Assembly: GCF_027111275.1 (NCBI RefSeq)
Contig: NZ_CP114286.1
Coordinates: 2,604,001-2,668,000 of the forward strand
Source: Flavobacterium luteolum
GTDB lineage: Bacteria > Bacteroidota > Bacteroidia > Flavobacteriales > Flavobacteriaceae
Direction of reading: 5' to 3'
DNA: 64,000 bases
Shown here: positions 1 to 64,000 of the stretch, in pieces
Layout of the letters: each line of letters starts with the position of its first letter
Numbering within the stretch: position 1 is the stretch's first letter
Position numbers and translations under genes: made by a program
Notes under the pieces: model-generated
What the model was told of the DNA's origin: nothing
The model's input: the letters and a program-made list of their open reading frames with translations, nothing else
Database searches by the model: none

Positions 1-980
1 GGATCGTAATATTTTTTGTTTGGAGCATCTGGACCTTCTGGGTTTCCAATTTGAGATTTCAAATAATCAAGGTTTTTAACCATATAATCACGGATTCCTT
101 CAGTGTATGCAAACTGTAAATCAGTATCAATGTTCATTTTGATCACTCCGTAGCTAATTCCTTCTCTGATTTCTTCAAGTGTAGAACCTGAACCTCCGTG
201 GAAAACGAAATCAACTGGGTTGTGTCCTGTGTTGAATTTGTTTTGTACGAAATCTTGAGAATTTTTTAAGATTTTTGGAGTTAATTTTACGTTTCCTGGT
301 TTGTAAACACCGTGAACGTTTCCGAAAGCAGCAGCAATAGTAAATTTAGGACTTACTTTAGATAATTCTTCGTAAGCGTAAGCTACTTCTTCTGGCTGAG
401 TGTATAATTTTGAGCTGTCAACATCAGAGTTATCAACACCATCTTCTTCACCACCTGTAATACCAAGCTCGATTTCTAATGTCATACCCATTTTGCTCAT
501 TCTAGCTAAGTATTCTTTGCAGATCTCAATGTTTTCTTCGATTGGCTCCTCAGACAAATCGATCATGTGAGAACTGAATAATGGTTTTCCTGTTTCTGCA
601 AAATGTTTTTCAGAAGCATCTAATAAACCATCAATCCAAGGTAAAAGTTTTTTTGCACAGTGGTCAGTGTGTAAGATTACAGTTGCACCGTAAGCTTCTG
701 CCAAAGTATGAATATGTTTTGCTCCTGCGATTCCTCCCGCGATTGCTGCTTTTTCACCTGCATTAGATAATCCTTTTCCAGCGTTGAATTGAGCTCCTCC
801 GTTAGAAAATTGAATGATAACTGGCGCGTTAAGTTTCGCTGCAGTTTCAAGAACTCCATTAATTGTGCTTGATCCAGTAACGTTTACTGCTGGAAGAGCA
901 AAACCCTTCTCTTTCGCATAATTAAAGATCTCTTGTACTTGATCTCCTGTAGCTACTCCTGGTTTAATGTTGTGTGCCAT
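1..980 (-). CDS. fbaA: Class II fructose-bisphosphate aldolase (partial, C-terminus beyond window)
   Basis: Zinc-dependent aldolase that cleaves fructose-1,6-bisphosphate to DHAP and glyceraldehyde-3-phosphate in glycolysis and makes it in gluconeogenesis. About 326 codons are visible of roughly 355 usual for the FbaA subfamily. The segment HTDHC at residues 104-108 carries the catalytic Asp and a zinc-binding His, and FHGGSGS further on is the glycine-rich phosphate-binding loop. The start MAHNIKPG is the usual one for the family. A TATTTTTG -7 box on the minus strand lies at 1019-1026. The frame is open to the window edge. Confidence 0.95.
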   Translation of the reverse strand, partial: MAHNIKPGVATGDQVQEIFNYAKEKGFALPAVNVTGSSTINGVLETAAKLNAPVIIQFSNGGAQFNAGKGLSNAGEKAAIAGGIAGAKHIHTLAEAYGATVILHTDHCAKKLLPWIDGLLDASEKHFAETGKPLFSSHMIDLSEEPIEENIEICKEYLARMSKMGMTLEIELGITGGEEDGVDNSDVDSSKLYTQPEEVAYAYEELSKVSPKFTIAAAFGNVHGVYKPGNVKLTPKILKNSQDFVQNKFNTGHNPVDFVFHGGSGSTLEEIREGISYGVIKMNIDTDLQFAYTEGIRDYMVKNLDYLKSQIGNPEGPDAPNKKYYD

Positions 981-1040
981 TTTAATTTTTTTTATAGTTG
1001 TTTTTAGTTTTTAGGTTGCAAAAATAAGAATTAATTAGCA

Positions 1041-3614
1041 TTAGAAAGGATAATTTATACCAAAATTTAAAACCGAGTGTCCAAAATTGTATTCTTTAAA
1101 CCATCGGTCTCCCTTCTCATGTGCTGGATTATAAGTCTTAAAGCCTAAATCTAAACGAATCACAAAAAAGCTTAAATCGTATCTTAAACCGAATCCTGTA
1201 CCTAAAGCAATTTCAGCTAAATCGTTTAAGTTGTCGAATCTTGCTTTCGGATCTATGACATTATCGAGCACATTCCAGATATTTCCGGCGTCTGCAAAGA
1301 ATGCTCCTTTAACATCTCCGAAAATTTTGAATCGAAATTCGGCACTCGCTGCAATTTTCATATTTGCCTCATTAAAGTCGTTTACGGCATTAGTGCTTCC
1401 TGGTCCTAAAGCGTAAGGCTGCCAAGCACGGTTGTCATTGGAACCTCCGCCATAATAACTTCGTGAAAACGGAATGTAATTTGAATTTCCAAACGGAATT
1501 GCAATTCCAAAGAAGCTTCTAACTGCTAAAACTTTCTCTTTTCCAAAATCCCAGTGTTTAATATAGTCAAATTCAGTTTTTATATACTCTGAATATTCCA
1601 GATTAAAAATCTCGTAATTTCCTTTTGCGTTTTTTTGAAGATTTCCAACTTCAGAAATTAATGATAATAATGTTCCAGCAGACTCAATTTTGGTTCTAAA
1701 TTGATAGAAATTATTGTCTGCTAGATCTTTTTTGGTTGTTTTGGTAAAAGAAAAACTTGTTGCAAGAATAAAATCATTCTCGGTCAAACGAACTCTTCTT
1801 TCCTCAATGCTTTCAACTTCTTGATATTGCGAGTTGTCTGGAGTTAAAGCTGTTTTTCCTGTCAACACATCATTTGTAAAACCTGTAGTCCCTTTTGGAA
1901 TCGTAAGGTCTTTTCTAGCTTGTTCCTCAGGTGTAGTTCCCCAGTTATTGACATCAGTATTATAATCTTTACCAATAAAATTCAGATCATCGTAAGAAGA
2001 AGTATATACATTAAAGTAATTGTCAGGATTTAAATTACGAACAAACTGTGCGTTTAGCAATTCAAATTTTGCTGTGTTATGACGTTTTGGTGTCCAGTTA
2101 TACGAAATACCTCCTGTAAAATTTTCTTTGTCCAAACCAATATTTCGCTGCTTCGAAAAACCAGACGTTATAGAGGTGTAGGGGATCATACTTTTTGGGA
2201 TAATCTTTTCTGTTCCAAACGGGAGAAGAATTCTCGGAAAATTCAATTTCATATCCAAACCATATTCAGAGACATTAAAGAAATTATTGTTCGGATTTGC
2301 CATATCTCTGGATGATCCAACGTTTAAACGCGCTGAAATTTCTAAAGTTTCTGCACGGTTAAATACATTTCGAATAGTTTCAGAAACACTGGCTCCAATC
2401 CCGAAATCCTGAATGTTAGAATGCGTTACGTCAAGAGTGGCTCCAAAACTGTATTTTTTTCTCGGAGTCAAATAAACATTGGCAATAAGAGATTGCGCTG
2501 TAGAATCTCTTTTGTCTACTTCGTATTGAATTGATGGATAGTTGAAAATCCTTAAATTATTTAAATATCGAGAAGAAAGGGTAGTTCTGAAATCGGCAAA
2601 AGTACTTCCTTTCGTAATGAAAATAGCATCGGTAATAGCGCGTGGTTTGTATTTTAAAGTCTTGTAACTGTATAAATTAAAATTATTATACGTTACACTA
2701 TCTGTTGGTTTTTTCTTGGCATTTGCAGCAGAATAATCTGTGTAAATGTTTACGTCGCTAATTTTATACAATTTAAAAGGTTCTGTGCGGCTAGAATCTC
2801 TTTCTTGAATTGTATTGTTATTTATAATCAAAGTTACATCGGCTTTGGCTTTTTTACCAATCGTGTCAATATCAAATGTTACATAAGTAGGCTGAAAATA
2901 GTAGGCGCCGTGATTTCTAAAGTATGTTGTAATACGATTTTTTTCTTCTTCAAAATCTGTGGTTTTGTATTGATTGCCAGATTTTAATAGCGAAGGCTCA
3001 TTATTAGTTCTGTATAATGAGTCCAGTGCGGGAGTCATTATTTTAGTTGTAATAGTGTCTAATTTGTAAGCTGGTCCTGTAGTGATATTATAATTAATTG
3101 TGGCTCTCTTTATTCCCACTGTATCAATAGTGTAATCTGTTTTAACATTAAAATAACCACTATTAAAATAATAGTATTTTAAGCGCAGTAATGATTTTTT
3201 AGTTTTTGAAGTGTCAATTATTACTGGTGGTTCTCCAGTGTTTTTTAGAAATTCATGAATTCCTTTATAATAGAAAGATTGTCCAAGGCGATCTACTTGT
3301 TTTGCTGAGAATATTTTTGACATACGCTCATACTTTCCAGGATTGTTTTTAAATTTGGCCTGATAAGTAGAATCTGGATTTAAATTGGCTAAATTGTACA
3401 GGTTTAATCGAAGCTTGTAACCTAATAATTTACCATTTGGTTTTTGGTACATCTGATTAGAAGCTGTCTCATCGTTTGTCGATTTTCCGTTAACTAGAAT
3501 ATTATTTTTTACAAGAAGGTTTTTTCCATCGGGAACTCTTTTTACGGCATTACAAGCGCAAATTAATATTGCAATTAGAAGAAATGCTATTATTTTTGTG
3601 GAATTCTTTTTCAA
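1041..3614 (-). CDS. tamL: TamL-type BamA/TamA-family outer-membrane lipoprotein
   Basis: 857 aa. The N-terminus is a lipoprotein signal (FLLIAILICAC, lipid-attached Cys about residue 21), followed by POTRA-like repeats and a long C-terminal 16-strand-type barrel ending in NFGINYPF with a terminal aromatic residue. This matches the Bacteroidota TamL family, lipid-anchored relatives of TamA that work with TamB in outer-membrane assembly. No tamB is next to it here. It is divergent from the rRNA methyltransferase gene, with 37 bp between the two starts. A CAAAAGTA (minus-strand TACTTTTG) -7 box lies at 3635-3642. Confidence 0.85.
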   Translation of the reverse strand: MKKNSTKIIAFLLIAILICACNAVKRVPDGKNLLVKNNILVNGKSTNDETASNQMYQKPNGKLLGYKLRLNLYNLANLNPDSTYQAKFKNNPGKYERMSKIFSAKQVDRLGQSFYYKGIHEFLKNTGEPPVIIDTSKTKKSLLRLKYYYFNSGYFNVKTDYTIDTVGIKRATINYNITTGPAYKLDTITTKIMTPALDSLYRTNNEPSLLKSGNQYKTTDFEEEKNRITTYFRNHGAYYFQPTYVTFDIDTIGKKAKADVTLIINNNTIQERDSSRTEPFKLYKISDVNIYTDYSAANAKKKPTDSVTYNNFNLYSYKTLKYKPRAITDAIFITKGSTFADFRTTLSSRYLNNLRIFNYPSIQYEVDKRDSTAQSLIANVYLTPRKKYSFGATLDVTHSNIQDFGIGASVSETIRNVFNRAETLEISARLNVGSSRDMANPNNNFFNVSEYGLDMKLNFPRILLPFGTEKIIPKSMIPYTSITSGFSKQRNIGLDKENFTGGISYNWTPKRHNTAKFELLNAQFVRNLNPDNYFNVYTSSYDDLNFIGKDYNTDVNNWGTTPEEQARKDLTIPKGTTGFTNDVLTGKTALTPDNSQYQEVESIEERRVRLTENDFILATSFSFTKTTKKDLADNNFYQFRTKIESAGTLLSLISEVGNLQKNAKGNYEIFNLEYSEYIKTEFDYIKHWDFGKEKVLAVRSFFGIAIPFGNSNYIPFSRSYYGGGSNDNRAWQPYALGPGSTNAVNDFNEANMKIAASAEFRFKIFGDVKGAFFADAGNIWNVLDNVIDPKARFDNLNDLAEIALGTGFGLRYDLSFFVIRLDLGFKTYNPAHEKGDRWFKEYNFGHSVLNFGINYPF

Positions 3615-3651
3615 GTGTTTTTTAATATTTAATTCAAAAGTACATTATTTT

Positions 3652-4380
3652 ATGGTTAGTAAAAACCAAATAAAGCTTATCTCAGGCTTACATCAAAAAA
3701 AGCAGCGTTTTGCCAATCAATTATTCTTTGCTGAAGGAGTAAAAGTAATTCAAGAATTGCTGCAATCCAATTTTGAATTAGAACATTTATACACCACATT
3801 GAATGATTTTGAAACAGTTCACGCTTCAAAACGTACTCTTATTAATGATCAAGAACTGAAAAAAATAAGTGCTTTGTCGACTCCAAATTCTTGTTTGGCG
3901 GTTTTTAAAATTCCAGCCGAAAAGAAAATAGTCGATTCGGGTTTAATTTTAGCCTTAGACGATATTAGGGACCCTGGAAATCTAGGGACTATTTTACGTC
4001 TTTGTGATTGGTTTGGTATTAAGCAGATTGTCTGTTCTAAAGAAACAGTAGATATTTATAATCCGAAAGTTGTACAAGCTACAATGGGATCTATTACTAG
4101 AGTAAATGTAAGCTATGTTGATTTAAAACTTTTTCTTGCTCAAACTAAACTGCCAGTTTTTGGAACTTTTATGGACGGAGAAAATATTTATCAATCCAAA
4201 TTACCTCAGAGTGGCATCATTATTATGGGTAATGAAGCTAATGGTATTTCAGAAGAAATTGAAAAAATCATAACCAACCGTCTCACAATTCCTAGATTTG
4301 GAGAGCTTCAAAAAACCGAAAGTTTAAATGTAGCTACTGCAACCGCAATTATTCTTAGTGAATTTAAACGAAATAGTTGA
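3652..4380 (+). CDS. TrmH/SpoU-family RNA 2'-O-methyltransferase
   Basis: 242 aa, SAM-dependent ribose methyltransferase of the SPOUT class. All three SpoU motifs are visible: DDIRDPGNLGTILR (motif 1), IIMGNEANGIS (motif 2) and LNVATATAIILSEF (motif 3, which closes the trefoil knot). The N-terminal domain (KFxAEG-like, here LFFAEG) is the substrate-binding part seen in RlmB-like enzymes. I start it at MVSKNQ because the upstream in-frame Met extension (from 3598) overlaps tamL and does not look like the family. The exact rRNA or tRNA target cannot be read from the sequence. Confidence 0.88.
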   Translation: MVSKNQIKLISGLHQKKQRFANQLFFAEGVKVIQELLQSNFELEHLYTTLNDFETVHASKRTLINDQELKKISALSTPNSCLAVFKIPAEKKIVDSGLILALDDIRDPGNLGTILRLCDWFGIKQIVCSKETVDIYNPKVVQATMGSITRVNVSYVDLKLFLAQTKLPVFGTFMDGENIYQSKLPQSGIIIMGNEANGISEEIEKIITNRLTIPRFGELQKTESLNVATATAIILSEFKRNS

Positions 4381-4389
4381 TATTTTGTT

Positions 4390-5103
4390 TTAATGAAAAG
4401 TGAAATTTATTAAAATCGCTCTAGATTTCATTGAATCAATGTTTCCTGTCCAAGGACTGTCTGGAGTATTGTCTCTAATAAGTTCGTCGGTTATGCCAAA
4501 CATTCCTCTAACAGAAGGAGAGAAGATAAAGTATTCAGTGAAAATATCAATTCCTAAACCTAATTCATAAGCCGCTGTCCATTGTTTTACTCTAAATTTC
4601 TGCTCAAAGTTATCGTCTTGAGATTTTGCGTTACTTGATAAATTTAAAGTTGTAGACATACCGCCAACTAAGTACGGGCGTATGTTTCCTGTACGTTTTG
4701 CAGAAAACTTCAATAATAACGGGAAGTGAATGTATGTACTATTCACTTCTCTTAAATAATCACTTTCGGTGTTTCCAATACCAGGAAAAAAAAGATCACG
4801 TTTAGTATAGTACAAACCTGGTTCAAAACGAAGATTGATATATTCCTGAAGTCTTAAATCGGCTACAACGCCCACATTAAACCCAGTAGTTTTTTTAACC
4901 TGAATATAGTTTTCTCCCGGAGGAGTTTTGTAATCAAATTTAAAGTCAAAACTATTAAAGCCTAAATAATAGCCAAAGTAAATACGCTGTTTCTGCCAGT
5001 TTTCAAGATTAATGATAGGATCTTTGCTAAACATATTTTTAGCAAATTGCGAATGTCCTTTTGTCGTTAAGACCAATAAAAATAAGATTACAATTTTTTT
5101 CAT
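4390..5103 (-). CDS. porT: PorT/SprT type IX secretion and gliding protein
   Basis: 237 aa, small outer-membrane beta-barrel with signal peptide (MKKIVILFLLVLTTKGHSQ). In the family it is needed for type IX secretion and, in gliding flavobacteria, for motility. The sequence shows alternating hydrophobic strands, an RFEPGLYY segment and an aromatic C-terminus (NFTFH). Its place one base after ubiE on the same strand is the known arrangement of porT/sprT in Flavobacteriia and supports the call. I use the Met at 5103, because an upstream in-frame start (5166) would lie inside ubiE and lose the signal peptide. Confidence 0.82.
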   Translation of the reverse strand: MKKIVILFLLVLTTKGHSQFAKNMFSKDPIINLENWQKQRIYFGYYLGFNSFDFKFDYKTPPGENYIQVKKTTGFNVGVVADLRLQEYINLRFEPGLYYTKRDLFFPGIGNTESDYLREVNSTYIHFPLLLKFSAKRTGNIRPYLVGGMSTTLNLSSNAKSQDDNFEQKFRVKQWTAAYELGLGIDIFTEYFIFSPSVRGMFGITDELIRDNTPDSPWTGNIDSMKSRAILINFTFH

Positions 5104-5104
5104 A

Positions 5105-5836
5105 CTATTTTTTAGATGCAGAATAAATTGTTGCGACACCAAAAGTTTGAGGCATTGCCACAACATCTATAAACCCAGTTTTTCTCAAAATATTGTTTAA
5201 GGCTTCTCCATAAGGAAAAGCGGCGGCCGATTCAGATAAATAGCCATACGCATCATTATCTTTAGAGAATAATTTTCCGATTAACGGAAGTATATTTTTG
5301 CTGTAAAAATTGTATCCTTGTTTATAAGGAAATTTATCTGGAACAGAAGTTTCTAAAATAACAAAAATTCCGTTTGGTTTTAAAACTCTTAAGATTTCTC
5401 CAAAACCTTTTTCTAGGTTTTCAAAATTTCTTACACCAAAACCAACTGTAATAGCATCAAAATAATTGTCTTCAAAAGGCATGTTTTCAGAATCTCCTAA
5501 AACGAGTTCAATAACATTCGAAAGTTTTTTTTCTTCTACTTTCTTTTTTCCTACTTCCAGCATTCCGGCAGAAATATCAAGACCAATAATTTTTTCGGCA
5601 TTAGTTTGTGAAAGTAAAATGGCTAAATCACCAGTTCCTGTTGCAATATCAAGAATAACTTTTGGTTTTTTGTCTGATACTAATTTTAATACTTTTTTAC
5701 GCCATTTAATGTCAATTCCAAAAGAGATTACGCGATTCAAATTATCGTAATTCCCAGAAATGGTGTCGAACATTTGGGTTACTTGCTCTTTTTTACCTAA
5801 AGAAGAGTCTTTATACGGAGTTATTTTTTCAGACAT
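5105..5836 (-). CDS. ubiE: Demethylmenaquinone methyltransferase UbiE/MenG
   Basis: 243 aa class I SAM-dependent C-methyltransferase performing the last step of menaquinone synthesis. Motif I is [14 protein letters not shown], motif II area is LGDSENMPF, and the family signature [16 protein letters not shown] is at the N-terminus. It sits one base before porT and is likely cotranscribed with it. A minus-strand TATATTTG -7 box (5851-5858) is only 15 bp upstream of the start, so the long structured spacer beyond it is probably not part of its transcript. Confidence 0.95.
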
Positions 5837-5850
5837 TTTTTTTATTTAGG

Positions 5851-5858
5851 CAAATATA
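5851..5858 (-). promoter_or_regulatory. Candidate -7 box for ubiE-porT
   Basis: Plus-strand CAAATATA reads TATATTTG on the minus strand, matching the Bacteroidota TAnnTTTG consensus at a sensible distance from the ubiE start. No clear -33 TTTG was found. Confidence 0.4.
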
Positions 5859-5940
5859 AACAATCTAGTTTAACTGTAATTGAGTTTTTTAATTTGTAAA
5901 ATAAATGTTTAGCCAGATTTATTTTAAAGCAGATTTTGCC

Positions 5941-5986
5941 ATCCCTAAATCTAGGTATTTTGGTAAAATCCCTAAATCTTGGTATT
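5941..5986. repeat. 19-bp direct repeat, 27-bp period
   Basis: ATCCCTAAATCTAGGTATT at 5941-5959 recurs at 5968-5986 with a single A/T change. Two copies spaced 27 bp apart look like tandem regulator sites, but no gene starts just downstream on either strand. Confidence 0.6.
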
Positions 5987-5990
5987 GTCT

Positions 5991-6313
5991 AATAGCGCTA
6001 TTATGAGCAACTTTGTTTAAGTAAAAATGATTAAAGTTTTAATGATTGATAATGTCGCTATGACTTAAACAAATGATTGCTTTTTTTGCGCTGGCAACTC
6101 ATTTGTTCATGAAAGAGTCTTGTAAAGTATTGTTCTTGGGGGGAAATACTAATATTAAGTGCAAAATACGTTCTTAGGATTAAATTTGTTTTTGGAAATT
6201 TTAATTTTCTGCCTTTAATATCTTAGTGGTATTTGTTATTAAAGGCGTTTGAGATTTAGGTCTCAAATAACATTAAATGTTATTCAGTTCTACAAATGTT
6301 TCTCGACATTTGT
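5991..6313. other. Structured intergenic region between ubiE and folA
   Basis: No ORF. It contains the palindrome AATAGCGCTATT (5991-6002); an 11-bp inverted repeat TTTGTTTAAGT/ACTTAAACAAA (6012-6022 with 6063-6073); a competing 9-bp stem AACAAATGA/TCATTTGTT (6068-6076 with 6099-6107); and four hairpins in a row with stems at 6211-6219/6238-6246, 6248-6254/6261-6267, 6266-6274/6276-6284 and 6292-6299/6306-6313. It may encode a non-coding RNA, strand unknown. Confidence 0.45.
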
Positions 6314-6368
6314 TATTTTTTAAACAAAATTCTTCTTGAGCGAGTTAGGCTTCAAAAATCAATTATTT

Positions 6369-6402
6369 AAAAACATCCTCCCTAAAAAGAGGATGTTTTT
6401 TA
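6369..6402 (-). terminator. Intrinsic terminator after folA (bidirectional)
   Basis: Twelve-bp stem AAAAACATCCTC/GAGGATGTTTTT with an 8-nt loop, flanked by A and T runs. It ends 1-2 bases from the folA stop. Confidence 0.85.
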
Positions 6403-6403
6403 T

Positions 6404-6886
6404 TTATTTTCTAATGTAAGTTTCATAAGTATAGTCATAAAGATGTTTCTCATCTTTGTGATTTTCTTCAGATTCTACCAAAATCCACTCGTTTTTATTG
6501 ATTTTAGGAAAAAAAGCATCTGCTTCAAAAGAATGATGAACTTTGGTTAATTCTATAATATCAGTAAATGGAAGGGCAAGATTGTAAATTTCGCCACCGC
6601 CAATAACATAACTATCATCGTTTTCTGGGCATAAGGCAATTGCTTTTTCAATGCTATCTACCACAATGCATCCTTCTGGTTTATAATTTTCTTGGCGAGA
6701 AATTACAATATGGACACGATCTGGCAACGGTTTTGGAAAGCTTTCAAAAGTTTTCCTTCCCATAATAATATGATGACCAGTTGTAAGCGATTTAAATCTT
6801 TTAAAATCATTTGGAAGATGCCAAACTAATTCGTTGTTTTTTCCAAGCGCATTATTTTCGGCCGCAGCCGCTATCATTATAATCAT
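6404..6886 (-). CDS. folA: Dihydrofolate reductase
   Basis: 160 aa, NADPH-dependent reduction of dihydrofolate to tetrahydrofolate. Asp27 in HLPNDF is the active-site acid at its canonical number, GRKTFESF binds NADPH, and YVIGGGEIY is the second glycine motif. Length is typical. It follows the 2TM gene by 11 bp on the same strand; thyA, which produces the dihydrofolate it recycles, lies about 1 kb upstream on the same strand with a plus-strand gene between. Confidence 0.97.
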   Translation of the reverse strand: MIIMIAAAAENNALGKNNELVWHLPNDFKRFKSLTTGHHIIMGRKTFESFPKPLPDRVHIVISRQENYKPEGCIVVDSIEKAIALCPENDDSYVIGGGEIYNLALPFTDIIELTKVHHSFEADAFFPKINKNEWILVESEENHKDEKHLYDYTYETYIRK

Positions 6887-6897
6887 GGTATGCTTAA

Positions 6898-7242
6898 CTA
6901 AATTTTATTTTCATTTTCTTCATTAATAGAAGATTCAAGCTGACTGATTCTTTTTTGCTGTAAAGCAACTAATCGGTCAATTTGCTCTCTTTCCCATTTT
7001 TTATTCATAAAACGGTCAGTTATGTACACTTTTATAAAATGTAGAATAAAAAGGAAAAGCCAGATTGTAATTCCCCAAATGCACCAGTTTTGGGTTGTGC
7101 CCTCGCCAAAACCAAAAAACTTGTTAGCAATAAATAAAAATAAACTTCCTAGCAGGAAAAGAACAAAATGAAAATATAGGATTTTTTTTTGTCTTAATCG
7201 TCGTCTAGCGTATTCGTATTGTTCGTGCACTTCTTTTTCCAT
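6898..7242 (-). CDS. 2TM-domain small membrane protein
   Basis: 114 aa with a charged N-terminus (YEYARRRLRQKK), two transmembrane helices at about residues 22-42 and 52-72, and a charged coiled C-terminus. This is the layout of the 2TM domain family common in Bacteroidota, whose function is unknown. It is probably cotranscribed with folA. Confidence 0.75.
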   Translation of the reverse strand: MEKEVHEQYEYARRRLRQKKILYFHFVLFLLGSLFLFIANKFFGFGEGTTQNWCIWGITIWLFLFILHFIKVYITDRFMNKKWEREQIDRLVALQQKRISQLESSINEENENKI

Positions 7243-7481
7243 AAGATAAAAATGAGATTATAAAGTTAAAATTTATTTTGGAAAGACAATATTTTGGTTG
7301 TGGAATATTTGTTTTTTAATGATCTAAGAATTTGAATAACAAAATTTTAACCGCTTTAAATTGCCGATAAAGCGAAAAAAATATACTGTTTTTAATATTA
7401 TCATAAATCGGTTCTGGTAGTAGTAAGTGTTTCGTTGAATTTAATTAATTTTAGATGTATAAATCTAAAAACGAAATAGTT

Positions 7482-7778
7482 ATGTCTTTGAAAAAACAAT
7501 TTATCAAAACGAAGCCGGTTGTTAAAGTTACATTTTCAATAGATGCCAAAGATGCTGATTCGGCAGCGGTGGTTGGTGATTTTAATAACTGGAATGCCTC
7601 AGAAGGAGCTTTGAGCAAGTTGAAAAACGGAACGTTTAAAGCAACTTACGATTTGGTGAAAGATGCGATTTACGAATTTAAGTATGTAATTGACGGAATT
7701 TATGTTAACGATCCTGAAGCTGATTTTTACAAATGGAATGACTATGCTGGAAGTGAAAATGGAGTTTTAGTTGTATAA
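7482..7778 (+). CDS. Isolated glycogen-binding (isoamylase early-set/CBM48-like) domain protein
   Basis: 98 aa. VVGDFNNWN and YEFKYVIDGIYVNDPEAD are the hallmark segments of the N-terminal early-set domain of glycogen-branching and isoamylase enzymes, here without any catalytic domain. It may bind alpha-glucan or act as a regulatory subunit; no partner is next to it. I prefer MSLKKQFIKTK as start because the Met at 7455 adds nine unrelated residues. Confidence 0.8.
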   Translation: MSLKKQFIKTKPVVKVTFSIDAKDADSAAVVGDFNNWNASEGALSKLKNGTFKATYDLVKDAIYEFKYVIDGIYVNDPEADFYKWNDYAGSENGVLVV

Positions 7779-7812
7779 AAAAATCCGCTTAAATTTTTAA
7801 GCGGATTTTTTT
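7777..7812 (+). terminator. Convergent terminator between glycogen-binding gene and thyA
   Basis: AAATCCGCTTAAA/TTTAAGCGGATTT stem with A and T tracts on both sides, so it can serve both strands. Confidence 0.85.
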
Positions 7813-7816
7813 ATAA

Positions 7817-8668
7817 TTATACAGCAACACTTCCTTTTATGGCTGGATGTGGATCGTAATCTACTAGTGTAAAATCATTAAAATCAAAATCAAAAATGTT
7901 TTTAATCTCCGGATTTAAAATCATTTTTGGTAATGGTTTTGGTTCACGTGTCAATTGCAATTCTAATTGCTCAAAATGATTATTGTAAATATGTGCGTCG
8001 CCAAAAGTGTGAATAAATTCGCCTGGTTCTAAGTCGCATACTTGTGCGATCATCATGGTCAGTAAAGCATAAGAAGCGATGTTAAAAGGAACTCCTAAAA
8101 AGATATCGGCACTTCGCTGATACAATTGGCAAGAAAGTTTTCCTTTTGTTTCTCCTTTTTCAGGATCTGGACTTGCTACATAAAATTGGAAAAAAGCGTG
8201 GCAAGGAGGTAATGCTGCTTTGTTATTAGCCACATTTTCCTCAAAAGACTTTTTAGTATCTGGCAAAACCGATGGGTTCCATGCAGAAACAAGCATTCTT
8301 CGGCTATTTGGATTTGTTTTTAATTCTTTAATTAATTCAGAAATTTGATCAATTTCTTCACTATTCCAATTCCTCCATTGGTGGCCATAAACAGGTCCTA
8401 AATCGCCATTAGAATCTGCCCATTCATCCCAAATTTTAACTCCATTTTCTTGAAGGTATTGTACGTTTGTATCTCCTTTTAAAAACCAAAGCAATTCGTA
8501 AATGATCGATTTCAAATGAAGTTTTTTTGTTGTAACCATTGGGAAGCCCTCACTTAAATCAAAACGCATTTGGTAACCAAAAACACTTTTTGTTCCAGTT
8601 CCAGTTCGGTCTCCTTTTTGATTTCCGTTTTCTAAAACGTGTTTTACTAAGTCTAAGTATTGCTTCAT
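7817..8668 (-). CDS. thyA: Thymidylate synthase
   Basis: 283 aa, converts dUMP to dTMP with methylenetetrahydrofolate. The active-site Cys lies in [13 protein letters not shown] and the substrate-binding run is [17 protein letters not shown]. Relative to the E. coli enzyme it has a short insertion ([11 protein letters not shown]) before the active site, as in many Bacteroidota. The C-terminal Val closes over the active site. Confidence 0.97.
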
Positions 8669-8670
8669 CT

Positions 8671-8752
8671 TTGTTTAATCGTTTAATCGTGGATCTGTTT
8701 AATTGTAAATTTGTTTAATCGATTTAACGAATAAACGGTTTAACGATTAAAC
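8671..8752. repeat. Degenerate TTTAATCG word repeat upstream of thyA
   Basis: The whole thyA 5' spacer is built of GTTTAATCG-like words on one side and their complements (CGGTTTAACGATTAAAC) on the other, so it can fold into an imperfect hairpin. Confidence 0.6.
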
Positions 8753-8760
8753 ATCAAAAT

Positions 8761-9384
8761 TTATCTTCTAGAGATTTCGTCTCTAATTTTTGCTGCTTTT
8801 TCGTAATCTTCCTGAGAAACGGCTTGATCTAAAAGCTCATTTAGTTCTTGTAAACTATGTTTTGCGTAAACATCTCCAGATTGGTTGCTTTCTTCTTCAT
8901 GTCCAAAAGTTTCAGGATTAGAAAGAACATCATCAATTTCTTGAGCGCCAGAATCTGTTTCTGCAGTATTCGATTTTAGATAAATTCCTGCTTTGTCTAA
9001 AATGTTTTTGTAAGTAAAAATAGGAGCATTGAAACGTAATGCTAAGGCAATAGCATCAGAAGTTCTAGCATCTATAATCTCTTCGATTTTATCTCTTTCG
9101 CAGATTAAGCTAGAATAAAAAACACCATCAACTAATTTGTGGATAATGACTTGTTTTACCACAATGTCAAATCTTTCAGCAAAATTTTTGAATAAATCAT
9201 GTGTTAACGGACGTGGCGGTTTTATTTCTTTCTCTAAAGCAATAGCGATTGACTGGGCTTCAAAAGCACCAATAACAATAGGTAATTTTCTTTCGCCATC
9301 CACTTCATTCAAAATTAAGGCATAGGCGCCATTTTGAGTTTGACTGTATGAAATTCCTTTTATGGATAATTTTACTAGACTCAT
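8761..9384 (-). CDS. Bifunctional nuclease (BFN/DUF151) with UvrB/C-like tail
   Basis: 207 aa. Residues 1-135 are the DUF151 bifunctional nuclease domain (LPIVIGAFEAQSIAIALE, HDLF, DARTSDAIALALRFNAPIF). The last 40 residues (LQELNELLDQAVSQEDYEKAAKIRDEI) are a UVR motif as in UvrB/UvrC and McsA, a protein-interaction element. I use ATG at 9384 rather than the upstream GTG at 9405. The UVR fusion suggests a DNA-repair or protease-adaptor partner. Confidence 0.85.
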   Translation of the reverse strand: MSLVKLSIKGISYSQTQNGAYALILNEVDGERKLPIVIGAFEAQSIAIALEKEIKPPRPLTHDLFKNFAERFDIVVKQVIIHKLVDGVFYSSLICERDKIEEIIDARTSDAIALALRFNAPIFTYKNILDKAGIYLKSNTAETDSGAQEIDDVLSNPETFGHEEESNQSGDVYAKHSLQELNELLDQAVSQEDYEKAAKIRDEISRR

Positions 9385-9475
9385 ATATGTTTGTAAAAAA
9401 GGCACTTAGCACCTTATTTTAATACTGTTTTGGTTTAAAAAATAAAGCTGCAATTTTAATCAAAAAATATGGAAC

Positions 9476-9523
9476 AAAAAAGCTGCCTATAAACAAAGAT
9501 ACAACATCTTGTTTTTAGGCAGC
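9476..9523 (-). terminator. Terminator after the etf genes
   Basis: Long stem GCTGCCTA...TAGGCAGC (9482-9523), followed on the minus strand by a T tract. It ends the etfB-etfA unit. Confidence 0.75.
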
Positions 9524-9549
9524 AATATTTTTAAAGAGAATTCTTTGTG

Positions 9550-10518
9550 TTAAGAGTGCTGAGCTTTAAAAGCTTTTAATTTCTCTGTTAATTGTGGTAC
9601 GATTTCAAAAGCATCCCCAACTACACCATAATCAGCCACTTTAAAGAAAGGAGCTTCAGGATCGTTATTGATCACTACTTTTACTTTAGAAGAGTTAATA
9701 CCTGCAATGTGTTGGATAGCTCCAGAAATACCGATAGCAATATATAAGTTTGTTGCAACTGGTTTTCCTGTTTGTCCAACGTGCTCGCTATGAGGTCTCC
9801 ATCCTAAATCTGAAACTGGTTTAGAACAAGCCGTTGCAGCACCAAGAACAGCAGCAAGATCTTCTACTAATCCCCAATTTTCTGGACCTTTTAGTCCGCG
9901 TCCGCCAGAAACTACAATATCAGCGTCAGCGATAGAAACTTTTCCAGATACTTTTTCTACAGATTCTACTTTTACACCAAAATCATTGTCTCCAATTGTT
10001 GGATTGAAATCTTCTGCTGCAGCCGCTCCTGCGCTTTCAAAAAGACCATAAGAGTTTTTAGCCAAACCAAGAACTTTTACGTCTGTGCTGATTTCTGTAA
10101 TATTGAAAGCTTTGTTTGAGAAAGCATTTCTTTTTACTTGGAAAGGAGAAGTGCTAACTGGCAACCCAACTACATTTGAAGCGAAACCAGCATTTAAAGC
10201 TACCGCAACTAGTGGAGAAAGGTAAATACTGTCTGTTGTAGAAGAAAGCAATACTACTTTTGTTCCTTCTTTCTCAGCAGCTTGTTTGATAATATCAGCG
10301 TAAGCTTTTGCATTAAAACCAGCTAATTTATCATTGCTTACTTTTAAAACTTTATCAACTCCGTATTTGCCTAATTCGCTCACATCGCTGATGTTTACAG
10401 TTAAAGCTGTAACAGTTGTTCCTAATGATTCAGCTACTTTTTTAGCATAAGAAGCTAATTCGAAAGCAACTTTTTTAAATTTTCCTTCTGCAGATTCTGC
10501 ATATATTAATATTGACAT
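9550..10518 (-). CDS. etfA: Electron transfer flavoprotein alpha subunit
   Basis: 322 aa. FAD-binding signature at the C-terminus (LYIAIGISGAIQHIAG, KVKVVINNDPEAPFF, VADYGVVGD). It forms a heterodimer with EtfB and passes electrons from acyl-CoA dehydrogenases to the quinone pool via ETF:quinone oxidoreductase. It follows etfB with an 83-bp spacer made of degenerate GAGACTGAA/GTTTCAAG words. Confidence 0.95.
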   Translation of the reverse strand: MSILIYAESAEGKFKKVAFELASYAKKVAESLGTTVTALTVNISDVSELGKYGVDKVLKVSNDKLAGFNAKAYADIIKQAAEKEGTKVVLLSSTTDSIYLSPLVAVALNAGFASNVVGLPVSTSPFQVKRNAFSNKAFNITEISTDVKVLGLAKNSYGLFESAGAAAAEDFNPTIGDNDFGVKVESVEKVSGKVSIADADIVVSGGRGLKGPENWGLVEDLAAVLGAATACSKPVSDLGWRPHSEHVGQTGKPVATNLYIAIGISGAIQHIAGINSSKVKVVINNDPEAPFFKVADYGVVGDAFEIVPQLTEKLKAFKAQHS

Positions 10519-10601
10519 AATAATTTTTTGTTTAAAAGTTTAAAGTGTCAGGTTTCAAGTTCATAAACTGAGACTGAAAACCGAGACTGAATACTTGATT
10601 A

Positions 10602-11348
10602 CTAGATTACCTTCGCTTCGTTGTGTAATAAATTGATTAACTCATCTAAATTATCTGCAGAAACTAATTTCACTGCTGATTTTGGAGCTGGTTTTTCAAA
10701 TTTCACTGCTTTTGTATTTACAGCTGCATCAACTGGCTCAAGGATAGTTAAAGCTTTTGTTCTTGCAGTCATAATTCCTCTCATGTTCGGGATACGTAAA
10801 TCTTTTTCCTCAACAAGACCTTTTTGACCTCCAATGATTAATGGAAGAGTAGTGCTTACAGTCTCTTTTCCACCGTCAATTTCACGTACTGCTTTTACAT
10901 TGTTTCCATCAACTGTTAAAGCTGTACAAGAGTTTAAGAAGTTAGAACCTAAAATTCCTGCGATCATTCCAGGAACCATTCCTCCGTTATAATCCAAAGA
11001 TTCTTTTCCAGCTATTACAAGATCATAACCTCCGTTTTTAATAACTTCCGCTAATTGCTTAGCAACAAAAAATCCATCAGTTGGATTTGCATTCACACGA
11101 ATTGCTTCGTTTGCACCAATTGCTAATGCTTTACGCAAAGTTGGTTCAGTATCAGGACCTCCAACGTTTACAACCGTTACATTTGCACCTTGCTGCTCTT
11201 GAAACCAGATAGCGCGTGTAAGACCGAATTCGTCATTAGGGTTAATTACATATTGTACTCCATTAGTGTCAAATTCTGAGTCACCGTTGGTAAAGTTAAT
11301 TTTTGAAGTAGTATCAGGCACATGGCTGATGCAAACTAGTATTTTCAT
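10602..11348 (-). CDS. etfB: Electron transfer flavoprotein beta subunit
   Basis: 248 aa, AMP-binding partner of EtfA. CISHVPDTTSKINF at the N-terminus, and DLVIAGKESLDYNGGMVPGMIAG is the beta-subunit signature. Length is normal. First gene of the pair, divergent from pdhB. Confidence 0.95.
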   Translation of the reverse strand: MKILVCISHVPDTTSKINFTNGDSEFDTNGVQYVINPNDEFGLTRAIWFQEQQGANVTVVNVGGPDTEPTLRKALAIGANEAIRVNANPTDGFFVAKQLAEVIKNGGYDLVIAGKESLDYNGGMVPGMIAGILGSNFLNSCTALTVDGNNVKAVREIDGGKETVSTTLPLIIGGQKGLVEEKDLRIPNMRGIMTARTKALTILEPVDAAVNTKAVKFEKPAPKSAVKLVSADNLDELINLLHNEAKVI

Positions 11349-11848
11349 AAGTATATATTTTGAATTTATAATATGCTTTTACAAATTTAGAATTTAATTT
11401 GGAATAATTATACTATGCATGCATAATATTTTTTAAAACTATTACGATTTCGCAGATTGTTCAGTTTTGAATGATTTTCATCGGAATCTAAAAATAAAAT
11501 AATACTCATTTTGTCTGATTGTTAGGAATTTTGCAATAACGGACAGTTGATGAGCAGATTAATTTTTGTCTGAGAAATACTAATTTTTGGTTTTTTCCGT
11601 TATGATGGATGAATTTGAAGAAAATAAGAATTAAACAAATGAATAAAAGTTTGTCTAAAAAAATCTGGAATAGATTAAGTGTGAATTGTACGTTATTATA
11701 TCGATTTCGTTAATATCACAATAAAGTTTAAAAAGTTAAAACCAGAGAACAGATAGAAGTTCATGCGATTTTAAATTCAATTTTTGCATTTAAGTTATTT
11801 AAAATATTTATTTTTGCTTTTCAGAAAATTCAACATACAATATAAAAT
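11349..11848. other. 500-bp divergent intergenic region (etfB / pdhB)
   Basis: No credible gene. A 24-codon ORF at 11639 has no composition or terminator support. It contains the 12-bp palindrome TATGCATGCATA (11414-11425) close to the etfB start and a plus-strand promoter near its right end. Confidence 0.6.
11783..11816 (+). promoter_or_regulatory. Promoter of pdhB
   Basis: TTTG at 11783-11786 and TATTTTTG at 11809-11816, spacer 22, fit the Bacteroidota consensus and lie 33 bp before the start codon. Confidence 0.55.
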
Positions 11849-12826
11849 ATGAGAACAATACAATTTAGAGAGGCCATTTGTGAAGCAATGAGCGAAGAAA
11901 TGCGTCGCGATGAATCCATATATTTAATGGGAGAAGAGGTTGCAGAATACAATGGAGCTTACAAAGCTTCTAAAGGAATGCTTGCTGAGTTTGGTGAAAA
12001 AAGAGTAATCGATACTCCAATTGCTGAGCTTGGATTTTCAGGAATTGCAGTAGGTTCTGCAATGAACGGAAACCGCCCTATTGTAGAATATATGACATTC
12101 AACTTCTGTTTAGTTGGTATTGATCAAATTATAAATAACGCTGCTAAAATGCGTCAAATGACAGGAGGACAATTTAATGTGCCTATCGTTTTCCGCGGAC
12201 CAACAGCTTCTGCTGGTCAATTAGGAGCTACTCACTCACAAGCTTTAGAAAACTGGTTTGCTAATACTCCAGGTCTTAAAGTTGTTGTTCCTTCAACTCC
12301 TTACGATGCAAAAGGATTATTAAAATCTGCTATTCGTGATAACGATCCAGTTATTTTCATGGAATCTGAGCAAATGTACGGAGACAAAGGTGAAGTGCCA
12401 GACGGAGAATACACAATTCCTCTAGGTGTTGCTGATGTTAAACGTGAAGGAACAGATGTAACTATCGTTTCATTCGGAAAAATCATCAAAGAAGCTTTTA
12501 TCGCTGCTGATGAATTAGCAAAAGAAGGTATTTCTTGTGAGATCATCGATTTAAGAACAGTTCGTCCAATGGACAAAGATGCGATCTTAAAATCGGTTAA
12601 AAAAACAAACCGTTTAGTAATTCTTGAAGAAGCTTGGCCAGTTGCCAGCCTTTCTTCTGAAATCTCTTATATCGTTCAAGAACAAGCATTCGACTTCCTT
12701 GATGCGCCAATTCAACGTATTACAACTGCAGATACTCCTGCACCGTATTCTCCAGTACTGCTTAAAGACTGGTTGCCAAATGCAGGTGATGTAGTAAAAG
12801 CAGTTAAAAAAGTATTATATAAATAA
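11849..12826 (+). CDS. pdhB: Pyruvate dehydrogenase E1 component, beta subunit
   Basis: 325 aa, thiamine-diphosphate-dependent E1 beta chain of the pyruvate dehydrogenase complex. EVAEYNGAYKASKGM, VIDTPIAELGFSGIAVG and GPTASAGQLGATHSQ are conserved E1-beta segments. The C-terminal transketolase domain ends in PYSPVLLKDWLPNAGD. The alpha subunit and E2 are not in the window. Confidence 0.93.
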   Translation: MRTIQFREAICEAMSEEMRRDESIYLMGEEVAEYNGAYKASKGMLAEFGEKRVIDTPIAELGFSGIAVGSAMNGNRPIVEYMTFNFCLVGIDQIINNAAKMRQMTGGQFNVPIVFRGPTASAGQLGATHSQALENWFANTPGLKVVVPSTPYDAKGLLKSAIRDNDPVIFMESEQMYGDKGEVPDGEYTIPLGVADVKREGTDVTIVSFGKIIKEAFIAADELAKEGISCEIIDLRTVRPMDKDAILKSVKKTNRLVILEEAWPVASLSSEISYIVQEQAFDFLDAPIQRITTADTPAPYSPVLLKDWLPNAGDVVKAVKKVLYK

Positions 12827-12847
12827 TACAAATACAAAATACTCATA

Positions 12848-12888
12848 AAACTTCATCAGACAAACATGGATTGGTGAAGTTTTTTTTT
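12848..12888 (+). terminator. Terminator after pdhB
   Basis: AAACTTCA (12848-12855) pairs with TGAAGTTT (12875-12882), followed by a run of eight T. Confidence 0.65.
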
Positions 12889-12896
12889 ACTTTATA

Positions 12897-15398
12897 ATGA
12901 ACAAATTAACTCTACTTCTCTTATATATTGTATTTGCATTTGCGAATGTTGTTACTGCACAAACCAAAGTGAGTGGAGTTGTTTTGGACAAATCGAATCA
13001 GCCAATACCTTTTGCAAATGTAGTTTTTAAAGGTTCTAATATTGGGATTGTTTCAAATGAAGACGGTCGTTTTTATTTAGAATCACCAAATACTTATACC
13101 GCACTTTTGGTTACTTCAGCAGGTTTTTCAGATAAAGAAGTTCCTTTAGATAAAGCAGTTAATTATAATTTCAAAATTGTTTTGTTCGAAGAGCAAGTGC
13201 TTAACGAAGTTGTAATTTATACTGGAAAAACTTCTAAGAAGAATAATCCGGCATTGGATATTTTGAGAAAAATCTGGGAAAGAAAACGTAAAAACGGATT
13301 ATACCTGTTTAATCAATATCAAATGCAGAAGTATGAAAAAGTGGAATTTGACATGAATACTATTGATAGTGCCTTCATGAAGAATAAGCTTTTTAAAGGA
13401 ATGGAGTTTATCTTTAATCACATTGATACTTCCGATGTTACTGGAAAAACCTATTTGCCGATTTTTATCAACGAATCGGTTTATGATGTTTACGGAGATA
13501 ATAAATTAAAAAAGGTAAAAGAAAATCTTACTGGAAATAAAATGTCTGGTTTCAATGGAAATCAGCAGATTTTATCTTTCGTTAAAGACCTTTATTCTGA
13601 CTATAATATTTACGACAATCACCTGAAATTCTTTGATAAGAGTTTTACGAGTCCGCTTTCAAGAACAGGAATCGATGTTTACAATTATGTTTTAAAAGAC
13701 AGTGCTTATATCGATAAGAAATGGTGTTATAATATTGTTTTTTATCCTAGACGTAAAAACGAGTTGACTTTTAAAGGAGACTTTTGGGTAAATGATACCA
13801 CTTTTGCGATCAAGAAAATTAATATGGGTGTGACGAAAAGCGCCAATATTAACTGGGTAAAAGATATTTATATTGAACAGGAATTTGAAGTAGAAAACGA
13901 CTCAGTTTTCCTTTTGACACGTGATTATATGATGTCTGATTTTGCTTTAAATAAAAAAGAAAAATCAAAAGGAGTTTATGGTAAAAGAACCACTTTATAC
14001 CGTAATCATAAATTCAACATTCAGAAACCAGAGAAGTTTTATAAAGAAGAAGTAAATTTTATTGATAATGCCGTTTACGAACGACCGCCTGAGTTTTGGG
14101 AAGAAAATCGTTTTGAAAAACTAAATAAAGATGAGCAGGGTATTTATAAAATGCTTGATACACTGCAGACGGTCAAGCGATTTAAGCAGCTGTATAATCT
14201 GGTCTCTATCTTAGGAAGTGGTTACATCGAATTTAAAAACTTCGATTACGGACCAATATTTTCAACTTTTGGATATAACGAAGTCGAAGGTTTGAGATTG
14301 AGAGTAGGAGGAAGAACCTATTTTGGACCGAATGATCCATGGCGTATTCAGGCCTATACAGCTTACGGATTTGATGATAATAAATTCAAATACGGGGTTT
14401 CTGGAAAATGGATGGTTGACAAGAAAAACCGAGTTATTATTTCTGGAGGAAACAGGCGTGACATCGAGCAAATTGGTGCCAGTTTAACCACTACAAATGA
14501 CGTTCTAGGACGAAGTTTTGCCTCTTCGGCCTTATTTACTACTGGAAGTAATGGGAAATTGACCAATATTAATTTGAGTAACATTTCTGTAGAAATGGAG
14601 CCTAAAAAGAATTTTATTGTCTCGGCAGGACTTTCATATCGAACATTAGAATCGGCATCGAAGACCTTTAGTTTGGATTATTATACAACTTTACCAACTG
14701 CAGCAAATCCAGCAGGAGTTGTCGAAAGCATGGTAAAACAATCTGAGGCTAATATTCAGTTTGAGTTTATGCCAAACAGAAAAACGATCGGTTATGGTGT
14801 AGAAAGGAGTCTGGTTGATAGTCCTTTTAGCCATTTCTTCGTGAATTTCAGTTACGGATTAAAAGGAGTTTTTGATAGTGATTTTGCGTATGAAAAAATT
14901 CAAGTTTTCTATAGACAACCAATTATTATCGGGCCTTTAGGAAGAACAAATATCACAATTGAAACAGGAAAAACGTTTGGTACAATTCCGTTAGGTTTGA
15001 TGAGCGTAATTCCGGGTAACCAGACTTATTTTACAATCGAAAATACATTCAGTAATTTGAATTTCTATGAATTCGTTACAGATCAATATACAACCCTGCA
15101 GTGGAATCATGATTTTGGTGGAAGATTGTTTGCTAGAATTCCATTCATGAGAAAACTGAACTGGAGAGAGTTTATAGGAATTAGAGCTGTTCACGGAACT
15201 ATTTCTGATGCCAATCGTGCCATCAATGCTTCAGGATTGCCTTATAACGCTCCTGAAAAAGTATACTGGGAATATAATGCAGGAATTGGAAATATTTTTA
15301 AAGTATTCCGTCTCGATTTTTCTTGGAGAGGAAATTATCTAGATATGCCAGACGCGCACAAATTTGCAATTAAAGGATCTTTCGGGTTTTATTTCTAG
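12897..15398 (+). CDS. DUF5686 outer-membrane protein with CarboxypepD_reg-like N-terminus
   Basis: 833 aa with signal peptide (cleavage near VVTAQ). Residues about 22-100 form a carboxypeptidase-regulatory-like beta domain (SGVVLDKSNQPIPFANVVFKG). The remainder matches the DUF5686 family and ends as a beta-barrel (GSFGFYF). Function of the family is unknown; it is abundant in Bacteroidota envelopes. It follows the pdhB terminator closely, so it probably has its own weak promoter there or is reached by read-through. Confidence 0.8.
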   Translation: MNKLTLLLLYIVFAFANVVTAQTKVSGVVLDKSNQPIPFANVVFKGSNIGIVSNEDGRFYLESPNTYTALLVTSAGFSDKEVPLDKAVNYNFKIVLFEEQVLNEVVIYTGKTSKKNNPALDILRKIWERKRKNGLYLFNQYQMQKYEKVEFDMNTIDSAFMKNKLFKGMEFIFNHIDTSDVTGKTYLPIFINESVYDVYGDNKLKKVKENLTGNKMSGFNGNQQILSFVKDLYSDYNIYDNHLKFFDKSFTSPLSRTGIDVYNYVLKDSAYIDKKWCYNIVFYPRRKNELTFKGDFWVNDTTFAIKKINMGVTKSANINWVKDIYIEQEFEVENDSVFLLTRDYMMSDFALNKKEKSKGVYGKRTTLYRNHKFNIQKPEKFYKEEVNFIDNAVYERPPEFWEENRFEKLNKDEQGIYKMLDTLQTVKRFKQLYNLVSILGSGYIEFKNFDYGPIFSTFGYNEVEGLRLRVGGRTYFGPNDPWRIQAYTAYGFDDNKFKYGVSGKWMVDKKNRVIISGGNRRDIEQIGASLTTTNDVLGRSFASSALFTTGSNGKLTNINLSNISVEMEPKKNFIVSAGLSYRTLESASKTFSLDYYTTLPTAANPAGVVESMVKQSEANIQFEFMPNRKTIGYGVERSLVDSPFSHFFVNFSYGLKGVFDSDFAYEKIQVFYRQPIIIGPLGRTNITIETGKTFGTIPLGLMSVIPGNQTYFTIENTFSNLNFYEFVTDQYTTLQWNHDFGGRLFARIPFMRKLNWREFIGIRAVHGTISDANRAINASGLPYNAPEKVYWEYNAGIGNIFKVFRLDFSWRGNYLDMPDAHKFAIKGSFGFYF

Positions 15399-15428
15399 TT
15401 TTGTAAAGGTGCAAAGGCTCAAAGTTAC

Positions 15429-15464
15429 AAAGTCGCAAAGGTTTAAAATCTTTGCGACTTTTTT
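15429..15464 (+). terminator. Terminator after the DUF5686 gene, embedded in GCAAAGG words
   Basis: AAAGTCGCAAAG/CTTTGCGACTTT, 12-bp stem, 9-nt loop, T run. The preceding bases (15405-15440) are repeated CAAAGG-type words, so the terminator appears to have been made from the word repeat. Confidence 0.8.
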
Positions 15465-15550
15465 GTGTTTAAATATTTTGTCTCGCGCAGATAAGGCAGA
15501 CTTAATATTCTTTAAAAATTTTAATTTATCTGTTAGATCTACGTGAAAAA

Positions 15551-15580
15551 AACTTAGCGACTTCGCGTCTTTGCGAGAAC
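15551..15580. repeat. Flavobacterial spacer repeat (TTAGCGACTTCGCGTCTTTGC type)
   Basis: Thirty bases made of GCGACTT/GCGTCTTTGCGAG words, a variant of the GCAAAG theme at 15405-15460. From memory such strings recur in Flavobacterium spacers; a genome search is needed. Confidence 0.45.
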
Positions 15581-15625
15581 TAATTTCATTTTCTTATTTT
15601 TGATTTACTTTCGAAATCCAAAACC

Positions 15626-16225
15626 ATGCAAGAAGCCATCGATTTTTTAACCAATAAAAATCCAATATTTCTAGAAATTATTGAAAAATACGGATTGCCT
15701 CCAATTCCGAGACGTCCTCCTGGATTTGAAACTTTAGTTTTATTAATACTTGAACAGCAAGTTTCTATCGATTCGGCGAAAGCCACATTTTTAAAAATCA
15801 AAGCTTACAAAACTTGCAATCCCGAAAATATGGCTGTTTTGACTGATGAGGAATTTAGAAATTTGGGGGTAAGTCGCCAGAAAACAAAATACATTAAGAT
15901 TTTAGCGGAAGCGATTTTAAACAAAGAATTAGATATTGAAAGTTTAGCTTCAAAACCAGCAAAACAAGTTCGTGAAGAACTCATTAAACTAAAAGGAATC
16001 GGCAATTGGACAATTGATATTTATCTGATGTTTTGTTTGGAAGAACCCGATTTAATTCCGCTTGGCGATATAGCAGTGATAAATACGATCAAAGAATTGC
16101 TGGATATTCATGACAAACAAGAAATGGAAATTCACGCAGAACAGTGGAGTCCGTATCGATCTTATGCGACCTATTTGCTATGGCATTATTACCTGAAGAA
16201 AAGAAATCGAACAATTACCTATTAA
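15626..16225 (+). CDS. DNA-3-methyladenine glycosylase, HhH-GPD (AlkA-like)
   Basis: 199 aa base-excision repair glycosylase. Helix-hairpin-helix KLKGIGNWTIDIYLM at about 121-135, then PLGDIAV with the catalytic Asp at 148. It lacks the N-terminal domain of E. coli AlkA, like the short bacterial members. No iron-sulfur cysteines at the C-terminus, which separates it from EndoIII/MutY. Confidence 0.88.
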   Translation: MQEAIDFLTNKNPIFLEIIEKYGLPPIPRRPPGFETLVLLILEQQVSIDSAKATFLKIKAYKTCNPENMAVLTDEEFRNLGVSRQKTKYIKILAEAILNKELDIESLASKPAKQVREELIKLKGIGNWTIDIYLMFCLEEPDLIPLGDIAVINTIKELLDIHDKQEMEIHAEQWSPYRSYATYLLWHYYLKKRNRTITY

Positions 16226-16272
16226 ATGCTTGTTTTTTAAACTTTAATGCACATAATTTAACCTTGTTTTTT

Positions 16273-16303
16273 ATTGTAAAACTAGATTCTTTAGTTATTT
16301 TTG
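16273..16303 (+). promoter_or_regulatory. Promoter of ppa
   Basis: ATTG (16273-16276), 19-bp spacer, TATTTTTG (16296-16303), 33 bp before the start. Confidence 0.5.
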
Positions 16304-16336
16304 CAACCGAAATTATAGAAACAATAAAAAACGAAA

Positions 16337-16867
16337 ATGACCGCAGACAAATTAACGACTTTCGATGTGTTAATCGAAATACCACGAGGAAGCAGAAATA
16401 AATACGAGTACGATTTTGAAATTAAAAGAATGCGTTTTGACAGAATGTTATTCTCTTCAATGATGTACCCAGCAGATTACGGATTTATTCCAGAAACTTT
16501 AGCTTTAGATGGTGATCCTCTTGACGTATTAGTTTTGGTAAACGAACCAACTTTCCCTGGATGTGTTATGGAAGTGAAGCCAATTGGTGTATTCCACATG
16601 GCAGATGATAAAGGACCAGACGAGAAAATTATTTGCGTACCAGTTTCAGATCCAATCTGGAATTCATTAAACGATCTTTCTGATATTAATCCTCACTTAG
16701 TAAAAGAAATCGAGCACTTTTTCCAAGTTTACAAAGATCTTGAAAACAAAAAAGTAGATGTAGAAGGATGGGGAGACGTAAAAGAGGCTTACGACATTAT
16801 CGCTGAGTGTACAAAACGTTTTGATGACATTGAAAATAAACCAGAGGGATTATTTAGCATTAAATAA
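16337..16867 (+). CDS. ppa: Inorganic pyrophosphatase, family I (soluble)
   Basis: 176 aa. DGDPLDVLVL carries the metal-binding aspartates, and PADYGFIPETLALDGD is the signature. Hydrolyses PPi from biosynthesis, including the PPi released by MetK and by sulfate adenylylation encoded further on. It is followed by a terminator and then by the membrane pyrophosphatase. Confidence 0.96.
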   Translation: MTADKLTTFDVLIEIPRGSRNKYEYDFEIKRMRFDRMLFSSMMYPADYGFIPETLALDGDPLDVLVLVNEPTFPGCVMEVKPIGVFHMADDKGPDEKIICVPVSDPIWNSLNDLSDINPHLVKEIEHFFQVYKDLENKKVDVEGWGDVKEAYDIIAECTKRFDDIENKPEGLFSIK

Positions 16868-16890
16868 TTTTAACCTTATTCTATTATAAA

Positions 16891-16925
16891 AAAAGCAATA
16901 CTACCGTCAGGAGTATTGCTTTTTT
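16891..16925 (+). terminator. Terminator between ppa and hppA
   Basis: AAAAGCAATACT/AGTATTGCTTTT, 12-bp stem with 9-nt loop and T tail. Confidence 0.88.
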
Positions 16926-16980
16926 GTTTAAATTCGTTTCAGTTAGATTGTTGACTATTAACCAAAACCATTAATATATT

Positions 16981-19524
16981 ATGAATGCATTTATGATTTA
17001 CCTGCCAATTATAATGGCAGTTTTAGGATTACTTTTCATGGGAATAAAAAGGACTTGGGTTTTAAAACAAGACGCTGGAGACGGTAAGATGAAAGAGATT
17101 TCAGATTACATCTACGAAGGGGCCTTAGCCTTTCTAAAAGCCGAATATAAACTATTAACCATCTTTGTAATTATTGCCAGTTTAGCTTTGGCAGGAATTA
17201 CTTTTATTCCAGGAGTAAAGACACATTTATTAATCGTAATAGCATTTATTTTTGGTGCATTCTTTTCTGCTTTAGCAGGAAATATGGGAATGAAAATCGC
17301 AACAAAAACAAACGTTAGAACTACACAGGCGGCTCGTACAAGTTTACCGCAAGCTCTAAAAGTTTCTTTTGGCGGTGGAACTGTAATGGGATTAGGCGTT
17401 GCCGGATTAGCCGTTTTAGGGTTAACATCATTTTTTATAATTTTCTTTCATTTATTCTCTGGCGGAGTTTGGAAAGATACCGATACAATGACAGTTGTTT
17501 TAGAGACATTAGCGGGATTTTCACTTGGTGCAGAATCAATCGCTTTGTTTGCTAGAGTTGGAGGTGGAATCTACACAAAAGCAGCCGATGTTGGAGCTGA
17601 TTTAGTTGGTAAAGTTGAAGCTGGAATTCCAGAAGATGATCCACGTAATCCTGCTACAATTGCAGATAACGTAGGAGATAACGTAGGAGACGTTGCAGGT
17701 ATGGGTGCCGATTTATTTGGTTCTTATGTAGCAACTGTGTTGGCTGCGATGGTTCTTGGAAACTATGTAATAAAAGATATGGGGGGAAGTATCAATGACG
17801 CTTTTGGCGGAATTGGACCAATTTTACTTCCAATGGCAATTGCCGGATTTGGAATCTTATTTTCTATCATCGGAACAACTTTAGTAAAAATATCAGATGA
17901 CAATGCTAAAGAAGCACAAGTGCAGAAAGCATTAAATATAGGGAACTGGGTTTCTATTGTTTTAACAGCTGTGGCTTGTTTCTTCTTAGTACAGCACATG
18001 CTTCCAGAAACAATGCAAATGACTTTCTTTGGAGAAGGTTCTAAAGCGATTTCATCAATGCGTGTTTTCTATGCTACATTGGTCGGATTAGTTGTAGGTG
18101 GTGCTATTTCATCAGTAACAGAATATTACACAGGATTAGGAACAAAACCAGTTATGGCAATTGTTCAAAAATCATCTACAGGAGCGGGAACAAACGTAAT
18201 TGCAGGTTTGGCAACCGGAATGATTTCCACTTTTCCAACCGTATTATTGTTCGCGGTTGCAATTTGGATTTCGTATGCTTTAGCAGGATTTTATGGAGTA
18301 GCTTTAGCAGCTTCTGCAATGATGGCTACAACAGCAATGCAATTGGCAATTGACGCTTTTGGACCTATCTCTGATAACGCTGGTGGAATCGCCGAAATGA
18401 GCGAATTGCCAAAAGAAGTTCGTACTAGAACTGATATTTTAGATTCAGTTGGAAATACAACTGCTGCAACTGGAAAAGGATTTGCAATTGCTTCTGCAGC
18501 CTTAACTTCATTGGCTTTATTTGCTGCGTATGTAACTTTTACAGGAATCGACGGAATTAATATTTTTAAAGCGCCAGTTTTAGCGATGTTATTTGTCGGC
18601 GGAATGATTCCGGTAGTTTTCTCTGCTTTGGCAATGAATTCTGTTGGAAAAGCAGCAATGGATATGGTATACGAAGTTCGTCGTCAGTTCAAAGAAATTC
18701 CTGGAATTATGGAAGGAACAGGAAAACCAGAATACGGAAAATGTGTTGAGATCTCTACAAAAGCTGCCTTAAGAGAAATGATGCTTCCAGGGATTTTAAC
18801 GATTGGTTTTCCAATTTTAATTGTTCTTTTAGGAAAACTAGTTTACTCAGACAACAATCAGTTAATTGCTGAAATGTTAGGTGGATATATGGCAGGAGTT
18901 ACTGTTTCTGGAGTTCTTTGGGCAGTTTTTCAAAACAATGCTGGAGGTGCTTGGGATAATGCTAAGAAATCTTTTGAGGCAGGAGTTATGATCAATGGAG
19001 AAATGACTTATAAAGGTTCTGATGCGCACAAAGCAGCAGTTACTGGAGATACAGTTGGAGATCCGTTTAAAGATACTTCTGGACCATCAATGAATATTTT
19101 AATCAAATTAACTTGCTTGATTGGATTGGTAATCGCGCCAATTTTAGGAGAAGGTCACGCGCCATCAGACATTGCAGGAAAAGCTTCTTGCTGTGCTAAA
19201 ACAGAAATGCATGCAGGAATGTCTAAATGTGGCGATATGTCTGGAATGACAAAAGAAGAATGTATTAAAATGTGTAAAGAAAAAGGTTGTTCTGAGGAAG
19301 AAACGGCAAAATGTTTAGCGCACTTTGATAAAACTGGAAAATATCAAAAAACAGATTGTTTTGATACTAGCAAATATGAGAAACAATCGGTTCGTGTTGA
19401 AGTAAAAAATATAAACGGTAAAACCACTGGAACTGTTACTAAAACAGTAGATGGAAAAACAACAACCGAAGTTTTTGAAGGAACTGAAGAAGAAGTTCTG
19501 GCAAAAGTTGAAGCTGCGAAATAA
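16981..19524 (+). CDS. hppA: Membrane-bound ion-translocating pyrophosphatase with Cys-rich C-terminal extension
   Basis: 847 aa. Residues 1-723 are a complete 16-helix membrane pyrophosphatase ([19 protein letters not shown] substrate loop; [15 protein letters not shown] near the end). [10 protein letters not shown] has Ala at the position that is Lys in potassium-independent enzymes, so I infer a K+-dependent form; H+ versus Na+ pumping cannot be decided. Residues 724-847 are an extra soluble tail with eight cysteines (about 737, 738, 750, 761, 765, 770, 778, 793), rich in Met and Lys, followed by a [19 protein letters not shown] beta-rich end. In known structures the C-terminus faces the periplasm. 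Confidence 0.92.
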
Positions 19525-19551
19525 CAACTTTGACAAGTTTCTTAAAATAGA

Positions 19552-19585
19552 AAAAGCCTCTAAAAATATTTTTAGAGGCTTTTTT
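19552..19585 (+). terminator. Convergent terminator hppA / deoxynucleoside kinase
   Basis: AAAAGCCTCTAAAAATA/TTTTTAGAGGCTTTT stem flanked by A and T tracts. Confidence 0.88.
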
Positions 19586-19606
19586 ATATTCTGTAACAAT
19601 TTGTTT

Positions 19607-20221
19607 TTAGAACAATCCGTTCAATTCTGCATCAATTCTATTAATGATGTCTCCTAAATCTTCAGGATTATCAACAAAATTAATATTGTCAACATCGATA
19701 ATTAGTAACTTTCCTTTTGTGTAAGTCTGAATCCAAGCTTCGTATCTTTCGTTCAAACGGCTCAAATAATCTATAGAAATAGAATTTTCATACTCGCGTC
19801 CGCGTTTGTGGATTTGACCAACAAGATTAGGAATTGAACTTCTCAAATAAATCAACAAATCGGGAGCTTTAACCAAAGATTCCATCAATTCGAACAAAGA
19901 TGTGTAATTTTCAAAATCACGACTTGTCATTAATCCCATTGCGTATAAGTTGGGAGCAAAAATATGTGCATCTTCGTAAATCGTTCTGTCCTGAATAATC
20001 TTTTTTCCGCTTTCGCGAATTTGCTGCACTTGACGAAAACGGCTATTAAGGAAATAAATCTGAAGATTAAATGACCAACGTTCCATCTGATGGTAAAAAT
20101 CATCCAGATACGGATTGTCGACTACATCTTCATAATGAGGTTCCCATTTGAAATGTTTTGCCAATAATTTGGTCAGAGTAGTCTTTCCTGCGCCTATGTT
20201 TCCTGCTATTGCTATGTGCAT
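19607..20221 (-). CDS. Deoxynucleoside kinase (dAK/dGK/dCK type)
   Basis: 204 aa. P-loop GNIGAGKTT at 7-15, substrate region EDVVDNPYLDDFY, and the DR(S/T) motif QDRTIYEDAHIFA. Phosphorylates deoxynucleosides in the salvage pathway. The start overlaps the stop of the upstream gene (TAATG), so the two are translationally coupled. Confidence 0.9.
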   Translation of the reverse strand: MHIAIAGNIGAGKTTLTKLLAKHFKWEPHYEDVVDNPYLDDFYHQMERWSFNLQIYFLNSRFRQVQQIRESGKKIIQDRTIYEDAHIFAPNLYAMGLMTSRDFENYTSLFELMESLVKAPDLLIYLRSSIPNLVGQIHKRGREYENSISIDYLSRLNERYEAWIQTYTKGKLLIIDVDNINFVDNPEDLGDIINRIDAELNGLF

Positions 20222-21036
20222 TACGGTATTACGATTTTATAATTTGATATATCTGTAGCTGTAAAAATAGATAAAATTTGGTCTTTGTAATAAAAATTGT
20301 CAAAGGTTTTTTCCAAAACTTTGATTTCTGAAATTACTTCGGGATTCAATTTATTCATTCCTTTAAAATACAATAAATTATCTTTACAGAAAAGATATTG
20401 CGAAGAATTGACAATAGTGATTCTATCAAAATCAGTTATCTTTCCTAGCGATGTGATCTTCCCAAAAATATCAGAAGAATACCAGTTGTTTTTCTTATCA
20501 ATCCAATAGAAAGTATTAAAATCAGTTTGGTAATACTGAATTGATTCAGTAAGTGGAATTGAAACCGTTTTGTATTCATTTTTTAAATAATCAAAAAGAC
20601 CAATCTGTTGGTTTAAAGTGTTATAAATCCATAACTGATTTTGCGTAGACATTCCGATGGCGCTTACTACAATTGGAGTTGCGTTTTGAGAAAAATTAAT
20701 TTCTGTCATTTTATTTAGTTGATTGTCTAATAAAACAACACTATTGAAGTCTTCATAAAAAAGTACAATTTTTAACGGATTTTGAAGATCGACTTTCGTG
20801 ATTTTTCCCAAAGAAACATTCTTATACTCGAAGATTTCTTTGCCTTTCGTTTTACTAAAAACATTATTCGTAATCTGATAAGAATATCCAAACGAATCAT
20901 ATCCTAAAAATATATCAGAAGTATTTTTATACTGTGAAATTAAAGTTGGAGTTATGATCAAATCCTGAGCTGAAAGCGCCTGAAAAGTGCAGAAAAGAAA
21001 TAAGAAGAATAAAGTTTTTTGCACCGTTTTACACAT
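20221..21036 (-). CDS. Secreted protein of unknown function, beta-propeller-like
   Basis: 271 aa with signal peptide (TLFFLFLFCTFQALSAQ). The rest is repeated short strands with alternating Tyr/Phe/Asn (KNVSLGKITKVDLQNP, LWIYNTLNQQIGLFDY, LYFKGMNKLN) suggesting a small six-bladed propeller. I recognise no family by name. It is coupled to the deoxynucleoside kinase by a TAATG overlap. Confidence 0.7.
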   Translation of the reverse strand: MCKTVQKTLFFLFLFCTFQALSAQDLIITPTLISQYKNTSDIFLGYDSFGYSYQITNNVFSKTKGKEIFEYKNVSLGKITKVDLQNPLKIVLFYEDFNSVVLLDNQLNKMTEINFSQNATPIVVSAIGMSTQNQLWIYNTLNQQIGLFDYLKNEYKTVSIPLTESIQYYQTDFNTFYWIDKKNNWYSSDIFGKITSLGKITDFDRITIVNSSQYLFCKDNLLYFKGMNKLNPEVISEIKVLEKTFDNFYYKDQILSIFTATDISNYKIVIP

Positions 21037-21249
21037 TAGCGTTTATTTTACAAGAGTACCAAATTACAAAAAACTCTCCTTAGAAATTCAATTTTAAGTT
21101 TTAAACCTTTTTAAAATCTAATAGTCTAAAAAATAAGCGGTTCTGTCTATGCCTTAATACCATTAATATATTTAGTTTTTCGAATTTTAAAATAAATAAT
21201 ACATTTGAATGTAAGTTTTATCGGATTTGCTCACTTTAAAGAAAATGAA

Positions 21250-22137
21250 ATGAAAAAGATATTTTTTTATGCGATTGTAATGCTTGTTTCTACTCAAATT
21301 CAGGCGCAAAAAGATTTTCAGGGAATGGCCGTTTACGAGTCAAAAACACAAACGCCAAAGTTTGAAGGAATGCGTGGAAATAGAGATATTACGCCAGAAA
21401 TGCAGAAAAACATGGAGGAACGTATGAAAAAAATGCTCGAAAAAACATTCATTTTGAATTTCGATAAAGCAGCATCAATTTACAAAGAAGAAGAAAAACT
21501 AGAAACACCAGGCCAGCAAGGTGGTTTTCGCATGATGTTTGGCTCGCTTACAGGCGGAGGAGGCACATTTTATAAAGATGTAAAAGCAAAAACGTATACT
21601 GTTGATAAAGAATTTATGGGCAAAGAATTTCTTGTTGTCGATTCGCTGCCAAAGCTAAACTGGAAATTAGAACAAGAAACCAAACAAATTGGCGGGTACA
21701 ATTGTTATAAGGCGACAGCAGTAAAACAAGCAAGTAAAACCGATTTTAGAAACTTTAGGCCTAAAAACAACGGCGAAAAGAAAGAAGAAGTTAAAAAGAC
21801 TTCGGACGGTACGAAAACCAATTTTGCCGATAATTTTGAAATACCAAAAGAAATTGTCGTAACAGCTTGGTATACAACAGAAATTCCAATAAATCAAGGG
21901 CCAGAAAACTATTGGGGACTTCCAGGATTAATCTTGGAAATCAATGATGGAACTACGACAATTTTATGTTCAAAAATTGTTTTGAACTCAAAAGATAAAG
22001 TAGAAATTAAACCTTCTAAAAAAGGAAAAGTAATTTCTCAGAAAGAATATGATGAAACGGTAATAAAAAAAATGGAAGAATTTAGAGAGATGAATCGTGG
22101 CAGAGCTGGCGGACCACCACCTCCAATGGGAAGGTAA
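21250..22137 (+). CDS. GLPGLI family secreted protein
   Basis: 295 aa with signal peptide (ending TQIQAQ). The family signature YWGLPGLILEIN is present in full; family function unknown. The C-terminal GGPPPPMGR tail is low complexity. It precedes a TonB-type barrel by 57 bp, the standard pairing for GLPGLI proteins. The Met at 21250 gives a normal signal peptide; the longer in-frame start at 21205 does not. Confidence 0.88.
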   Translation: MKKIFFYAIVMLVSTQIQAQKDFQGMAVYESKTQTPKFEGMRGNRDITPEMQKNMEERMKKMLEKTFILNFDKAASIYKEEEKLETPGQQGGFRMMFGSLTGGGGTFYKDVKAKTYTVDKEFMGKEFLVVDSLPKLNWKLEQETKQIGGYNCYKATAVKQASKTDFRNFRPKNNGEKKEEVKKTSDGTKTNFADNFEIPKEIVVTAWYTTEIPINQGPENYWGLPGLILEINDGTTTILCSKIVLNSKDKVEIKPSKKGKVISQKEYDETVIKKMEEFREMNRGRAGGPPPPMGR

Positions 22138-22194
22138 TGTTTGTAAAACACCAATTCTTTAAAATCCAAAACACAAACTTTCAATATTCTTATC

Positions 22195-24882
22195 ATGAAT
22201 AAGATCCTTTTTGTATTCGCCTTGCTTTTTACTTCTATTTCCTTTTCGCAAAGTATCCGTTTTGATGGTTTGATTCAGGATGAAAAAAAGAACCCGTTAG
22301 AAATGGCCAATATTATGGCTATTAATAATGGCACAAAAGCAATGGATTCTTACGGAATAACCAATGATAAAGGAAAGTTTCAGCTGACGTTAAAACCAAA
22401 TACGGCTTATACTATAAAAGTGAGTTATTTGGGAATGAAATCTAAAGAAATTGCAGTATCGACTAAAACTGAAAATATGAGTCAGAATATTGTTTTAGAT
22501 GGTGCTGGAATAGAATTGGAAGGTGTCGAAATTGTTCGCGAAATGCCCGTTTCCATAAAGGGAGACACAATTGTTTACAATGCAGATTCTTTTAAATCGG
22601 GAACAGAAAAAAAGCTTGAAGATGTCTTAAAGAAGCTGCCAGGAGTTGAGGTAAATGCTGACGGAGAAATTGAAGTAGAAGGAAAAAAAGTCAGCAAATT
22701 GATGGTGGAAGGAAAAGATTTTTTTGACGGAGATACCAAATTAGGCGTTAAAAATATTCCAGCCGATGCTATCGATAAGGTTCAGGTTTTAAGAAATTAC
22801 AATGAAGTAAGCGCACTTAAAGGTCTAGAAAACGATCAAGATAATGTGGCGATGAATATCAAATTAAAAGAAGGAAAAAAGAACTTTTGGTTTGGAGATG
22901 TTACCGCAGGAATTGGCGTCGCAGAATTGGATAGTCGCTATATTATTAATCCGAAACTATTTTATTACAGTCCAAAATACAGTATTAATTTAATCACCAA
23001 TTTTAATAATATTGGAGAATTACCACTTACTGCACAAGATTATTTTAAGTTCACGGGCGGATTTAAAAATATGATGAAAAAAGGCGGAAGCAATTTTAAT
23101 GTTTCTTCAAATGATTTAGGAATTTCACTGCTTCGAAATAATCGCGCTAAAGAAATCGAAACCAAATTTGGGGCAACAAACTTCGCTTATTCTGTAAATA
23201 AAGCTTGGAACTTAAGTGGTTTCGGAATTCTTTCAACTTCAAAAACAGATTTAGAGACTAAATCTCAAACTACGATTTTGGATTCTGGAGATCAGCAGAA
23301 ACGCGATGAAATGACGCATCAAAAGAATAATTTGGGACTTTTTAAATTAAGTTCAACTTACAAACCAAATGATAAATTTCAGTTTGATTATGATATCTTA
23401 ACCAAATTATCAAAACAGAATGAAGATACAGATTTGCTTCGTGAATCTATTGTTAGTGATGTTTCTGCGGTAGAAACTATTTTAACTCAAAAAAAGCAAG
23501 ATCCAACTTCTATAAATCAGAATCTAAGTTTATATTATACACAGAGCAGTAAAAATATTTTTGCTTTTGAAATGCAGCATCTATATCAAGATGAAAATCC
23601 GTTTTATAATGCCAATTTAAGAACACAGCCGTTTGATTTATCGGGTTATATTTCAGGACAAAATCGTAATGATTTAAATCAGGATCGTTTTGTAAAAACC
23701 AATAAAATCGATGCAAAACTGGATTACTATTATATGGTAACACCAAAAAGCAATATTAATGTTACTTTTGGAAATACCTATTCGTATCAGAATTTCAATT
23801 CTCACATTTTCCAAATGCTAGATAATGGGGATCGAAATGATCTTAATGATACGGAAAACAATAATGATGTAGATTATAGATTTAATGATGCCTTTTTAGG
23901 TTTTCATTATAAAATTCTAACAGGAAAATTTACGTTTACGCCAGGAGTAAGCCTTCATACGTATCAAATGACAAATGGGCAATTGGGGAGCGATTATTCT
24001 CAGAATTTTGTAAAGGTGCTTCCAGATTTCTTTGCTTTATATCAAATCAAAAAATCAGAAACTTTGACTTATAATTTCTCTCTGACTAATGATTTTACCG
24101 ATATCAATCAGCTGGCAGCGGGTTATGTTTTGTCAGATTACAGTAGTTTATTCCGCGGAAACCGTTTTTTAGAAAATGCTACTTCACAAGTGCATTCGTT
24201 GCGCTACTTTAAGTATAATATGTTCAATTTTGAGAATATATTTGCCAACGCAACATACACGAAAAAGGTAGACGCCATTAAAACAAAAGCCGATTTTGAC
24301 GGAATTAATCAGTCTTCGGTTCCTTATAATTCCAATTTGGCAGACGAAACTTTTTCGGGAATGGGAACTTATGGACGTTCTTTCTTGAAAAACTACAAAG
24401 CATCAGCAAGTGCAAGTCTTAATTGGTCAAAATTCAACAACATTCAAAACGAAAAATTAGCAACTACAGAGAGTTTTGTGCAAAGCTATACGGTTAAAGC
24501 TTCAACAAATTATAAAAAACTGCCTAATATAGAGTTTGGCTATAATCTCTTGGTTAACAAGTATAGCGGCTCTACTTTTTATACCGATAAACCATTTGCA
24601 AGATTAGACTATTATTTCTTAGACAGTTTTTCTTTTGTTTCAGAGTACGAATTCTATCATTATTATAATGGAAACAAAACAGTAGACAACGAATATGATT
24701 TTTTGAACGCCAGTTTAATTTATCAAAAAAAGAACAGTAAATGGGAATATAAAGTCTCGGCAACCAATTTGTTAAATACTAAATATCTTAACGATGACAG
24801 TTTTTCGCAATTCTCTACAAGAGTTTCCCAGTACACCGTACAGCCTCGTTACATTATATTTTCGATGAAATATAATTTGTAG
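22195..24882 (+). CDS. TonB-dependent-receptor-like outer-membrane barrel with CarboxypepD_reg domain
   Basis: 895 aa. Signal peptide (LLFTSISFSQ), carboxypeptidase-regulatory-like domain at about 20-100, plug-like segment (VEIVREMPVSIKGDTIVYNADSFK, LEDVLKKLPGVEV) and a large barrel ending IIFSMKYNL. The plug has the outer-membrane-protein-beta-barrel family form seen next to GLPGLI genes. Substrate unknown. Confidence 0.85.
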   Translation: MNKILFVFALLFTSISFSQSIRFDGLIQDEKKNPLEMANIMAINNGTKAMDSYGITNDKGKFQLTLKPNTAYTIKVSYLGMKSKEIAVSTKTENMSQNIVLDGAGIELEGVEIVREMPVSIKGDTIVYNADSFKSGTEKKLEDVLKKLPGVEVNADGEIEVEGKKVSKLMVEGKDFFDGDTKLGVKNIPADAIDKVQVLRNYNEVSALKGLENDQDNVAMNIKLKEGKKNFWFGDVTAGIGVAELDSRYIINPKLFYYSPKYSINLITNFNNIGELPLTAQDYFKFTGGFKNMMKKGGSNFNVSSNDLGISLLRNNRAKEIETKFGATNFAYSVNKAWNLSGFGILSTSKTDLETKSQTTILDSGDQQKRDEMTHQKNNLGLFKLSSTYKPNDKFQFDYDILTKLSKQNEDTDLLRESIVSDVSAVETILTQKKQDPTSINQNLSLYYTQSSKNIFAFEMQHLYQDENPFYNANLRTQPFDLSGYISGQNRNDLNQDRFVKTNKIDAKLDYYYMVTPKSNINVTFGNTYSYQNFNSHIFQMLDNGDRNDLNDTENNNDVDYRFNDAFLGFHYKILTGKFTFTPGVSLHTYQMTNGQLGSDYSQNFVKVLPDFFALYQIKKSETLTYNFSLTNDFTDINQLAAGYVLSDYSSLFRGNRFLENATSQVHSLRYFKYNMFNFENIFANATYTKKVDAIKTKADFDGINQSSVPYNSNLADETFSGMGTYGRSFLKNYKASASASLNWSKFNNIQNEKLATTESFVQSYTVKASTNYKKLPNIEFGYNLLVNKYSGSTFYTDKPFARLDYYFLDSFSFVSEYEFYHYYNGNKTVDNEYDFLNASLIYQKKNSKWEYKVSATNLLNTKYLNDDSFSQFSTRVSQYTVQPRYIIFSMKYNL

Positions 24883-24914
24883 TATTTTAACTGCAAAATT
24901 ATGATTTTTTATGA

Positions 24915-24943
24915 TTTGTTTAAAGATGAATCAGATATCTTTG
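24915..24943 (+). promoter_or_regulatory. Promoter of the 760-aa secreted protein gene
   Basis: TTTG (24915-24918), 17-bp spacer, TATCTTTG (24936-24943). Confidence 0.55.
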
Positions 24944-24974
24944 CGCAATATTACTAACAACAAAACATGTAGTT

Positions 24975-27257
24975 ATGCGCAATTTTATTTGGAGCTTATC
25001 ACTCCTTTTTGCTGGAATTTCTACCTCTTTCGGCCAAACAAATGGGATAGAAAAAGGAACTTATTTATCTACAAATAAGGGAGGGAAAATCAAATTAAAT
25101 TTATTGGATAATAATAAGTACGAATTGGTTTTTTATTCAGGAGATTACAAAATTGAAGGTGATTCTCTTATCTTCTTAAAAAATACTAAAACAGTCAATA
25201 GATTTGATCTTTCTTTTGCTAAAGATAAAAAAGCAAAAAAGATTAAAATTAAGTTTTTGAATCCTTCTTATTACTCATTTTTTATAGGAACTCAAAATGG
25301 TTCTGAAGCAGTTCAGTATCAAAGAGTAGCCGATATTAAAACAAAAGTAGATCCAGATTGGAAAACTACAGATTTAGATTTTGAAATAGAAAAAACTGAT
25401 TTTCTGTACTTGGTTTATGAAGATTACAACGGTAAAAGTGACGTAAGCAAATATGCCTTACCGAAAGATGTTTCGGAGGTAACAATAAACTATGATCTGG
25501 CGGTTTTGAATGATTTAAATCTTGGCGGATTTTTTGATAAAAAAACAAATGAATTACGAATTTCTGAATCATACGGGAAAGATCCTTTGGTATTTGTAAA
25601 TGAAAAAGATGAAAAGCCAGCTAAGACTCCAGCAGTCGTTCCAATACAAACTGAAAGTATTTCAAACTGGACGTATCCAGGGAAAGACTCTTATTATGGA
25701 GAGAGTTACGGAGGAGCTGTAGTCGATAGCATATATAATAGTCTGCCAGTTGATACTACTGCAGTACCAGCAGCAGATTATCCTCTTGATCCTCCTTCTT
25801 CCTATACTAAATACGATTTTAAACTAAAAATAGAAGACAATCTAAAAAAGGCAATAGAATCTACCAAAACAGCTAGTAACAAATTTTTGGTAGTTGTGGT
25901 TGATGACAAGAATAAAAAGGCAAAAGAAGATTTTGATGCTTTTATAAAAAATCAGGAAACACAAGCTGGATATAGTATGTATGATTCCTATAATGCTCAA
26001 TATGATATTTATAACTATTATCTGGCTGGAATCAATGATAAAAAATGGCTGAAAAGCAATAAAATTACAAACGATCCAATTGTTATTGTTTTAAACGATA
26101 ATGGGGATATATTAGCAACAGCAAAAGCTAATTTGTCAAATAAGGAGGAAGCGTTTAATTATTATGGAAATTTTTATCCCAAATTATTGCGTACAAATGC
26201 TCTTGTTTCTTTAGGAAAAAATCTGAAAAACCAAAAAGCGTCAGATGATGATCTGATTCAAGCTTTTAATAAAGCGGCATTACTTGCAATATCATACAGT
26301 TACGATTCAGATTACATTTCATCAGATCCTACAGAATTAGTTTTTGCAAAAACAGTATTGGATCAAAAAGAAGTGGCACAAAGTTGGAAAAAATTGATTG
26401 AGGCTCATCAAAAAGATAAAACAGTAAATATGTATTTGGTGGAAACAATTTTGAAAGAAATCAAAAATGAAGGATTTACAAAACAGCTCTTTAACGAAGA
26501 TAGAATTCTTAACGACACAGATTTCTTAGCAATTGATTATATATTAAAGCATTCTGACGAAATTGAAAAAGAACTAGGTACATTCAACAATTTGAAAAGA
26601 AATGACATGTATGGACAAGTGCCTTTAATGAATAACCCGATTTCTGAAGTTACGAATGCATTACAGCAAAATCTTTACGCTTCTCAGGACGGACTTACAG
26701 GCGAAATGAACAAAGAGAAAATAAATTCTGTCTATAAAAAAATTATCACATCTGGAAAAGGCAATTTTGATGCCTACAGAAATTATTTTTATTATTTAAG
26801 TCAGCTTGTAGATCGGGATGATTCTAATACAACTTACTTAAGAGAGTTTAATACCTATTTTGATGCAACATTGGCAGGAACAAGTCCAATAGAAAAATTA
26901 GATGCTATATTTTCTGGATTAGATTCAAGTTCAAGTTATTCTTATGATGGATGGAACTCATTTAAAGAGTACCATTCAGACATTTCCAATAATGCGGCTT
27001 GGGCAGTGGTGACAAATCCTCAGAATTCTAACTTTATTAAAGATGCGATAAAGTGGTCTGAATACAGTTTAGTGTTAACTAAAAACAATCCATATTATTT
27101 AGATACTTTGGCGCAGTTGTATTATAAAGATGGACAGAAAGATAAAGCTATTGCAACTCAGACTTTGGCGGTAAAATATTTAAGTGATACTGTTGAAGAA
27201 GAAACTGCAAGCGAAATAAAAGAAGTATTAGCTAAAATGCAGAATGGAACTTATTAA
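24975..27257 (+). CDS. Large secreted protein with thioredoxin-like and TPR-like parts, unknown function
   Basis: 760 aa with signal peptide (ending STSFGQ). The N-terminal 110 residues are beta-rich. Around 285-420 the pattern NKFLVVVVDDKNKKAKEDF ... PIVIVLNDNGDILATAKA resembles a thioredoxin fold, but no CxxC is present. The C-terminal 150 residues end in one clear TPR-like helix pair (PYYLDTLAQLYYKDGQKDKAIATQ). The protein has a single-gene unit with its own promoter and terminator. I do not recognise a named family. Confidence 0.7.
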   Translation: MRNFIWSLSLLFAGISTSFGQTNGIEKGTYLSTNKGGKIKLNLLDNNKYELVFYSGDYKIEGDSLIFLKNTKTVNRFDLSFAKDKKAKKIKIKFLNPSYYSFFIGTQNGSEAVQYQRVADIKTKVDPDWKTTDLDFEIEKTDFLYLVYEDYNGKSDVSKYALPKDVSEVTINYDLAVLNDLNLGGFFDKKTNELRISESYGKDPLVFVNEKDEKPAKTPAVVPIQTESISNWTYPGKDSYYGESYGGAVVDSIYNSLPVDTTAVPAADYPLDPPSSYTKYDFKLKIEDNLKKAIESTKTASNKFLVVVVDDKNKKAKEDFDAFIKNQETQAGYSMYDSYNAQYDIYNYYLAGINDKKWLKSNKITNDPIVIVLNDNGDILATAKANLSNKEEAFNYYGNFYPKLLRTNALVSLGKNLKNQKASDDDLIQAFNKAALLAISYSYDSDYISSDPTELVFAKTVLDQKEVAQSWKKLIEAHQKDKTVNMYLVETILKEIKNEGFTKQLFNEDRILNDTDFLAIDYILKHSDEIEKELGTFNNLKRNDMYGQVPLMNNPISEVTNALQQNLYASQDGLTGEMNKEKINSVYKKIITSGKGNFDAYRNYFYYLSQLVDRDDSNTTYLREFNTYFDATLAGTSPIEKLDAIFSGLDSSSSYSYDGWNSFKEYHSDISNNAAWAVVTNPQNSNFIKDAIKWSEYSLVLTKNNPYYLDTLAQLYYKDGQKDKAIATQTLAVKYLSDTVEEETASEIKEVLAKMQNGTY

Positions 27258-27277
27258 TAAAACTATCGTATAAAATA

Positions 27278-27313
27278 AAAGCCGATTTCTAATTTTTAGA
27301 AATCGGCTTTTTT
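27278..27313 (+). terminator. Convergent terminator before metK
   Basis: AAAGCCGATTTCT/AGAAATCGGCTTT with T tail; serves both the plus-strand gene and metK. Confidence 0.88.
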
Positions 27314-27365
27314 ATGTTTACCAACTAAGATGTCTAACAATCTAAGCTAGTCTATAAATCTAGAT

Positions 27366-28616
27366 TTACAATCCAAATGCAGCTTTTACTTGGTCAACAA
27401 AATCAAGTTTTTCCCATGTAAACAACTCAACAGTAACTGTTTTTTCTTGTCCTCCTGGAGCAGAGAAAGTTTTAGTAACCGTTTCTGGTTTACGTCCCAT
27501 GTGTCCGTAAGCAGCAGTTTCGCTATAAATTGGGTTTCTTAATTTTAATCTTTGCTCAATAAAGTAAGGACGCATATCAAAGATAGCTTCTACTTTTTTA
27601 GCGATTTCACCGTTAGTTAAGTTTACTTTAGAAGTTCCGTAAGTTTCAATGAAGATTCCCATTGGCTCAGCAACTCCAATTGCGTAAGAAACTTGAACTA
27701 AGATTTCGTCAGCAACACCGGCAGCAACTAAGTTTTTAGCGATATGACGTGTGGCATAAGCAGCACTTCTGTCTACTTTACTTGGATCTTTTCCAGAGAA
27801 TGCACCACCACCGTGAGCACCTTTTCCACCGTAAGTATCCACGATAATTTTTCTTCCTGTTAAACCAGTATCTCCGTGAGGTCCTCCAATAACGAATTTT
27901 CCTGTTGGGTTAATATGGTAGTTGATTTTATCGTTGAATAAATGAGCGTGCTCTGGGTTTTTAGCGATAATTCTTGGAATCAAGATTTCGATAATATCTT
28001 TTTTGATTTTAGCCAACATTGCAGCTTCTTCATCAAAATCATCATGCTGAGTTGAGATAACAATCGCATCAATACGAGTTGGTTTGTTATCGTCGCTATA
28101 TTCTAAAGTAACTTGAGATTTAGCATCTGGACGTAAATACGTGATTGCTGCGTTCTCACGTCTTAAAATAGCTAATTCTTGCAATAATTTATGAGATAAA
28201 TCTAATGCCAATGGCATGTAGTTTTCAGTTTCGTTTGTAGCGTAACCAAACATCATTCCTTGGTCACCTGCACCTTGTTCTTCTGGCTTAGCTCTGTCAA
28301 CACCTTGATTAATGTCTGCAGACTGCTCGTGAATAGCTGATAAAATTCCACAAGAATTTGCTTCAAACATATATTCACTTTTAGTATATCCAATTTTACG
28401 GATTACCTCACGTGCAATTTGCTGAACATCAAGATAAGTATTCGATTTTACTTCACCTGCTAAAATAACCTGACCAGTTGTAACTAAAGTTTCGCAAGCT
28501 ACTTTTGAGTCAGCGTCAAATGCCAAAAAGTTGTCAATTAATGCATCCGAAATTTGATCTGCAACTTTGTCTGGATGCCCTTCACTAACAGATTCTGACG
28601 TAAATAAATAAGCCAT
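27366..28616 (-). CDS. metK: S-adenosylmethionine synthetase
   Basis: 416 aa, makes SAM from methionine and [24 protein letters not shown] binds [15 protein letters not shown] and [19 protein letters not shown] are the two PROSITE-type signatures. It runs from its own promoter through a SAM-II-like leader, so it is probably turned down by its product. Confidence 0.97.
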
Positions 28617-28683
28617 AATAATGTAATAAAAATGTATTAGTTTTAAATTTAAGCGAGGAAAATAATTGCTAAAAAGGGCTAAA

Positions 28684-28792
28684 GGAGAGTTTCTGCTTTA
28701 GCATTTTTTACTGCTGAAATGAATCTTTCAGCATTCACAATGAAACCATTTCATTATGAAGAGGTTGCAATCAGTTCAAATTTTTCCTCTGT
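28684..28792 (-). promoter_or_regulatory. SAM-II-like riboswitch of metK, with an inserted two-hairpin domain
   Basis: Read on the minus strand: stem AGAGG/CCTCT (28786-28790 with 28760-28764) encloses ATTTGAACTGATTGCAA, close to the SAM-II loop (ATTTAACCGTATTGCAA type). Then comes ATGAAATGG and, after an insert, TGCTAAAGC, matching the ATAAATG...GCTAAA tail that completes the SAM-II pseudoknot. The insert has two hairpins (stems 28749-28755/28739-28745 and 28726-28732/28713-28719). It begins right at the predicted transcription start. The class call rests on remembered consensus. Confidence 0.6.
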
Positions 28793-28800
28793 TTCGGGTG

Positions 28801-28830
28801 CAAAGGTATGAAACCATTTTGATTTGCAAA
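28801..28830 (-). promoter_or_regulatory. Promoter of metK
   Basis: On the minus strand TTTG (28830-28827), 18-bp spacer, TACCTTTG (28808-28801). The flanks are near-identical to the promoter of the metH SAM-I riboswitch at 54260-54291. Confidence 0.7.
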
Positions 28831-28919
28831 TTAAAGTTCAACTTTTTTTATTTTTTCTAGCAGAAATTTAACAATAACATACTATTTTGATAGGGTAATA
28901 GAAAATATTTTGCTTTTTG

Positions 28920-28951
28920 TTTGGCTGATTAAAAAATAGTTTGCAACTTTG
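28920..28951 (+). promoter_or_regulatory. Promoter of leader peptide 1 / TonB receptor
   Basis: TTTG (28920-28923), 20-bp spacer, CAACTTTG (28944-28951; one mismatch to TAnnTTTG), followed by CCCCG as in the other promoters of this regulon. Confidence 0.5.
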
Positions 28952-28974
28952 CCCCGTTAAAACAAAAGAAACAA

Positions 28975-29043
28975 ATGAAATTTACAGTTTGCAATATGAT
29001 GTCTTGTAAGATGCCGGAGTTATCCGCAGAGACACTATTGTAG
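28975..29043 (+). CDS. Leader peptide 1 (22 aa, Met/Cys) of an attenuator
   Basis: Complete ORF ATG to TAG, too short for normal gene calling. Its core VCNMMSCKM holds four Met (with the start) and two Cys in 13 residues. Codons 18-19 (GCA GAG, 29026-29031) repeat the 3' arm of the downstream terminator, so that stretch can pair with CTCTGC at 29072-29077 and block the terminator. A ribosome stalled at the Met/Cys codons would leave it free; one reaching the stop would cover it. The same NMMxCKM core occurs in leader peptide 2. I infer ribosome-mediated attenuation of the TonB-receptor gene; a functional small peptide is the alternative. Confidence 0.65.
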   Translation: MKFTVCNMMSCKMPELSAETLL

Positions 29044-29068
29044 TTATTTTTCAATAAAATATAAATAG

Positions 29069-29098
29069 AACCTCTGCCGAATCGCAGAGGTTTTTTTT
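29069..29098 (+). terminator. Attenuator terminator 1
   Basis: AACCTCTGC/GCAGAGGTT with CGAATC loop and eight T, between the leader ORF and the receptor gene it would control. Confidence 0.85.
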
Positions 29099-29165
29099 AT
29101 GTCAAAAATAAATCTGTAAGATTTTTTTTAAGCCAAATACAATAATTAATCAGTAAAAAAAAGAA

Positions 29166-32012
29166 ATGAAGAAAAATGTACTAATCGTTTTAGGTCTTGT
29201 GACTTTTTCAGGACTTTATGCTCAAGACAATAAAAAAGAGCAGGATAGTTTAAAAAACAACGAACTGTCTGAAGTTACTATTATTGGATCAAGAAGTAAA
29301 AACAGAGTTAAAACAGATGTGCCTGTTCCAGTTGATGTTTTCAATGTGTCAGAAATAACAAAAGGAGCACCTCAAACCAGTGTAACTCAAATTTTAAATT
29401 ATGTTGCTCCTTCGTTTACGAGTAACCCAACATCTACGGCAGATGCAACAGACCACGTCGACCCTGCGCAATTAAGAGGATTAGGACCAGATCAGGTTCT
29501 GATTTTAGTAAACGGAAAAAGAAGACATACAAGTGCTTTGGTAAACATTAACGGATCGCCAGGAAGAGGATCTGTTGGAACAGACCTAAATGCCATTCCG
29601 TCTTTTGCCATAGAAAGAATAGAAGTTTTAAGAGATGGAGCTGCCGCACAATACGGTTCTGATGCGATTGCGGGAGTTATTAATATTGTTCTAAAGAAAA
29701 ACGCTAATTATCTAACAGGAGGAATTCAATATGGAGCAAATTTATCTTCGGGGTCAAATAATTTTGAAGGAGGAGCAGACGGACAAACTGCCCAAATCGA
29801 TTTAAATTACGGAACTTCATTGGGCAAACCTGGAAGTTTCTTAAATATCACAGGAACTGCGGTAACGAGACAAGCAACAAGCAGAGCAGGAATTAGAAGC
29901 AATGCTATTTTTAATGCTTACAATGCAGTAGAAAATAGAGCGGCACAAGATGGTGTAGAAATTAACTCTTTGTTTAGCAACATTAATACGACTACAAATT
30001 CAGCTCAGATTTTGTCTTCTTTAAAACAATATGCGCCGCAAGTAAGTTATTTTACAACAGCACAGCAAAACGCCATAGCATCAGCTTCAACAATTGCGCA
30101 GATGCAGACCGCTTTAAATTTTGATGTTACTAATAATGAATTGGCTTATAGAGGACAGCAGAGAAGTGATTATAATATGAGTGTTGGTCAGTCAGAATTG
30201 GCTTCTGGACAAGCATATTACAATGCAAAATATCCATTAACAGAAATAACTTCTTTGTATTCTTTTGGTGGAATATCGTACAGAAGCGGAAAATCGTATG
30301 CATTTAATAGATTGCCAAATGGTTCTGGAACTTTCACGCAAGTGTATCAAAACGGATTCTTGCCAGAAATTGAATCAAAAATTTTAGATGCTTCTGCAGC
30401 AGTTGGTGTAACTACAGAATTGTTCGGATTTGATACCGATTTGAGTACCACTTTAGGAACAAACTCTTTTAATTATGATGTAAATAATTCCATCAATGCA
30501 ACTTTAGGAACAAATTCTCCTTTTAGTTTTGATGCAGGAAAAGTTTCGTTTTTACAAAGCACAACTAATTTGGATTTTAGTAAAAAACTAGATGTTCTTT
30601 CTGGACTGAATGTTGCTTTTGGAGGTGAATTCAGATATGAAAACTACGAAATTAAAGCAGGAGAAGAAGCTTCTTACGGATTGTATGATGTAAACGGAAA
30701 TTTAGTTTCAGGAATTCTGCCAAGCAATTCACCATTGATTGTAACTGACTTCTTTGGAAACAAACGTGGAGCAGGAGCTCAAGGATTTTCAGGATTTCAG
30801 CCTTCGGATGCTAAAGAAAAAAACAGAAAAAGTGGCGCCGCTTACATAGATTTAGAATTGAATGCCACTGAGAAATGGCTCATAAATGGAGCTGCACGTT
30901 ATGAAAACTATTCAGATTTTGGAAATACGGTTACGTTTAAACTGGCTTCTCTTTTAAAATTAAATGATAATATCAATTGGAGAATTTCTGGACAGACTGG
31001 TTTTAGAGCGCCTTCTTTACAGCAAAGATATTTTGAGTCAAGTTCTACTCAATTTATAAACGGTTCTCCATATCAAGTTGGTTATTTTACAAACGATTCG
31101 CAAGCAGCAAAAAGCATTGGAATTGAAAGTTTAAAACCAGAAAAATCAAAAAGCATCAGTACAGGATTTACATTTAAAATTCCTGAAGCTAACATAACCA
31201 TTGCTACTGATGCTTATTTTACAAGAATCAATGACAGAATTGTACTGTCTGGACAATATTCTAGACCAACAGATGCGCAGATTGCAGCGGCAACTTCGCC
31301 AGAACAGGCAGAGGCGTTGACTTTATTTCAGCAGGCATTTGATTTGAAAGGTGTAGAAAGAGCTTCATTCTGGACAAACGGAATCGATTCTGAAACAAAA
31401 GGTATTGATTTGGTAATTTCTCAGAAATATGATGTAATTCAGGATTTCACAATTAGAAACGATTTTGCATTAAGTTTCAACGAAACCAAAAGAGTAGGAG
31501 ATCTGCATATTCCGCAGTCTATCGTTAATGCTGGAGGAGAACCTTACATCTATTCTTTCTTTCCAGAATCAAGCCGAGTATATTTGGAAGAAGCGATTCC
31601 AAAATTGAAAGCCAATTTCATGACTACTTTCAATATTAAAAAACTGGATATTTATTTAAGAAATAGCTATTTCGGAAAAGTTACAGACCCAGGAGCAACA
31701 GATGTGAATTTAGACGGATTTTCTTCTGTGTATGAACACCCGGAATACAGCGCAAAATTGGTTACCGATTTATCTTTAGGATATCAGATCAACGAGCATT
31801 TGAGAGCAACAATTGGGGTTAATAATATAGGAGATGTTTATCCAGACCGAAATAATCCTGCAACTCCAGCCTTTACAAACACAACGCCAACTTTGTCGCC
31901 TGCACCAAGTACAGATTTGACAAATGCGAATCAGTTTGCGTATTCAAGAGCAGTTTCTCAATTCGGATTAAACGGAAGATTTGGTTTTGCCCGTTTGAGC
32001 TTTAAATTTTAA
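29166..32012 (+). CDS. TonB-dependent receptor, probably for a sulfur or methionine-related nutrient
   Basis: 948 aa. Signal peptide (TFSGLYAQ), TonB-box-like LSEVTIIGSR, full plug domain (QILNYVAPSF, QLRGLGPDQVLILVNGKRRH, GTDLNAIPSFAIERIEVLRDGA... AGVINIVLKK) and a 22-strand-type barrel ending FGFARLSFKF. No CarboxypepD_reg domain, unlike most Bacteroidota receptors. The substrate is not evident from the sequence. The Met/Cys leader-peptide attenuator upstream and the O-acetylhomoserine sulfhydrylase unit downstream suggest uptake of a sulfur source under Met/Cys shortage. Confidence 0.85.
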   Translation: MKKNVLIVLGLVTFSGLYAQDNKKEQDSLKNNELSEVTIIGSRSKNRVKTDVPVPVDVFNVSEITKGAPQTSVTQILNYVAPSFTSNPTSTADATDHVDPAQLRGLGPDQVLILVNGKRRHTSALVNINGSPGRGSVGTDLNAIPSFAIERIEVLRDGAAAQYGSDAIAGVINIVLKKNANYLTGGIQYGANLSSGSNNFEGGADGQTAQIDLNYGTSLGKPGSFLNITGTAVTRQATSRAGIRSNAIFNAYNAVENRAAQDGVEINSLFSNINTTTNSAQILSSLKQYAPQVSYFTTAQQNAIASASTIAQMQTALNFDVTNNELAYRGQQRSDYNMSVGQSELASGQAYYNAKYPLTEITSLYSFGGISYRSGKSYAFNRLPNGSGTFTQVYQNGFLPEIESKILDASAAVGVTTELFGFDTDLSTTLGTNSFNYDVNNSINATLGTNSPFSFDAGKVSFLQSTTNLDFSKKLDVLSGLNVAFGGEFRYENYEIKAGEEASYGLYDVNGNLVSGILPSNSPLIVTDFFGNKRGAGAQGFSGFQPSDAKEKNRKSGAAYIDLELNATEKWLINGAARYENYSDFGNTVTFKLASLLKLNDNINWRISGQTGFRAPSLQQRYFESSSTQFINGSPYQVGYFTNDSQAAKSIGIESLKPEKSKSISTGFTFKIPEANITIATDAYFTRINDRIVLSGQYSRPTDAQIAAATSPEQAEALTLFQQAFDLKGVERASFWTNGIDSETKGIDLVISQKYDVIQDFTIRNDFALSFNETKRVGDLHIPQSIVNAGGEPYIYSFFPESSRVYLEEAIPKLKANFMTTFNIKKLDIYLRNSYFGKVTDPGATDVNLDGFSSVYEHPEYSAKLVTDLSLGYQINEHLRATIGVNNIGDVYPDRNNPATPAFTNTTPTLSPAPSTDLTNANQFAYSRAVSQFGLNGRFGFARLSFKF

Positions 32013-32018
32013 TTAAAT

Positions 32019-32061
32019 AAATTTCTTTCAAGTCTTTATTTGAAAGGCTTGAAAGAAATTT
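32019..32061. repeat. Perfect 14-bp inverted repeat after the TonB receptor
   Basis: AAATTTCTTTCAAG (32019-32032) and CTTGAAAGAAATTT (32048-32061). An A run follows rather than a T run, so on the plus strand it is a stem without a U tract. It may protect the mRNA 3' end. Confidence 0.7.
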
Positions 32062-32093
32062 CAAAAAAAAATAGTACAAAATTTCAATTTTAA

Positions 32094-32125
32094 TTTGGTC
32101 GTTAAAAAAATACTTATTACATTTA
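32094..32125 (+). promoter_or_regulatory. Promoter of leader peptide 2 unit
   Basis: TTTG (32094-32097), 20-bp spacer, TACATTTA (32118-32125; one mismatch). Confidence 0.45.
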
Positions 32126-32133
32126 CTCTATCG

Positions 32134-32163
32134 AATTAGTCGAATTTAAAAATTAGTCGAATT
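32134..32163 (+). repeat. 13-bp direct repeat near the predicted start of transcription
   Basis: AATTAGTCGAATT at 32134-32146 and 32151-32163, 17-bp period, just after the -7 box. Possible operator or RNA element of the sulfhydrylase unit. Confidence 0.6.
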
Positions 32164-32179
32164 CAAATTTTAAATAAAA

Positions 32180-32260
32180 ATGAAAACAATAGCAAAAGGA
32201 AATATGATGTGTTGTAAAATGATGCAAATGTGCATCCAAATTTGCTGTTGCCAAAAGTGA
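32180..32260 (+). CDS. Leader peptide 2 (26 aa, six Met and six Cys) of an attenuator
   Basis: ATG to TGA ORF with the run GNMMCCKMMQMCIQICCC: twelve of 26 residues are Met or Cys, far beyond chance. The last codons (GCCAAAAG, 32250-32257) can pair with CTTTTGGT in the 5' arm and loop of the following terminator (32296-32303) as an antiterminator. The core NMMCCKM is shared with leader peptide 1. The unit behind it encodes a 58-aa protein and O-acetylhomoserine sulfhydrylase, so sensing of Met-tRNA and Cys-tRNA charging fits the pathway. This is the clearest of the four leaders. Confidence 0.75.
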   Translation: MKTIAKGNMMCCKMMQMCIQICCCQK

Positions 32261-32290
32261 AAGAGACAATCTTTGTTATAGTTAAACTAT

Positions 32291-32325
32291 AAGCCCTTTT
32301 GGTCGCCATCCGAAAGGGCTTTTTT
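32291..32325 (+). terminator. Attenuator terminator 2
   Basis: AAGCCCTTT/AAAGGGCTT with a 13-nt loop and T tail, 31 bp after the leader stop. Confidence 0.85.
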
Positions 32326-32351
32326 ATTTCCAACATTTTAAATTTTAAATC

Positions 32352-32528
32352 ATGAATACACTAGATATAAATACAATCGCATTTCAATACTTATTAAGAA
32401 ATAATAATTCGGAAGAGACATCAACTGAAACGCTAAAGTATGATCCTGCACAGCAGACAAAAACACAAAAATCATTACTATTTCATTTATATGATCTTGA
32501 AGAAGAAGCCGAAGATATTTTAGCTTAA
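32352..32528 (+). CDS. 58-aa protein of unknown function, first gene behind attenuator 2
   Basis: Starts MNTLDINTIAFQYLLRNN and ends FHLYDLEEEAEDILA. Acidic, with no Cys and no Met after the start, which would suit synthesis when Met and Cys are short. No signal peptide or membrane segment. It lies 69 bp before the sulfhydrylase gene with no promoter or terminator between. I do not recognise a family. The 72-aa gene at 35860 holds the matching position behind attenuators 3 and 4. Confidence 0.6.
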   Translation: MNTLDINTIAFQYLLRNNNSEETSTETLKYDPAQQTKTQKSLLFHLYDLEEEAEDILA

Positions 32529-32596
32529 ATCAATTTTAAAAATCAATATCAATTACAATATAAAACGTATTAACAATACCTAAAAACTTAAAAATC

Positions 32597-33901
32597 ATGA
32601 GCACACAAAAATTTGCAACAAACGCATTACACGCAGGACACGACGTAGCTAAAAACGCAGGAACTAGAGCCGTGCCTATTTACCAGACATCATCATATGT
32701 GTTTAATAACGCCGATCATGCAGCCAATTTATTTGGTCTTGCCGAAGCCGGATTTATTTATACCAGATTAAATAATCCAACAAATGACATTTTAGAACAG
32801 CGTCTGGCAGCACTCGAAGGCGGGATTGGAGCTGTTGTTACGGCTTCTGGAGCATCGGCGATTTCTACAACTTTGTTGACTTTGCTAAAAGCGGGAGATC
32901 ATATCGTAGCTTCAAACAGTTTATACGGAGGGACTTATAATCTTCTAAAAGTTACCTTGCCAAGATTAGGAATTACTACCACATTTGTAGATCCTTCAAA
33001 ACCTGAAAACTTTACAAAAGCAGCAAAAGAAAATACAAGAGCTTTCTTTGTTGAGTCTCTAGGAAATCCAAAATTAGATGTATTAGACTTAAAAGCAATT
33101 TCGGCAGAAGCCAAAGCATTCAAAGTACCATTTATAGTAGACAATACAGTTGCGACACCTTATTTATTAAACCCAATTAAATATGGTGCCGATATTGTAA
33201 TTCATTCCTTAACAAAATATATCGCAGGAAACGGAACTTCATTAGGAGGCGTTATCATTGATGCTGGAAACTTTGATTGGGCAAACGGAAAATTCCCAGA
33301 ATTTACCGAGCCATCTGCAGGATACCACGGATTAGTATATCATGAAGCCTTAGGAAATGCAGCTTTTATTGCAAAAGCTCGAATTGAAGGACTGCGTGAT
33401 TTTGGTTCTGCTTTGAGTCCATTTAATGCTTTTCAGATTATTCAAGGATTAGAAACGCTTCCAATCCGAATCAAGAAACATAGTGAAAATGCTTTGGCGC
33501 TAGCCGAATGGTTAGAGAAACAAGATGAGGTAGTTTGGGTAAATTATCCAGGTTTAAAATCTAACAAATATCATGATCTGGCTAAAGAATATTTGCCAGA
33601 AGGCCAAAGCGGCATTATCACTTTCGGATTAAAAGGTGGTTTTGATGCGGCCAAAAAAGTGGTAGATGATACAAAACTATTCTCTCTGCTGGCTAATATT
33701 GGTGACACAAAATCACTGATTATTCACCCTGCAAGTACGACACACCAGCAATTAACAGAATCAGAGCAAATAGAAACTGGAGTTTCTAAAGATTTGATTC
33801 GTCTGTCTGTCGGAATTGAAGATATTGAAGATTTAATTGCTGATTTGCAAACTGTTTTTGAGAGCGTTTCGCTTTCTCAATTCAGCATCAATAAAAATTA
33901 G
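32597..33901 (+). CDS. metY: O-acetylhomoserine sulfhydrylase
   Basis: 434 aa PLP enzyme of the Cys/Met metabolism family. Makes homocysteine from O-acetylhomoserine and sulfide. PLP lysine about 207 in SLTKYIAGNGTSLGG; substrate arm YTRLNNPT; the length and the 240-260 insertion (EPSAGYHGLVYHEALG) fit the O-acetylhomoserine type rather than cystathionine gamma-synthase. It is in a transcription unit behind a Met/Cys leader attenuator. Its partner MetX is 2.5 kb downstream. Confidence 0.92.
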   Translation: MSTQKFATNALHAGHDVAKNAGTRAVPIYQTSSYVFNNADHAANLFGLAEAGFIYTRLNNPTNDILEQRLAALEGGIGAVVTASGASAISTTLLTLLKAGDHIVASNSLYGGTYNLLKVTLPRLGITTTFVDPSKPENFTKAAKENTRAFFVESLGNPKLDVLDLKAISAEAKAFKVPFIVDNTVATPYLLNPIKYGADIVIHSLTKYIAGNGTSLGGVIIDAGNFDWANGKFPEFTEPSAGYHGLVYHEALGNAAFIAKARIEGLRDFGSALSPFNAFQIIQGLETLPIRIKKHSENALALAEWLEKQDEVVWVNYPGLKSNKYHDLAKEYLPEGQSGIITFGLKGGFDAAKKVVDDTKLFSLLANIGDTKSLIIHPASTTHQQLTESEQIETGVSKDLIRLSVGIEDIEDLIADLQTVFESVSLSQFSINKN

Positions 33902-33929
33902 GTTTTTTTGTTTTTTGTTTGAAAAATTG

Positions 33930-33964
33930 CCTTTAGCGAGTGGTTTTGCTAAAGGTGATTTTTT
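33930..33964 (+). terminator. Terminator after metY
   Basis: CCTTTAGC/GCTAAAGG, 8-bp stem, 10-nt loop, T run. Confidence 0.75.
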
Positions 33965-34035
33965 ATGAAAAACACCATTATAAAATTTAAATCATATAAG
34001 GAATATAAGTGCATTTTAGAAGAAGCGTAATGTAA

Positions 34036-34055
34036 AGACGCACCACAGTGCATCT
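34036..34055. repeat. REP-like palindrome
   Basis: AGACGCAC/GTGCATCT with one mismatch around CACA. From memory, similar GACGCACxxCAGTGCGTC strings are frequent in Bacteroidota spacers. Confidence 0.45.
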
Positions 34056-34131
34056 AGTTTTGTGATGCAAAAAATATTAAATGAACTTACATCACTTATA
34101 TGGTTTTAAAAAATTAAAAATGTTAGAAATT

Positions 34132-35220
34132 ATGTCAAAGCTTAAAATAAACATTATCCTTTTCGGAATTGGTAATATCGGAAGCACTTTGATTAATCAA
34201 ATTGTAGAAAGTCAGGAGTTTTTTCTGGAAAGTAAAAATGTCGATTTTCATTTTCCAATTATAACCAATTCTACGGTTGCTTTTTTTGAGAAAGAAGGCG
34301 TTGGATATGCTTGGGAAACCAATTTTAGACAATTGGCTGTTCCTTTTAAAGTAGAAGATATTGTCGAATTTGCACAAGAAAATGAATTCGAAAACTTGAT
34401 TGCTGTAGACGCAACAGCCAGCGATGAATTGGTGAAGCATTACAATACGTTAATCAAAAATGGATTTAATATTGTAGCGGTAAACAAAAAAGCCAATACG
34501 CTCCCGATTGACTTATATAAAGAGCTACGAGCAGATCTTAAAAAGTATGACAAGGAGTTTTTTTATGAAACATCTGTTGAGGCTGGAATTCCTGTTTTGC
34601 AAACCTTAAGAGATTTGTATTACTCGGGAGAAAAAATCACTAAGATTCGAGGGGTTTTCTCTGATAATTTGAGTTATGTCTTTAATCGATTTTCATCGGA
34701 AGATGTTTCGTTTTCGTCTGTTTTAAAAGATGCAAGCCTTTTAGGTTTAATGAAATCAAACTTCAAAGAAGATTTATCAGGAAATGATACAGCAAGAAAG
34801 CTTCTGATATTGGCTAGAGAAATTGGAAAAGATTTTGAGCTTTCAGATATTAAAATTAAGCCGTTTATAACCGAAGAACATTTGGAAAAAAATGGTGTGT
34901 TAAATAAAGACGCAGTCGATAAATCTTTTAAGATTGCCAAAATTACTCAGGCAGAAAATCATGTGCTTCGATATGTAGGAGAATTTGATGTTGAAAAAGG
35001 CACTTTGGAAGCCAAATTAATTTCTGAACCAGTCGATTCTCCAATCGGACAATTAAAAGGTTCTGATGCCATTTTTGAAATTTATACCAAATCGTACGCC
35101 GATATTCCAATCGTAATTCAGAGTGCTCCGCCATGTAAACAGGCAATTTCAAGAGGAATTATAACGGATATTCTGAAAATTGCAGAACGAATTAGGATTA
35201 AAGAAGCCGTTTGGCTATAA
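34132..35220 (+). CDS. Divergent homoserine-dehydrogenase-like protein, likely altered or lost activity
   Basis: 362 aa, no aspartokinase domain. Clearly homologous to the C-terminal half of ThrA at 37438: FGIGNIGSTLINQIVES versus FGHGLVGGTLINQILES, and both share the GND..RKLLILARE segment. But the substrate and catalytic signature is changed: TEPDPREDL of ThrA reads MKSNFKEDL here, removing the conserved Glu and Asp; FSGTLSYLFN reads FSDNLSYVFN; TNVGAGLP reads TSVEAGIP; and GAGAGSAVTARG reads SAPPCKQAISRG. The reading frame is intact over full length, so it is not a pseudogene. It may bind a pathway ligand as a sensor, or use another substrate. Start chosen at MSKLKINI; Mets at 34081 and 34120 are alternatives. 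Confidence 0.7.
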   Translation: MSKLKINIILFGIGNIGSTLINQIVESQEFFLESKNVDFHFPIITNSTVAFFEKEGVGYAWETNFRQLAVPFKVEDIVEFAQENEFENLIAVDATASDELVKHYNTLIKNGFNIVAVNKKANTLPIDLYKELRADLKKYDKEFFYETSVEAGIPVLQTLRDLYYSGEKITKIRGVFSDNLSYVFNRFSSEDVSFSSVLKDASLLGLMKSNFKEDLSGNDTARKLLILAREIGKDFELSDIKIKPFITEEHLEKNGVLNKDAVDKSFKIAKITQAENHVLRYVGEFDVEKGTLEAKLISEPVDSPIGQLKGSDAIFEIYTKSYADIPIVIQSAPPCKQAISRGIITDILKIAERIRIKEAVWL

Positions 35221-35351
35221 ATTTTTAGAAAAAAAGAAAAAAAGTTCTTTGATAAATTGATTTGTCAAATGGAATTGTTAAGGAAAATATGTTGTTTTTG
35301 TAAGTTTTTTACCTTTATTATTTCGTTTTCGTTTTTGTAAGATGTTTTTTG

Positions 35352-35381
35352 TCGTTAAAAAACTGATTTTTAACGATTTTT
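35352..35381 (+). terminator. Terminator after the homoserine-dehydrogenase-like gene
   Basis: TCGTTAAAAA/TTTTTAACGA, 10-bp stem, followed by TTTTTG. It is 130 bp downstream of the stop. Confidence 0.65.
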
Positions 35382-35403
35382 GTAATTAAATTCTTGAATT
35401 TAA

Positions 35404-35435
35404 TTTGTGTAATAAAAAAAATATTTGCATATTTG
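35404..35435 (+). promoter_or_regulatory. Promoter of the double-attenuator unit
   Basis: TTTG (35404-35407), 20-bp spacer, CATATTTG (35428-35435; one mismatch). None of this quality is seen between attenuators 3 and 4. Confidence 0.45.
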
Positions 35436-35462
35436 TTATACCCAAAAACTACTAGAAATCAA

Positions 35463-35534
35463 ATGAACTTAAAAGTCAACAAAATGTTTTGTGCCATTTC
35501 GGTTAAGACCGAGGCTGGGGTGTCTATTGCTTAA
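35463..35534 (+). CDS. Leader peptide 3 (23 aa) of an attenuator
   Basis: ATG to TAA ORF containing NKMFCAIS and ending KTEAGVSIA. Two Met and one Cys, so its composition is weaker than leaders 1 and 2. Codons 17-18 (GAG GCT, 35511-35516) can pair with AGCCTC (35569-35574) in the 5' arm of the terminator that follows, the same geometry as in leader 1. NKMF is shared with leader peptide 4. Confidence 0.55.
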   Translation: MNLKVNKMFCAISVKTEAGVSIA

Positions 35535-35565
35535 AAAAATTGTAAGAATACAATAATAATATAGT

Positions 35566-35598
35566 AAAAGCCTCCCAAGAAATTTTGGGAGGCTTTTT
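35566..35598 (+). terminator. Attenuator terminator 3
   Basis: AAAAGCCTCCCAA/TTGGGAGGCTTTT, 13-bp stem with a 6-nt loop and T run. No gene end explains it, since the nearest upstream gene already has its own terminator. Confidence 0.88.
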
Positions 35599-35646
35599 AA
35601 TTTACAACAAATGCAGAATTTAAATAAAATACAATATAAATCACAG

Positions 35647-35712
35647 ATGAATAAATCCTTACAGATGAACAAGATGTTTACTGTCGCGCTTATTTGCGCA
35701 TACGTCTGTTGA
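35647..35712 (+). CDS. Leader peptide 4 (21 aa) of an attenuator
   Basis: ATG to TGA ORF with MNKMF in the middle and ICAYVC at the end: three Met and two Cys. The segment GATACTAAAAG (35711-35721), overlapping the stop codon, pairs over 11 positions (one G-U) with CTTTTGGTATC (35748-35758), which is the 5' arm and loop of the next terminator. Its place right after terminator 3 without a new promoter makes it the second of two attenuators in series. Confidence 0.6.
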   Translation: MNKSLQMNKMFTVALICAYVC

Positions 35713-35742
35713 TACTAAAAGTATAAATGAGTTTAAAAACTT

Positions 35743-35782
35743 AAACCCTTTTGGTATCTAGAAAATCCAAAAGGGTTTTTTT
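35743..35782 (+). terminator. Attenuator terminator 4
   Basis: AAACCCTTTTGG/CCAAAAGGGTTT, 12-bp stem with a 12-nt loop and T run; 30 bp after leader 4. Confidence 0.88.
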
Positions 35783-35859
35783 ATTCCCGAAAGGGGCTTA
35801 ACACAAACATAAAAGAGAAATAAAGATTATAAAACGCAACTTAACTAAAACTTAATATC

Positions 35860-36078
35860 ATGAGCACATTGAACTACTTAGCAGAAAAAATTTCAGATTT
35901 GAAAAACAGAAGGACTAGAAAAAACAATCCGCCACCACCAATAAACGAATTGGCTCACCCAAGATTCGGAATAACAGAGGCTGAAATCACAGAGGGAGGT
36001 AAAGCAGCTGAGAAAAAAGCACCTAACTCTTTATTGTTTTTGATGTATTCAAAAGAAAATGAAACGCTTTTTATCTAA
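35860..36078 (+). CDS. 72-aa protein of unknown function behind attenuators 3 and 4
   Basis: MSTLNYLAEKISDLKNRRTR, a PPPP stretch at about 26-29, then a mixed C-terminal half ending NETLFI. Only one internal Met and no Cys, as in the 58-aa protein behind attenuator 2. Soluble, no signal. The next gene (metX) has its own promoter and riboswitch, so this may be the only product of the double-attenuated transcript, unless read-through occurs. No family recognised. Confidence 0.6.
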   Translation: MSTLNYLAEKISDLKNRRTRKNNPPPPINELAHPRFGITEAEITEGGKAAEKKAPNSLLFLMYSKENETLFI

Positions 36079-36208
36079 ACGTAAAAGCATCATAAACTAG
36101 GGTAAAACCTGCTTAATTTTACTGGGCATTTTTGTTCGGTAAATTTTTGCGTATAATAGTTTTTGCTAAAATAAGTCTCAGAAATTTAACAAACACTTTT
36201 AGATAAAA

Positions 36209-36240
36209 TTTGTTTGTTAGAGAAAATAGTAGTTAATTTG
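36209..36240 (+). promoter_or_regulatory. Promoter of the metX riboswitch transcript
   Basis: TTTG (36209-36212), 20-bp spacer, TTAATTTG (36233-36240), followed by CACCG as at metK. Confidence 0.5.
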
Positions 36241-36269
36241 CACCGTTAAGTTCAAAAACGTATTGAAAT

Positions 36270-36372
36270 GTTATAAAGAAAGGACGAGGGATTAGACCCG
36301 ATGAAGCCTTAGCAACCCTTCGGTAAAACGAAGAAGGTGCTACATTCTACCACGCCAAACGTGGAAAGATAA
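36270..36372 (+). promoter_or_regulatory. SAM-I riboswitch (S box) of metX-thrA
   Basis: Closing stem GTTAT/ATAAC, then the S-box core GAGGGATTAGACCCGATGAA, GCCTTAGCAACC, the CTTCGGTAAAACGAAG hairpin, GGTGCTACATTCTACC, and a final CACG...CGTG hairpin with AAAGATAA. The spacer to the start has only a weak CTAG...CTAG stem and no good terminator, so control of translation is more likely than of termination. Confidence 0.93.
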
Positions 36373-36446
36373 CAACAAGATTTTTTCTAGTTAAACCTAG
36401 TTTTTCTTTTTAATATTTCCATATACAAATCAATAATACAACAGAT

Positions 36447-37436
36447 TTGAAATTGGAAAATATACCAAATCCCATTATAATTCAAGATTTCATCACAGAA
36501 AGTGGTGCAACTTATCATTCTATACCATTAAGTTTTACGCTGGCAGGACAACCTTTGCACAGCGCACCGATTGTTTTAGTAAACCATGCTTTAACTGGAA
36601 ATTCGCAAGTTACTGGCGAAAATGGCTGGTGGAATGACTTGATTGGTGAAGGTAAAACCATCGATACTGCTGTTTATACCATTTTGTCTTTTGATGTTCC
36701 AGGAAACGGAAACGATTCTTTCTTAATCGATAACTATTTAGATTTTACAGCAAGAGACATTGCAAGAATTTTTATCGAAGGCGTAAAAACTTTACATATC
36801 GAAAAGCTTTTTGCGGTTATTGGAGGTTCTGTTGGTGGCGGAATTGCTTGGGAAATCTTAGCATTAGCGCCAAATATCACAGAAAACCTTATTCCGATTG
36901 CGAGCGACTGGAAATCGACAGATTGGCTTATCGCAAATTGCTTTTTACAAGAGCAAATTCTCAATAATTCGTCGAAACCAATTGAAGACGCCAGAATACA
37001 TGCCATGCTTTGTTACCGATCGCCAGAATCATTCAAAGAAAAATTTCAGCGCACAATCAATCAAGATCTTTTGATTTTTAATATAGAAAGCTGGTTGGCA
37101 CATCATGGAAAAAAATTGCAGAAAAGATTCCAATTGTCTTCTTATAAATTGATGAATCAGTTGCTTAAAACAATTGATATTACTAGAAATAGTGAAAGTT
37201 TTGAAAACTTATTGGCTAAAACAAAAGCTTCAATTCATATCATCGGGATCAATTCAGATTTGTTTTTTACAGCAAAAGAAAATGTTGAAACCTATGAGGA
37301 ATTGAAGAAGTTTAAAGACAATGTTTTCTATAGCGAAATTGATTCGGTTCACGGACATGACGCTTTTTTAATCGAGTACAAACAATTAGATCATTTACTT
37401 GCCGACATTTTTAAGGCAGAAACAATAAAGAAATAA
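36447..37436 (+). CDS. metX: Homoserine O-acetyltransferase (MetX, alpha/beta-hydrolase fold), TTG start
   Basis: 329 aa. Acetylates homoserine with acetyl-CoA. Nucleophile Ser in VIGGSVGGGIAWE, catalytic Asp in INSDLFF and His in VHGHDAFLIEY near the end; LVNHALTGNSQV is the oxyanion region. The frame is open only from a stop at 36411, and no ATG lies before the conserved region, so TTG at 36447 (TTGAAATTGGAA, protein begins KLENIPN) is the best start. One base separates its stop from thrA. It is under a SAM-I riboswitch. Confidence 0.9.
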   Translation: MKLENIPNPIIIQDFITESGATYHSIPLSFTLAGQPLHSAPIVLVNHALTGNSQVTGENGWWNDLIGEGKTIDTAVYTILSFDVPGNGNDSFLIDNYLDFTARDIARIFIEGVKTLHIEKLFAVIGGSVGGGIAWEILALAPNITENLIPIASDWKSTDWLIANCFLQEQILNNSSKPIEDARIHAMLCYRSPESFKEKFQRTINQDLLIFNIESWLAHHGKKLQKRFQLSSYKLMNQLLKTIDITRNSESFENLLAKTKASIHIIGINSDLFFTAKENVETYEELKKFKDNVFYSEIDSVHGHDAFLIEYKQLDHLLADIFKAETIKK

Positions 37437-37437
37437 A

Positions 37438-39852
37438 ATGAAAGTATTAAAATTTGGAGGTAAATCGTTAGCAAACGGAGAAGGGCTTAACAAAGTTGTT
37501 TCAATCATTTCTGATAAAGTAAGTCAAGGTGAAAAAATTGCCGTTGTGGTTTCTGCACGCGGAAACGCTACTGACGAATTAGAGTTTATCTTAAGCATTG
37601 CAGCTAAAAATGGCAGTTACAAAGAATTATTAGAAAATTTCAAAAAATATCAAATATCAGATTATCCACAGGTTGATTTATCTGAAGAATTTAATGTCTT
37701 AGACAAACTTTTTGAAGGAGTAAGCTTGATTGGTGATTACAGCAAAAAAATCAAAGATCAGATTTTGTCTAAAGGTGAATTGCTTTCGGCTAAATTGTTG
37801 ACAGCAATTTTATTGGAAAAAGGAATTCCTGCCAATTTTGTAGATACAAGAGATTTGCTGAAAACAGATTCTAAATTTGGCGATGCGCAGCCTTTAGAAC
37901 AGCTTTCAAAGAAAAACGTAGTAAATTATTTTAAAGAACATAACGGCGAAACGGTTAATATAGTTACAGGCTTCATTGGCTCAAACAACAACAACGACAC
38001 AACTACTTTAGGTAGAAATGGCAGTAACTATACCGCTTCGTTAATCGCAAATTATTTAAATGCAGAAGAATTACAAAACTTCACGCATGTAGACGGAATC
38101 TATACGGCAAACCCAGATTTGGTTGCCGATGCCAAGAAAATTGAATATTTATCTTTCAATGAAGCAAATGAGCTGGCAAATTTTGGTGCAACAATTCTTC
38201 ATGCTAAGACGATTATTCCTTTGTTGGAAAAGAATATTCCGTTACGAATTTTAAATACTTTCAATCATGAAAATCGCGGAACTTTAATTACATCGGATTC
38301 TTCTAAAGAAGGAATTAAAACACTTTCTGTTTTAGAAAATGTCTCTCTTGTAAATCTTGAAGGACGTGGATTACTTGGAAAAGCGGGAGTAGATGCCCGA
38401 ATTTTTAAAGTGATGGGTGATCACAATATCAGTGTGAGCATCATTTCGCAAGGTTCTTCAGAAAGAGGAATCGGATTGGTTGTAGCAACTGAAAAAGCTA
38501 CTCTTGCGATGGTTGAATTAGAAAAAGAGTTTGAAAATGACTTTTATTCTAAAGATGTAAATCAGATTACAGTAACAGATAATGTATCTGTAATTTCGAT
38601 TATTGGTCAAGATTTAAGTACTTTCCATAAACCATACACCGCTTTAATCAAAAATAAAATTGTTCCGATTTTATTCAACAACACAGTAACAGGTAAAAAC
38701 GTGAGTTTGGTTGTTAAGAAAGAGGAATTAAATAAAGCTTTAAACGTAATTCACGGAGAGATTTTTGGAGTTTCAAAGAAAATCAACATTGCGATTTTTG
38801 GTCACGGATTAGTTGGTGGAACTTTAATCAATCAGATTTTAGAATCGGCTGCGGCAATTGAAAAACGTAAAGACATTAAGCTGAATGTTTTCGCTATAGC
38901 AAATTCTAAAAAACTGCTTTTAAATAAATACGGTGTTAACAGCAATTGGAAAAGCGAAATTGAAACCAAAGGCGAAGCTTACACCATAAAAGATATTATT
39001 GCTTACGCGAATGAACATCACTTAGAGAACTTAATTGCGATTGATAACACCGCAAGCGCAACTTTTGTTGAGAATTATATTCCGCTTGTAGAAAGCAGTT
39101 TCGATTTGATTTCTTCAAATAAAGTAGCTAATACTTTGAGTTATGGTTTCTACAAGGAATTGCGTAAAGCATTGGCAGAAAGCCAAAAGAATTATTTATA
39201 TGAAACCAATGTTGGTGCAGGATTGCCATTAATTGATACGATTAAATTATTGCATCTTTCAGGAGAAAATATCACGAAAATTAAAGGAGTTTTCTCTGGA
39301 ACATTAAGTTATTTATTTAATAATTTCTCTGCTAAAGATGCGCCTTTCAGCGAAATCTTGCAAGAAGCAATAGATAACGGATATACTGAACCAGATCCGC
39401 GTGAGGATTTATGCGGAAATGATGTTGGTAGAAAATTATTAATTTTAGCTAGAGAATTAGATTTGCAAAATGAGTTTGAAGAAATTTCAATTCAGAATTT
39501 AATTCCAGAGCACTTACGTGAAGGAAGCGCTACCGATTTCTTGACGAAATTAAAAGAATTCGATCCAATTTATGCTAAAATAAAAGCAGAACAACAGCCA
39601 AACCATGTTTTAAGATACATTGGTGAATTGTCTGGAGATTTGCAGAATGACAAAGGAAATCTAGAAGTAAAATTAGTTTCGGTGCCAAAAGATACTGCAC
39701 TAGGCGGATTAAAAGGTTCTGATTCTTTCTTCGAAATTTACACAGAATCTTATGGAGATCGTCCAATAGTTATTCAGGGAGCCGGTGCGGGTTCTGCGGT
39801 AACAGCAAGAGGAGTTTTCGGAGATATTTTGAGATTGTCTGATAAAGGATAA
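37438..39852 (+). CDS. thrA: Bifunctional aspartokinase / homoserine dehydrogenase
   Basis: 804 aa. Aspartokinase domain from KFGGKSLANGEGL at residues 4-16, ACT regulatory region about 290-445 (SIISQGSSERGIGLVVAT), and homoserine dehydrogenase from about 450 (NIAIFGHGLVGGTLI) with intact NTASATF, SNKVANT, YTEPDPREDLCGND and GAGAGSAVTARG. Provides homoserine for methionine and threonine. It is translationally close to metX (1-bp gap), so SAM would also control this enzyme. Confidence 0.95.
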   Translation: MKVLKFGGKSLANGEGLNKVVSIISDKVSQGEKIAVVVSARGNATDELEFILSIAAKNGSYKELLENFKKYQISDYPQVDLSEEFNVLDKLFEGVSLIGDYSKKIKDQILSKGELLSAKLLTAILLEKGIPANFVDTRDLLKTDSKFGDAQPLEQLSKKNVVNYFKEHNGETVNIVTGFIGSNNNNDTTTLGRNGSNYTASLIANYLNAEELQNFTHVDGIYTANPDLVADAKKIEYLSFNEANELANFGATILHAKTIIPLLEKNIPLRILNTFNHENRGTLITSDSSKEGIKTLSVLENVSLVNLEGRGLLGKAGVDARIFKVMGDHNISVSIISQGSSERGIGLVVATEKATLAMVELEKEFENDFYSKDVNQITVTDNVSVISIIGQDLSTFHKPYTALIKNKIVPILFNNTVTGKNVSLVVKKEELNKALNVIHGEIFGVSKKINIAIFGHGLVGGTLINQILESAAAIEKRKDIKLNVFAIANSKKLLLNKYGVNSNWKSEIETKGEAYTIKDIIAYANEHHLENLIAIDNTASATFVENYIPLVESSFDLISSNKVANTLSYGFYKELRKALAESQKNYLYETNVGAGLPLIDTIKLLHLSGENITKIKGVFSGTLSYLFNNFSAKDAPFSEILQEAIDNGYTEPDPREDLCGNDVGRKLLILARELDLQNEFEEISIQNLIPEHLREGSATDFLTKLKEFDPIYAKIKAEQQPNHVLRYIGELSGDLQNDKGNLEVKLVSVPKDTALGGLKGSDSFFEIYTESYGDRPIVIQGAGAGSAVTARGVFGDILRLSDKG

Positions 39853-39918
39853 TAATGCAATAGCAATAAAAGAAAGAAAAATCTTAAATTCGGGACTTAA
39901 TTAAATAGTTTTAAAAGT

Positions 39919-40476
39919 ATGAAAAAGATTTTTATCTTATTGTTGATTTCAAATAGTATCATGGCTCAGGTTTCTAATGTTATTAGGAACAAAGACAGTT
40001 ATACTCAGGATGTTTTTCCGTACAAAGGAGTAAGAATAATTCAGGTTGATGAGGTAAGCTCTCCAGGGAATGAAGAAAATGTTTTTATTTTTTCTAAGAT
40101 TGAAAAAAATGTTATTCCTGACAAAATGTATTTCCAAAGGTTTACGAAAGTAAATGATAAATGGGTTTTAAAATCGATTTTGGAAGTAAACCACAACGGA
40201 ATTATTTCATCTTGGGGAAGCCGAAAAGCATTTGGAGATTATAATAAAGACAAAAGTGTAGATGCTCTTTTTATTTACGGATTATACAATACTGATTTTA
40301 AGCAACAGTCAGTTCATCTTGTATTTTCCCAAAAAGATAAATTTTACAGCATAGAGTCAAGTGTTTCAGATAATTTTGGAACAGACAAGTTTTCAGATAA
40401 TTTTAAATCTTTAGATGCAGAATCTAAAAAACAGGTTTTAGAGTATTGGAATAAATTAGATAAAAAAGACAAATAA
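39919..40476 (+). CDS. Secreted protein of unknown function with calcium-loop-like motif
   Basis: 185 aa, signal peptide (LLLISNSIMAQ). GDYNKDKSVDALFIYGLY resembles the FG-GAP/EF-hand-like D-x-N-x-D loop found in Bacteroidota surface proteins; I think of the M949_RS01915-type family but cannot confirm it. It lies 66 bp after thrA and 16 bp before the OsmC gene, so it is probably in that operon. Confidence 0.6.
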   Translation: MKKIFILLLISNSIMAQVSNVIRNKDSYTQDVFPYKGVRIIQVDEVSSPGNEENVFIFSKIEKNVIPDKMYFQRFTKVNDKWVLKSILEVNHNGIISSWGSRKAFGDYNKDKSVDALFIYGLYNTDFKQQSVHLVFSQKDKFYSIESSVSDNFGTDKFSDNFKSLDAESKKQVLEYWNKLDKKDK

Positions 40477-40492
40477 CTTAGGAATAAATACC

Positions 40493-40918
40493 ATGAAAGT
40501 AACTTTAAACAGAGTAAATGATGCATTTCATTTCAAAGTGAAAAATGAACGCGGTCACATAGTTGACGTTGACAGCAGAGCCGAATTTGGCGGAAGCGAT
40601 TTAGGTGCAAGCCCAATGGAATTGGTATTAATGGGAGTTGCAGGATGCAGTGCTATTGATATGATTTCGATCTTAAAAAAACAACGTCAGGAAATCACTT
40701 CTTTCAACGCTGAGGTTGAAGGAACTAGAGTTCAAATCGAAGAAGCAAAACCTTTTAAAGAAATCGATGTGGTTTTTTATTTAGAAGGAGAAATCAATCC
40801 TGATAAAGCAAAAAAAGCGGCTCAACTTTCTTTTGAGAAATACTGTTCGGTAGCTAAAACGGTTGAACCAACAGCGACAATTAAATACAAAGTTGTCTTG
40901 AACAACGAAGCTTTATAA
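40493..40918 (+). CDS. OsmC/Ohr-family protein
   Basis: 141 aa. Two conserved cysteines, C52 in GVAGCSAID and C118 in EKYCSVAKTV, are placed as in OsmC-type thiol peroxidases, along with E-G-E and PMELVLM helix segments. Reduces organic hydroperoxides in the better-known members; in a Met/Cys operon it could also handle sulfur species, which is inference. Confidence 0.88.
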   Translation: MKVTLNRVNDAFHFKVKNERGHIVDVDSRAEFGGSDLGASPMELVLMGVAGCSAIDMISILKKQRQEITSFNAEVEGTRVQIEEAKPFKEIDVVFYLEGEINPDKAKKAAQLSFEKYCSVAKTVEPTATIKYKVVLNNEAL

Positions 40919-41004
40919 ATTAGATAATTTGTCAATTAGATAATTAGAAAACGCTCAGATTGCGCATAAATAATTGACTTGTTTTTGGTTTAGATTTCAG
41001 TATT

Positions 41005-41037
41005 AAAACGTAAAACGTGAAACCTGAAACTTGAAAC
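41005..41037. repeat. TGAAAC word-repeat spacer
   Basis: AAAACGTAAAACGTGAAACC then TGAAACTTGAAAC: degenerate 7-8-nt words ending in GAAAC just before the sulfhydrylase gene. The same words occur before cysD, cysN and metF. Confidence 0.65.
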
Positions 41038-41069
41038 AAAAAAAACAAAAAAACAAAAAACAACACACA

Positions 41070-42242
41070 ATGAATACAGAAGAATTTGGTTTTGAAACAC
41101 AAGCCATTAGAACACAATTAGAAAGATCTCAATATTTAGAACATTCGGTGCCTTTGTACCTTTCATCAAGCTTTGTTTTTGAAGATGCTGAAGATATGAG
41201 AGCTTCTTTTACAGAAGAAAAAGAAAGAAATATTTACAGCCGTTTTAGCAATCCAAACACATCAGAATTTGTAGACAAGATCTGCAAAATGGAAGGAGCC
41301 GATTCTGGTTATGCATTTGCAACAGGAATGGCAGCAGTATATTCTACTTTTGCCGCTTTGTTAAACTCTGGAGATCATATTGTTTCTGCGAGCAGTGTTT
41401 TTGGTTCAACTCACGCTTTGTTCATGACTTATTTCCCAAAATGGAATATCGAAACTTCTTATTTCGAAATCAATAAGCCGGAAACAATCGAAAGTTTCAT
41501 TAAGCCAAATACCAAAATATTATACGCCGAATCTCCAACAAACCCTGGAGTTGATGTAATCGATTTAGAATTGTTAGGAAATATTGCTAAAAAGCACAAC
41601 TTGATTTTAATAATCGACAACTGTTTTGCAACGCCTTATTTACAGCAACCAATTAAATTTGGAGCGCATTTGGTTATCCATTCAGCTACTAAATTGATTG
41701 ATGGTCAAGGACGCGTTTTAGGCGGAGTAACAGTTGGAGATGCAGAATTAATCAGACAGATTTATTTGTTTTCTAGAAATACAGGACCAGCTTTATCACC
41801 GTTTAATGCTTGGGTTCTTTCAAAAAGTTTAGAGACTTTAGCTGTTCGTGTAGACAGACATTGCGAAAATGCATTAAAAGTTGCTGAGTTTTTAGAAAGT
41901 CACCCGAATGTAAACAGCGTAAAATATCCGTTCTTGAAATCGCATCCGCAATACGAAATTGCTAAAAAACAGATGAAAGCTGGTGGAAATATCATTGCAT
42001 TTGAAATCAAAGGAGGAATCGAAGCGGGAAGAAAATTCTTGAATTCAATTCAACTTTGCTCATTATCTGCAAATATTGGAGATACAAGAACGATCGTTAC
42101 GCATCCAGCTTCTACAACACACAGCAAATTATCTGAAGAAGATCAATTAGCAGTTGGAATCACACAAGGTCTTGTTCGTGTTTCTGTTGGTTTAGAAACT
42201 GTTGAAGATGTAATTACAGATTTGAAGCAAGCATTGGCTTAA
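41070..42242 (+). CDS. metZ: Second homoserine-ester sulfhydrylase (MetZ type)
   Basis: 390 aa PLP enzyme. PLP lysine about 208 in SATKLIDGQGRVLGG, the form typical of O-succinylhomoserine sulfhydrylase (MetZ); YSRFSNPNTSEF is the substrate arm. Since MetX here is an acetyltransferase-like enzyme, the substrate in vivo may be O-acetylhomoserine. About 8 kb from the MetY paralogue and not behind a leader or riboswitch. Start at MNTEEFGF; 13 lysine-rich codons upstream come from the repeat spacer. Confidence 0.85.
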   Translation: MNTEEFGFETQAIRTQLERSQYLEHSVPLYLSSSFVFEDAEDMRASFTEEKERNIYSRFSNPNTSEFVDKICKMEGADSGYAFATGMAAVYSTFAALLNSGDHIVSASSVFGSTHALFMTYFPKWNIETSYFEINKPETIESFIKPNTKILYAESPTNPGVDVIDLELLGNIAKKHNLILIIDNCFATPYLQQPIKFGAHLVIHSATKLIDGQGRVLGGVTVGDAELIRQIYLFSRNTGPALSPFNAWVLSKSLETLAVRVDRHCENALKVAEFLESHPNVNSVKYPFLKSHPQYEIAKKQMKAGGNIIAFEIKGGIEAGRKFLNSIQLCSLSANIGDTRTIVTHPASTTHSKLSEEDQLAVGITQGLVRVSVGLETVEDVITDLKQALA

Positions 42243-42264
42243 ACATAAAATATAATAACTTGAG

Positions 42265-42291
42265 GGGCTATTTTTTAAATAGCCCTTTTTT
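42265..42291 (+). terminator. Terminator after metZ
   Basis: GGGCTATTT/AAATAGCCC with TTT loop and T tail. Confidence 0.85.
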
Positions 42292-42338
42292 GTATATTGA
42301 AATTTCTAATTCACAAAATAGCATTTTAAGAGGAAAAT

Positions 42339-42848
42339 ATGAAATCAAGATTACTGATTTTGTCAGATTTGTTTGGAGGCAATCCTGAATGGATTCAGAC
42401 TTATATCGAAACTTTAGGACTTAGATTTGATGTTCAATATTATGATGTTTTAAAATTAGCTCAGATTGATTCTTCAAGTGATGAAAAGGAAATCCATAAT
42501 CAATTTTTGAATGGCGGAATTGAAAAAGCAGTAAATAACTTATTGGATTTGGAGAGCGGAAATGCTTCAGTTTTAGGTTTTAGCATTGGTGGAACAATTG
42601 CTTGGAAAGCTTGTTTAAGAGGTTTAAAAGTTACAGAGTTAGTAGCTGTCTCTTCGACAAGATTGCGTTTTGAAAATGAAGTTCCCAATTGTAAAATCAA
42701 ACTTTATTTTGGAAAGAGGGATTCAAATATCCCAAAATATGAATGGTTTTCAGAGCTCGGAATTTCAAATTTAATTTTTGAAAATCAGGATCATCTTTTG
42801 TATCAAGAAAAAGAAAATGCATTTCTAATTTGTGATGATTTTTTGTAG
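42339..42848 (+). CDS. Small alpha/beta-hydrolase-like protein
   Basis: 169 aa. Nucleophile elbow GFSIGGTIAWKA and a late His (NQDHLLYQ) fit a minimal alpha/beta-hydrolase fold. Substrate unknown. Its place after metZ is probably not functional linkage because a terminator separates them. Confidence 0.65.
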   Translation: MKSRLLILSDLFGGNPEWIQTYIETLGLRFDVQYYDVLKLAQIDSSSDEKEIHNQFLNGGIEKAVNNLLDLESGNASVLGFSIGGTIAWKACLRGLKVTELVAVSSTRLRFENEVPNCKIKLYFGKRDSNIPKYEWFSELGISNLIFENQDHLLYQEKENAFLICDDFL

Positions 42849-42874
42849 TTTTTTGCTTGAAAATTATATTTTTG
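42842..42874 (+). promoter_or_regulatory. Promoter of the RDD gene
   Basis: TTTG (42842-42845), 21-bp spacer, TATTTTTG (42867-42874). Confidence 0.5.
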
Positions 42875-42921
42875 TTGCAACTAAAATTATAGCCAAAAGT
42901 TTAACTAACAATTAATTGCAC

Positions 42922-43425
42922 ATGAGTAATTCTACTTACGTTTTAGATGGCAAATTATTAGTGTCTGCTGGGGCACGTTTTTTAAATTACATAATTGATC
43001 TTTTTATATTTTTTATAATCCTGATTGCAATTGGTGCAATGATAGGTATTCTTTCTGCATTATTTGGGCTTACAGGATTAGCAGCGTGGATGGATGGTTT
43101 AGGCGATTTAGGGTGGAATGTCATTGCTATTATAGTTTCTCTGGTTTATTATATTACTATGGAAGCTTTATTTGGAAGAACGGTAGGGAAATTTGTTACA
43201 GGTTGTATTGTTGTAGATGAAAACGGTAAGAAACCAGATTTTGGAACAATTGTTAAAAGAAGCTTATGCCGTTGTATTCCTTTTGACGCTCTAACTTTTT
43301 TGGGAGGCTCTAGAGGTTGGCATGATTCGATATCAGAGACCTATGTTGTAAGTAAGAAGGCTTTGGATGAAGAAATAAAAACGTTTCATGAATTCAATTT
43401 AATAGGTGTAGAAGAGGCAAATTAA
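42922..43425 (+). CDS. RDD-family membrane protein
   Basis: 167 aa. SAGARFLNYIIDLFIFF opens the RDD domain, with further helices at about 15-45 and 58-80, and EALFGRTVGKFVTGCIVVDENG is the typical RDD middle segment. Function unclear (some members are Na+/H+ antiport related). ATG at 42922 is preferred to an upstream TTG. Confidence 0.82.
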   Translation: MSNSTYVLDGKLLVSAGARFLNYIIDLFIFFIILIAIGAMIGILSALFGLTGLAAWMDGLGDLGWNVIAIIVSLVYYITMEALFGRTVGKFVTGCIVVDENGKKPDFGTIVKRSLCRCIPFDALTFLGGSRGWHDSISETYVVSKKALDEEIKTFHEFNLIGVEEAN

Positions 43426-43581
43426 TTAAACTATACTAATTTAGTAGAATATAAGTTTGGATCTGTTATATTCTCATTTAAAAAGATTATTTTTGTTGCA
43501 GAAAATATACGTATTGTTTGTTTTAGTTCATTTTGGTAATTATCGGAACTAGAATTTGCAGTTACAATCTAAAACTTAAAA

Positions 43582-43992
43582 ATGCTTTCAAAAAAGACAA
43601 AATACGGAATTAAAGCTCTTACATATTTAGCCAGAAGAGAAAATAATGAACCTGTGCAAATTGCCGAAATTGCTAAAAGCGAGCATATTTCGATAAAATT
43701 TCTGGAAAGTATTTTGTTGTTGCTTAGAAATTCAGGTTTTCTTGGTGCAAAAAAAGGAAAAGGTGGGGGGTATTATCTGATAAAAGATCCCAAAGATATT
43801 AGTATGGCTAAAGTATACAGAATTCTTGAGGGACCCATAGCATTATTGCCTTGCGCGAGTCATAATTTTTATGAAAGATGTGATGATTGCGATGATGAAT
43901 CAACTTGTGCAGCACGACGTTTAATGACCGAAGTTCGTGATAATACACTTAAGATATTAGAAAGTAATTCTCTGGCAGATATTGCATTTTAA
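43582..43992 (+). CDS. Rrf2-family transcriptional regulator with four cysteines
   Basis: 136 aa. Winged helix (KYGIKALTYLARR, IAEIAKSEHISIKFLESILLLLRNSGF, KGKGGGYYL). Cysteines at 91, 100, 103 and 109 could hold an iron-sulfur cluster or zinc, as in IscR-like members, whereas CymR-type cysteine regulators do not use this pattern. The gene lies 1.1 kb before the sulfate-reduction operon, whose promoter carries a perfect palindrome, so it is the best candidate regulator in the window. Its own upstream region holds TACTAATTTAGTA (43434-43446). Confidence 0.88.
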   Translation: MLSKKTKYGIKALTYLARRENNEPVQIAEIAKSEHISIKFLESILLLLRNSGFLGAKKGKGGGYYLIKDPKDISMAKVYRILEGPIALLPCASHNFYERCDDCDDESTCAARRLMTEVRDNTLKILESNSLADIAF

Positions 43993-44014
43993 GAAATACT
44001 ATTATTTATAAAAC

Positions 44015-44049
44015 AAAAGACCATTTCTGAATTTGAAATGGTCTTTTTC
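44015..44049. terminator. Bidirectional terminator between Rrf2 and TSUP genes
   Basis: AAAAGACCATTTC/GAAATGGTCTTTT, 13-bp stem and 7-nt loop between convergent genes. Confidence 0.88.
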
Positions 44050-44062
44050 TATATATGATGTA

Positions 44063-44845
44063 TTAGAAAATCAATTTATACCCAGCTAAGAAAAGCATTA
44101 CTGCGATTGCATTTCTAAGAAACTGATCAGGCACTTTTCCGCTTAGCATACTTCCCATATAGATTCCAGGAAGCGATCCCATTAATAATTGACCCAATAA
44201 ACCTAAATCTAAATTTCCCATAGAAGCATGCCCAAGACCTGCAACTAGAGTTAATGGGACAGCGTGCGCAATTTCAGTTCCTACTAAACGAGGAGTTGGT
44301 AAAAGCGGATAAAGGAAAAATAAAGTTACTGTTCCTAAAGCTCCTGCTCCAATGGAGGTTAGAGTTACAGTTGCGCCTAGTAAAACTCCAATTGCAATCG
44401 TAAGCATATTTTGAGTGGTACTTTCGCTATGAAATTTATCTCCAGCATGTTTTTGAGAAAAAACTAAAAGTTTCTTTTTGAATATAATCGCTACCGAAGT
44501 AAACAATAAAGCCCAGCCTAAACTATATTTAATAACGCCATTTATAGTTTCAATATCAGTTTTAATACTGTTTAAAATCCATAATGTGATTAAAGAAGCG
44601 GGAACACTGCCAAGAGTGAGCCAGCCCGTAATTTTCCAGTTGATATTGCCTTTTTTATTGTGAACAAAAACACCACCTGCTTTAGTAAACGCAGCGTACA
44701 ATAAATCGGTTCCTACTGCGGTTGTTGGCGGAATATTAAAATATAATAAAATAGGAGTCATTAATGAGCCTCCACCAACACCTGTTAATCCGACAATAAA
44801 ACCAACTGCTAAACCTGCAATTACAAGACCGATCTGAAAATCCAT
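44063..44845 (-). CDS. TSUP (TauE/SafE) family permease 1
   Basis: 260 aa, about eight membrane helices in two homologous halves (IAGLAVGFIVGLTGVGGGSLMT and the second GATVTLTSIGAGALGTV). The family exports or imports sulfite, sulfolactate or similar organosulfur anions. It is divergent from the cys operon. Confidence 0.85.
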   Translation of the reverse strand: MDFQIGLVIAGLAVGFIVGLTGVGGGSLMTPILLYFNIPPTTAVGTDLLYAAFTKAGGVFVHNKKGNINWKITGWLTLGSVPASLITLWILNSIKTDIETINGVIKYSLGWALLFTSVAIIFKKKLLVFSQKHAGDKFHSESTTQNMLTIAIGVLLGATVTLTSIGAGALGTVTLFFLYPLLPTPRLVGTEIAHAVPLTLVAGLGHASMGNLDLGLLGQLLMGSLPGIYMGSMLSGKVPDQFLRNAIAVMLFLAGYKLIF

Positions 44846-45063
44846 GAAAAAATATTTGCCGCTAAAATAATAACAATTTTATAATTATCCTATAGATTTT
44901 GTAGAGATTAAATATGTATTTTTGCGGATCACAAAATTGAAGCGTGTTGTTAAAATAACAAGAGACGGCATTTAATTTGTTAAAATAATCACTAATTCCT
45001 TTTTAAATCTCTTTTAACTTGGTTTATAAGACTATAGCTAATGTAAAAAAGTAAATATATTGT
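44846..45063. other. Divergent spacer between the two TSUP genes
   Basis: No gene. Short ATG ORFs (for example at 44911) have no terminator or composition support. The right end holds the promoter of the sulfate-reduction run. Confidence 0.5.
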
Positions 45064-45093
45064 TTTGATATTTCGAAATATATAGTACTTTTG
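45064..45093 (+). promoter_or_regulatory. Promoter of the sulfate-assimilation operon with an internal palindrome
   Basis: TTTG (45064-45067), 18-bp spacer, TACTTTTG (45086-45093). The spacer contains the perfect 14-bp palindrome ATATTTCGAAATAT (45068-45081), right where a repressor would block the polymerase. Confidence 0.7.
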
Positions 45094-45157
45094 CAAAGTA
45101 ATCTACTAAGCCGATAGGGTAATGGATTTTTAAGAGTAAAAAAACAATTCTTAAAAT

Positions 45158-46060
45158 ATGGAAAATGAACTTAAGTTAAACAACGCTATAGTAAAGTCTG
45201 ATTCTTTATTAAAGGAAAAATTGTGGGTTGTAATACCTGTTGTTTTGTTGTTAGGTTTGGCAGTTACATTAATTTATAATCATCACGCCGAATTTTCGTG
45301 GGATGGTTTTGTTCAGGGATTTGATGAAAATCTTTTAGCGTTTTTCTTAATTGGTATTTTTGCACAATTAGTAGATGGCGCTTTAGGAATGGGGTATGGA
45401 GCTACTTCTACATCATTTTTATTGGCTTATGGAGTTTCGCCAGTTTTGAGCAGTACGGCAGTTCACGTTTCAGAGATGTTTACCACAGGAGCATCGGCGC
45501 TTTCGCACCACCGCTTTGGAAACATCAATAAAAAATTGGTTAAACATTTATTGATTCCAGGAGTTTTAGGATCAATTACAGGAGCTTATTTATTATCAGA
45601 TGTTATTGACGGAGATATTATTAAACCATTTATTGCGGTTTACATGATTGTTCTGGCAGTTGTAATTATCAGAAAGGCTCTTAGAAAAAGTGTTGTAAAA
45701 AAGAAAACTAAGAAATTAGGAGTTTTGGCAGTGTTTGGTGGTTTTATGGATTCTGTTGGAGGAGGCGGTTGGGGGCCAATTGTGACTTCAACGTTATTAG
45801 GAAGAGGAAGAAACCCGAAATATACCATTGGGTCTGTAAATGCGGCTGAGTTTGCGATTTCATTTGCAAGCGGAATTACTTTCATGCTTTTTGGTGGAAT
45901 TCACGGCTGGCAGATAATTATCGGATTGATTTTAGGAGGAGTTATTTCAGCGCCAATAGCAGCTTATTTGGTAAATAGAATCAAAAGAAAACCAATGATG
46001 GTTGCGGTTGGTGTTCTAATTATAATATTGAGTTTAAAAACATTATCTAAATTATTGTAA
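45158..46060 (+). CDS. TSUP (TauE/SafE) family permease 2, first gene of the cys operon
   Basis: 300 aa. N-terminal soluble leader of about 20 residues, then helices including FAQLVDGALGMGYGATSTSFL and GGFMDSVGGGGWGPIVTSTLL, the two TSUP half-signatures. No CysTWA or SulP sulfate transporter is visible, so this is probably the sulfate (or sulfite) importer for the operon; cysH follows 25 bp later. Confidence 0.88.
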   Translation: MENELKLNNAIVKSDSLLKEKLWVVIPVVLLLGLAVTLIYNHHAEFSWDGFVQGFDENLLAFFLIGIFAQLVDGALGMGYGATSTSFLLAYGVSPVLSSTAVHVSEMFTTGASALSHHRFGNINKKLVKHLLIPGVLGSITGAYLLSDVIDGDIIKPFIAVYMIVLAVVIIRKALRKSVVKKKTKKLGVLAVFGGFMDSVGGGGWGPIVTSTLLGRGRNPKYTIGSVNAAEFAISFASGITFMLFGGIHGWQIIIGLILGGVISAPIAAYLVNRIKRKPMMVAVGVLIIILSLKTLSKLL

Positions 46061-46085
46061 AAGATAATTTTAGAAAGGAGAGATT

Positions 46086-46796
46086 ATGAGTGCGATTATT
46101 GTACAAGAATTATTAGAGAAAACTAAAGATTTTTCGCTTGACGAAACCTTAGTTTTTTTAGCAAAAGAGTTTCCAGGAAAAGTAATTTTCTCAACATCTT
46201 TTGGTCAGGAAGATCAGGTAATTACCGATTTTATTGCAAAAAGTGACACAGATATTACGGTGTTTACTTTAGATACAGGAAGATTGTTTCAGGAAACGTA
46301 TGATGTTTTTCACAAAACATTAAAAAAATATAAAAGACCAATCGAAGTGTATTTTCCTGAAGCAACAGCGGTAGAAAATCTTCTGAAAACAAAAGGACCA
46401 AACAGCTTTTACGATTCGGTTGAAAATAGAAAAGAATGCTGTTTTATTCGAAAAGTAGTTCCGTTACGAAAAGCTTTGGCAGGAAATTCGGTTTGGATAA
46501 CAGGTTTAAGAGCTGAACAATCGGAGAACAGACATGATTTAAGTTTGTTTGAATACGACGGAAATTTCGAAATCATCAAATTCAATCCGTTACTAAAATG
46601 GACTTTAGAAGAAGTTGAAACGTATCTTTCGGAAAATAATGTTCCTCAAAATGTTTTACACAAACAAGGTTTCGTAAGTATTGGATGCGCGCCGTGTACG
46701 AGAGCGATTTTTCCAGGTGAAGATATCAGAGCCGGAAGATGGTGGTGGGAATCAAGCCATAAAGAGTGTGGGCTTCACAGTGCTAAGAAAGAGTAG
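46086..46796 (+). CDS. cysH: APS reductase (four-cysteine, iron-sulfur type)
   Basis: 236 aa. CC at 118-119 and CAPC at 201-204 are the [4Fe-4S] ligands that define adenylylsulfate reductases, and KECGLH holds the catalytic Cys at 228. It reduces APS directly to sulfite, in line with the absence of an APS kinase gene. FSTSFGQEDQV is the PP-loop region. Confidence 0.93.
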   Translation: MSAIIVQELLEKTKDFSLDETLVFLAKEFPGKVIFSTSFGQEDQVITDFIAKSDTDITVFTLDTGRLFQETYDVFHKTLKKYKRPIEVYFPEATAVENLLKTKGPNSFYDSVENRKECCFIRKVVPLRKALAGNSVWITGLRAEQSENRHDLSLFEYDGNFEIIKFNPLLKWTLEEVETYLSENNVPQNVLHKQGFVSIGCAPCTRAIFPGEDIRAGRWWWESSHKECGLHSAKKE

Positions 46797-46885
46797 ACTT
46801 TTTAGAAGAAAGAAGCAAAAGGCAAGACTTTTTTAGAGGATAGAAAATAGATTATAGAATAAAGAGTGGAGATTTTTAGATCAGG

Positions 46886-46911
46886 GAACTTGAAACTTTA
46901 AACCTGAAACA
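46886..46911. repeat. TGAAAC word-repeat before cysD
   Basis: GGGAACTTGAAACTTTAAACC followed by TGAAAC; same word family as at 41005, 47930 and 59253. Confidence 0.6.
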
Positions 46912-46946
46912 AAATTTTCACAACAAAAATATCAAACAAAAAAACA

Positions 46947-47846
46947 ATGAGTTCAGTATTAAAAACAAACGCTTTAGAGAGTGAAGCGATATACATTTTC
47001 AGAGAAGTAATTTCACAGTTTGACAAACCGGTTTTACTTTTCTCAGGAGGAAAAGATTCTATTACATTAGTGCGTTTGGCGCAAAAAGCATTTTTCCCTG
47101 CTAAGATTCCGTTTCCTCTTTTGCACGTTGATACGGGACACAATTTCCCTGAGACGATTGCTTTCAGAGATAAATTGGTAGAAGAATTAGGTTTAGAGCT
47201 AATCGTACGTAATGTTCAGGATGCTATTGATGAAGGAAAAGTGGTGGAAGAAACTGGGAAATATTCTAGTAGAAACAGCTTGCAGACTACAACACTTTTA
47301 GATGCAATTGAAGAATTTAAGTTTGATGCTTGTATTGGTGGTGCACGTCGTGATGAAGAAAAAGCAAGAGCTAAAGAACGTATTTTCTCTGTTCGTGATG
47401 ATTTCGGACAATGGGATGAAAAAAATCAGAGACCTGAATTGTTTGATATCTTGAATGGAAAAATAGAAAACGGACAAAACGTTCGTGTTTTCCCAATTTC
47501 AAACTGGACAGAATTAGATGTTTGGAGCTATATCGAGAAAGAAAAAATCGAGATTCCGTCAATCTATTTCTCACATAAAAGAAAAGTTTTTTTGAGAGAC
47601 GGTTTAATCTGGTCGCATTCTCCTTTTGTGTACCAAGAAGAAGACGAACAAATCGAAGAACGAATTGTTCGCTTCAGAACCGTTGGAGATATGAGTTGTA
47701 CAGCAGCTGTTGAATCTTATGCAGCAACAATCGAAGAAGTTGTAGGCGAAATCAGATCATCAACTATTTCTGAAAGAGGAGCCAGAATCGATGACAAACG
47801 TTCTGAAGCTGCAATGGAGAAAAGAAAACAACAAGGTTATTTTTAA
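46947..47846 (+). CDS. cysD: Sulfate adenylyltransferase subunit 2
   Basis: 299 aa. PP-loop LLFSGGKDSITLVRLA at about 31-46 binds ATP; GGARRDEEKARAKERIFSVRD is the CysD signature. Forms APS from sulfate and ATP together with the GTPase CysN encoded next. Confidence 0.95.
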   Translation: MSSVLKTNALESEAIYIFREVISQFDKPVLLFSGGKDSITLVRLAQKAFFPAKIPFPLLHVDTGHNFPETIAFRDKLVEELGLELIVRNVQDAIDEGKVVEETGKYSSRNSLQTTTLLDAIEEFKFDACIGGARRDEEKARAKERIFSVRDDFGQWDEKNQRPELFDILNGKIENGQNVRVFPISNWTELDVWSYIEKEKIEIPSIYFSHKRKVFLRDGLIWSHSPFVYQEEDEQIEERIVRFRTVGDMSCTAAVESYAATIEEVVGEIRSSTISERGARIDDKRSEAAMEKRKQQGYF

Positions 47847-47929
47847 TTGATAATTAATAATTAACAATTGATAATTAAAAAGTAGAATCAAAAAAACAAA
47901 AACATACAGATTTATAAGTTTCGAAAGAA

Positions 47930-47958
47930 CGTGAAACCTGAAACTTTAAACCTGAAAC
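47930..47958. repeat. TGAAAC word-repeat before cysN
   Basis: CGTGAAACCTGAAACTTTAA then ACCTGAAAC. It is preceded by an AATTGATAATTAATAATTAAC palindromic stretch after cysD. Confidence 0.65.
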
Positions 47959-47968
47959 AATATATAAG

Positions 47969-49213
47969 ATGGACGTTTTAAAAATAGCAACAGCAGGAAG
48001 TGTAGATGACGGAAAAAGTACTTTGATCGGGAGATTGTTGTACGATACAAAATCATTGACGACTGACAAAATAGAAGCAATCGAAAAAAGCAGTAAACAA
48101 AAAGGATACGATTACCTTGATTTTTCTTTGGCAACTGATGGTTTAGTGGCAGAAAGAGAACAAGGAATCACGATTGATGTTGCACACATTTATTTTTCGA
48201 CTGCAAAGAAAAGTTACATTATTGCCGATACTCCTGGTCACGTAGAATATACAAGAAACATGGTTACAGGAGCTTCGACTTCTCAGGTTTCTATCATTTT
48301 GATTGATGCCAGAAAAGGAGTTATCGAGCAGACTTACCGTCACTTTTTCATCAATAATTTATTGAGAGTAAAAGAAGTAATCGTTGCCATCAACAAAATG
48401 GACTTAGTAGATTACTCAGAAGAAGTTTTCAATAAAATCAAAGCCGATTTTGAAGCTTTGAATGCAAAAAGTACTTTCAAAGAACAAAACGTAAGCTACA
48501 TTCCGTTAAGCGCAATCAACGGCGGAAACGTTGTTGACAAATCAGAAAACATGCCTTGGTACGATGGACAAACGGTTTTGGAACATTTAGAAGGATTACA
48601 TGCTTCTGATGTTTACGAAGCAGGAAAAGCACGTTTCCCAGTTCAGACAGTTATTCGTCCGAAAACAGAAGAATACCACGATTTTAGAGGTTATGCTGGA
48701 AAATTATACGGAAACTCAATTAAAGTTGGAGATGCTGTAACAGTTCTTCCTTCTTTAACAGAATCAAAAGTATCAAAAATTCATTTTTTCGATAAAACAT
48801 TTGACGAAGCTACAGCTGGTTCTTCAATTACAATCGAATTAGAAAATGATATCAATGTAACAAGAGGCGATATGATTGTAAAATCAGATGAGCTTCCAAA
48901 AATTGAAAAAGACATTACGACAACAGTTTGCTGGATGGACAGTAAAAAACTGGTTCCAGGAACTAAATATTTGGTACAGCACAATACAAACAGAGTTTTA
49001 GCAAAAGTAGAAAGCATTAAAAACACAATTGCTACAGATTACTCTGGAACGACAGAAGCTTCACAATTAGCTATTAACGAAATTGGAGAAGTAACGATCA
49101 AATTAAGCAAACCGTTATATTTTGATTCATACAACGAAAACAAATCAAACGGAGCTTTCATCTTAATTGATACAGCAACAAACACAACAGCAGGAGTAGG
49201 ATTCATTCGCTAG
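47969..49213 (+). CDS. cysN: Sulfate adenylyltransferase subunit 1 (GTPase)
   Basis: 414 aa, EF-Tu-like. G1 GSVDDGKST at 10-18, G3 DTPGH, G4 NKMD, then beta-barrel domains. No APS-kinase (CysC) fusion, which agrees with the APS-type reductase. Confidence 0.95.
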   Translation: MDVLKIATAGSVDDGKSTLIGRLLYDTKSLTTDKIEAIEKSSKQKGYDYLDFSLATDGLVAEREQGITIDVAHIYFSTAKKSYIIADTPGHVEYTRNMVTGASTSQVSIILIDARKGVIEQTYRHFFINNLLRVKEVIVAINKMDLVDYSEEVFNKIKADFEALNAKSTFKEQNVSYIPLSAINGGNVVDKSENMPWYDGQTVLEHLEGLHASDVYEAGKARFPVQTVIRPKTEEYHDFRGYAGKLYGNSIKVGDAVTVLPSLTESKVSKIHFFDKTFDEATAGSSITIELENDINVTRGDMIVKSDELPKIEKDITTTVCWMDSKKLVPGTKYLVQHNTNRVLAKVESIKNTIATDYSGTTEASQLAINEIGEVTIKLSKPLYFDSYNENKSNGAFILIDTATNTTAGVGFIR

Positions 49214-49290
49214 TTGATAGTTGATGGTTTTTGGTTGATAGTTATCTGCCAGCAAACCAACAACCAACAACTGACAACCAACAACTAAAG
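49214..49290. repeat. GTTGATA/CAACAAC word-repeat spacer
   Basis: TAGTTGATAGTTGATGG on the left and ACCAACAACTGACAACCAAC on the right form an imperfect inverted repeat that fills the space before the sulfite reductase gene. Confidence 0.6.
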
Positions 49291-49294
49291 AGAA

Positions 49295-51385
49295 ATGGAA
49301 AGTTTTAGAACAGAAATAGAAAATCCGGTAGTTCAGAAGGAGATTATCGAATTAGAAAAAAAGATTCACTTATTCCGTGGAGGAAAAATTGATGATGAGC
49401 GTTTTCGTAGTCTTCGTTTAGCGCGTGGAATCTACGGTCAGCGTCAGGAAGGAGTTCAGATGATTCGTATCAAATTGCCTTATGGTAAAGTAACCAGCGA
49501 GCAATTAGTGCGTATCACACAAGTTTCTGATGAATATTCTACAGGACGTCTGCATATTACAACGCGTCAGGATATCCAGATTCACTACGTGAGTTTAGAC
49601 AGAACGCCAGAACTTTGGGCAGATTTGGCTAAAGACGATATCACACTTCGTGAAGCTTGTGGAAACACCGTTAGAAATATTACAGGAAGCGAATTGGCTG
49701 GAGTTGATGTAAACGAACCATTTGATGTTTCGCCTTATGCACACGGACTTTTTCAATATTTGTTGAGAAACCCAATCTGTCAGGAAATGGGACGTAAATT
49801 CAAAATTTCGTTCTCGTCTTCAGACGAAGATACAGCTTTGAGTTACTTACACGATTTAGGATTTATTCCGAAAATTAAAGACGGACAACGCGGATTCAAA
49901 ATCATGTTTGGAGGAGGTTTAGGATCTCAGCCAGCACATGCAGAATTGCTTTCAGAGTTTGTTCCAGTAAACGAAATCATTCCAACAGCAGAAGGGATCA
50001 TCCGTATTTTTGATAGATACGGAGAACGTGCTAAAAGAATGAAAGCTCGTATGAAATTCTTAATCAAAGAAATGGGGAAAGATGTTTTCCTTGATTTGGT
50101 TGAAAAAGAGAAAAAAGCGATCGCTTTTGAAACATACGAAATTGATACAACCGCTTTTGATGGTCCAATTCCAGAACCAGTATTAGAAGTTCCGCAAGTT
50201 ACAATCGAAGATACAGAAGCTTATGAAGCATGGAAAAAATCGAATGTTATCAAACAGAAACAAGACGGTTATTATGCTATTGGAATTAAAGTTCTATTAG
50301 GAGATTTTTATACTGATAAAGCAAGATTATTGGCCGCTTTAATTAAAAATTACGGAGCAAATGAATTACGTTTTTCATTGCGTCAAAATATTGTAATACG
50401 TCACATAAAAGAAGAGAATCTTCCTTTCTTTTATCAAGAATTAGCCAAACTTGACTTTGTTCAATTAGGATATAATTCAGTTGGAGATATTACGGCATGT
50501 CCGGGTACTGATACTTGCAACTTGGGGATTGCAAGTAGTACCGGTATTGCAGAAGAATTAGAAAGAGTTTTAAGTGCTGAATATCCTCAGTATTTAAACA
50601 ACCGCGAAATCGAAATTAAAATTTCAGGCTGTATGAATGCCTGCGGACAACACAATATGTCTGCAATTGGATTCCAAGGAATGTCTATCAACTCAGGAAA
50701 ATTGGTTGCTCCGGCTTTACAAGTTTTATTGGGTGGAGGAAGATTAGGTAATGGAGCAGGACGTTTTGCTGATAAAGTAATCAAAGTACCGAGTCGTAGA
50801 GGTCCAGATGCGTTGCGTACCATTTTAAATGATTTTGATGCTAACGGAAGCGGACAAAAATTCCTTGATTATTATGATACAAAAGGAGAAAAATATTTCT
50901 ACGAAATCTTAAAACCTTTCGCAGATGTAACCAATTTAACAGAAGCCGATTTCGTGGATTGGGGTAATGCAGACAATTACGTAAAAGCAGTTGGAGTTGG
51001 AGAATGTGCCGGAGTGGTGATCGATTTAGTAGCGACATTATTGTTTGAAGCTAAAGAAAAATTGATTTTGGCTCAGGAGTCTTTCGACGAGAAAAAATGG
51101 TCAGATGCAATTTACCATGCATATGCAGGATTTGTAAACGGTGCAAAAGCATTGTTATTGGCAGAAAACCAAAAAACAAACCACCACGCAGGAATTGTAG
51201 ATTTGTTTGACACTGTTTTTATCGACACTAATAAAATAGAATTAAACTCAACTTTTAAAGATTTGGTTTACCAAATCAATAAAAATGAACCATCTGAAGC
51301 TTTTGCTAAAGATTACATTGCACAAGCGACTGTTTTCTTTGATAAAATCGAAACTTTCAGAGCACAGGAATTAGCAAATGCATAA
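49295..51385 (+). CDS. Sulfite (nitrite/sulfite) reductase hemoprotein with C-terminal HEPN-like domain
   Basis: 696 aa. Two ferredoxin-like/siroheme half-repeats; CPGTDTC and CMNAC supply the four Cys of the [4Fe-4S]-siroheme centre. The core ends near residue 545. The last 150 residues (EAKEKLILAQESFDEKKW, AYAGFVNGAKALLLAENQ, TNHHAGI, F...ETFRA) are an all-helical HEPN-type domain, without the Rx4-6H RNase motif. Electrons probably come from the ferredoxin-NADP reductase at 52901. The gene overlaps cobA by 8 bp. Confidence 0.88.
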   Translation: MESFRTEIENPVVQKEIIELEKKIHLFRGGKIDDERFRSLRLARGIYGQRQEGVQMIRIKLPYGKVTSEQLVRITQVSDEYSTGRLHITTRQDIQIHYVSLDRTPELWADLAKDDITLREACGNTVRNITGSELAGVDVNEPFDVSPYAHGLFQYLLRNPICQEMGRKFKISFSSSDEDTALSYLHDLGFIPKIKDGQRGFKIMFGGGLGSQPAHAELLSEFVPVNEIIPTAEGIIRIFDRYGERAKRMKARMKFLIKEMGKDVFLDLVEKEKKAIAFETYEIDTTAFDGPIPEPVLEVPQVTIEDTEAYEAWKKSNVIKQKQDGYYAIGIKVLLGDFYTDKARLLAALIKNYGANELRFSLRQNIVIRHIKEENLPFFYQELAKLDFVQLGYNSVGDITACPGTDTCNLGIASSTGIAEELERVLSAEYPQYLNNREIEIKISGCMNACGQHNMSAIGFQGMSINSGKLVAPALQVLLGGGRLGNGAGRFADKVIKVPSRRGPDALRTILNDFDANGSGQKFLDYYDTKGEKYFYEILKPFADVTNLTEADFVDWGNADNYVKAVGVGECAGVVIDLVATLLFEAKEKLILAQESFDEKKWSDAIYHAYAGFVNGAKALLLAENQKTNHHAGIVDLFDTVFIDTNKIELNSTFKDLVYQINKNEPSEAFAKDYIAQATVFFDKIETFRAQELANA

Positions 51386-52151
51386 TATAAAACCCAAAAT
51401 AACTTTAGTCGGTGCAGGTCCGGGCGATCCCGATTTACTGACGCTGAAAGCTGTAAAAGCATTGGCTGAAGCTAATGTGGTTTTATACGACGCTTTGGCT
51501 AATGAAGAAATTCTGGATTACGCACCAAAAAATGCTATTAGGATTTTTGTTGGAAAAAGAATCGGAAATCATGCTTACACTCAGGATCAAATCAATCAGC
51601 TGATTGTAGATAATGCTTTGACTTACGGAAATGTAGTTCGATTAAAAGGAGGAGATCCTTTTATTTTCGGAAGAGGTGGAGAAGAAGTAGAATTCGCAGA
51701 GAGTTTCGGAATAGAAACCATCGTAGTTCCCGGAATTTCATCGGTAGTTGCCGTTCCTGCAAGTCAGGGGATTTCAATTACTAAAAGAGGCGTTTCGGAA
51801 AGCTTTTGGGCGATTACCGGAACAACTTCTGACAGAAAATTATCTTCAGATGTAGCTTTGGCAGCACAATCTTCTGCAACTGTTGTGATTTTGATGGGAA
51901 TGCACAAATTGCCTCAAATCATCGATTTGTTTCAAAAAGAAGACAAAGGAAATTTACCCGTTGCAATCATCCAAAACGGAACAACAGCAGAAGAAAAAGT
52001 AGGCGTAGGAACTGTTGATTCGATTTTAGAAGTTGTAAAAGAAAAGAAATTAGGTTCACCAGCAATTATCGTTTTAGGCGAAGTTGTCCGAGAAAGCAAC
52101 AAATTAAAAGGTTTTTACGAAGAATTTCTATCAAAAGAAACCATTCATTAG
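51378..52151 (+). CDS. cobA: Uroporphyrinogen-III C-methyltransferase
   Basis: 257 aa SUMT. VGAGPGDPDLLTLKA and VVRLKGGDPFIFGRGGEE are the two methylase signatures. Makes precorrin-2, the precursor of siroheme for the reductase it overlaps. Confidence 0.95.
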   Translation: MHNIKPKITLVGAGPGDPDLLTLKAVKALAEANVVLYDALANEEILDYAPKNAIRIFVGKRIGNHAYTQDQINQLIVDNALTYGNVVRLKGGDPFIFGRGGEEVEFAESFGIETIVVPGISSVVAVPASQGISITKRGVSESFWAITGTTSDRKLSSDVALAAQSSATVVILMGMHKLPQIIDLFQKEDKGNLPVAIIQNGTTAEEKVGVGTVDSILEVVKEKKLGSPAIIVLGEVVRESNKLKGFYEEFLSKETIH

Positions 52152-52221
52152 AATTATATGTTCCGTTTGGAACAATTCGTTGGTAAATCATCTAATTTTG
52201 TTTAGATGAAATTAAATTAAA

Positions 52222-52803
52222 ATGGAACAAAACGAATTATATCCAATATTTCTAAAGCTTCACAATTTAAATGTCTTGATTGTAGGTGGAGGAAATGTAG
52301 GTCTGGAAAAGCTTTCTTTCTTGCTAAAATCAAGTCCGAATGCTAATGTTGAGGTAGTTGCACCTGATTTTCATTTAGAAATTAAGGTTTTAGCAGAAAA
52401 ACATCCTTCAATTAAATTGACGGAAAAAAAGTTCAAAAAGAAAATGCTCAAAAAACGTCACATGGTAATTGCCTGTACAGACGATTTGAAAGTAAATAAA
52501 AAGGTTTACGATTTAGCAAGAAAACGTTATCTGATTTGCAATATTGCTGATACGCCAGATTTATGTGATTATTATTTAGGTGGAATCGTAACAAAAGGAA
52601 ATGTAAAAATTGCCATTTCAACAAACGGAAAATCACCAACAACGGCTAAAAGGTTAAGGGAGTTTTTTGAAGAAGTAATTCCGGAAGATATTAACCAAAT
52701 GGTTGAAAATCTGAATGAATATCGAAAAACGCTAAAAGGCAATTTTGAAGAAAAGGTTAAAAGAATGAATGAGATTACCTCTTCATTAAAAAATAAAGAG
52801 TAA
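52222..52803 (+). CDS. Precorrin-2 dehydrogenase / sirohydrochlorin ferrochelatase
   Basis: 193 aa, like Met8p or the N-terminal half of CysG. NAD-binding VLIVGGGNVGLEKLSFLL, the Asp-containing ACTDDLKVNKKVY region, and STNGKSPTTAKRLREFFE. Completes siroheme after CobA; CysG functions are split over two genes here. Confidence 0.9.
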   Translation: MEQNELYPIFLKLHNLNVLIVGGGNVGLEKLSFLLKSSPNANVEVVAPDFHLEIKVLAEKHPSIKLTEKKFKKKMLKKRHMVIACTDDLKVNKKVYDLARKRYLICNIADTPDLCDYYLGGIVTKGNVKIAISTNGKSPTTAKRLREFFEEVIPEDINQMVENLNEYRKTLKGNFEEKVKRMNEITSSLKNKE

Positions 52804-52900
52804 AAAGGTTTCGGAAAGAAATTAATGATAAAAATCATTGAAAGTACAAGGATTTATTCGTTTCTTTGCGTTATTAAGAATGATTATAAACAACAACATA

Positions 52901-53953
52901 ATGATTAAAACAGATATACTTATAATTGGAGCAGGCCCAACAGGTTTATTTGCCGTATTTGAGGCAGGATTGTTAAAATTAAAATGCCACATTTTAGATG
53001 CTCTTCCACAACCAGGAGGACAGCTATCAGAGTTATATCCAAAAAAACCAATTTATGATATTCCTGGATTCCCAGAAGTATTAGCTGGAGATTTAGTTGA
53101 CGGACTAATGGAGCAAATCAAACAATTTGAGCCAGGATTTACTTTAGGAGAACGTGCTGAAACAGTTGAAAAGCAAGAAGACGGAACTTTCATTGTAACA
53201 TCAAACAAAGGAACTAAATTTCATGCACCAGTTATTGCAATCGCAGGAGGTTTAGGAAGTTTTGAGCCTCGTAAACCACTTATCGAAGATATCGAGTTTT
53301 ATGAAGATAAAGGAGTAAAATACTTCATTAAAAATCCTGAGAAATTCAGAGATAAAAGAGTTGTTATTGCAGGAGGAGGAGATTCAGCTTTGGACTGGAG
53401 CATCTTCTTAGCAAATGTAGCTTCAGAAGTAACTTTAATCCACAGAAGAAACGAATTCAGAGGAGCTTTAGATTCTGTAGAAAAAGTACAGGAATTAAAA
53501 TCAGCTGGAAAAATCAAATTAATCACTCCGGCAGAAGTTATCGGAATCAATGGTGCTGAACACGTAGAATCTTTGGATATTGAAGAAAACGGAGCACACC
53601 GTAAAATCGAATGTGACTATTTCATCCCACTTTTCGGATTAACACCAAAATTAGGTCCAATTGGAGACTGGGGATTAGAAATCGAGAAAAATGCAATTAA
53701 AGTAAACAACGCATTAGATTACCAAACTAACATTCCGGGAATCTTCGCAATTGGAGACGTAAATACATACCCAGGAAAATTAAAGTTGATCCTTTGCGGT
53801 TTCCACGAAGCAACTTTAATGTGCCAAGCTGCGTATTCAATCATCAACCCAGGTAAAAAATATGTATTAAAATATACAACAGTTTCAGGTGTAGATGGTT
53901 TTGATGGAACTCGTAAAGAAGCACCAAAAGCAGTTGTAAAAGCGATTGTTTAA
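52901..53953 (+). CDS. Ferredoxin--NADP+ reductase, thioredoxin-reductase-like type
   Basis: 350 aa. FAD-binding IIGAGPTGLFAVFEAGL, NADPH-binding VVIAGGGDSALDW, and IFAIGDVNTYPGKLKLIL. No CxxC disulfide, as in the YumC-type FNR. At the end of the cys operon, it is the likely electron supply to sulfite reductase. The Met at 52901 aligns with the family; 21 extra residues from 52838 do not. Confidence 0.87.
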   Translation: MIKTDILIIGAGPTGLFAVFEAGLLKLKCHILDALPQPGGQLSELYPKKPIYDIPGFPEVLAGDLVDGLMEQIKQFEPGFTLGERAETVEKQEDGTFIVTSNKGTKFHAPVIAIAGGLGSFEPRKPLIEDIEFYEDKGVKYFIKNPEKFRDKRVVIAGGGDSALDWSIFLANVASEVTLIHRRNEFRGALDSVEKVQELKSAGKIKLITPAEVIGINGAEHVESLDIEENGAHRKIECDYFIPLFGLTPKLGPIGDWGLEIEKNAIKVNNALDYQTNIPGIFAIGDVNTYPGKLKLILCGFHEATLMCQAAYSIINPGKKYVLKYTTVSGVDGFDGTRKEAPKAVVKAIV

Positions 53954-53955
53954 TC

Positions 53956-53993
53956 TGAGGTGCCGAGGTTCTAAGGGACTAAGGCGTTAAGGT
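53956..53993. repeat. CTAAGG word-repeat after the FNR gene
   Basis: GAGGTGCCGAGGTTCTAAGG then GACTAAGGCGTTAAGG: the complement of the ACCTTAG words at 54211-54250, so the two stretches form a long-range inverted pair. Confidence 0.6.
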
Positions 53994-54006
53994 TTTTAAA
54001 TATTGT

Positions 54007-54038
54007 AAAGCCCAAACTTTTTAAAGTTTGGGCTTTTT
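54007..54038 (+). terminator. Terminator of the cys operon
   Basis: AAAGCCCAAACT/AGTTTGGGCTTT with T run. Confidence 0.88.
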
Positions 54039-54070
54039 TAATTACTATGAATAATTCCAGAGGGATGACA

Positions 54071-54190
54071 TATTTATAGAAAATAAATTATTCGTTTGCA
54101 AAAGCTCCAGCGGAGCGAAATATATGTCGCTCCGCTGGAGCTGTTGCGTTGTGTAAATTGTTTTCTATAAATATTATGCTCCTCCGGAGC
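54071..54190. repeat. MITE/REP-like element with nested inverted repeats
   Basis: Outer 20-bp arms (54071-54090 and 54154-54173, 18/20 matching) enclose a perfect 16-bp hairpin AGCTCCAGCGGAGCGA/TCGCTCCGCTGGAGCT (54103-54142); a third hairpin GCTCCTCCGGAGC is at 54178-54190. No ORF. Very GC-rich stems in AT-rich DNA suggest a mobile palindromic element. Confidence 0.7.
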
Positions 54191-54210
54191 TAAATCAAGC
54201 AAAAGATAAA

Positions 54211-54250
54211 ACCTAAGAACCTTAGCACCTAAGTACCTCAGAACCTTAGA
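54211..54250. repeat. ACCTTAG/ACCTAAG word-repeat
   Basis: ACCTAAGAACCTTAGCACCT then AAGTACCTCAGAACCTTAG: 8-9-nt words just before the metH promoter. Confidence 0.6.
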
Positions 54251-54259
54251 AAAAAAACA

Positions 54260-54291
54260 TTTGCAAATCGAAACCCTATTTCATACCTTTG
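54260..54291 (+). promoter_or_regulatory. Promoter of the metH riboswitch transcript
   Basis: TTTG (54260-54263), 20-bp spacer, TACCTTTG (54284-54291): a perfect consensus match, near-identical in flanks to the metK promoter. Confidence 0.75.
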
Positions 54292-54314
54292 CACTGTTCT
54301 TAAAATTATTGTCA

Positions 54315-54426
54315 GTTATCACGAAAGGCGGAGGGATAGACCCGATGAAACCTTAGCAACCCTTTATCATAAAGAAGGTGCTAAATTCTACTTTTTACTA
54401 ATTTTCCAGTATTAAAGATAGATAAC
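54315..54426 (+). promoter_or_regulatory. SAM-I riboswitch (S box) of the metH homocysteine-domain gene
   Basis: Closing stem GTTATC/GATAAC; core GGAGGGATAGACCCGATGAA, ACCTTAGCAACC, CTTTATCATAAAG hairpin, GGTGCTAAATTCTAC. The start codon is 322 bp further on, with a repeat-like hairpin between. Confidence 0.92.
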
Positions 54427-54504
54427 ACAAATACATACTCGTATTTCTCAAAACTTTTCCAGACAACATACAATATTTACTGAAACAGATTCTGTATCAG
54501 GAGC

Positions 54505-54612
54505 GAATCATTGGGGCATTTTTGCAGTCAATAGTTCCCGCTTTTCGTTGCAATCATTTTGTTTTTTAAAGAAAAAAGCAAAATGATTTCCACTTCAATC
54601 GGGGCTAATGAG
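54505..54612 (+). other. Hairpin element in the leader between SAM-I riboswitch and metH
   Basis: GGAGCGAATCATTGGGGCAT ... CAATCGGGGCTAATGAGCC frame a 16-bp stem built of AATCATTTTG/CAAAATGATT (54552-54561 with 54579-54588) plus TTTTTT/AAAAAA around a 4-nt AAAG loop. It resembles, from memory, a recurrent Flavobacterium hairpin (CGTTGCAATC...GATTTCCACTTC). Confidence 0.55.
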
Positions 54613-54697
54613 CCAGCAATAGTGCACTTTTGGAATTAATGTGAAAAAATATCCGAAGTAAAAACCGATAGGTTTAAACTTCACAATCATAATAAAA

Positions 54698-54740
54698 AAA
54701 CTTAGCATCTTAGAACCTTAGCGTCTTAGCAGCTAAAACA
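54698..54740. repeat. CTTAG word-repeat before the first metH gene
   Basis: ACTTAGCATCTTAGAACC then TTAGCGTCTTAGCAGC; ends 8 bp before the start codon. Confidence 0.6.
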
Positions 54741-54747
54741 AAAAAAC

Positions 54748-55752
54748 ATGGCAATAACAATTCAAGAAGCAATAAAAAAAAATATCCTAATCCTTGATGG
54801 AGCAATGGGAACGATGTTGCAACGCTATAATTTCTCGGAAGAAGATTTTAGAGGAGAGCGTTTCAAAGATTTTCCGCATCCGTTAAAAGGAAACAACGAT
54901 TTACTATCCCTAACACAACCACAAGCGATTCGCGATGTACACGCCGCGTATTATGAAGCTGGTGCTGACATCGTAGAAACCAACACTTTTTCAGGAACGA
55001 CAATCGGTATGGCTGATTATCACATGGAAGATTTGGTTTATGAATTAAACTACGAATCGGCAAAACTCGCACGCGAGGTTGCCGATGAGTTTACCGCAAA
55101 AAATCCGGAAAAACCACGTTTCGTAGCGGGGTCAATTGGACCGACAAACCGTACAGCAAGTATGTCGCCAGACGTAAACGATCCAGGTTACAGAGCCGTA
55201 ACGTTTGACGATTTACGAATTGCATACAAACAGCAAGCTGAGGCGTTAATAGATGGTGGATGTGATTTGCTTTTAGTAGAAACAATTTTCGATACATTAA
55301 ATGCAAAAGCAGCACTTTTTGCAATCGAAGAAGTAAAAGAAGAACGCAATCTTGATATTCCAATCATGGTTTCAGGAACAATTACCGATGCTTCAGGAAG
55401 AACACTTTCTGGACAAACTGTAGAGGCATTTTTGATTTCAGTTTCGCATATTCCGTTATTGAGTGTAGGTTTCAATTGCGCCCTTGGAGCCGATTTGCTG
55501 AAACCGTATTTAAAGACATTAGCGCACAACACAAGTTTTAATGTTTCTGCACATCCAAATGCAGGACTGCCAAATGCTTTCGGACAATATGATGAAACGC
55601 CAGAACAGACACAGGCCTTCATCAAAGAATATTTAGAGGATAATTTAATTAATATCATCGGAGGTTGTTGCGGAACAACTCCAGATCATATTCGATTAAT
55701 GGCTGAGGTTGCAAAGGATTATAAACCGAGAGTTGCACCGGTAACAGTATAG
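54748..55752 (+). CDS. metH: Methionine synthase, homocysteine-binding half
   Basis: 334 aa. DGAMGTMLQ at the N-terminus; zinc ligands Cys244 (GFNCALG) and Cys307/308 (GGCCGTT). This is only the first domain of a cobalamin-dependent MetH; the folate, B12 and reactivation domains are encoded at 56562. It sits behind a SAM-I riboswitch. Confidence 0.93.
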
Positions 55753-55773
55753 TTTAATTTTTTGAAATATTAT

Positions 55774-56301
55774 ATGAAATTTAAATATCTGGTTTTATTA
55801 GTTCTTCTTTCAACTTTACTTGCACAATGCGCTTCGTCAGCGACCATTGAAGGAATGACAGTTAAAGATTATAAAGCGGAAAAGAAAATTGGAGATAAGA
55901 TTTTCATTAGATCTGTTACAGGTGGAAAAAAAACAAATCCATTATGGACGTCTAAGATTTCTAATGAAAATTTTGGAGAGGCATTTAAAAAATCTGTTAT
56001 TGAGTCGGAAGTGTTTTCTAAAATAGATTCTATTACAAATAATGAGGATTGGGTTCTTGAAATTAATTTAATTTCTGTTGATCAGCCTTTTTTTGGTGCG
56101 ACTTTTACAGTCAAAACTGCAATAGAATATAAGTTGTATAACAAAAATGAATTAAAATTTAGTAAGAACATTAAACAATCGGGTAGCGCTAAAATATCAG
56201 ATGCTCTTATTGGGACAAAGAGACTCCGATTAGCTAATGAAGTTTCAGCAAAAAATAATATAAAAGAGTTACTTCGATCATTAAACGAAATTTCTCTATA
56301 G
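55774..56301 (+). CDS. Lipoprotein of unknown function between the metH halves
   Basis: 175 aa. Signal peptide with lipobox LLAQC. The body (DKIFIRSVTGGKKTNP, NEDWVLEINLISVDQPFFGA) resembles small envelope lipoproteins; no named family. ATG at 55774 gives a proper signal, TTG at 55762 adds four residues. It follows metH-1 by 21 bp, so it shares the transcript, which is odd for a methionine operon. Confidence 0.65.
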   Translation: MKFKYLVLLVLLSTLLAQCASSATIEGMTVKDYKAEKKIGDKIFIRSVTGGKKTNPLWTSKISNENFGEAFKKSVIESEVFSKIDSITNNEDWVLEINLISVDQPFFGATFTVKTAIEYKLYNKNELKFSKNIKQSGSAKISDALIGTKRLRLANEVSAKNNIKELLRSLNEISL

Positions 56302-56350
56302 TAAGTAATTGAGATAAAAATATTACTGTTTAACATTATAAAAATGCAAC

Positions 56351-56453
56351 CTTACTCGCGTGAGGGATAGAAGTGAAAAGCCCGCAGAACAATGCAGTGA
56401 AACGGAATTGGTCGAGGACTTGTAACGGATAGCCCGGCCGAAGGACACGCCCA
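56351..56453 (+). ncRNA. Structured RNA candidate between the metH halves
   Basis: GC-rich island in AT-rich DNA. GCGTG (56358-56362) pairs with CACGC (56446-56450) to close a domain containing GAGGGATAGAAGTGAAAAGC at the 5' side, a GTCGAGGAC hairpin, and GGATAGCCCGGCCGAAGG at the 3' side. From memory, similar GAGGGAT...GGATAGCCCG...ACGCCC units precede many flavobacterial genes. No ORF inside. It may be a leader element of metH-2, or an independent RNA; it does not match SAM-I, SAM-II or cobalamin cores. Confidence 0.6.
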
Positions 56454-56515
56454 AAATAATAAACATAAATGCCTACAAGGTTTTAAAAACCTCGCAGGAA
56501 AGAAAATAGAATAAA

Positions 56516-56556
56516 AAACTTAGAACCTTAGAATCTCAGGATCTTAGTAACTTAAA
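56516..56556. repeat. CTTAG word-repeat before the second metH gene
   Basis: ACTTAGAACCTTAGAATC then TCAGGATCTTAGTAACTTA, the same word family and the same position relative to the start codon as for metH-1. Confidence 0.6.
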
Positions 56557-56561
56557 AAGAA

Positions 56562-59237
56562 ATGACAGAAAAAAGAAGAGACCTTGTATTATCAGGATTA
56601 GAACCGTTGATTATTACGCCCGAAAGTGTTTTCGTGAATGTTGGTGAGCGTACAAACGTAACAGGTTCAAGAAAATTCTTGAGATTAATCAAGGAAGAGA
56701 AATATGACGAGGCGCTTGATATTGCAAGACAGCAGGTAGAAGGTGGAGCACAAATCATCGATATTAATATGGATGAAGGAATGCTTGACGGTGTTACTGC
56801 GATGACTAAATTTTTGAATTTAATTGCGGCAGAACCAGATATTTCGAGAGTGCCAATTATGATCGACAGTTCGAAATGGGAAATCATCGAAGCCGGTCTG
56901 AAAGTAGTACAAGGAAAAAGCGTTGTTAACTCGATTTCGTTAAAAGAAGGCGAAGAAGCTTTTATTCACCATGCTAAATTAATTAAACGTTACGGAGCAG
57001 CGGCAATTATTATGGCTTTTGACGAAGTTGGTCAAGCTGATAATTACGATCGTCGTGTGGAGATTTGTCAGCGTTCGTATGATATTTTGGTGAACAAAGT
57101 AGGATTTCCTCCGCAGGATATTATTTTCGATTTGAATATTTTCCCGGTTGCAACGGGAATGGAAGAGCATAGATTAAACGCTTTGGACTTCTTTAGAGGA
57201 ACAAAATGGGTTCGCGAGAATCTTCCTCATGCACATATAAGCGGTGGTGTGAGCAACGTTTCGTTTTCTTTTAGAGGAAACGATACGGTTCGTGAAGCGA
57301 TGCACTCGGTATTTTTATACCACGCAATTAAAAACGGAATGACGATGGGAATCGTAAATCCGGAAATGTTGACGATTTACGATGATATTCCGAAAGATTT
57401 ATTAGAACACGTTGAAGACGTAATTTTAGATAGACGCGACGATGCGACAGAACGACTTTTGGATTTTGCAGAAAATGTAAAGGGCGAAGCAAAGAGCGAT
57501 GAAAAAGTGGTTCAGGAATGGCGTTTTGGAACGGTTCAGGAGCGTATTACACATTCATTGGTAAAAGGAATTGACGCTTTTATTGAAGAAGATGTTGAAG
57601 AAGCACGTTTGGCAGCAACAAAACCAATTGAGGTTATCGAAATTAATTTGATGACGGGAATGAATGTGGTTGGAGATTTATTCGGAAGCGGAAAAATGTT
57701 CTTGCCTCAGGTTGTAAAATCGGCTCGTGTAATGAAAAAAGCCGTTGCTTATTTATTGCCTTTTATTGAAGCGAGCAAACAAGCGGGAGACAAACAAGGA
57801 AACGGAAAAATCCTAATGGCAACTGTAAAAGGTGATGTTCACGACATTGGTAAAAATATCGTTTCAGTGGTTTTGGCTTGTAACAATTACGAGATTGTCG
57901 ATCTTGGTGTTATGGTGCCTCCGGAAAAAATCATTGCAGCGGCGATTGAACATGAAGTTGATATTATTGGATTAAGCGGATTGATCACGCCTTCGCTTGA
58001 TGAAATGGTTTATTTAGCCAAAGAATTAGACAAACAAGATATTAAAATCCCGATTATGATTGGTGGGGCAACGACTTCGCGTGCGCATACAGCCGTGAAA
58101 ATTGCGCCTCAATACAGAGAAACTGTAATTCACGTTAACGATGCTTCAAGAGCTGTTACCGTTGCAGGAAATCTGTTAGATCATAACCGAAAAATATATG
58201 CGGCAGATATTCGTGCAGAATATGATTCGTTTAGAGAAACGTTTTTAAATCGTTCGAGAGACAAGAATTTCTTAACGATTGAAGATGCTCGCAAAAATAA
58301 ATTACCATTGGATTGGTCGGAATATACTCCGACGAAACCAAAAGTAATTGGTGCACAAACCATTGAAATAGAATTAGATGTTTTGGTTCCGTATATCGAC
58401 TGGACGCCGTTTTTCCAGACTTGGGAATTGTACGGGAAATATCCTGCAATTTTAACGGATGAGGTTGTGGGTGAACAAGCGACATCTGTTTTTAACGATG
58501 CTCAGGCAATGCTGAAAGTGATTTTGGAAGAGAAAAAACTAAAAGCAAAAGGTATTTACGGAATTTTTCCTGCGAATCAGGTTAATGACGATGATATTGA
58601 ATTGCGTGATGAAAACGGAAAAGTTTTGGAGAAATTCTTAACGCTTCGTCAGCAGTCGCAAAAAACAAAAGGTGCTCCAAATATCGCTTTAGCCGATTTT
58701 ATTCTGCCAAAAGAAAGCGGAATAGAAGATTACATTGGAGCTTTTTGCGTAACAACAGGTTTTGGTGTAGACGAATGGGCTGCGGAATATGAAAAGAATT
58801 TAGACGATTACAATTCGATTATGGTGAAAGCACTTGCCGATCGTTTTGCTGAGGCTTTTGCCGAATATCTTCACGAGAGAGTGCGTAAAGATTTCTGGGG
58901 TTATGATAGCGAAGAATCTTTAACCAACGAAGAATTGATTAAAGAAAATTATAAAGGAATTCGTCCAGCTCCTGGTTATCCGGCTTGTCCAGATCACTTA
59001 GAAAAACCAACAATCTGGAAGCTTTTAGATGTTGAAAAACAAATTGGAGTGAAGCTAACAGAAAGTATGGCAATGTGGCCAGCTTCATCGGTTTCAGGAT
59101 ATTATTTCGGAAATCCAAAAAGCCGTTATTTCGGCCTCGGAAAAATAAAAGAAGATCAGGTCACAGATTACGCCAAACGCCGAAATGTACCGCTTGATTA
59201 CGCAATGAAATGGTTAAACCCTAATATAGCAGATTAA
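56562..59237 (+). CDS. metH: Methionine synthase, folate/cobalamin/reactivation half
   Basis: 891 aa. Pterin-binding domain ([36 protein letters not shown]), cobalamin-binding domain with GDVHDIGKN (His427 is the lower axial ligand of cobalt), and SAM-binding reactivation domain ([12 protein letters not shown]). Works with the separate homocysteine half. Needs cobalamin, for which no biosynthesis genes are seen. Confidence 0.95.
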
Positions 59238-59252
59238 CGAAAAGTTATTTTT

Positions 59253-59308
59253 GTTTCAGGTTTCAAGTTTCAAGTTCTTACAGCAACTTGAAACTTGAAA
59301 CCTGAAAC
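59253..59308. repeat. Perfect 24-bp hairpin made of TGAAAC/GTTTCA words
   Basis: 59253-59276 (GTTTCAGGTTTCAAGTTTCA...) is the exact complement of 59285-59308, with an 8-nt loop, between metH-2 and metF. No T run follows. Confidence 0.75.
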
Positions 59309-59327
59309 TTGAAACAAAAAATAAAAA

Positions 59328-60284
59328 ATGAAAGTAACAGAACATATAGAAAACGCCAAAGGAAAAACATTATTCTCATTTGAAATTATTCCGCCTCAAA
59401 AGGGTAAAAGCATTCAGGAATTATACGATAATATTGATCCGTTGATGGAGTTTAATCCGCCGTTTATTGATGTAACGACTTCACGTGAGGAGTATATTTA
59501 CATTGATAAAGGTAACGGACTTTTGGATAAAAAATTGACTCGTATGCGTCCGGGAACGCTTGGAATTTGCGCTTCTATAAAACATAAATACAATGTTGAC
59601 ACTGTTCCGCATTTGCTTTGTGGTGGTTTCACTAAAGAAGAAACTGAGTATATGCTGGTTGACTGTCATTATTTGGGAATCAATAATGTAATGGCGCTTC
59701 GAGGTGACGCAATGAAAGACGAACAATCTTTTGTGCCTAAAGCAGGTGGTAATCATTATGCAATTGATTTGGTAAAACAAATCAACGATTTGAACTGCGG
59801 AAAATATCTTCACGAAGTTATGGATGCTGATAATAAAGCCGATTTCTGCATTGGAGTTGCGGGTTATCCAGAAAAACATTTAGAATCACCATCTTTACAA
59901 TCAGATTTAAAAAGATTAAAAGAAAAAGTTGATGCAGGAGCAGATTATGTGGTAACACAAATGTTTTTTGACAACTCAAAATATTTTGCCTTTGTAGAAA
60001 AAGCAAGAGAAATGGGAATCACAATTCCGATTATTCCTGGAATTAAACCAATCGCTGTTCAAAGACATTTACAAGTTTTACCACAGATTTTCAGAATCGA
60101 TTTGCCAGAAGATTTAATTGATGCTGTGGACAAATGCAAAAATAACGCTGAAATCAAACAAGTCGGAATCGAATGGGCGATTCAGCAATCATTAGAATTA
60201 AAAGCCGCTGGAGTTCCGTTTTTACACTATTATTCAATGGGTAAATCTGAGAATATCCGCCAGATTGCAAGTCAGGTTTTTTAA
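59328..60284 (+). CDS. metF: 5,10-methylenetetrahydrofolate reductase
   Basis: 318 aa. FSFEIIPPQKGKSIQELY at the N-terminus has the catalytic Glu; NVMALRGD binds flavin; ADYVVTQMFFDN and PIIPGIKPI are conserved barrel segments. Supplies methyl-folate to MetH. Confidence 0.95.
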   Translation: MKVTEHIENAKGKTLFSFEIIPPQKGKSIQELYDNIDPLMEFNPPFIDVTTSREEYIYIDKGNGLLDKKLTRMRPGTLGICASIKHKYNVDTVPHLLCGGFTKEETEYMLVDCHYLGINNVMALRGDAMKDEQSFVPKAGGNHYAIDLVKQINDLNCGKYLHEVMDADNKADFCIGVAGYPEKHLESPSLQSDLKRLKEKVDAGADYVVTQMFFDNSKYFAFVEKAREMGITIPIIPGIKPIAVQRHLQVLPQIFRIDLPEDLIDAVDKCKNNAEIKQVGIEWAIQQSLELKAAGVPFLHYYSMGKSENIRQIASQVF

Positions 60285-60297
60285 GATCTTTGCGAGG

Positions 60298-60334
60298 AAC
60301 TTTGTCAAAGTTTTAAACTTTGACAAAGTTTTTT
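60298..60334 (+). terminator. Terminator after metF
   Basis: AACTTTGTCAAAGTTT/AAACTTTGACAAAGTT, 16-bp stem followed by T run. Confidence 0.88.
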
Positions 60335-60345
60335 CGAGTCATGTT

Positions 60346-60392
60346 TGTCATTCCGAGGAGCGAGGACACGAGCGATAGTTGGGATGCGAGCC
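60346..60392. repeat. TGTCATTCCGAGGAGCGAGG-type spacer repeat
   Basis: GC-rich string after the metF terminator. From memory, a common interspersed repeat of Bacteroidota genomes. Confidence 0.5.
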
Positions 60393-60450
60393 TAGTAATA
60401 ACAAATTGCTGAAGGATTTTGTTTAATTTAGAAGTTTAAATTTTCGAGTC

Positions 60451-61104
60451 ATGAAACAAGAAGAACTACAAGCCATAGCATCTCAATTAAAACATCCAAC
60501 AGGAGAAAAAGGAATCGAAATGGCCAATATGATGAACGAAACGAACATCAATATGACCAAACATTCGATTCAAAATCTGAATATTTCCAAAGAAAATAGA
60601 ATTCTAGAATTAGGTCACGGAAACGCTGGGCACGTAGAATTTCTATTCGAACAAGCAGAAAAAATTAAATACTACGGACTGGAAATGTCGGAACTGATGT
60701 TTCAGGAAGCGCGCCAGATCAACCGAAATTTTGTTTCTCAAAAACAAGCTTTCTTTTCTCTTTATGATGGGAATACAATTCCGTTTGAGGATGGATTATT
60801 CGATAAAATATTTACTGTAAATACAATCTATTTTTGGCAGAAACCCGAAGAATTGCTTTCAGAGATTTACAGAGTTTTAAAACCAAATGGAAATTTCTGT
60901 TTGACATTTGCAGAAGAAGATTTTATGAAAAAACTGCCATTTACGCAATTCGATTTTGAATTGTATAGTACGGAAAAAGCGCAGGAGTTGATCAAAAAAT
61001 CAGATTTTAAGATTGTCTATACAGAAACACAAACTGAAAAAGTAAAAAGCAAAACCGGCGAGTTGGTTGATAGAGCTTTTACAACTATTGTTCTGGAGAA
61101 GTAG
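60451..61104 (+). CDS. Class I SAM-dependent methyltransferase, substrate unknown
   Basis: 217 aa. Motif I ILELGHGNAGHVEFL, then EMSELMFQEA, LFDKIFTVNTIYFWQ and EIYRVLKPNGNFCLTF: the Methyltransf_11 pattern. Its position after metF may reflect only general SAM use, since a terminator separates them. Confidence 0.82.
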   Translation: MKQEELQAIASQLKHPTGEKGIEMANMMNETNINMTKHSIQNLNISKENRILELGHGNAGHVEFLFEQAEKIKYYGLEMSELMFQEARQINRNFVSQKQAFFSLYDGNTIPFEDGLFDKIFTVNTIYFWQKPEELLSEIYRVLKPNGNFCLTFAEEDFMKKLPFTQFDFELYSTEKAQELIKKSDFKIVYTETQTEKVKSKTGELVDRAFTTIVLEK

Positions 61105-61115
61105 TTGAAATTTTA

Positions 61116-61251
61116 AACACATAGAAACATAGATTTTTCTTAATTTTAGTTGAGAAGAATTAAAAGAAAAATACATTTTTCACACATAGCTATGTTTGTT
61201 TAAATAATTGAAACGCCTTTATAGACAAAGAGAACTATGTTTCTATGTGTT
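61116..61251. repeat. MITE-like element with 17-bp perfect inverted ends
   Basis: AACACATAGAAACATAG (61116-61132) and CTATGTTTCTATGTGTT (61235-61251), with a perfect inner palindrome ACATAGCTATGT (61184-61195). 136 bp, no ORF. Confidence 0.65.
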
Positions 61252-61291
61252 AAAAAATAAAGGTTGCTGAATTCTAAACCCTAGTATCATT

Positions 61292-62515
61292 ATGGAAGTT
61301 AAGAAAATCAATTTTTTACAGAGTTACAGCAGCATTTTATGGCTTCTTGGCGGAATTATAATTGGAAGTATTTTTGGATTGGTTTTCGGAGAGAAAGTTT
61401 TGATCATAAAGCCTCTTGGTGATATATTCCTGAATTTACTTTTTACAGCCATTATTCCGCTTATCTTTTTTACGATCGGTTCTTCGGTAGCCAATCTGGA
61501 AAGAACAGAAAAATTGGGAAAACTTTTTGTCATAATGTTATTGGTTTTTCTGGCTACAATTTTGATTTCGGCAATTGTAATGATTTGCGCCGTTTATCTT
61601 TTTCCAATTCATGAAGATATCGCTATTGCTAAAGTTCCGTTTGAAGAAGTAGCATCAGGATCAGCAGGAGATCAGATTGCAAAACTGCTTACAGCAAATG
61701 ATTTCTTTGAATTATTATCTCGAAAAAGCATGCTGGCCTTGATTATTTTCTCCTTTTTAGTCGGTTTTGCCACTTTACAGTCAGGAGAAAAAGGAAATGC
61801 TTTCAAAAGTTTTCTAGATTCAGGAAACGAGGTAATGAAACAGCTTTTGAACATTATAATGAAATTTGCACCAATTGGTTTAGGAGCTTATTTTGCTTAC
61901 CAAGTTGGAGTTTTTGGACCGCAATTGTTGGGAGTTTATGCAAAACCGATGGCAGTTTATTATGCAGCTTGTGTTTTCTATTTCTTTGTGTTCTTTAGCT
62001 TATATGCTTTTGTCTCTGGTGAGAAAAGAGCTTTTAAAGTTTTCTGGAGTAATAATATAGCACCGTCATTAACAGCAGTAGGAACTTGCAGCAGTATTGC
62101 GACTATTCCAGCCAATTTAGCAGCAGCAGAAAAAATGGGAATTCCGGCTCACGTCCGGAATTTGGTAATTCCGCTTGGAGCACCTTTGCATAAAGATGGA
62201 TCGAGTATGTCATCGATTTTAAAAATAACTTTTTTGTTTGCCATGTTTGGTAAAGATTTTTCAGATCCGATGACGATTCTTTTAGCACTCGGGATTACAG
62301 TGGTAGTTTCAATTGTCGAAGGAGGAATTCCAAACGGAGGTTATATTGGAGAAATCTTAGCCATTACCGTTTATGGTTTTCCAATGGAACAAGCTTTGCC
62401 AGTCGCCATGATCTTAGGGACATTGGTTGACCCAATTGCTACTTTATTAAATGCAAACGGAGATGTAATCTGTTCGATGATGGTTTCGAGATTCTCTGAA
62501 AAGACGAAGTGGTAG
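61292..62515 (+). CDS. Dicarboxylate/amino-acid:cation symporter (DAACS)
   Basis: 407 aa, glutamate-transporter fold with about eight helices and two hairpins. TCSSIATIPANLAAAEKMG is the serine-rich HP1 motif, PLGAPLHKDGSSMSSILKI the conserved TM7 region. Likely imports glutamate, aspartate or C4-dicarboxylates. Confidence 0.9.
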   Translation: MEVKKINFLQSYSSILWLLGGIIIGSIFGLVFGEKVLIIKPLGDIFLNLLFTAIIPLIFFTIGSSVANLERTEKLGKLFVIMLLVFLATILISAIVMICAVYLFPIHEDIAIAKVPFEEVASGSAGDQIAKLLTANDFFELLSRKSMLALIIFSFLVGFATLQSGEKGNAFKSFLDSGNEVMKQLLNIIMKFAPIGLGAYFAYQVGVFGPQLLGVYAKPMAVYYAACVFYFFVFFSLYAFVSGEKRAFKVFWSNNIAPSLTAVGTCSSIATIPANLAAAEKMGIPAHVRNLVIPLGAPLHKDGSSMSSILKITFLFAMFGKDFSDPMTILLALGITVVVSIVEGGIPNGGYIGEILAITVYGFPMEQALPVAMILGTLVDPIATLLNANGDVICSMMVSRFSEKTKW

Positions 62516-62595
62516 CTATTCTTTAAAACAATCAAAATTTTTATTAATCTTCCTTATCCGCGCAATCTGCGCGACATAACTAATACAACAAACTT

Positions 62596-63996
62596 ATGAA
62601 TTCAAAATTACAGCATGATCTCAATAATTTTGAGAATATCTTAGAAAAAACAAAACAGCACGGAATTGATTTTCTGAATAATATCGAAAATATTCCAACG
62701 TCTAATACCTACTCAATAGATCCTAAAACGGAGCTAAACGAATTAGGTTTAGGATCTATCGAAGCTTTAAAGGAATTTAATGAAAGATTGGCTCCATTGA
62801 TGGTTTCTTCGCCAGGGCCGAGATATTGGGGATTTGTTACTGGCGGCTCAACACCTGCGTCTATTGTAGGCGATTGGCTAGCGACTGTGTATGATCAGAA
62901 TACTCAAGCTGTAAAGGCACAAGGAGGAGCATCGGCATTAATAGAGTTTGAAACCATCAATTTATTATTGCAATTATTAGAACTCCCTGATTCGTTTTTA
63001 GGCGGATTCGTTACTGGTGCTACAATGTCAAATTTTACTTCTCTTGGCGTTGCTAGACAATGGTTTGGGAAGCAGTTTGGAAAAGATTTTGCTAAAAACG
63101 GAATTTCAGAACCAATTAATATTCTAACAGCAACACCACATTCTTCTACTATAAAATGTCTATCGCTTTTAGGAATTGGAAGTCAAAATTATACAGCAAT
63201 AAAAGCTGTCGAGGGAAATCGCGAAGCTCTTGATATTGTTGATTTGGAAGAAAATATAAAGAAATTAGATGGAAAACCATTTATCTTGATTTCTAGTGCA
63301 GGAACAGTAAATACAGCCGATTTTGATGATTTTGAAGTAATTTCAAAACTAAAAGAAAAATACAATTTCTGGTGGCACATTGATGCCGCTTTTGGTGGTT
63401 TTGCTGCAGTTTCTGAGAAATACAACCATCTTGTAAAAGGTTGGGAAGGAGCAGACAGTATTACTATCGATTGTCATAAATGGCTGAACGTACCTTATGA
63501 AAGTGCTTTTTATTTAGTTAAAAAAGACCATATAAATCTGCAGATTGAAACATTCCAAAATTCTAATGCACCATATTTAGCTAATCCGCTGGAGAATTTT
63601 AATTATTTGAATGTTCTTCCTGAAAATTCACGTCGTTTGCGTGCGTTGCCTGTATGGTTTTCGCTTAAAGCTTATGGGAAAGAAGGCTTTAGAGATATTA
63701 TCGAAAATAGTACAGCATTGGCTTTGCATTTTGGAAATGCTCTAATAGAAAATGATTTTGAGCTGTTGGCACCAATTCGTTTAAATAATGTCTGCTTTAC
63801 GCTGAAAGGAGAACACAATCAAGAAAAAGTAAGTCAGTTTTTATCTGCTTTAAATGATACAGGAAAAGTCTTTATGACACCAACGATTTATCAAGGTAAA
63901 AAAGGAATTAGGGCTTCTTTTGTGAATTGGAGAACTACAGAAGATGATGTTAAACTTGTAATTGAGGAAATGCGAGAAGTCCTTTCAGAATTATAA
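62596..63996 (+). CDS. Group II PLP-dependent amino-acid decarboxylase family protein
   Basis: 466 aa. HIDAAFGGFA holds the Asp that binds the PLP nitrogen, and DCHKWLNVPYES the PLP lysine at about 295. FVTGATMSNFTSL is the phosphate-binding turn. Substrate (aromatic, glutamate or sulfinate) cannot be read. The neighbouring acid symporter hints at an acidic amino acid, an inference only. Confidence 0.88.
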   Translation: MNSKLQHDLNNFENILEKTKQHGIDFLNNIENIPTSNTYSIDPKTELNELGLGSIEALKEFNERLAPLMVSSPGPRYWGFVTGGSTPASIVGDWLATVYDQNTQAVKAQGGASALIEFETINLLLQLLELPDSFLGGFVTGATMSNFTSLGVARQWFGKQFGKDFAKNGISEPINILTATPHSSTIKCLSLLGIGSQNYTAIKAVEGNREALDIVDLEENIKKLDGKPFILISSAGTVNTADFDDFEVISKLKEKYNFWWHIDAAFGGFAAVSEKYNHLVKGWEGADSITIDCHKWLNVPYESAFYLVKKDHINLQIETFQNSNAPYLANPLENFNYLNVLPENSRRLRALPVWFSLKAYGKEGFRDIIENSTALALHFGNALIENDFELLAPIRLNNVCFTLKGEHNQEKVSQFLSALNDTGKVFMTPTIYQGKKGIRASFVNWRTTEDDVKLVIEEMREVLSEL

Positions 63997-64000
63997 ACTT

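Follow-up and report, generated by a model that had tools for sequence, protein, structure and literature searches.

Textbooks present methionine genes as the standard example of regulation by repressors or by the metabolite SAM, and the S-box (SAM-I, RF00162) and SAM-II (RF01726) riboswitches sense SAM through an aptamer. The trp, his, phe, thr and leu leaders of Proteobacteria are the classical ribosome-mediated transcription attenuators. For mycobacteria, cysteine-responsive polycysteine short ORFs were reportedly described by Canestrari in 2020. In Actinobacteria, short ORFs 5′ of cys operons contain Cys runs and encode cysteine leader peptides, and no conserved RNA structure was seen upstream of methionine operons (PMC1262725, in the portions available). 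Furthermore, leader-peptide attenuation has been inferred 5′ of amino-acid biosynthesis operons of F. psychrophilum, and the 5′ elements of pheA and hisG are among those named as conserved in other genera (PMC9723704, available portions). No published case of a Met-leader attenuator was found in the literature searched. The original prediction that such attenuation is undescribed in Bacteroidota stands for Met/Cys within this literature, but not for leader-peptide attenuation as such, given the F. psychrophilum work (PMC9723704, same portions).

The sequence analyzed here, called the window, is the 64,000-nt stretch 2,604,001–2,668,000 (forward strand) of NZ_CP114286.1 from Flavobacterium luteolum (GCF_027111275.1). 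Its sulfur island (metK, metY, metX, cysH) houses four short ORFs, L1–L4, each with an adjoining intrinsic terminator and a competing antiterminator arm. Very probably, L1–L4 are ribosome-mediated (trp-type) transcription attenuators that sense how much charged tRNA-Met and tRNA-Cys is available. This reading is supported by conserved ORFs and Met/Cys codons, compensated pairs, linkage to Met/Cys genes, and a distribution complementary to that of the S-box. The ORFs, terminators and competing pairs, together with promoter-like sites of L1–L3, gene linkage and exclusivity with S-box/SAM-II at metY, are read directly from the sequence.

Leaders upstream of metY

L1 (28975–29043, + strand) encodes the type-A peptide MKFTVCNMMSCKMPELSAETLL, with Met/Cys at codons 6, 8, 9, 11 and 13. 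Its promoter-like site (28921–28951, +) has one mismatch to the Bacteroidota consensus; the search pattern, TTG-N17-23-TANNTTTG with one mismatch allowed, is matched in 23/23 L1 sequences vs 16% of mononucleotide shuffles (9–16% across L1–L3). A candidate segment 1:2 hairpin, CGGA..TCCG (29015–29026, +), and the antiterminator 5′ arm GCAGAG within the ORF (29026–29031, +) were both scored for pairing across 43 type-A sequences, and the intrinsic terminator AACCTCTGC..GCAGAGGTT with its U tract follows at 29069–29098 (+). A metK-like gene, so identified by reading of the ORF (27366–28616, −), is divergent from L1 and has its own SAM-II riboswitch (28688–28795, −; RF01726, 48.6 bits).

L1 and L2 are separated by a gene for a TonB-dependent receptor (29166–32012, +; PF00593, PF07715). 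This gene is missing in 9/22 orthologous loci, where L1 and L2 are retained and stand in tandem. L2 (32180–32260, +) encodes the type-B peptide MKTIAKGNMMCCKMMQMCIQICCCQK, in which 11 of the 25 residues after the start are Met/Cys. The promoter-like site of L2 (32095–32125, +; one mismatch to the same consensus) is matched in 16/23 sequences, and six of the seven weaker sites belong to the tandem loci lacking the TonB receptor. The antiterminator 5′ arm CCAAAAG lies at the 3′ end of the ORF (32251–32257, +), and both this arm and the terminator AGCCCTTTTGG..CCGAAAGGGCT plus U tract (32292–32325, +) were scored for pairing across 38 sequences. Between L2 and metY there is a small orphan ORF of 58 codons (sORF58; 32352–32528, +) with zero Met/Cys past the start and no family match in Pfam/NCBIfam. 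metY itself (32597–33901, +) encodes O-acetylhomoserine/O-acetylserine sulfhydrylase (TIGR01326, 649 bits vs a cut-off of 495.1) and is the presumed target of L1 and L2.

Leaders upstream of metX

Downstream of a gene for a homoserine dehydrogenase domain protein (34120–35220, +; PF00742, PF03447), the type-A-like L3 (35463–35534, +) encodes MNLKVNKMFCAISVKTEAGVSIA, with Met/Cys at codons 8 and 10 only. It is present in 15/22 orthologous loci, and its promoter-like site is matched in 16/16 sequences at one mismatch. The antiterminator 5′ arm GAGGCT (35511–35516, +) gives a duplex of −10.9 kcal/mol, equalled by 14% of 200 mononucleotide shuffles, and the terminator AAAGCCTCCCAAG..TTTGGGAGGCTTT (35567–35598, +) folds at −18.2 kcal/mol. 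L4 (35647–35712, +; alternative start at the upstream ATG 35611) encodes the type-B peptide MNKSLQMNKMFTVALICAYVC and is present in 20/22 loci. Its antiterminator 5′ arm GATACTAAAAG overlaps the stop codon (35711–35721, +), and the duplex of −14.3 kcal/mol is equalled by only 0.5% of 200 mononucleotide shuffles (fold −13.8); the terminator AACCCTTTTGG..CCAAAAGGGTT with U tract is at 35744–35782 (+). A promoter-like match at one mismatch is found in 0/21 L4 sequences, so that L4 probably rides on the L3 transcript.

A small orphan protein of 72 aa with the near-invariant C-terminus NSLLFLMYSKENETLFI (sORF72; 35860–36078, +) is encoded 3′ of L4. It is followed on the same strand by an S-box (36268–36375, +; RF00162, 75.5 bits) and by metX (36447–37436, +), which scores 180.6 bits with TIGR01392 (below the cut-off of 500) and matches the Pfam alpha/beta hydrolase family. 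metX is the presumed target both of L3/L4 and of the S-box. At the gathering threshold, an Rfam scan of the whole window matched only 28688–28795, 36268–36375, 54313–54428 and Flavo-1 at 54530–54610; neither S-box nor SAM-II was matched at L1–L4, and no T-box anywhere in the window.

The original observation of four attenuator-like units of one plan is thus partly confirmed. ORFs, terminators and complementary segments are found at all of L1–L4, the segment lying within or just past each ORF and the terminator 24–33 nt after it, but L4 lacks a promoter-like site, which speaks against four equal and independent units. Nor is each unit followed directly by a larger gene, since L3 is followed by L4, L2 by sORF58 before metY, and L4 by sORF72 before the S-box and metX. 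The proposed grouping of L1 with L2 and of L3 with L4 by peptide core appears superficial. The terminator arm and the covariance model clearly point to kinship of L2 with L4 (model R2 picks up L4 in the window, E 2.8e-5), while terminator and fold make L1 and L3 probable relatives (model R1 hits an L3-type element in G302 with E 7.4e-6, but the window's own L3 at just E 0.11). By these comparisons a single tandem A+B module is used twice as far as L2 and L4 are concerned, and probably also for L1 and L3.

Competing RNA folds

Conserved ORFs and competing stems were found in related genomes, and both stems show compensated changes. The type-A terminator is 99.7% paired with three compensated pairs, the type-B (L2) terminator 98.9% with five (38 sequences). 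In the type-A antiterminator core, the five scored pairs are formed in 100% of cells in 43/43 sequences and two of them changed on both sides; a second helix is paired in 69.8% of cells, with double changes in 11 cells vs 15 in one slid control. The type-A 1:2 hairpin is paired in 97.7% of cells (43 sequences) with one compensated pair only. The type-B antiterminator is paired in 93.7% of cells (38 sequences) with two pairs changed on both sides, a modest covariation in which the percentage paired was the sole measure reached by at most 5 of 500 column shuffles.

Own antiterminator duplexes were stronger than species-swapped ones in 61/70 comparisons (−11.5 vs −8.6 kcal/mol) and, in a second set, in 52/73 (−11.5 vs −9.5 kcal/mol); 35/73 own duplexes were equalled by no more than 5% of mononucleotide shuffles. 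In L2 of the window the antiterminator folded alone gives −11.0 kcal/mol, and the strongest computed duplex is a pairing other than that of CCAAAAG (−12.7), equalled in 7% of shuffles; the CCAAAAG duplex of the corresponding arm in locus L041 was equalled in 33%. More than 12 nt lie between segment 2 and the end of the Met/Cys codons in L1 and L3, of codons 9–18 in L2 and of codons 7, 10 and 17 in L4. A ribosome stalled at the terminal Cys codons 22–24 of L2 would cover segment 2, which counts against attenuation. Taken together, the folds make a strong case for type A, a moderate one for type B and a weak one for L3 that a ribosome which has reached the stop codon would sit on the 5′ arm of an exclusive antiterminator.

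Conservation and Met/Cys content

The L1 and L2 ORFs are present in 22/22 orthologous loci, although these were chosen by motif. Among metY loci of the genus not chosen by motif, 31/32 have an ORF with at least three Met/Cys plus a terminator within 700 nt. When ORFs before terminators 5′ of metY were collected irrespective of composition, 53/57 had at least three Met/Cys vs 9/38 when the opposite strand was taken across all loci. Scanning 1500 nt upstream in genus loci (n = 36) gave a tandem A+B in 17, a single leader in 18 and none in one. In 100 dinucleotide shuffles of 28900–36100, no short ORF with at least three Met/Cys before a terminator arose; the real sequence has three such ORFs (L3, with just two Met/Cys, is not among them).

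The ATG/TGY triplets are enriched in frame at metY, with 9.8 per type-B ORF vs 2.6 and 0.5 in the other frames, and 5.2 per type-A ORF vs 2.1 and 0.8. The predicted Met/Cys character holds for the L1, L2 and L4 families, which are enriched in frame, but not clearly for L3, where two such codons and a family average of 2.1 vs 1.3 and 1.6 triplets were found. L1 and L2 are strong cases, rich in Met/Cys in frame and kept across Flavobacterium; L4 is a moderate case of a Met/Cys leader, and L3 could be a weak member or one in decay. In one clade Cys is nearly gone from the leaders and Met is retained, and the leaders of loci L105 and L107 have zero Cys. Of the two signals at metY, Met is the steadier one. 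Type-A leaders on the metX side reach the highest Cys share (0.57), a pattern that does not track the target gene.

Distribution of leaders and SAM riboswitches

The most telling evidence comes from the genes that follow the leaders, metY above all. Among 80 named metY loci, 57 have a leader, 22 an S-box (by motif) and one a SAM-II, and in none do leader and S-box occur together. In a second set of 63 loci, whose genomes may overlap the 80, there were 35 with a leader, 19 with an S-box, none with both and nine with neither. The metY tree forces at least three switches between leader and riboswitch. Covariance models trained on metY leaders also match upstream of metX-thrA, of a cystathionine synthase/lyase-like gene (leader with six Met, zero Cys) and of a divergent cysH of cysH-cysD-cysN (e.g., five Cys, two Met). 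The own cysH of F. luteolum has no leader, like 16/16 cysH loci of the same identity class.

We lean slightly toward a broader reading of these distributions: at metY in Flavobacteriales, SAM riboswitches and a tandem-prone family of leader attenuators sensing Met/Cys charging may have replaced one another on at least three occasions. The metX mRNA would have both in series, one transcript integrating charged tRNA-Met/Cys with SAM, and one duplicated module would serve metY, metX, the cystathionine synthase/lyase-like gene and some cysH operons, with Met:Cys content seemingly part-tuned to the gene.

Proposed mechanism and alternatives

In each element the Met/Cys codons of the short ORF would be read before the RNA arms. 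With ample Met/Cys, the ribosome would reach the stop codon and cover the antiterminator 5′ arm (segment 2), the 3:4 intrinsic terminator would form, and transcription would end before metY (L1, L2) or metX (L3, L4). Under shortage of Met or Cys, the ribosome would stall in the Met/Cys run 5′ of segment 2, and the 2:3 pairing would block the terminator and allow transcription of the sulfur amino-acid genes. In type A, the 1:2 hairpin could protect the terminator when the ribosome is absent. Before metY, the A and B elements would work one after the other; the same arrangement would recur before metX, with the SAM-I riboswitch next in line. Translation, stalling, the read-through switch and the choice of Met or Cys at each leader are the presumptive parts of this model, and the original interpretation is partly supported.

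The same folds would be flipped if a specific nascent chain stalled in the ribosome tunnel on binding Met, SAM or some other sulfur metabolite there; such a system would present the same picture of short peptides, stalling and competing stems. Such arrest peptides are improbable here: the recurrent sub-motifs SAE..IV, PQR..IA and YCQK and the pN/pS of L4 (0.48; 0.29 in codons 2–15) speak for them, but Met/Cys position and order vary freely in metY leaders (MKTIAKGNMMCCKMMQMCIQICCCQK, MNVIAKNMMSCMMMHMMMCCIGICYYQKRKT, MIFNTNTMMMAMMMMNMMMFTTPYCLKSTS) and L1–L3 have pN/pS of 0.72, 0.80 and 0.88. Purifying selection at the codon level, a check attached to the original prediction, finds little general support, with L4 alone lower, and for L1 and L2 a shifted frame is as low or lower (+2 frame, 0.71 for L1 and 0.39 for L2).

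Somewhat less probable still is that the elements report initiation or the general translation state (e.g., formyl-Met supply) and not internal Met/Cys charging. Met limitation lowers initiation too, and no obvious Shine-Dalgarno was seen before the ORFs on inspection; against this, both Met and Cys codons are multiplied inside the ORFs, and the leaders precede sulfur genes at the place where SAM riboswitches otherwise stand. Cu(I) or Zn could be bound by the CC and MM runs, and the low pN/pS of L4 would suit functional micropeptides of a metal- or redox-binding kind, in which case the terminators would be ordinary ones and the pairings incidental. That is very unlikely in view of the compensated antiterminator pairs, the own-vs-swapped duplexes, the S-box exclusivity at one gene and the Cys-free leaders of L105 and L107. 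Least credible of all, terminators merely ending upstream genes beside chance ORFs would fit L3, downstream of the homoserine dehydrogenase gene on the same strand, but not the divergent gene 5′ of L1, the persistence of L1 and L2 where the TonB receptor gene is absent, the empty shuffles or the conservation in 31/32 loci.

Comparison with known systems

The attenuation inferred in F. psychrophilum belongs to the same genus and the same mechanism class as L1–L4; the word methionine is absent from the main text of that paper, and overlap is possible via its Table S7 and SI D9 (PMC9723704, available portions). The Actinobacteria cysteine leaders have no conserved terminator and concern Cys only (PMC1262725, available portions). 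The mycobacterial polycysteine ORFs reportedly follow the same plan, a short ORF with a Cys run 5′ of a cys operon, and concern Cys alone. S-box and SAM-II share the target gene and the position before metY with the leaders, and differ in having no leader ORF. The one promoter-proximal slot is occupied by a riboswitch reading SAM or, seemingly, by a ribosome reading tRNA charging, which offers a natural experiment on the circumstances in which cells monitor the end product or, instead, aminoacylation. More than 50 natural variants (57 leader loci) differ in Met/Cys codons, stems and tandem order, and Bacteroidota gain an attenuator family that can be tested in a genus amenable to genetics. With the classical attenuators, L1–L4 have in common a leader ORF with pathway codons, an intrinsic terminator, a competing antiterminator and, in type A, a possible 1:2 hairpin; unlike them, they would read Met and Cys, belong to Bacteroidota, are often in tandem, precede several sulfur genes and occupy the slot of their relatives' SAM riboswitches.

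Leader ORFs in the sulfur island of F. luteolum

Four short ORFs with terminators had been predicted in the methionine island, and all of them were recovered in place: L1 at 28975–29043, L2 at 32180–32260, L3 at 35463–35534 and L4 at 35647–35712. L1 (type A) and L2 (type B) belong to the metY side, and L3 (A-like) and L4 (type B) to the metX side. Among 30 short ORFs before terminators on both strands of the window, the Met/Cys fraction is highest in L2 (11 Met/Cys) and L1 (five), and no ORF with at least three Met/Cys ahead of a terminator arose in 100 dinucleotide shuffles of 28900–36100. A Mann-Whitney test on Met/Cys was biased, as the leaders had been chosen for at least three Met/Cys, and was replaced by a composition-independent ORF count.

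The leaders are surrounded by one sulfur island. It holds metY, a homoserine dehydrogenase gene and two genes with riboswitches, a metK-like one (SAM-II) and metX (SAM-I, or S-box). Also present are ORFs for an OsmC-like protein, an aspartokinase/homoserine dehydrogenase-like product and a second enzyme resembling sulfhydrylases, an Rrf2-like ORF, cysH (46086–46796, identified by a match in the cysH search), other cys-like ORFs and, behind a second S-box, a metH-like gene; the names metK, aspartokinase, Rrf2, cysD/N and metH were read from translations only. The S-box of the metH-like gene is adjoined by a Flavo-1 RNA (RF01705; 54530–54610, minus strand), and likewise a Flavo-1 RNA adjoins an S-box in the sampled locus L079.

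Two orphan ORFs lie between the leaders and their genes. sORF72 (35860–36078, before metX) is found in 37 of 74 loci, the window counted; it varies at the N-terminus and is nearly invariant at the C-terminus, NSLLFLMYSKENETLFI. sORF58 (32352–32528, before metY) is found in 19 of 74 and ends in QKSLLFHLYDLEEE. Their relatives among the matches listed are annotated as hypothetical proteins, and almost every named one is from Flavobacterium. Perhaps they encode a metX/metY-linked regulator or an arrest peptide.

Conservation of the leaders and their Met/Cys codons

A degenerate DNA pattern for the core NMM[SC]CKM matched 3 of 299 family genomes with at most one mismatch (own genome counted) and 47 of 150 genus genomes with at most two; many of the genus matches were due to chance, and the pattern was dropped as a locus finder for gene-anchored sampling. 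From 40 pattern-matched regions, 18 without a met-island gene by tblastn were discarded, and the remaining 22 orthologous islands harbor the ORFs of L1 and L2 in 22/22, L4 in 20/22 and L3 in 15/22. A TonB-dependent receptor gene (29166–32012 in the window; assigned by Pfam, no NCBIfam cut-off being reached) separates L1 from L2 in 13 of these islands and is missing in nine.

Because these islands had been picked by motif, a second sampling was anchored on MetY (present in 50 of 81 genus genomes). In 36 further genus loci, the 1500 nt upstream of metY hold two leaders (17 loci), one (18) or none (one, L088); in the riboswitch-scanned subset (32 of the 36), a leader is present in 31 and an S-box before metY in none. 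In the sample of named relatives, a locus of an F. johnsoniae genome (strain CI04; L289) carries the L2-type leader MKTIARKNMMCCSMMQMCIQSCCCQK, and a leader was also seen in the 5′ region of metY in F. psychrophilum (L281). The peptides are variable, as in MKTIVNKMMMCCMMRMCIPICYCQKQRI, MNVIAKNMMMTCMMMRTMCCIGICYYQKRKT, MIFNTNTMMMAMMMMNMMMFTTPYCLKSTS and MILKVNQMMMPMNMNMMMFISRHGRKSAS: what relatives keep of the predicted peptides is their Met/Cys content, not the peptide itself.

Ordinary protein conservation is indicated in L4 only (pN/pS 0.48) and not in L1 (0.72), L2 (0.80) or L3 (0.88), and a shifted reading frame of L1 and of L2 scores as low as the true one or lower. General purifying selection on the peptides was thus not seen for L1–L3, and Met/Cys codons are what is kept. 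Per ORF, metY type B (45 ORFs) has 9.8 ATG/TGY triplets in frame vs. 2.6 and 0.5 out of frame, metY type A (48 ORFs) 5.2 vs. 2.1 and 0.8, metX type B (29 ORFs) 4.8 vs. 1.4 and 1.5, and metX type A, the L3 type (18 ORFs), only 2.1 vs. 1.3 and 1.6. Leaders in L102–L107, one clade of the metY tree, have at most one Cys each, which leaves Met as the signal that stays constant at metY. Cys makes up a pooled share of 0.52 of Met+Cys in cysH leaders (n = 9), 0.43 and 0.36 in metY types B and A, and 0.18 in five leaders of a cystathionine synthase/lyase-like gene and metX in other genomes. On the metX side, the share is 0.43 in type B and highest, 0.57, in type A, which is evidence against Met:Cys tuning by gene set; tuning to the target gene is therefore partial only.

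Terminator and antiterminator folds

Two exclusive folds had been predicted for each unit, and in alignments of metY-side type A and of type B both stems are supported by compensated changes. The type-A alignment comprises 43 of 52 metY-side rows (identical sequences and those of the CCTCC/CTTCC subtype were left out), and the type-B alignment 38 of 45 listed sequences (L083, two L089 rows, L090, L095, L096 and L109 were left out as too unlike). The type-A terminator is 99.7% paired with three pairs changed on both sides, and the antiterminator core, formed by ORF columns 38–42 and the terminator 5′ arm, is paired in 43/43; in L102–L104, which have the most divergent terminator arm, the ORF arm follows via compensated and G-U pairs. 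Pairing in a second type-A antiterminator helix, CTAT:ATAG, holds for 69.8% of cells, and the 1:2 hairpin is 97.7% paired. The type-B terminator is 98.9% paired with five compensated pairs, and its antiterminator 93.7% with two, vs. 29–66% in slid controls.

Furthermore, a leader's two arms form a stronger duplex with each other than when one is exchanged for that of a species with different arms: the means are −11.5 vs. −8.6 kcal/mol in type A and −11.5 vs. −9.5 kcal/mol in type B, and 61/70 and 52/73, respectively, beat the median swap. Mononucleotide shuffles, which here and in the promoter tests preserve letter composition and not dinucleotides, reach the duplex strength in at most 5% of cases for 44/70 type-A and 35/73 type-B leaders. 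In the window, the share of shuffles as strong is 3.5% for L1, 7% for L2 (where the strongest duplex is a pairing other than CCAAAAG), 14% for L3 and 0.5% for L4.

Segment 2, the antiterminator 5′ arm, overlaps the stop codon, ends at it or lies no more than 18 nt away, and the Met/Cys codons are located far enough 5′ for a stalled ribosome to leave it free. The parts, their covariation and their exchange with riboswitches are visible in the sequences; that the leaders would be translated, that ribosomes would stall on them and that the folds would switch is inferred.

A probable tandem A+B module, repeated at metY and metX

The terminator arm CCCTTTTGG is common to L2 and L4, and the type-B covariance model (R2), trained on metY-side elements alone, matches L4 in the window with E 2.8e-5, the next matches being about 40-fold weaker; in four other genomes, it matches X-side elements with E 0.001–0.01. 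The type-A model (R1) matches the L3-type element of one sampled genome (G302) with E 7.4e-6; recognition of the window's own L3 (E 0.11) was no better than chance matches, and L1 and L3 appear more weakly akin than L2 and L4. Weak matches of both models (E ~0.01–0.05; two in the own genome) were partly inspected and not counted as members. In three loci (L083, L089 and L090), elements judged L3-like and L4-like are found directly before metY.

In the islands without the TonB receptor gene (9/22), the L1 and L2 ORF starts are 154–253 nt apart. Promoter-like sites are found at L1–L3 and before L4 in none of 21 sequences; where L4 occurs without L3 (five loci checked), such a site lies 144–148 nt upstream of L4. 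On this evidence, the units probably form tandem attenuators within a single transcript.

Leader or riboswitch before metY

Among relatives, leaders before metY are exchanged with riboswitches. In six leaderless order-sampled loci (L110–L114 and L124), an S-box ends 123–237 nt before metY. Of 63 metY loci (32/36 genus loci, 11/15 order loci and, from the 29 matches in the class beyond the order, 20 that were fetched), 35 have a leader only, 19 an S-box only, none both and nine neither. S-boxes occur in 13/20 class loci outside the order. Two others of these loci, L228 and L232, class members of one family, lack an S-box and carry MIAFKSININMMMCCCMPINRPEQLYHIA and MLFQKNMFCCCMMHKCVGASSC, each with a terminator.

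A second set consists of the best 80 of 560 named relatives: 57 loci have a leader, 22 an S-box by a motif that recognized 3/7 Rfam-called elements and missed four class-level ones, one neither, and none both, the last being Rfam-backed for 5/57 leader loci here and for the 35 of the 63-locus set. Rfam, run on 13 of the 80, confirmed seven S-boxes, found none before metY in five leader loci, and identified a SAM-II in the “neither” locus (L316, unclassified Flavobacteriaceae) at 4893–4952, 48 nt before metY, which is a third kind of element in this slot. Leaders are present in 48/48 loci of the Flavobacterium part (47 titled Flavobacterium, one [Flexibacter]), and also in three Christiangramia, two Salegentibacter and one Mesonia locus; S-boxes are found in Aquimarina, Flagellimonas, Tamlana, Algibacter and others.

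In a tree of 98 MetY proteins, built by a quick method with one model, the leader label takes five to six changes, at least three of them forced by strongly supported branches; as this is a gene tree, metY may have been transferred together with its leader. The loci are phylogenetically non-independent, and Fisher values on leader/S-box and Met/Cys counts are not readable as probabilities.

Leaders before other genes

In genomes that have this MetY and in ones that lack it, the metY-trained models also match leaders before metX-thrA (L185, L186, L189 and L191) and a leader without Cys, MKKEFKNMMAFMMMWRNSAEDVML, before the cystathionine synthase/lyase-like gene (PF01053; no NCBIfam cut-off reached). 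In the latter genome, they match another leader, MSKRIINKMSNCCCAKCCKHSNSLLPYMKT, with five Cys, before cysH-cysD-cysN. Among 22 cysH loci examined of 47 genomes found, a leader is present in 5/6 at ≥61% identity to that leader-bearing cysH and in 0/16 below 61%, a class including the window's own cysH (57%), the division having been set after the data were seen. The Rrf2-like ORF of the window (43582–43992) precedes this leaderless cysH cluster. With Rrf2 there and leaders in the other identity class, cys genes too may swap control systems.

OsmC-like genes (by Pfam in L185 and L193) are preceded by leader-like Cys/Met ORFs with terminators in L193 (1621–1701) and, on the reverse strand, in L198 and L185; in L193, these are followed by a gene for an ABC transporter ATPase of the oligopeptide type. 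A link to Met/Cys or peptide uptake is possible.

Comparison with known attenuators

Judged from sequence, the L1–L4 family most probably represents charging-dependent attenuation, with most confidence in L1 and L2, less in L4 and least in L3. No Met-leader attenuator was found in the literature searched, which covered Met leader peptides and attenuators as well as Flavobacterium and classical attenuators, with subscription papers mostly outside it. One paper reports strong clues that amino-acid operons of F. psychrophilum are preceded by leader-peptide attenuators (PMC9723704), and another describes Cys leaders in Actinobacteria (PMC1262725). The class of mechanism is thus already known.
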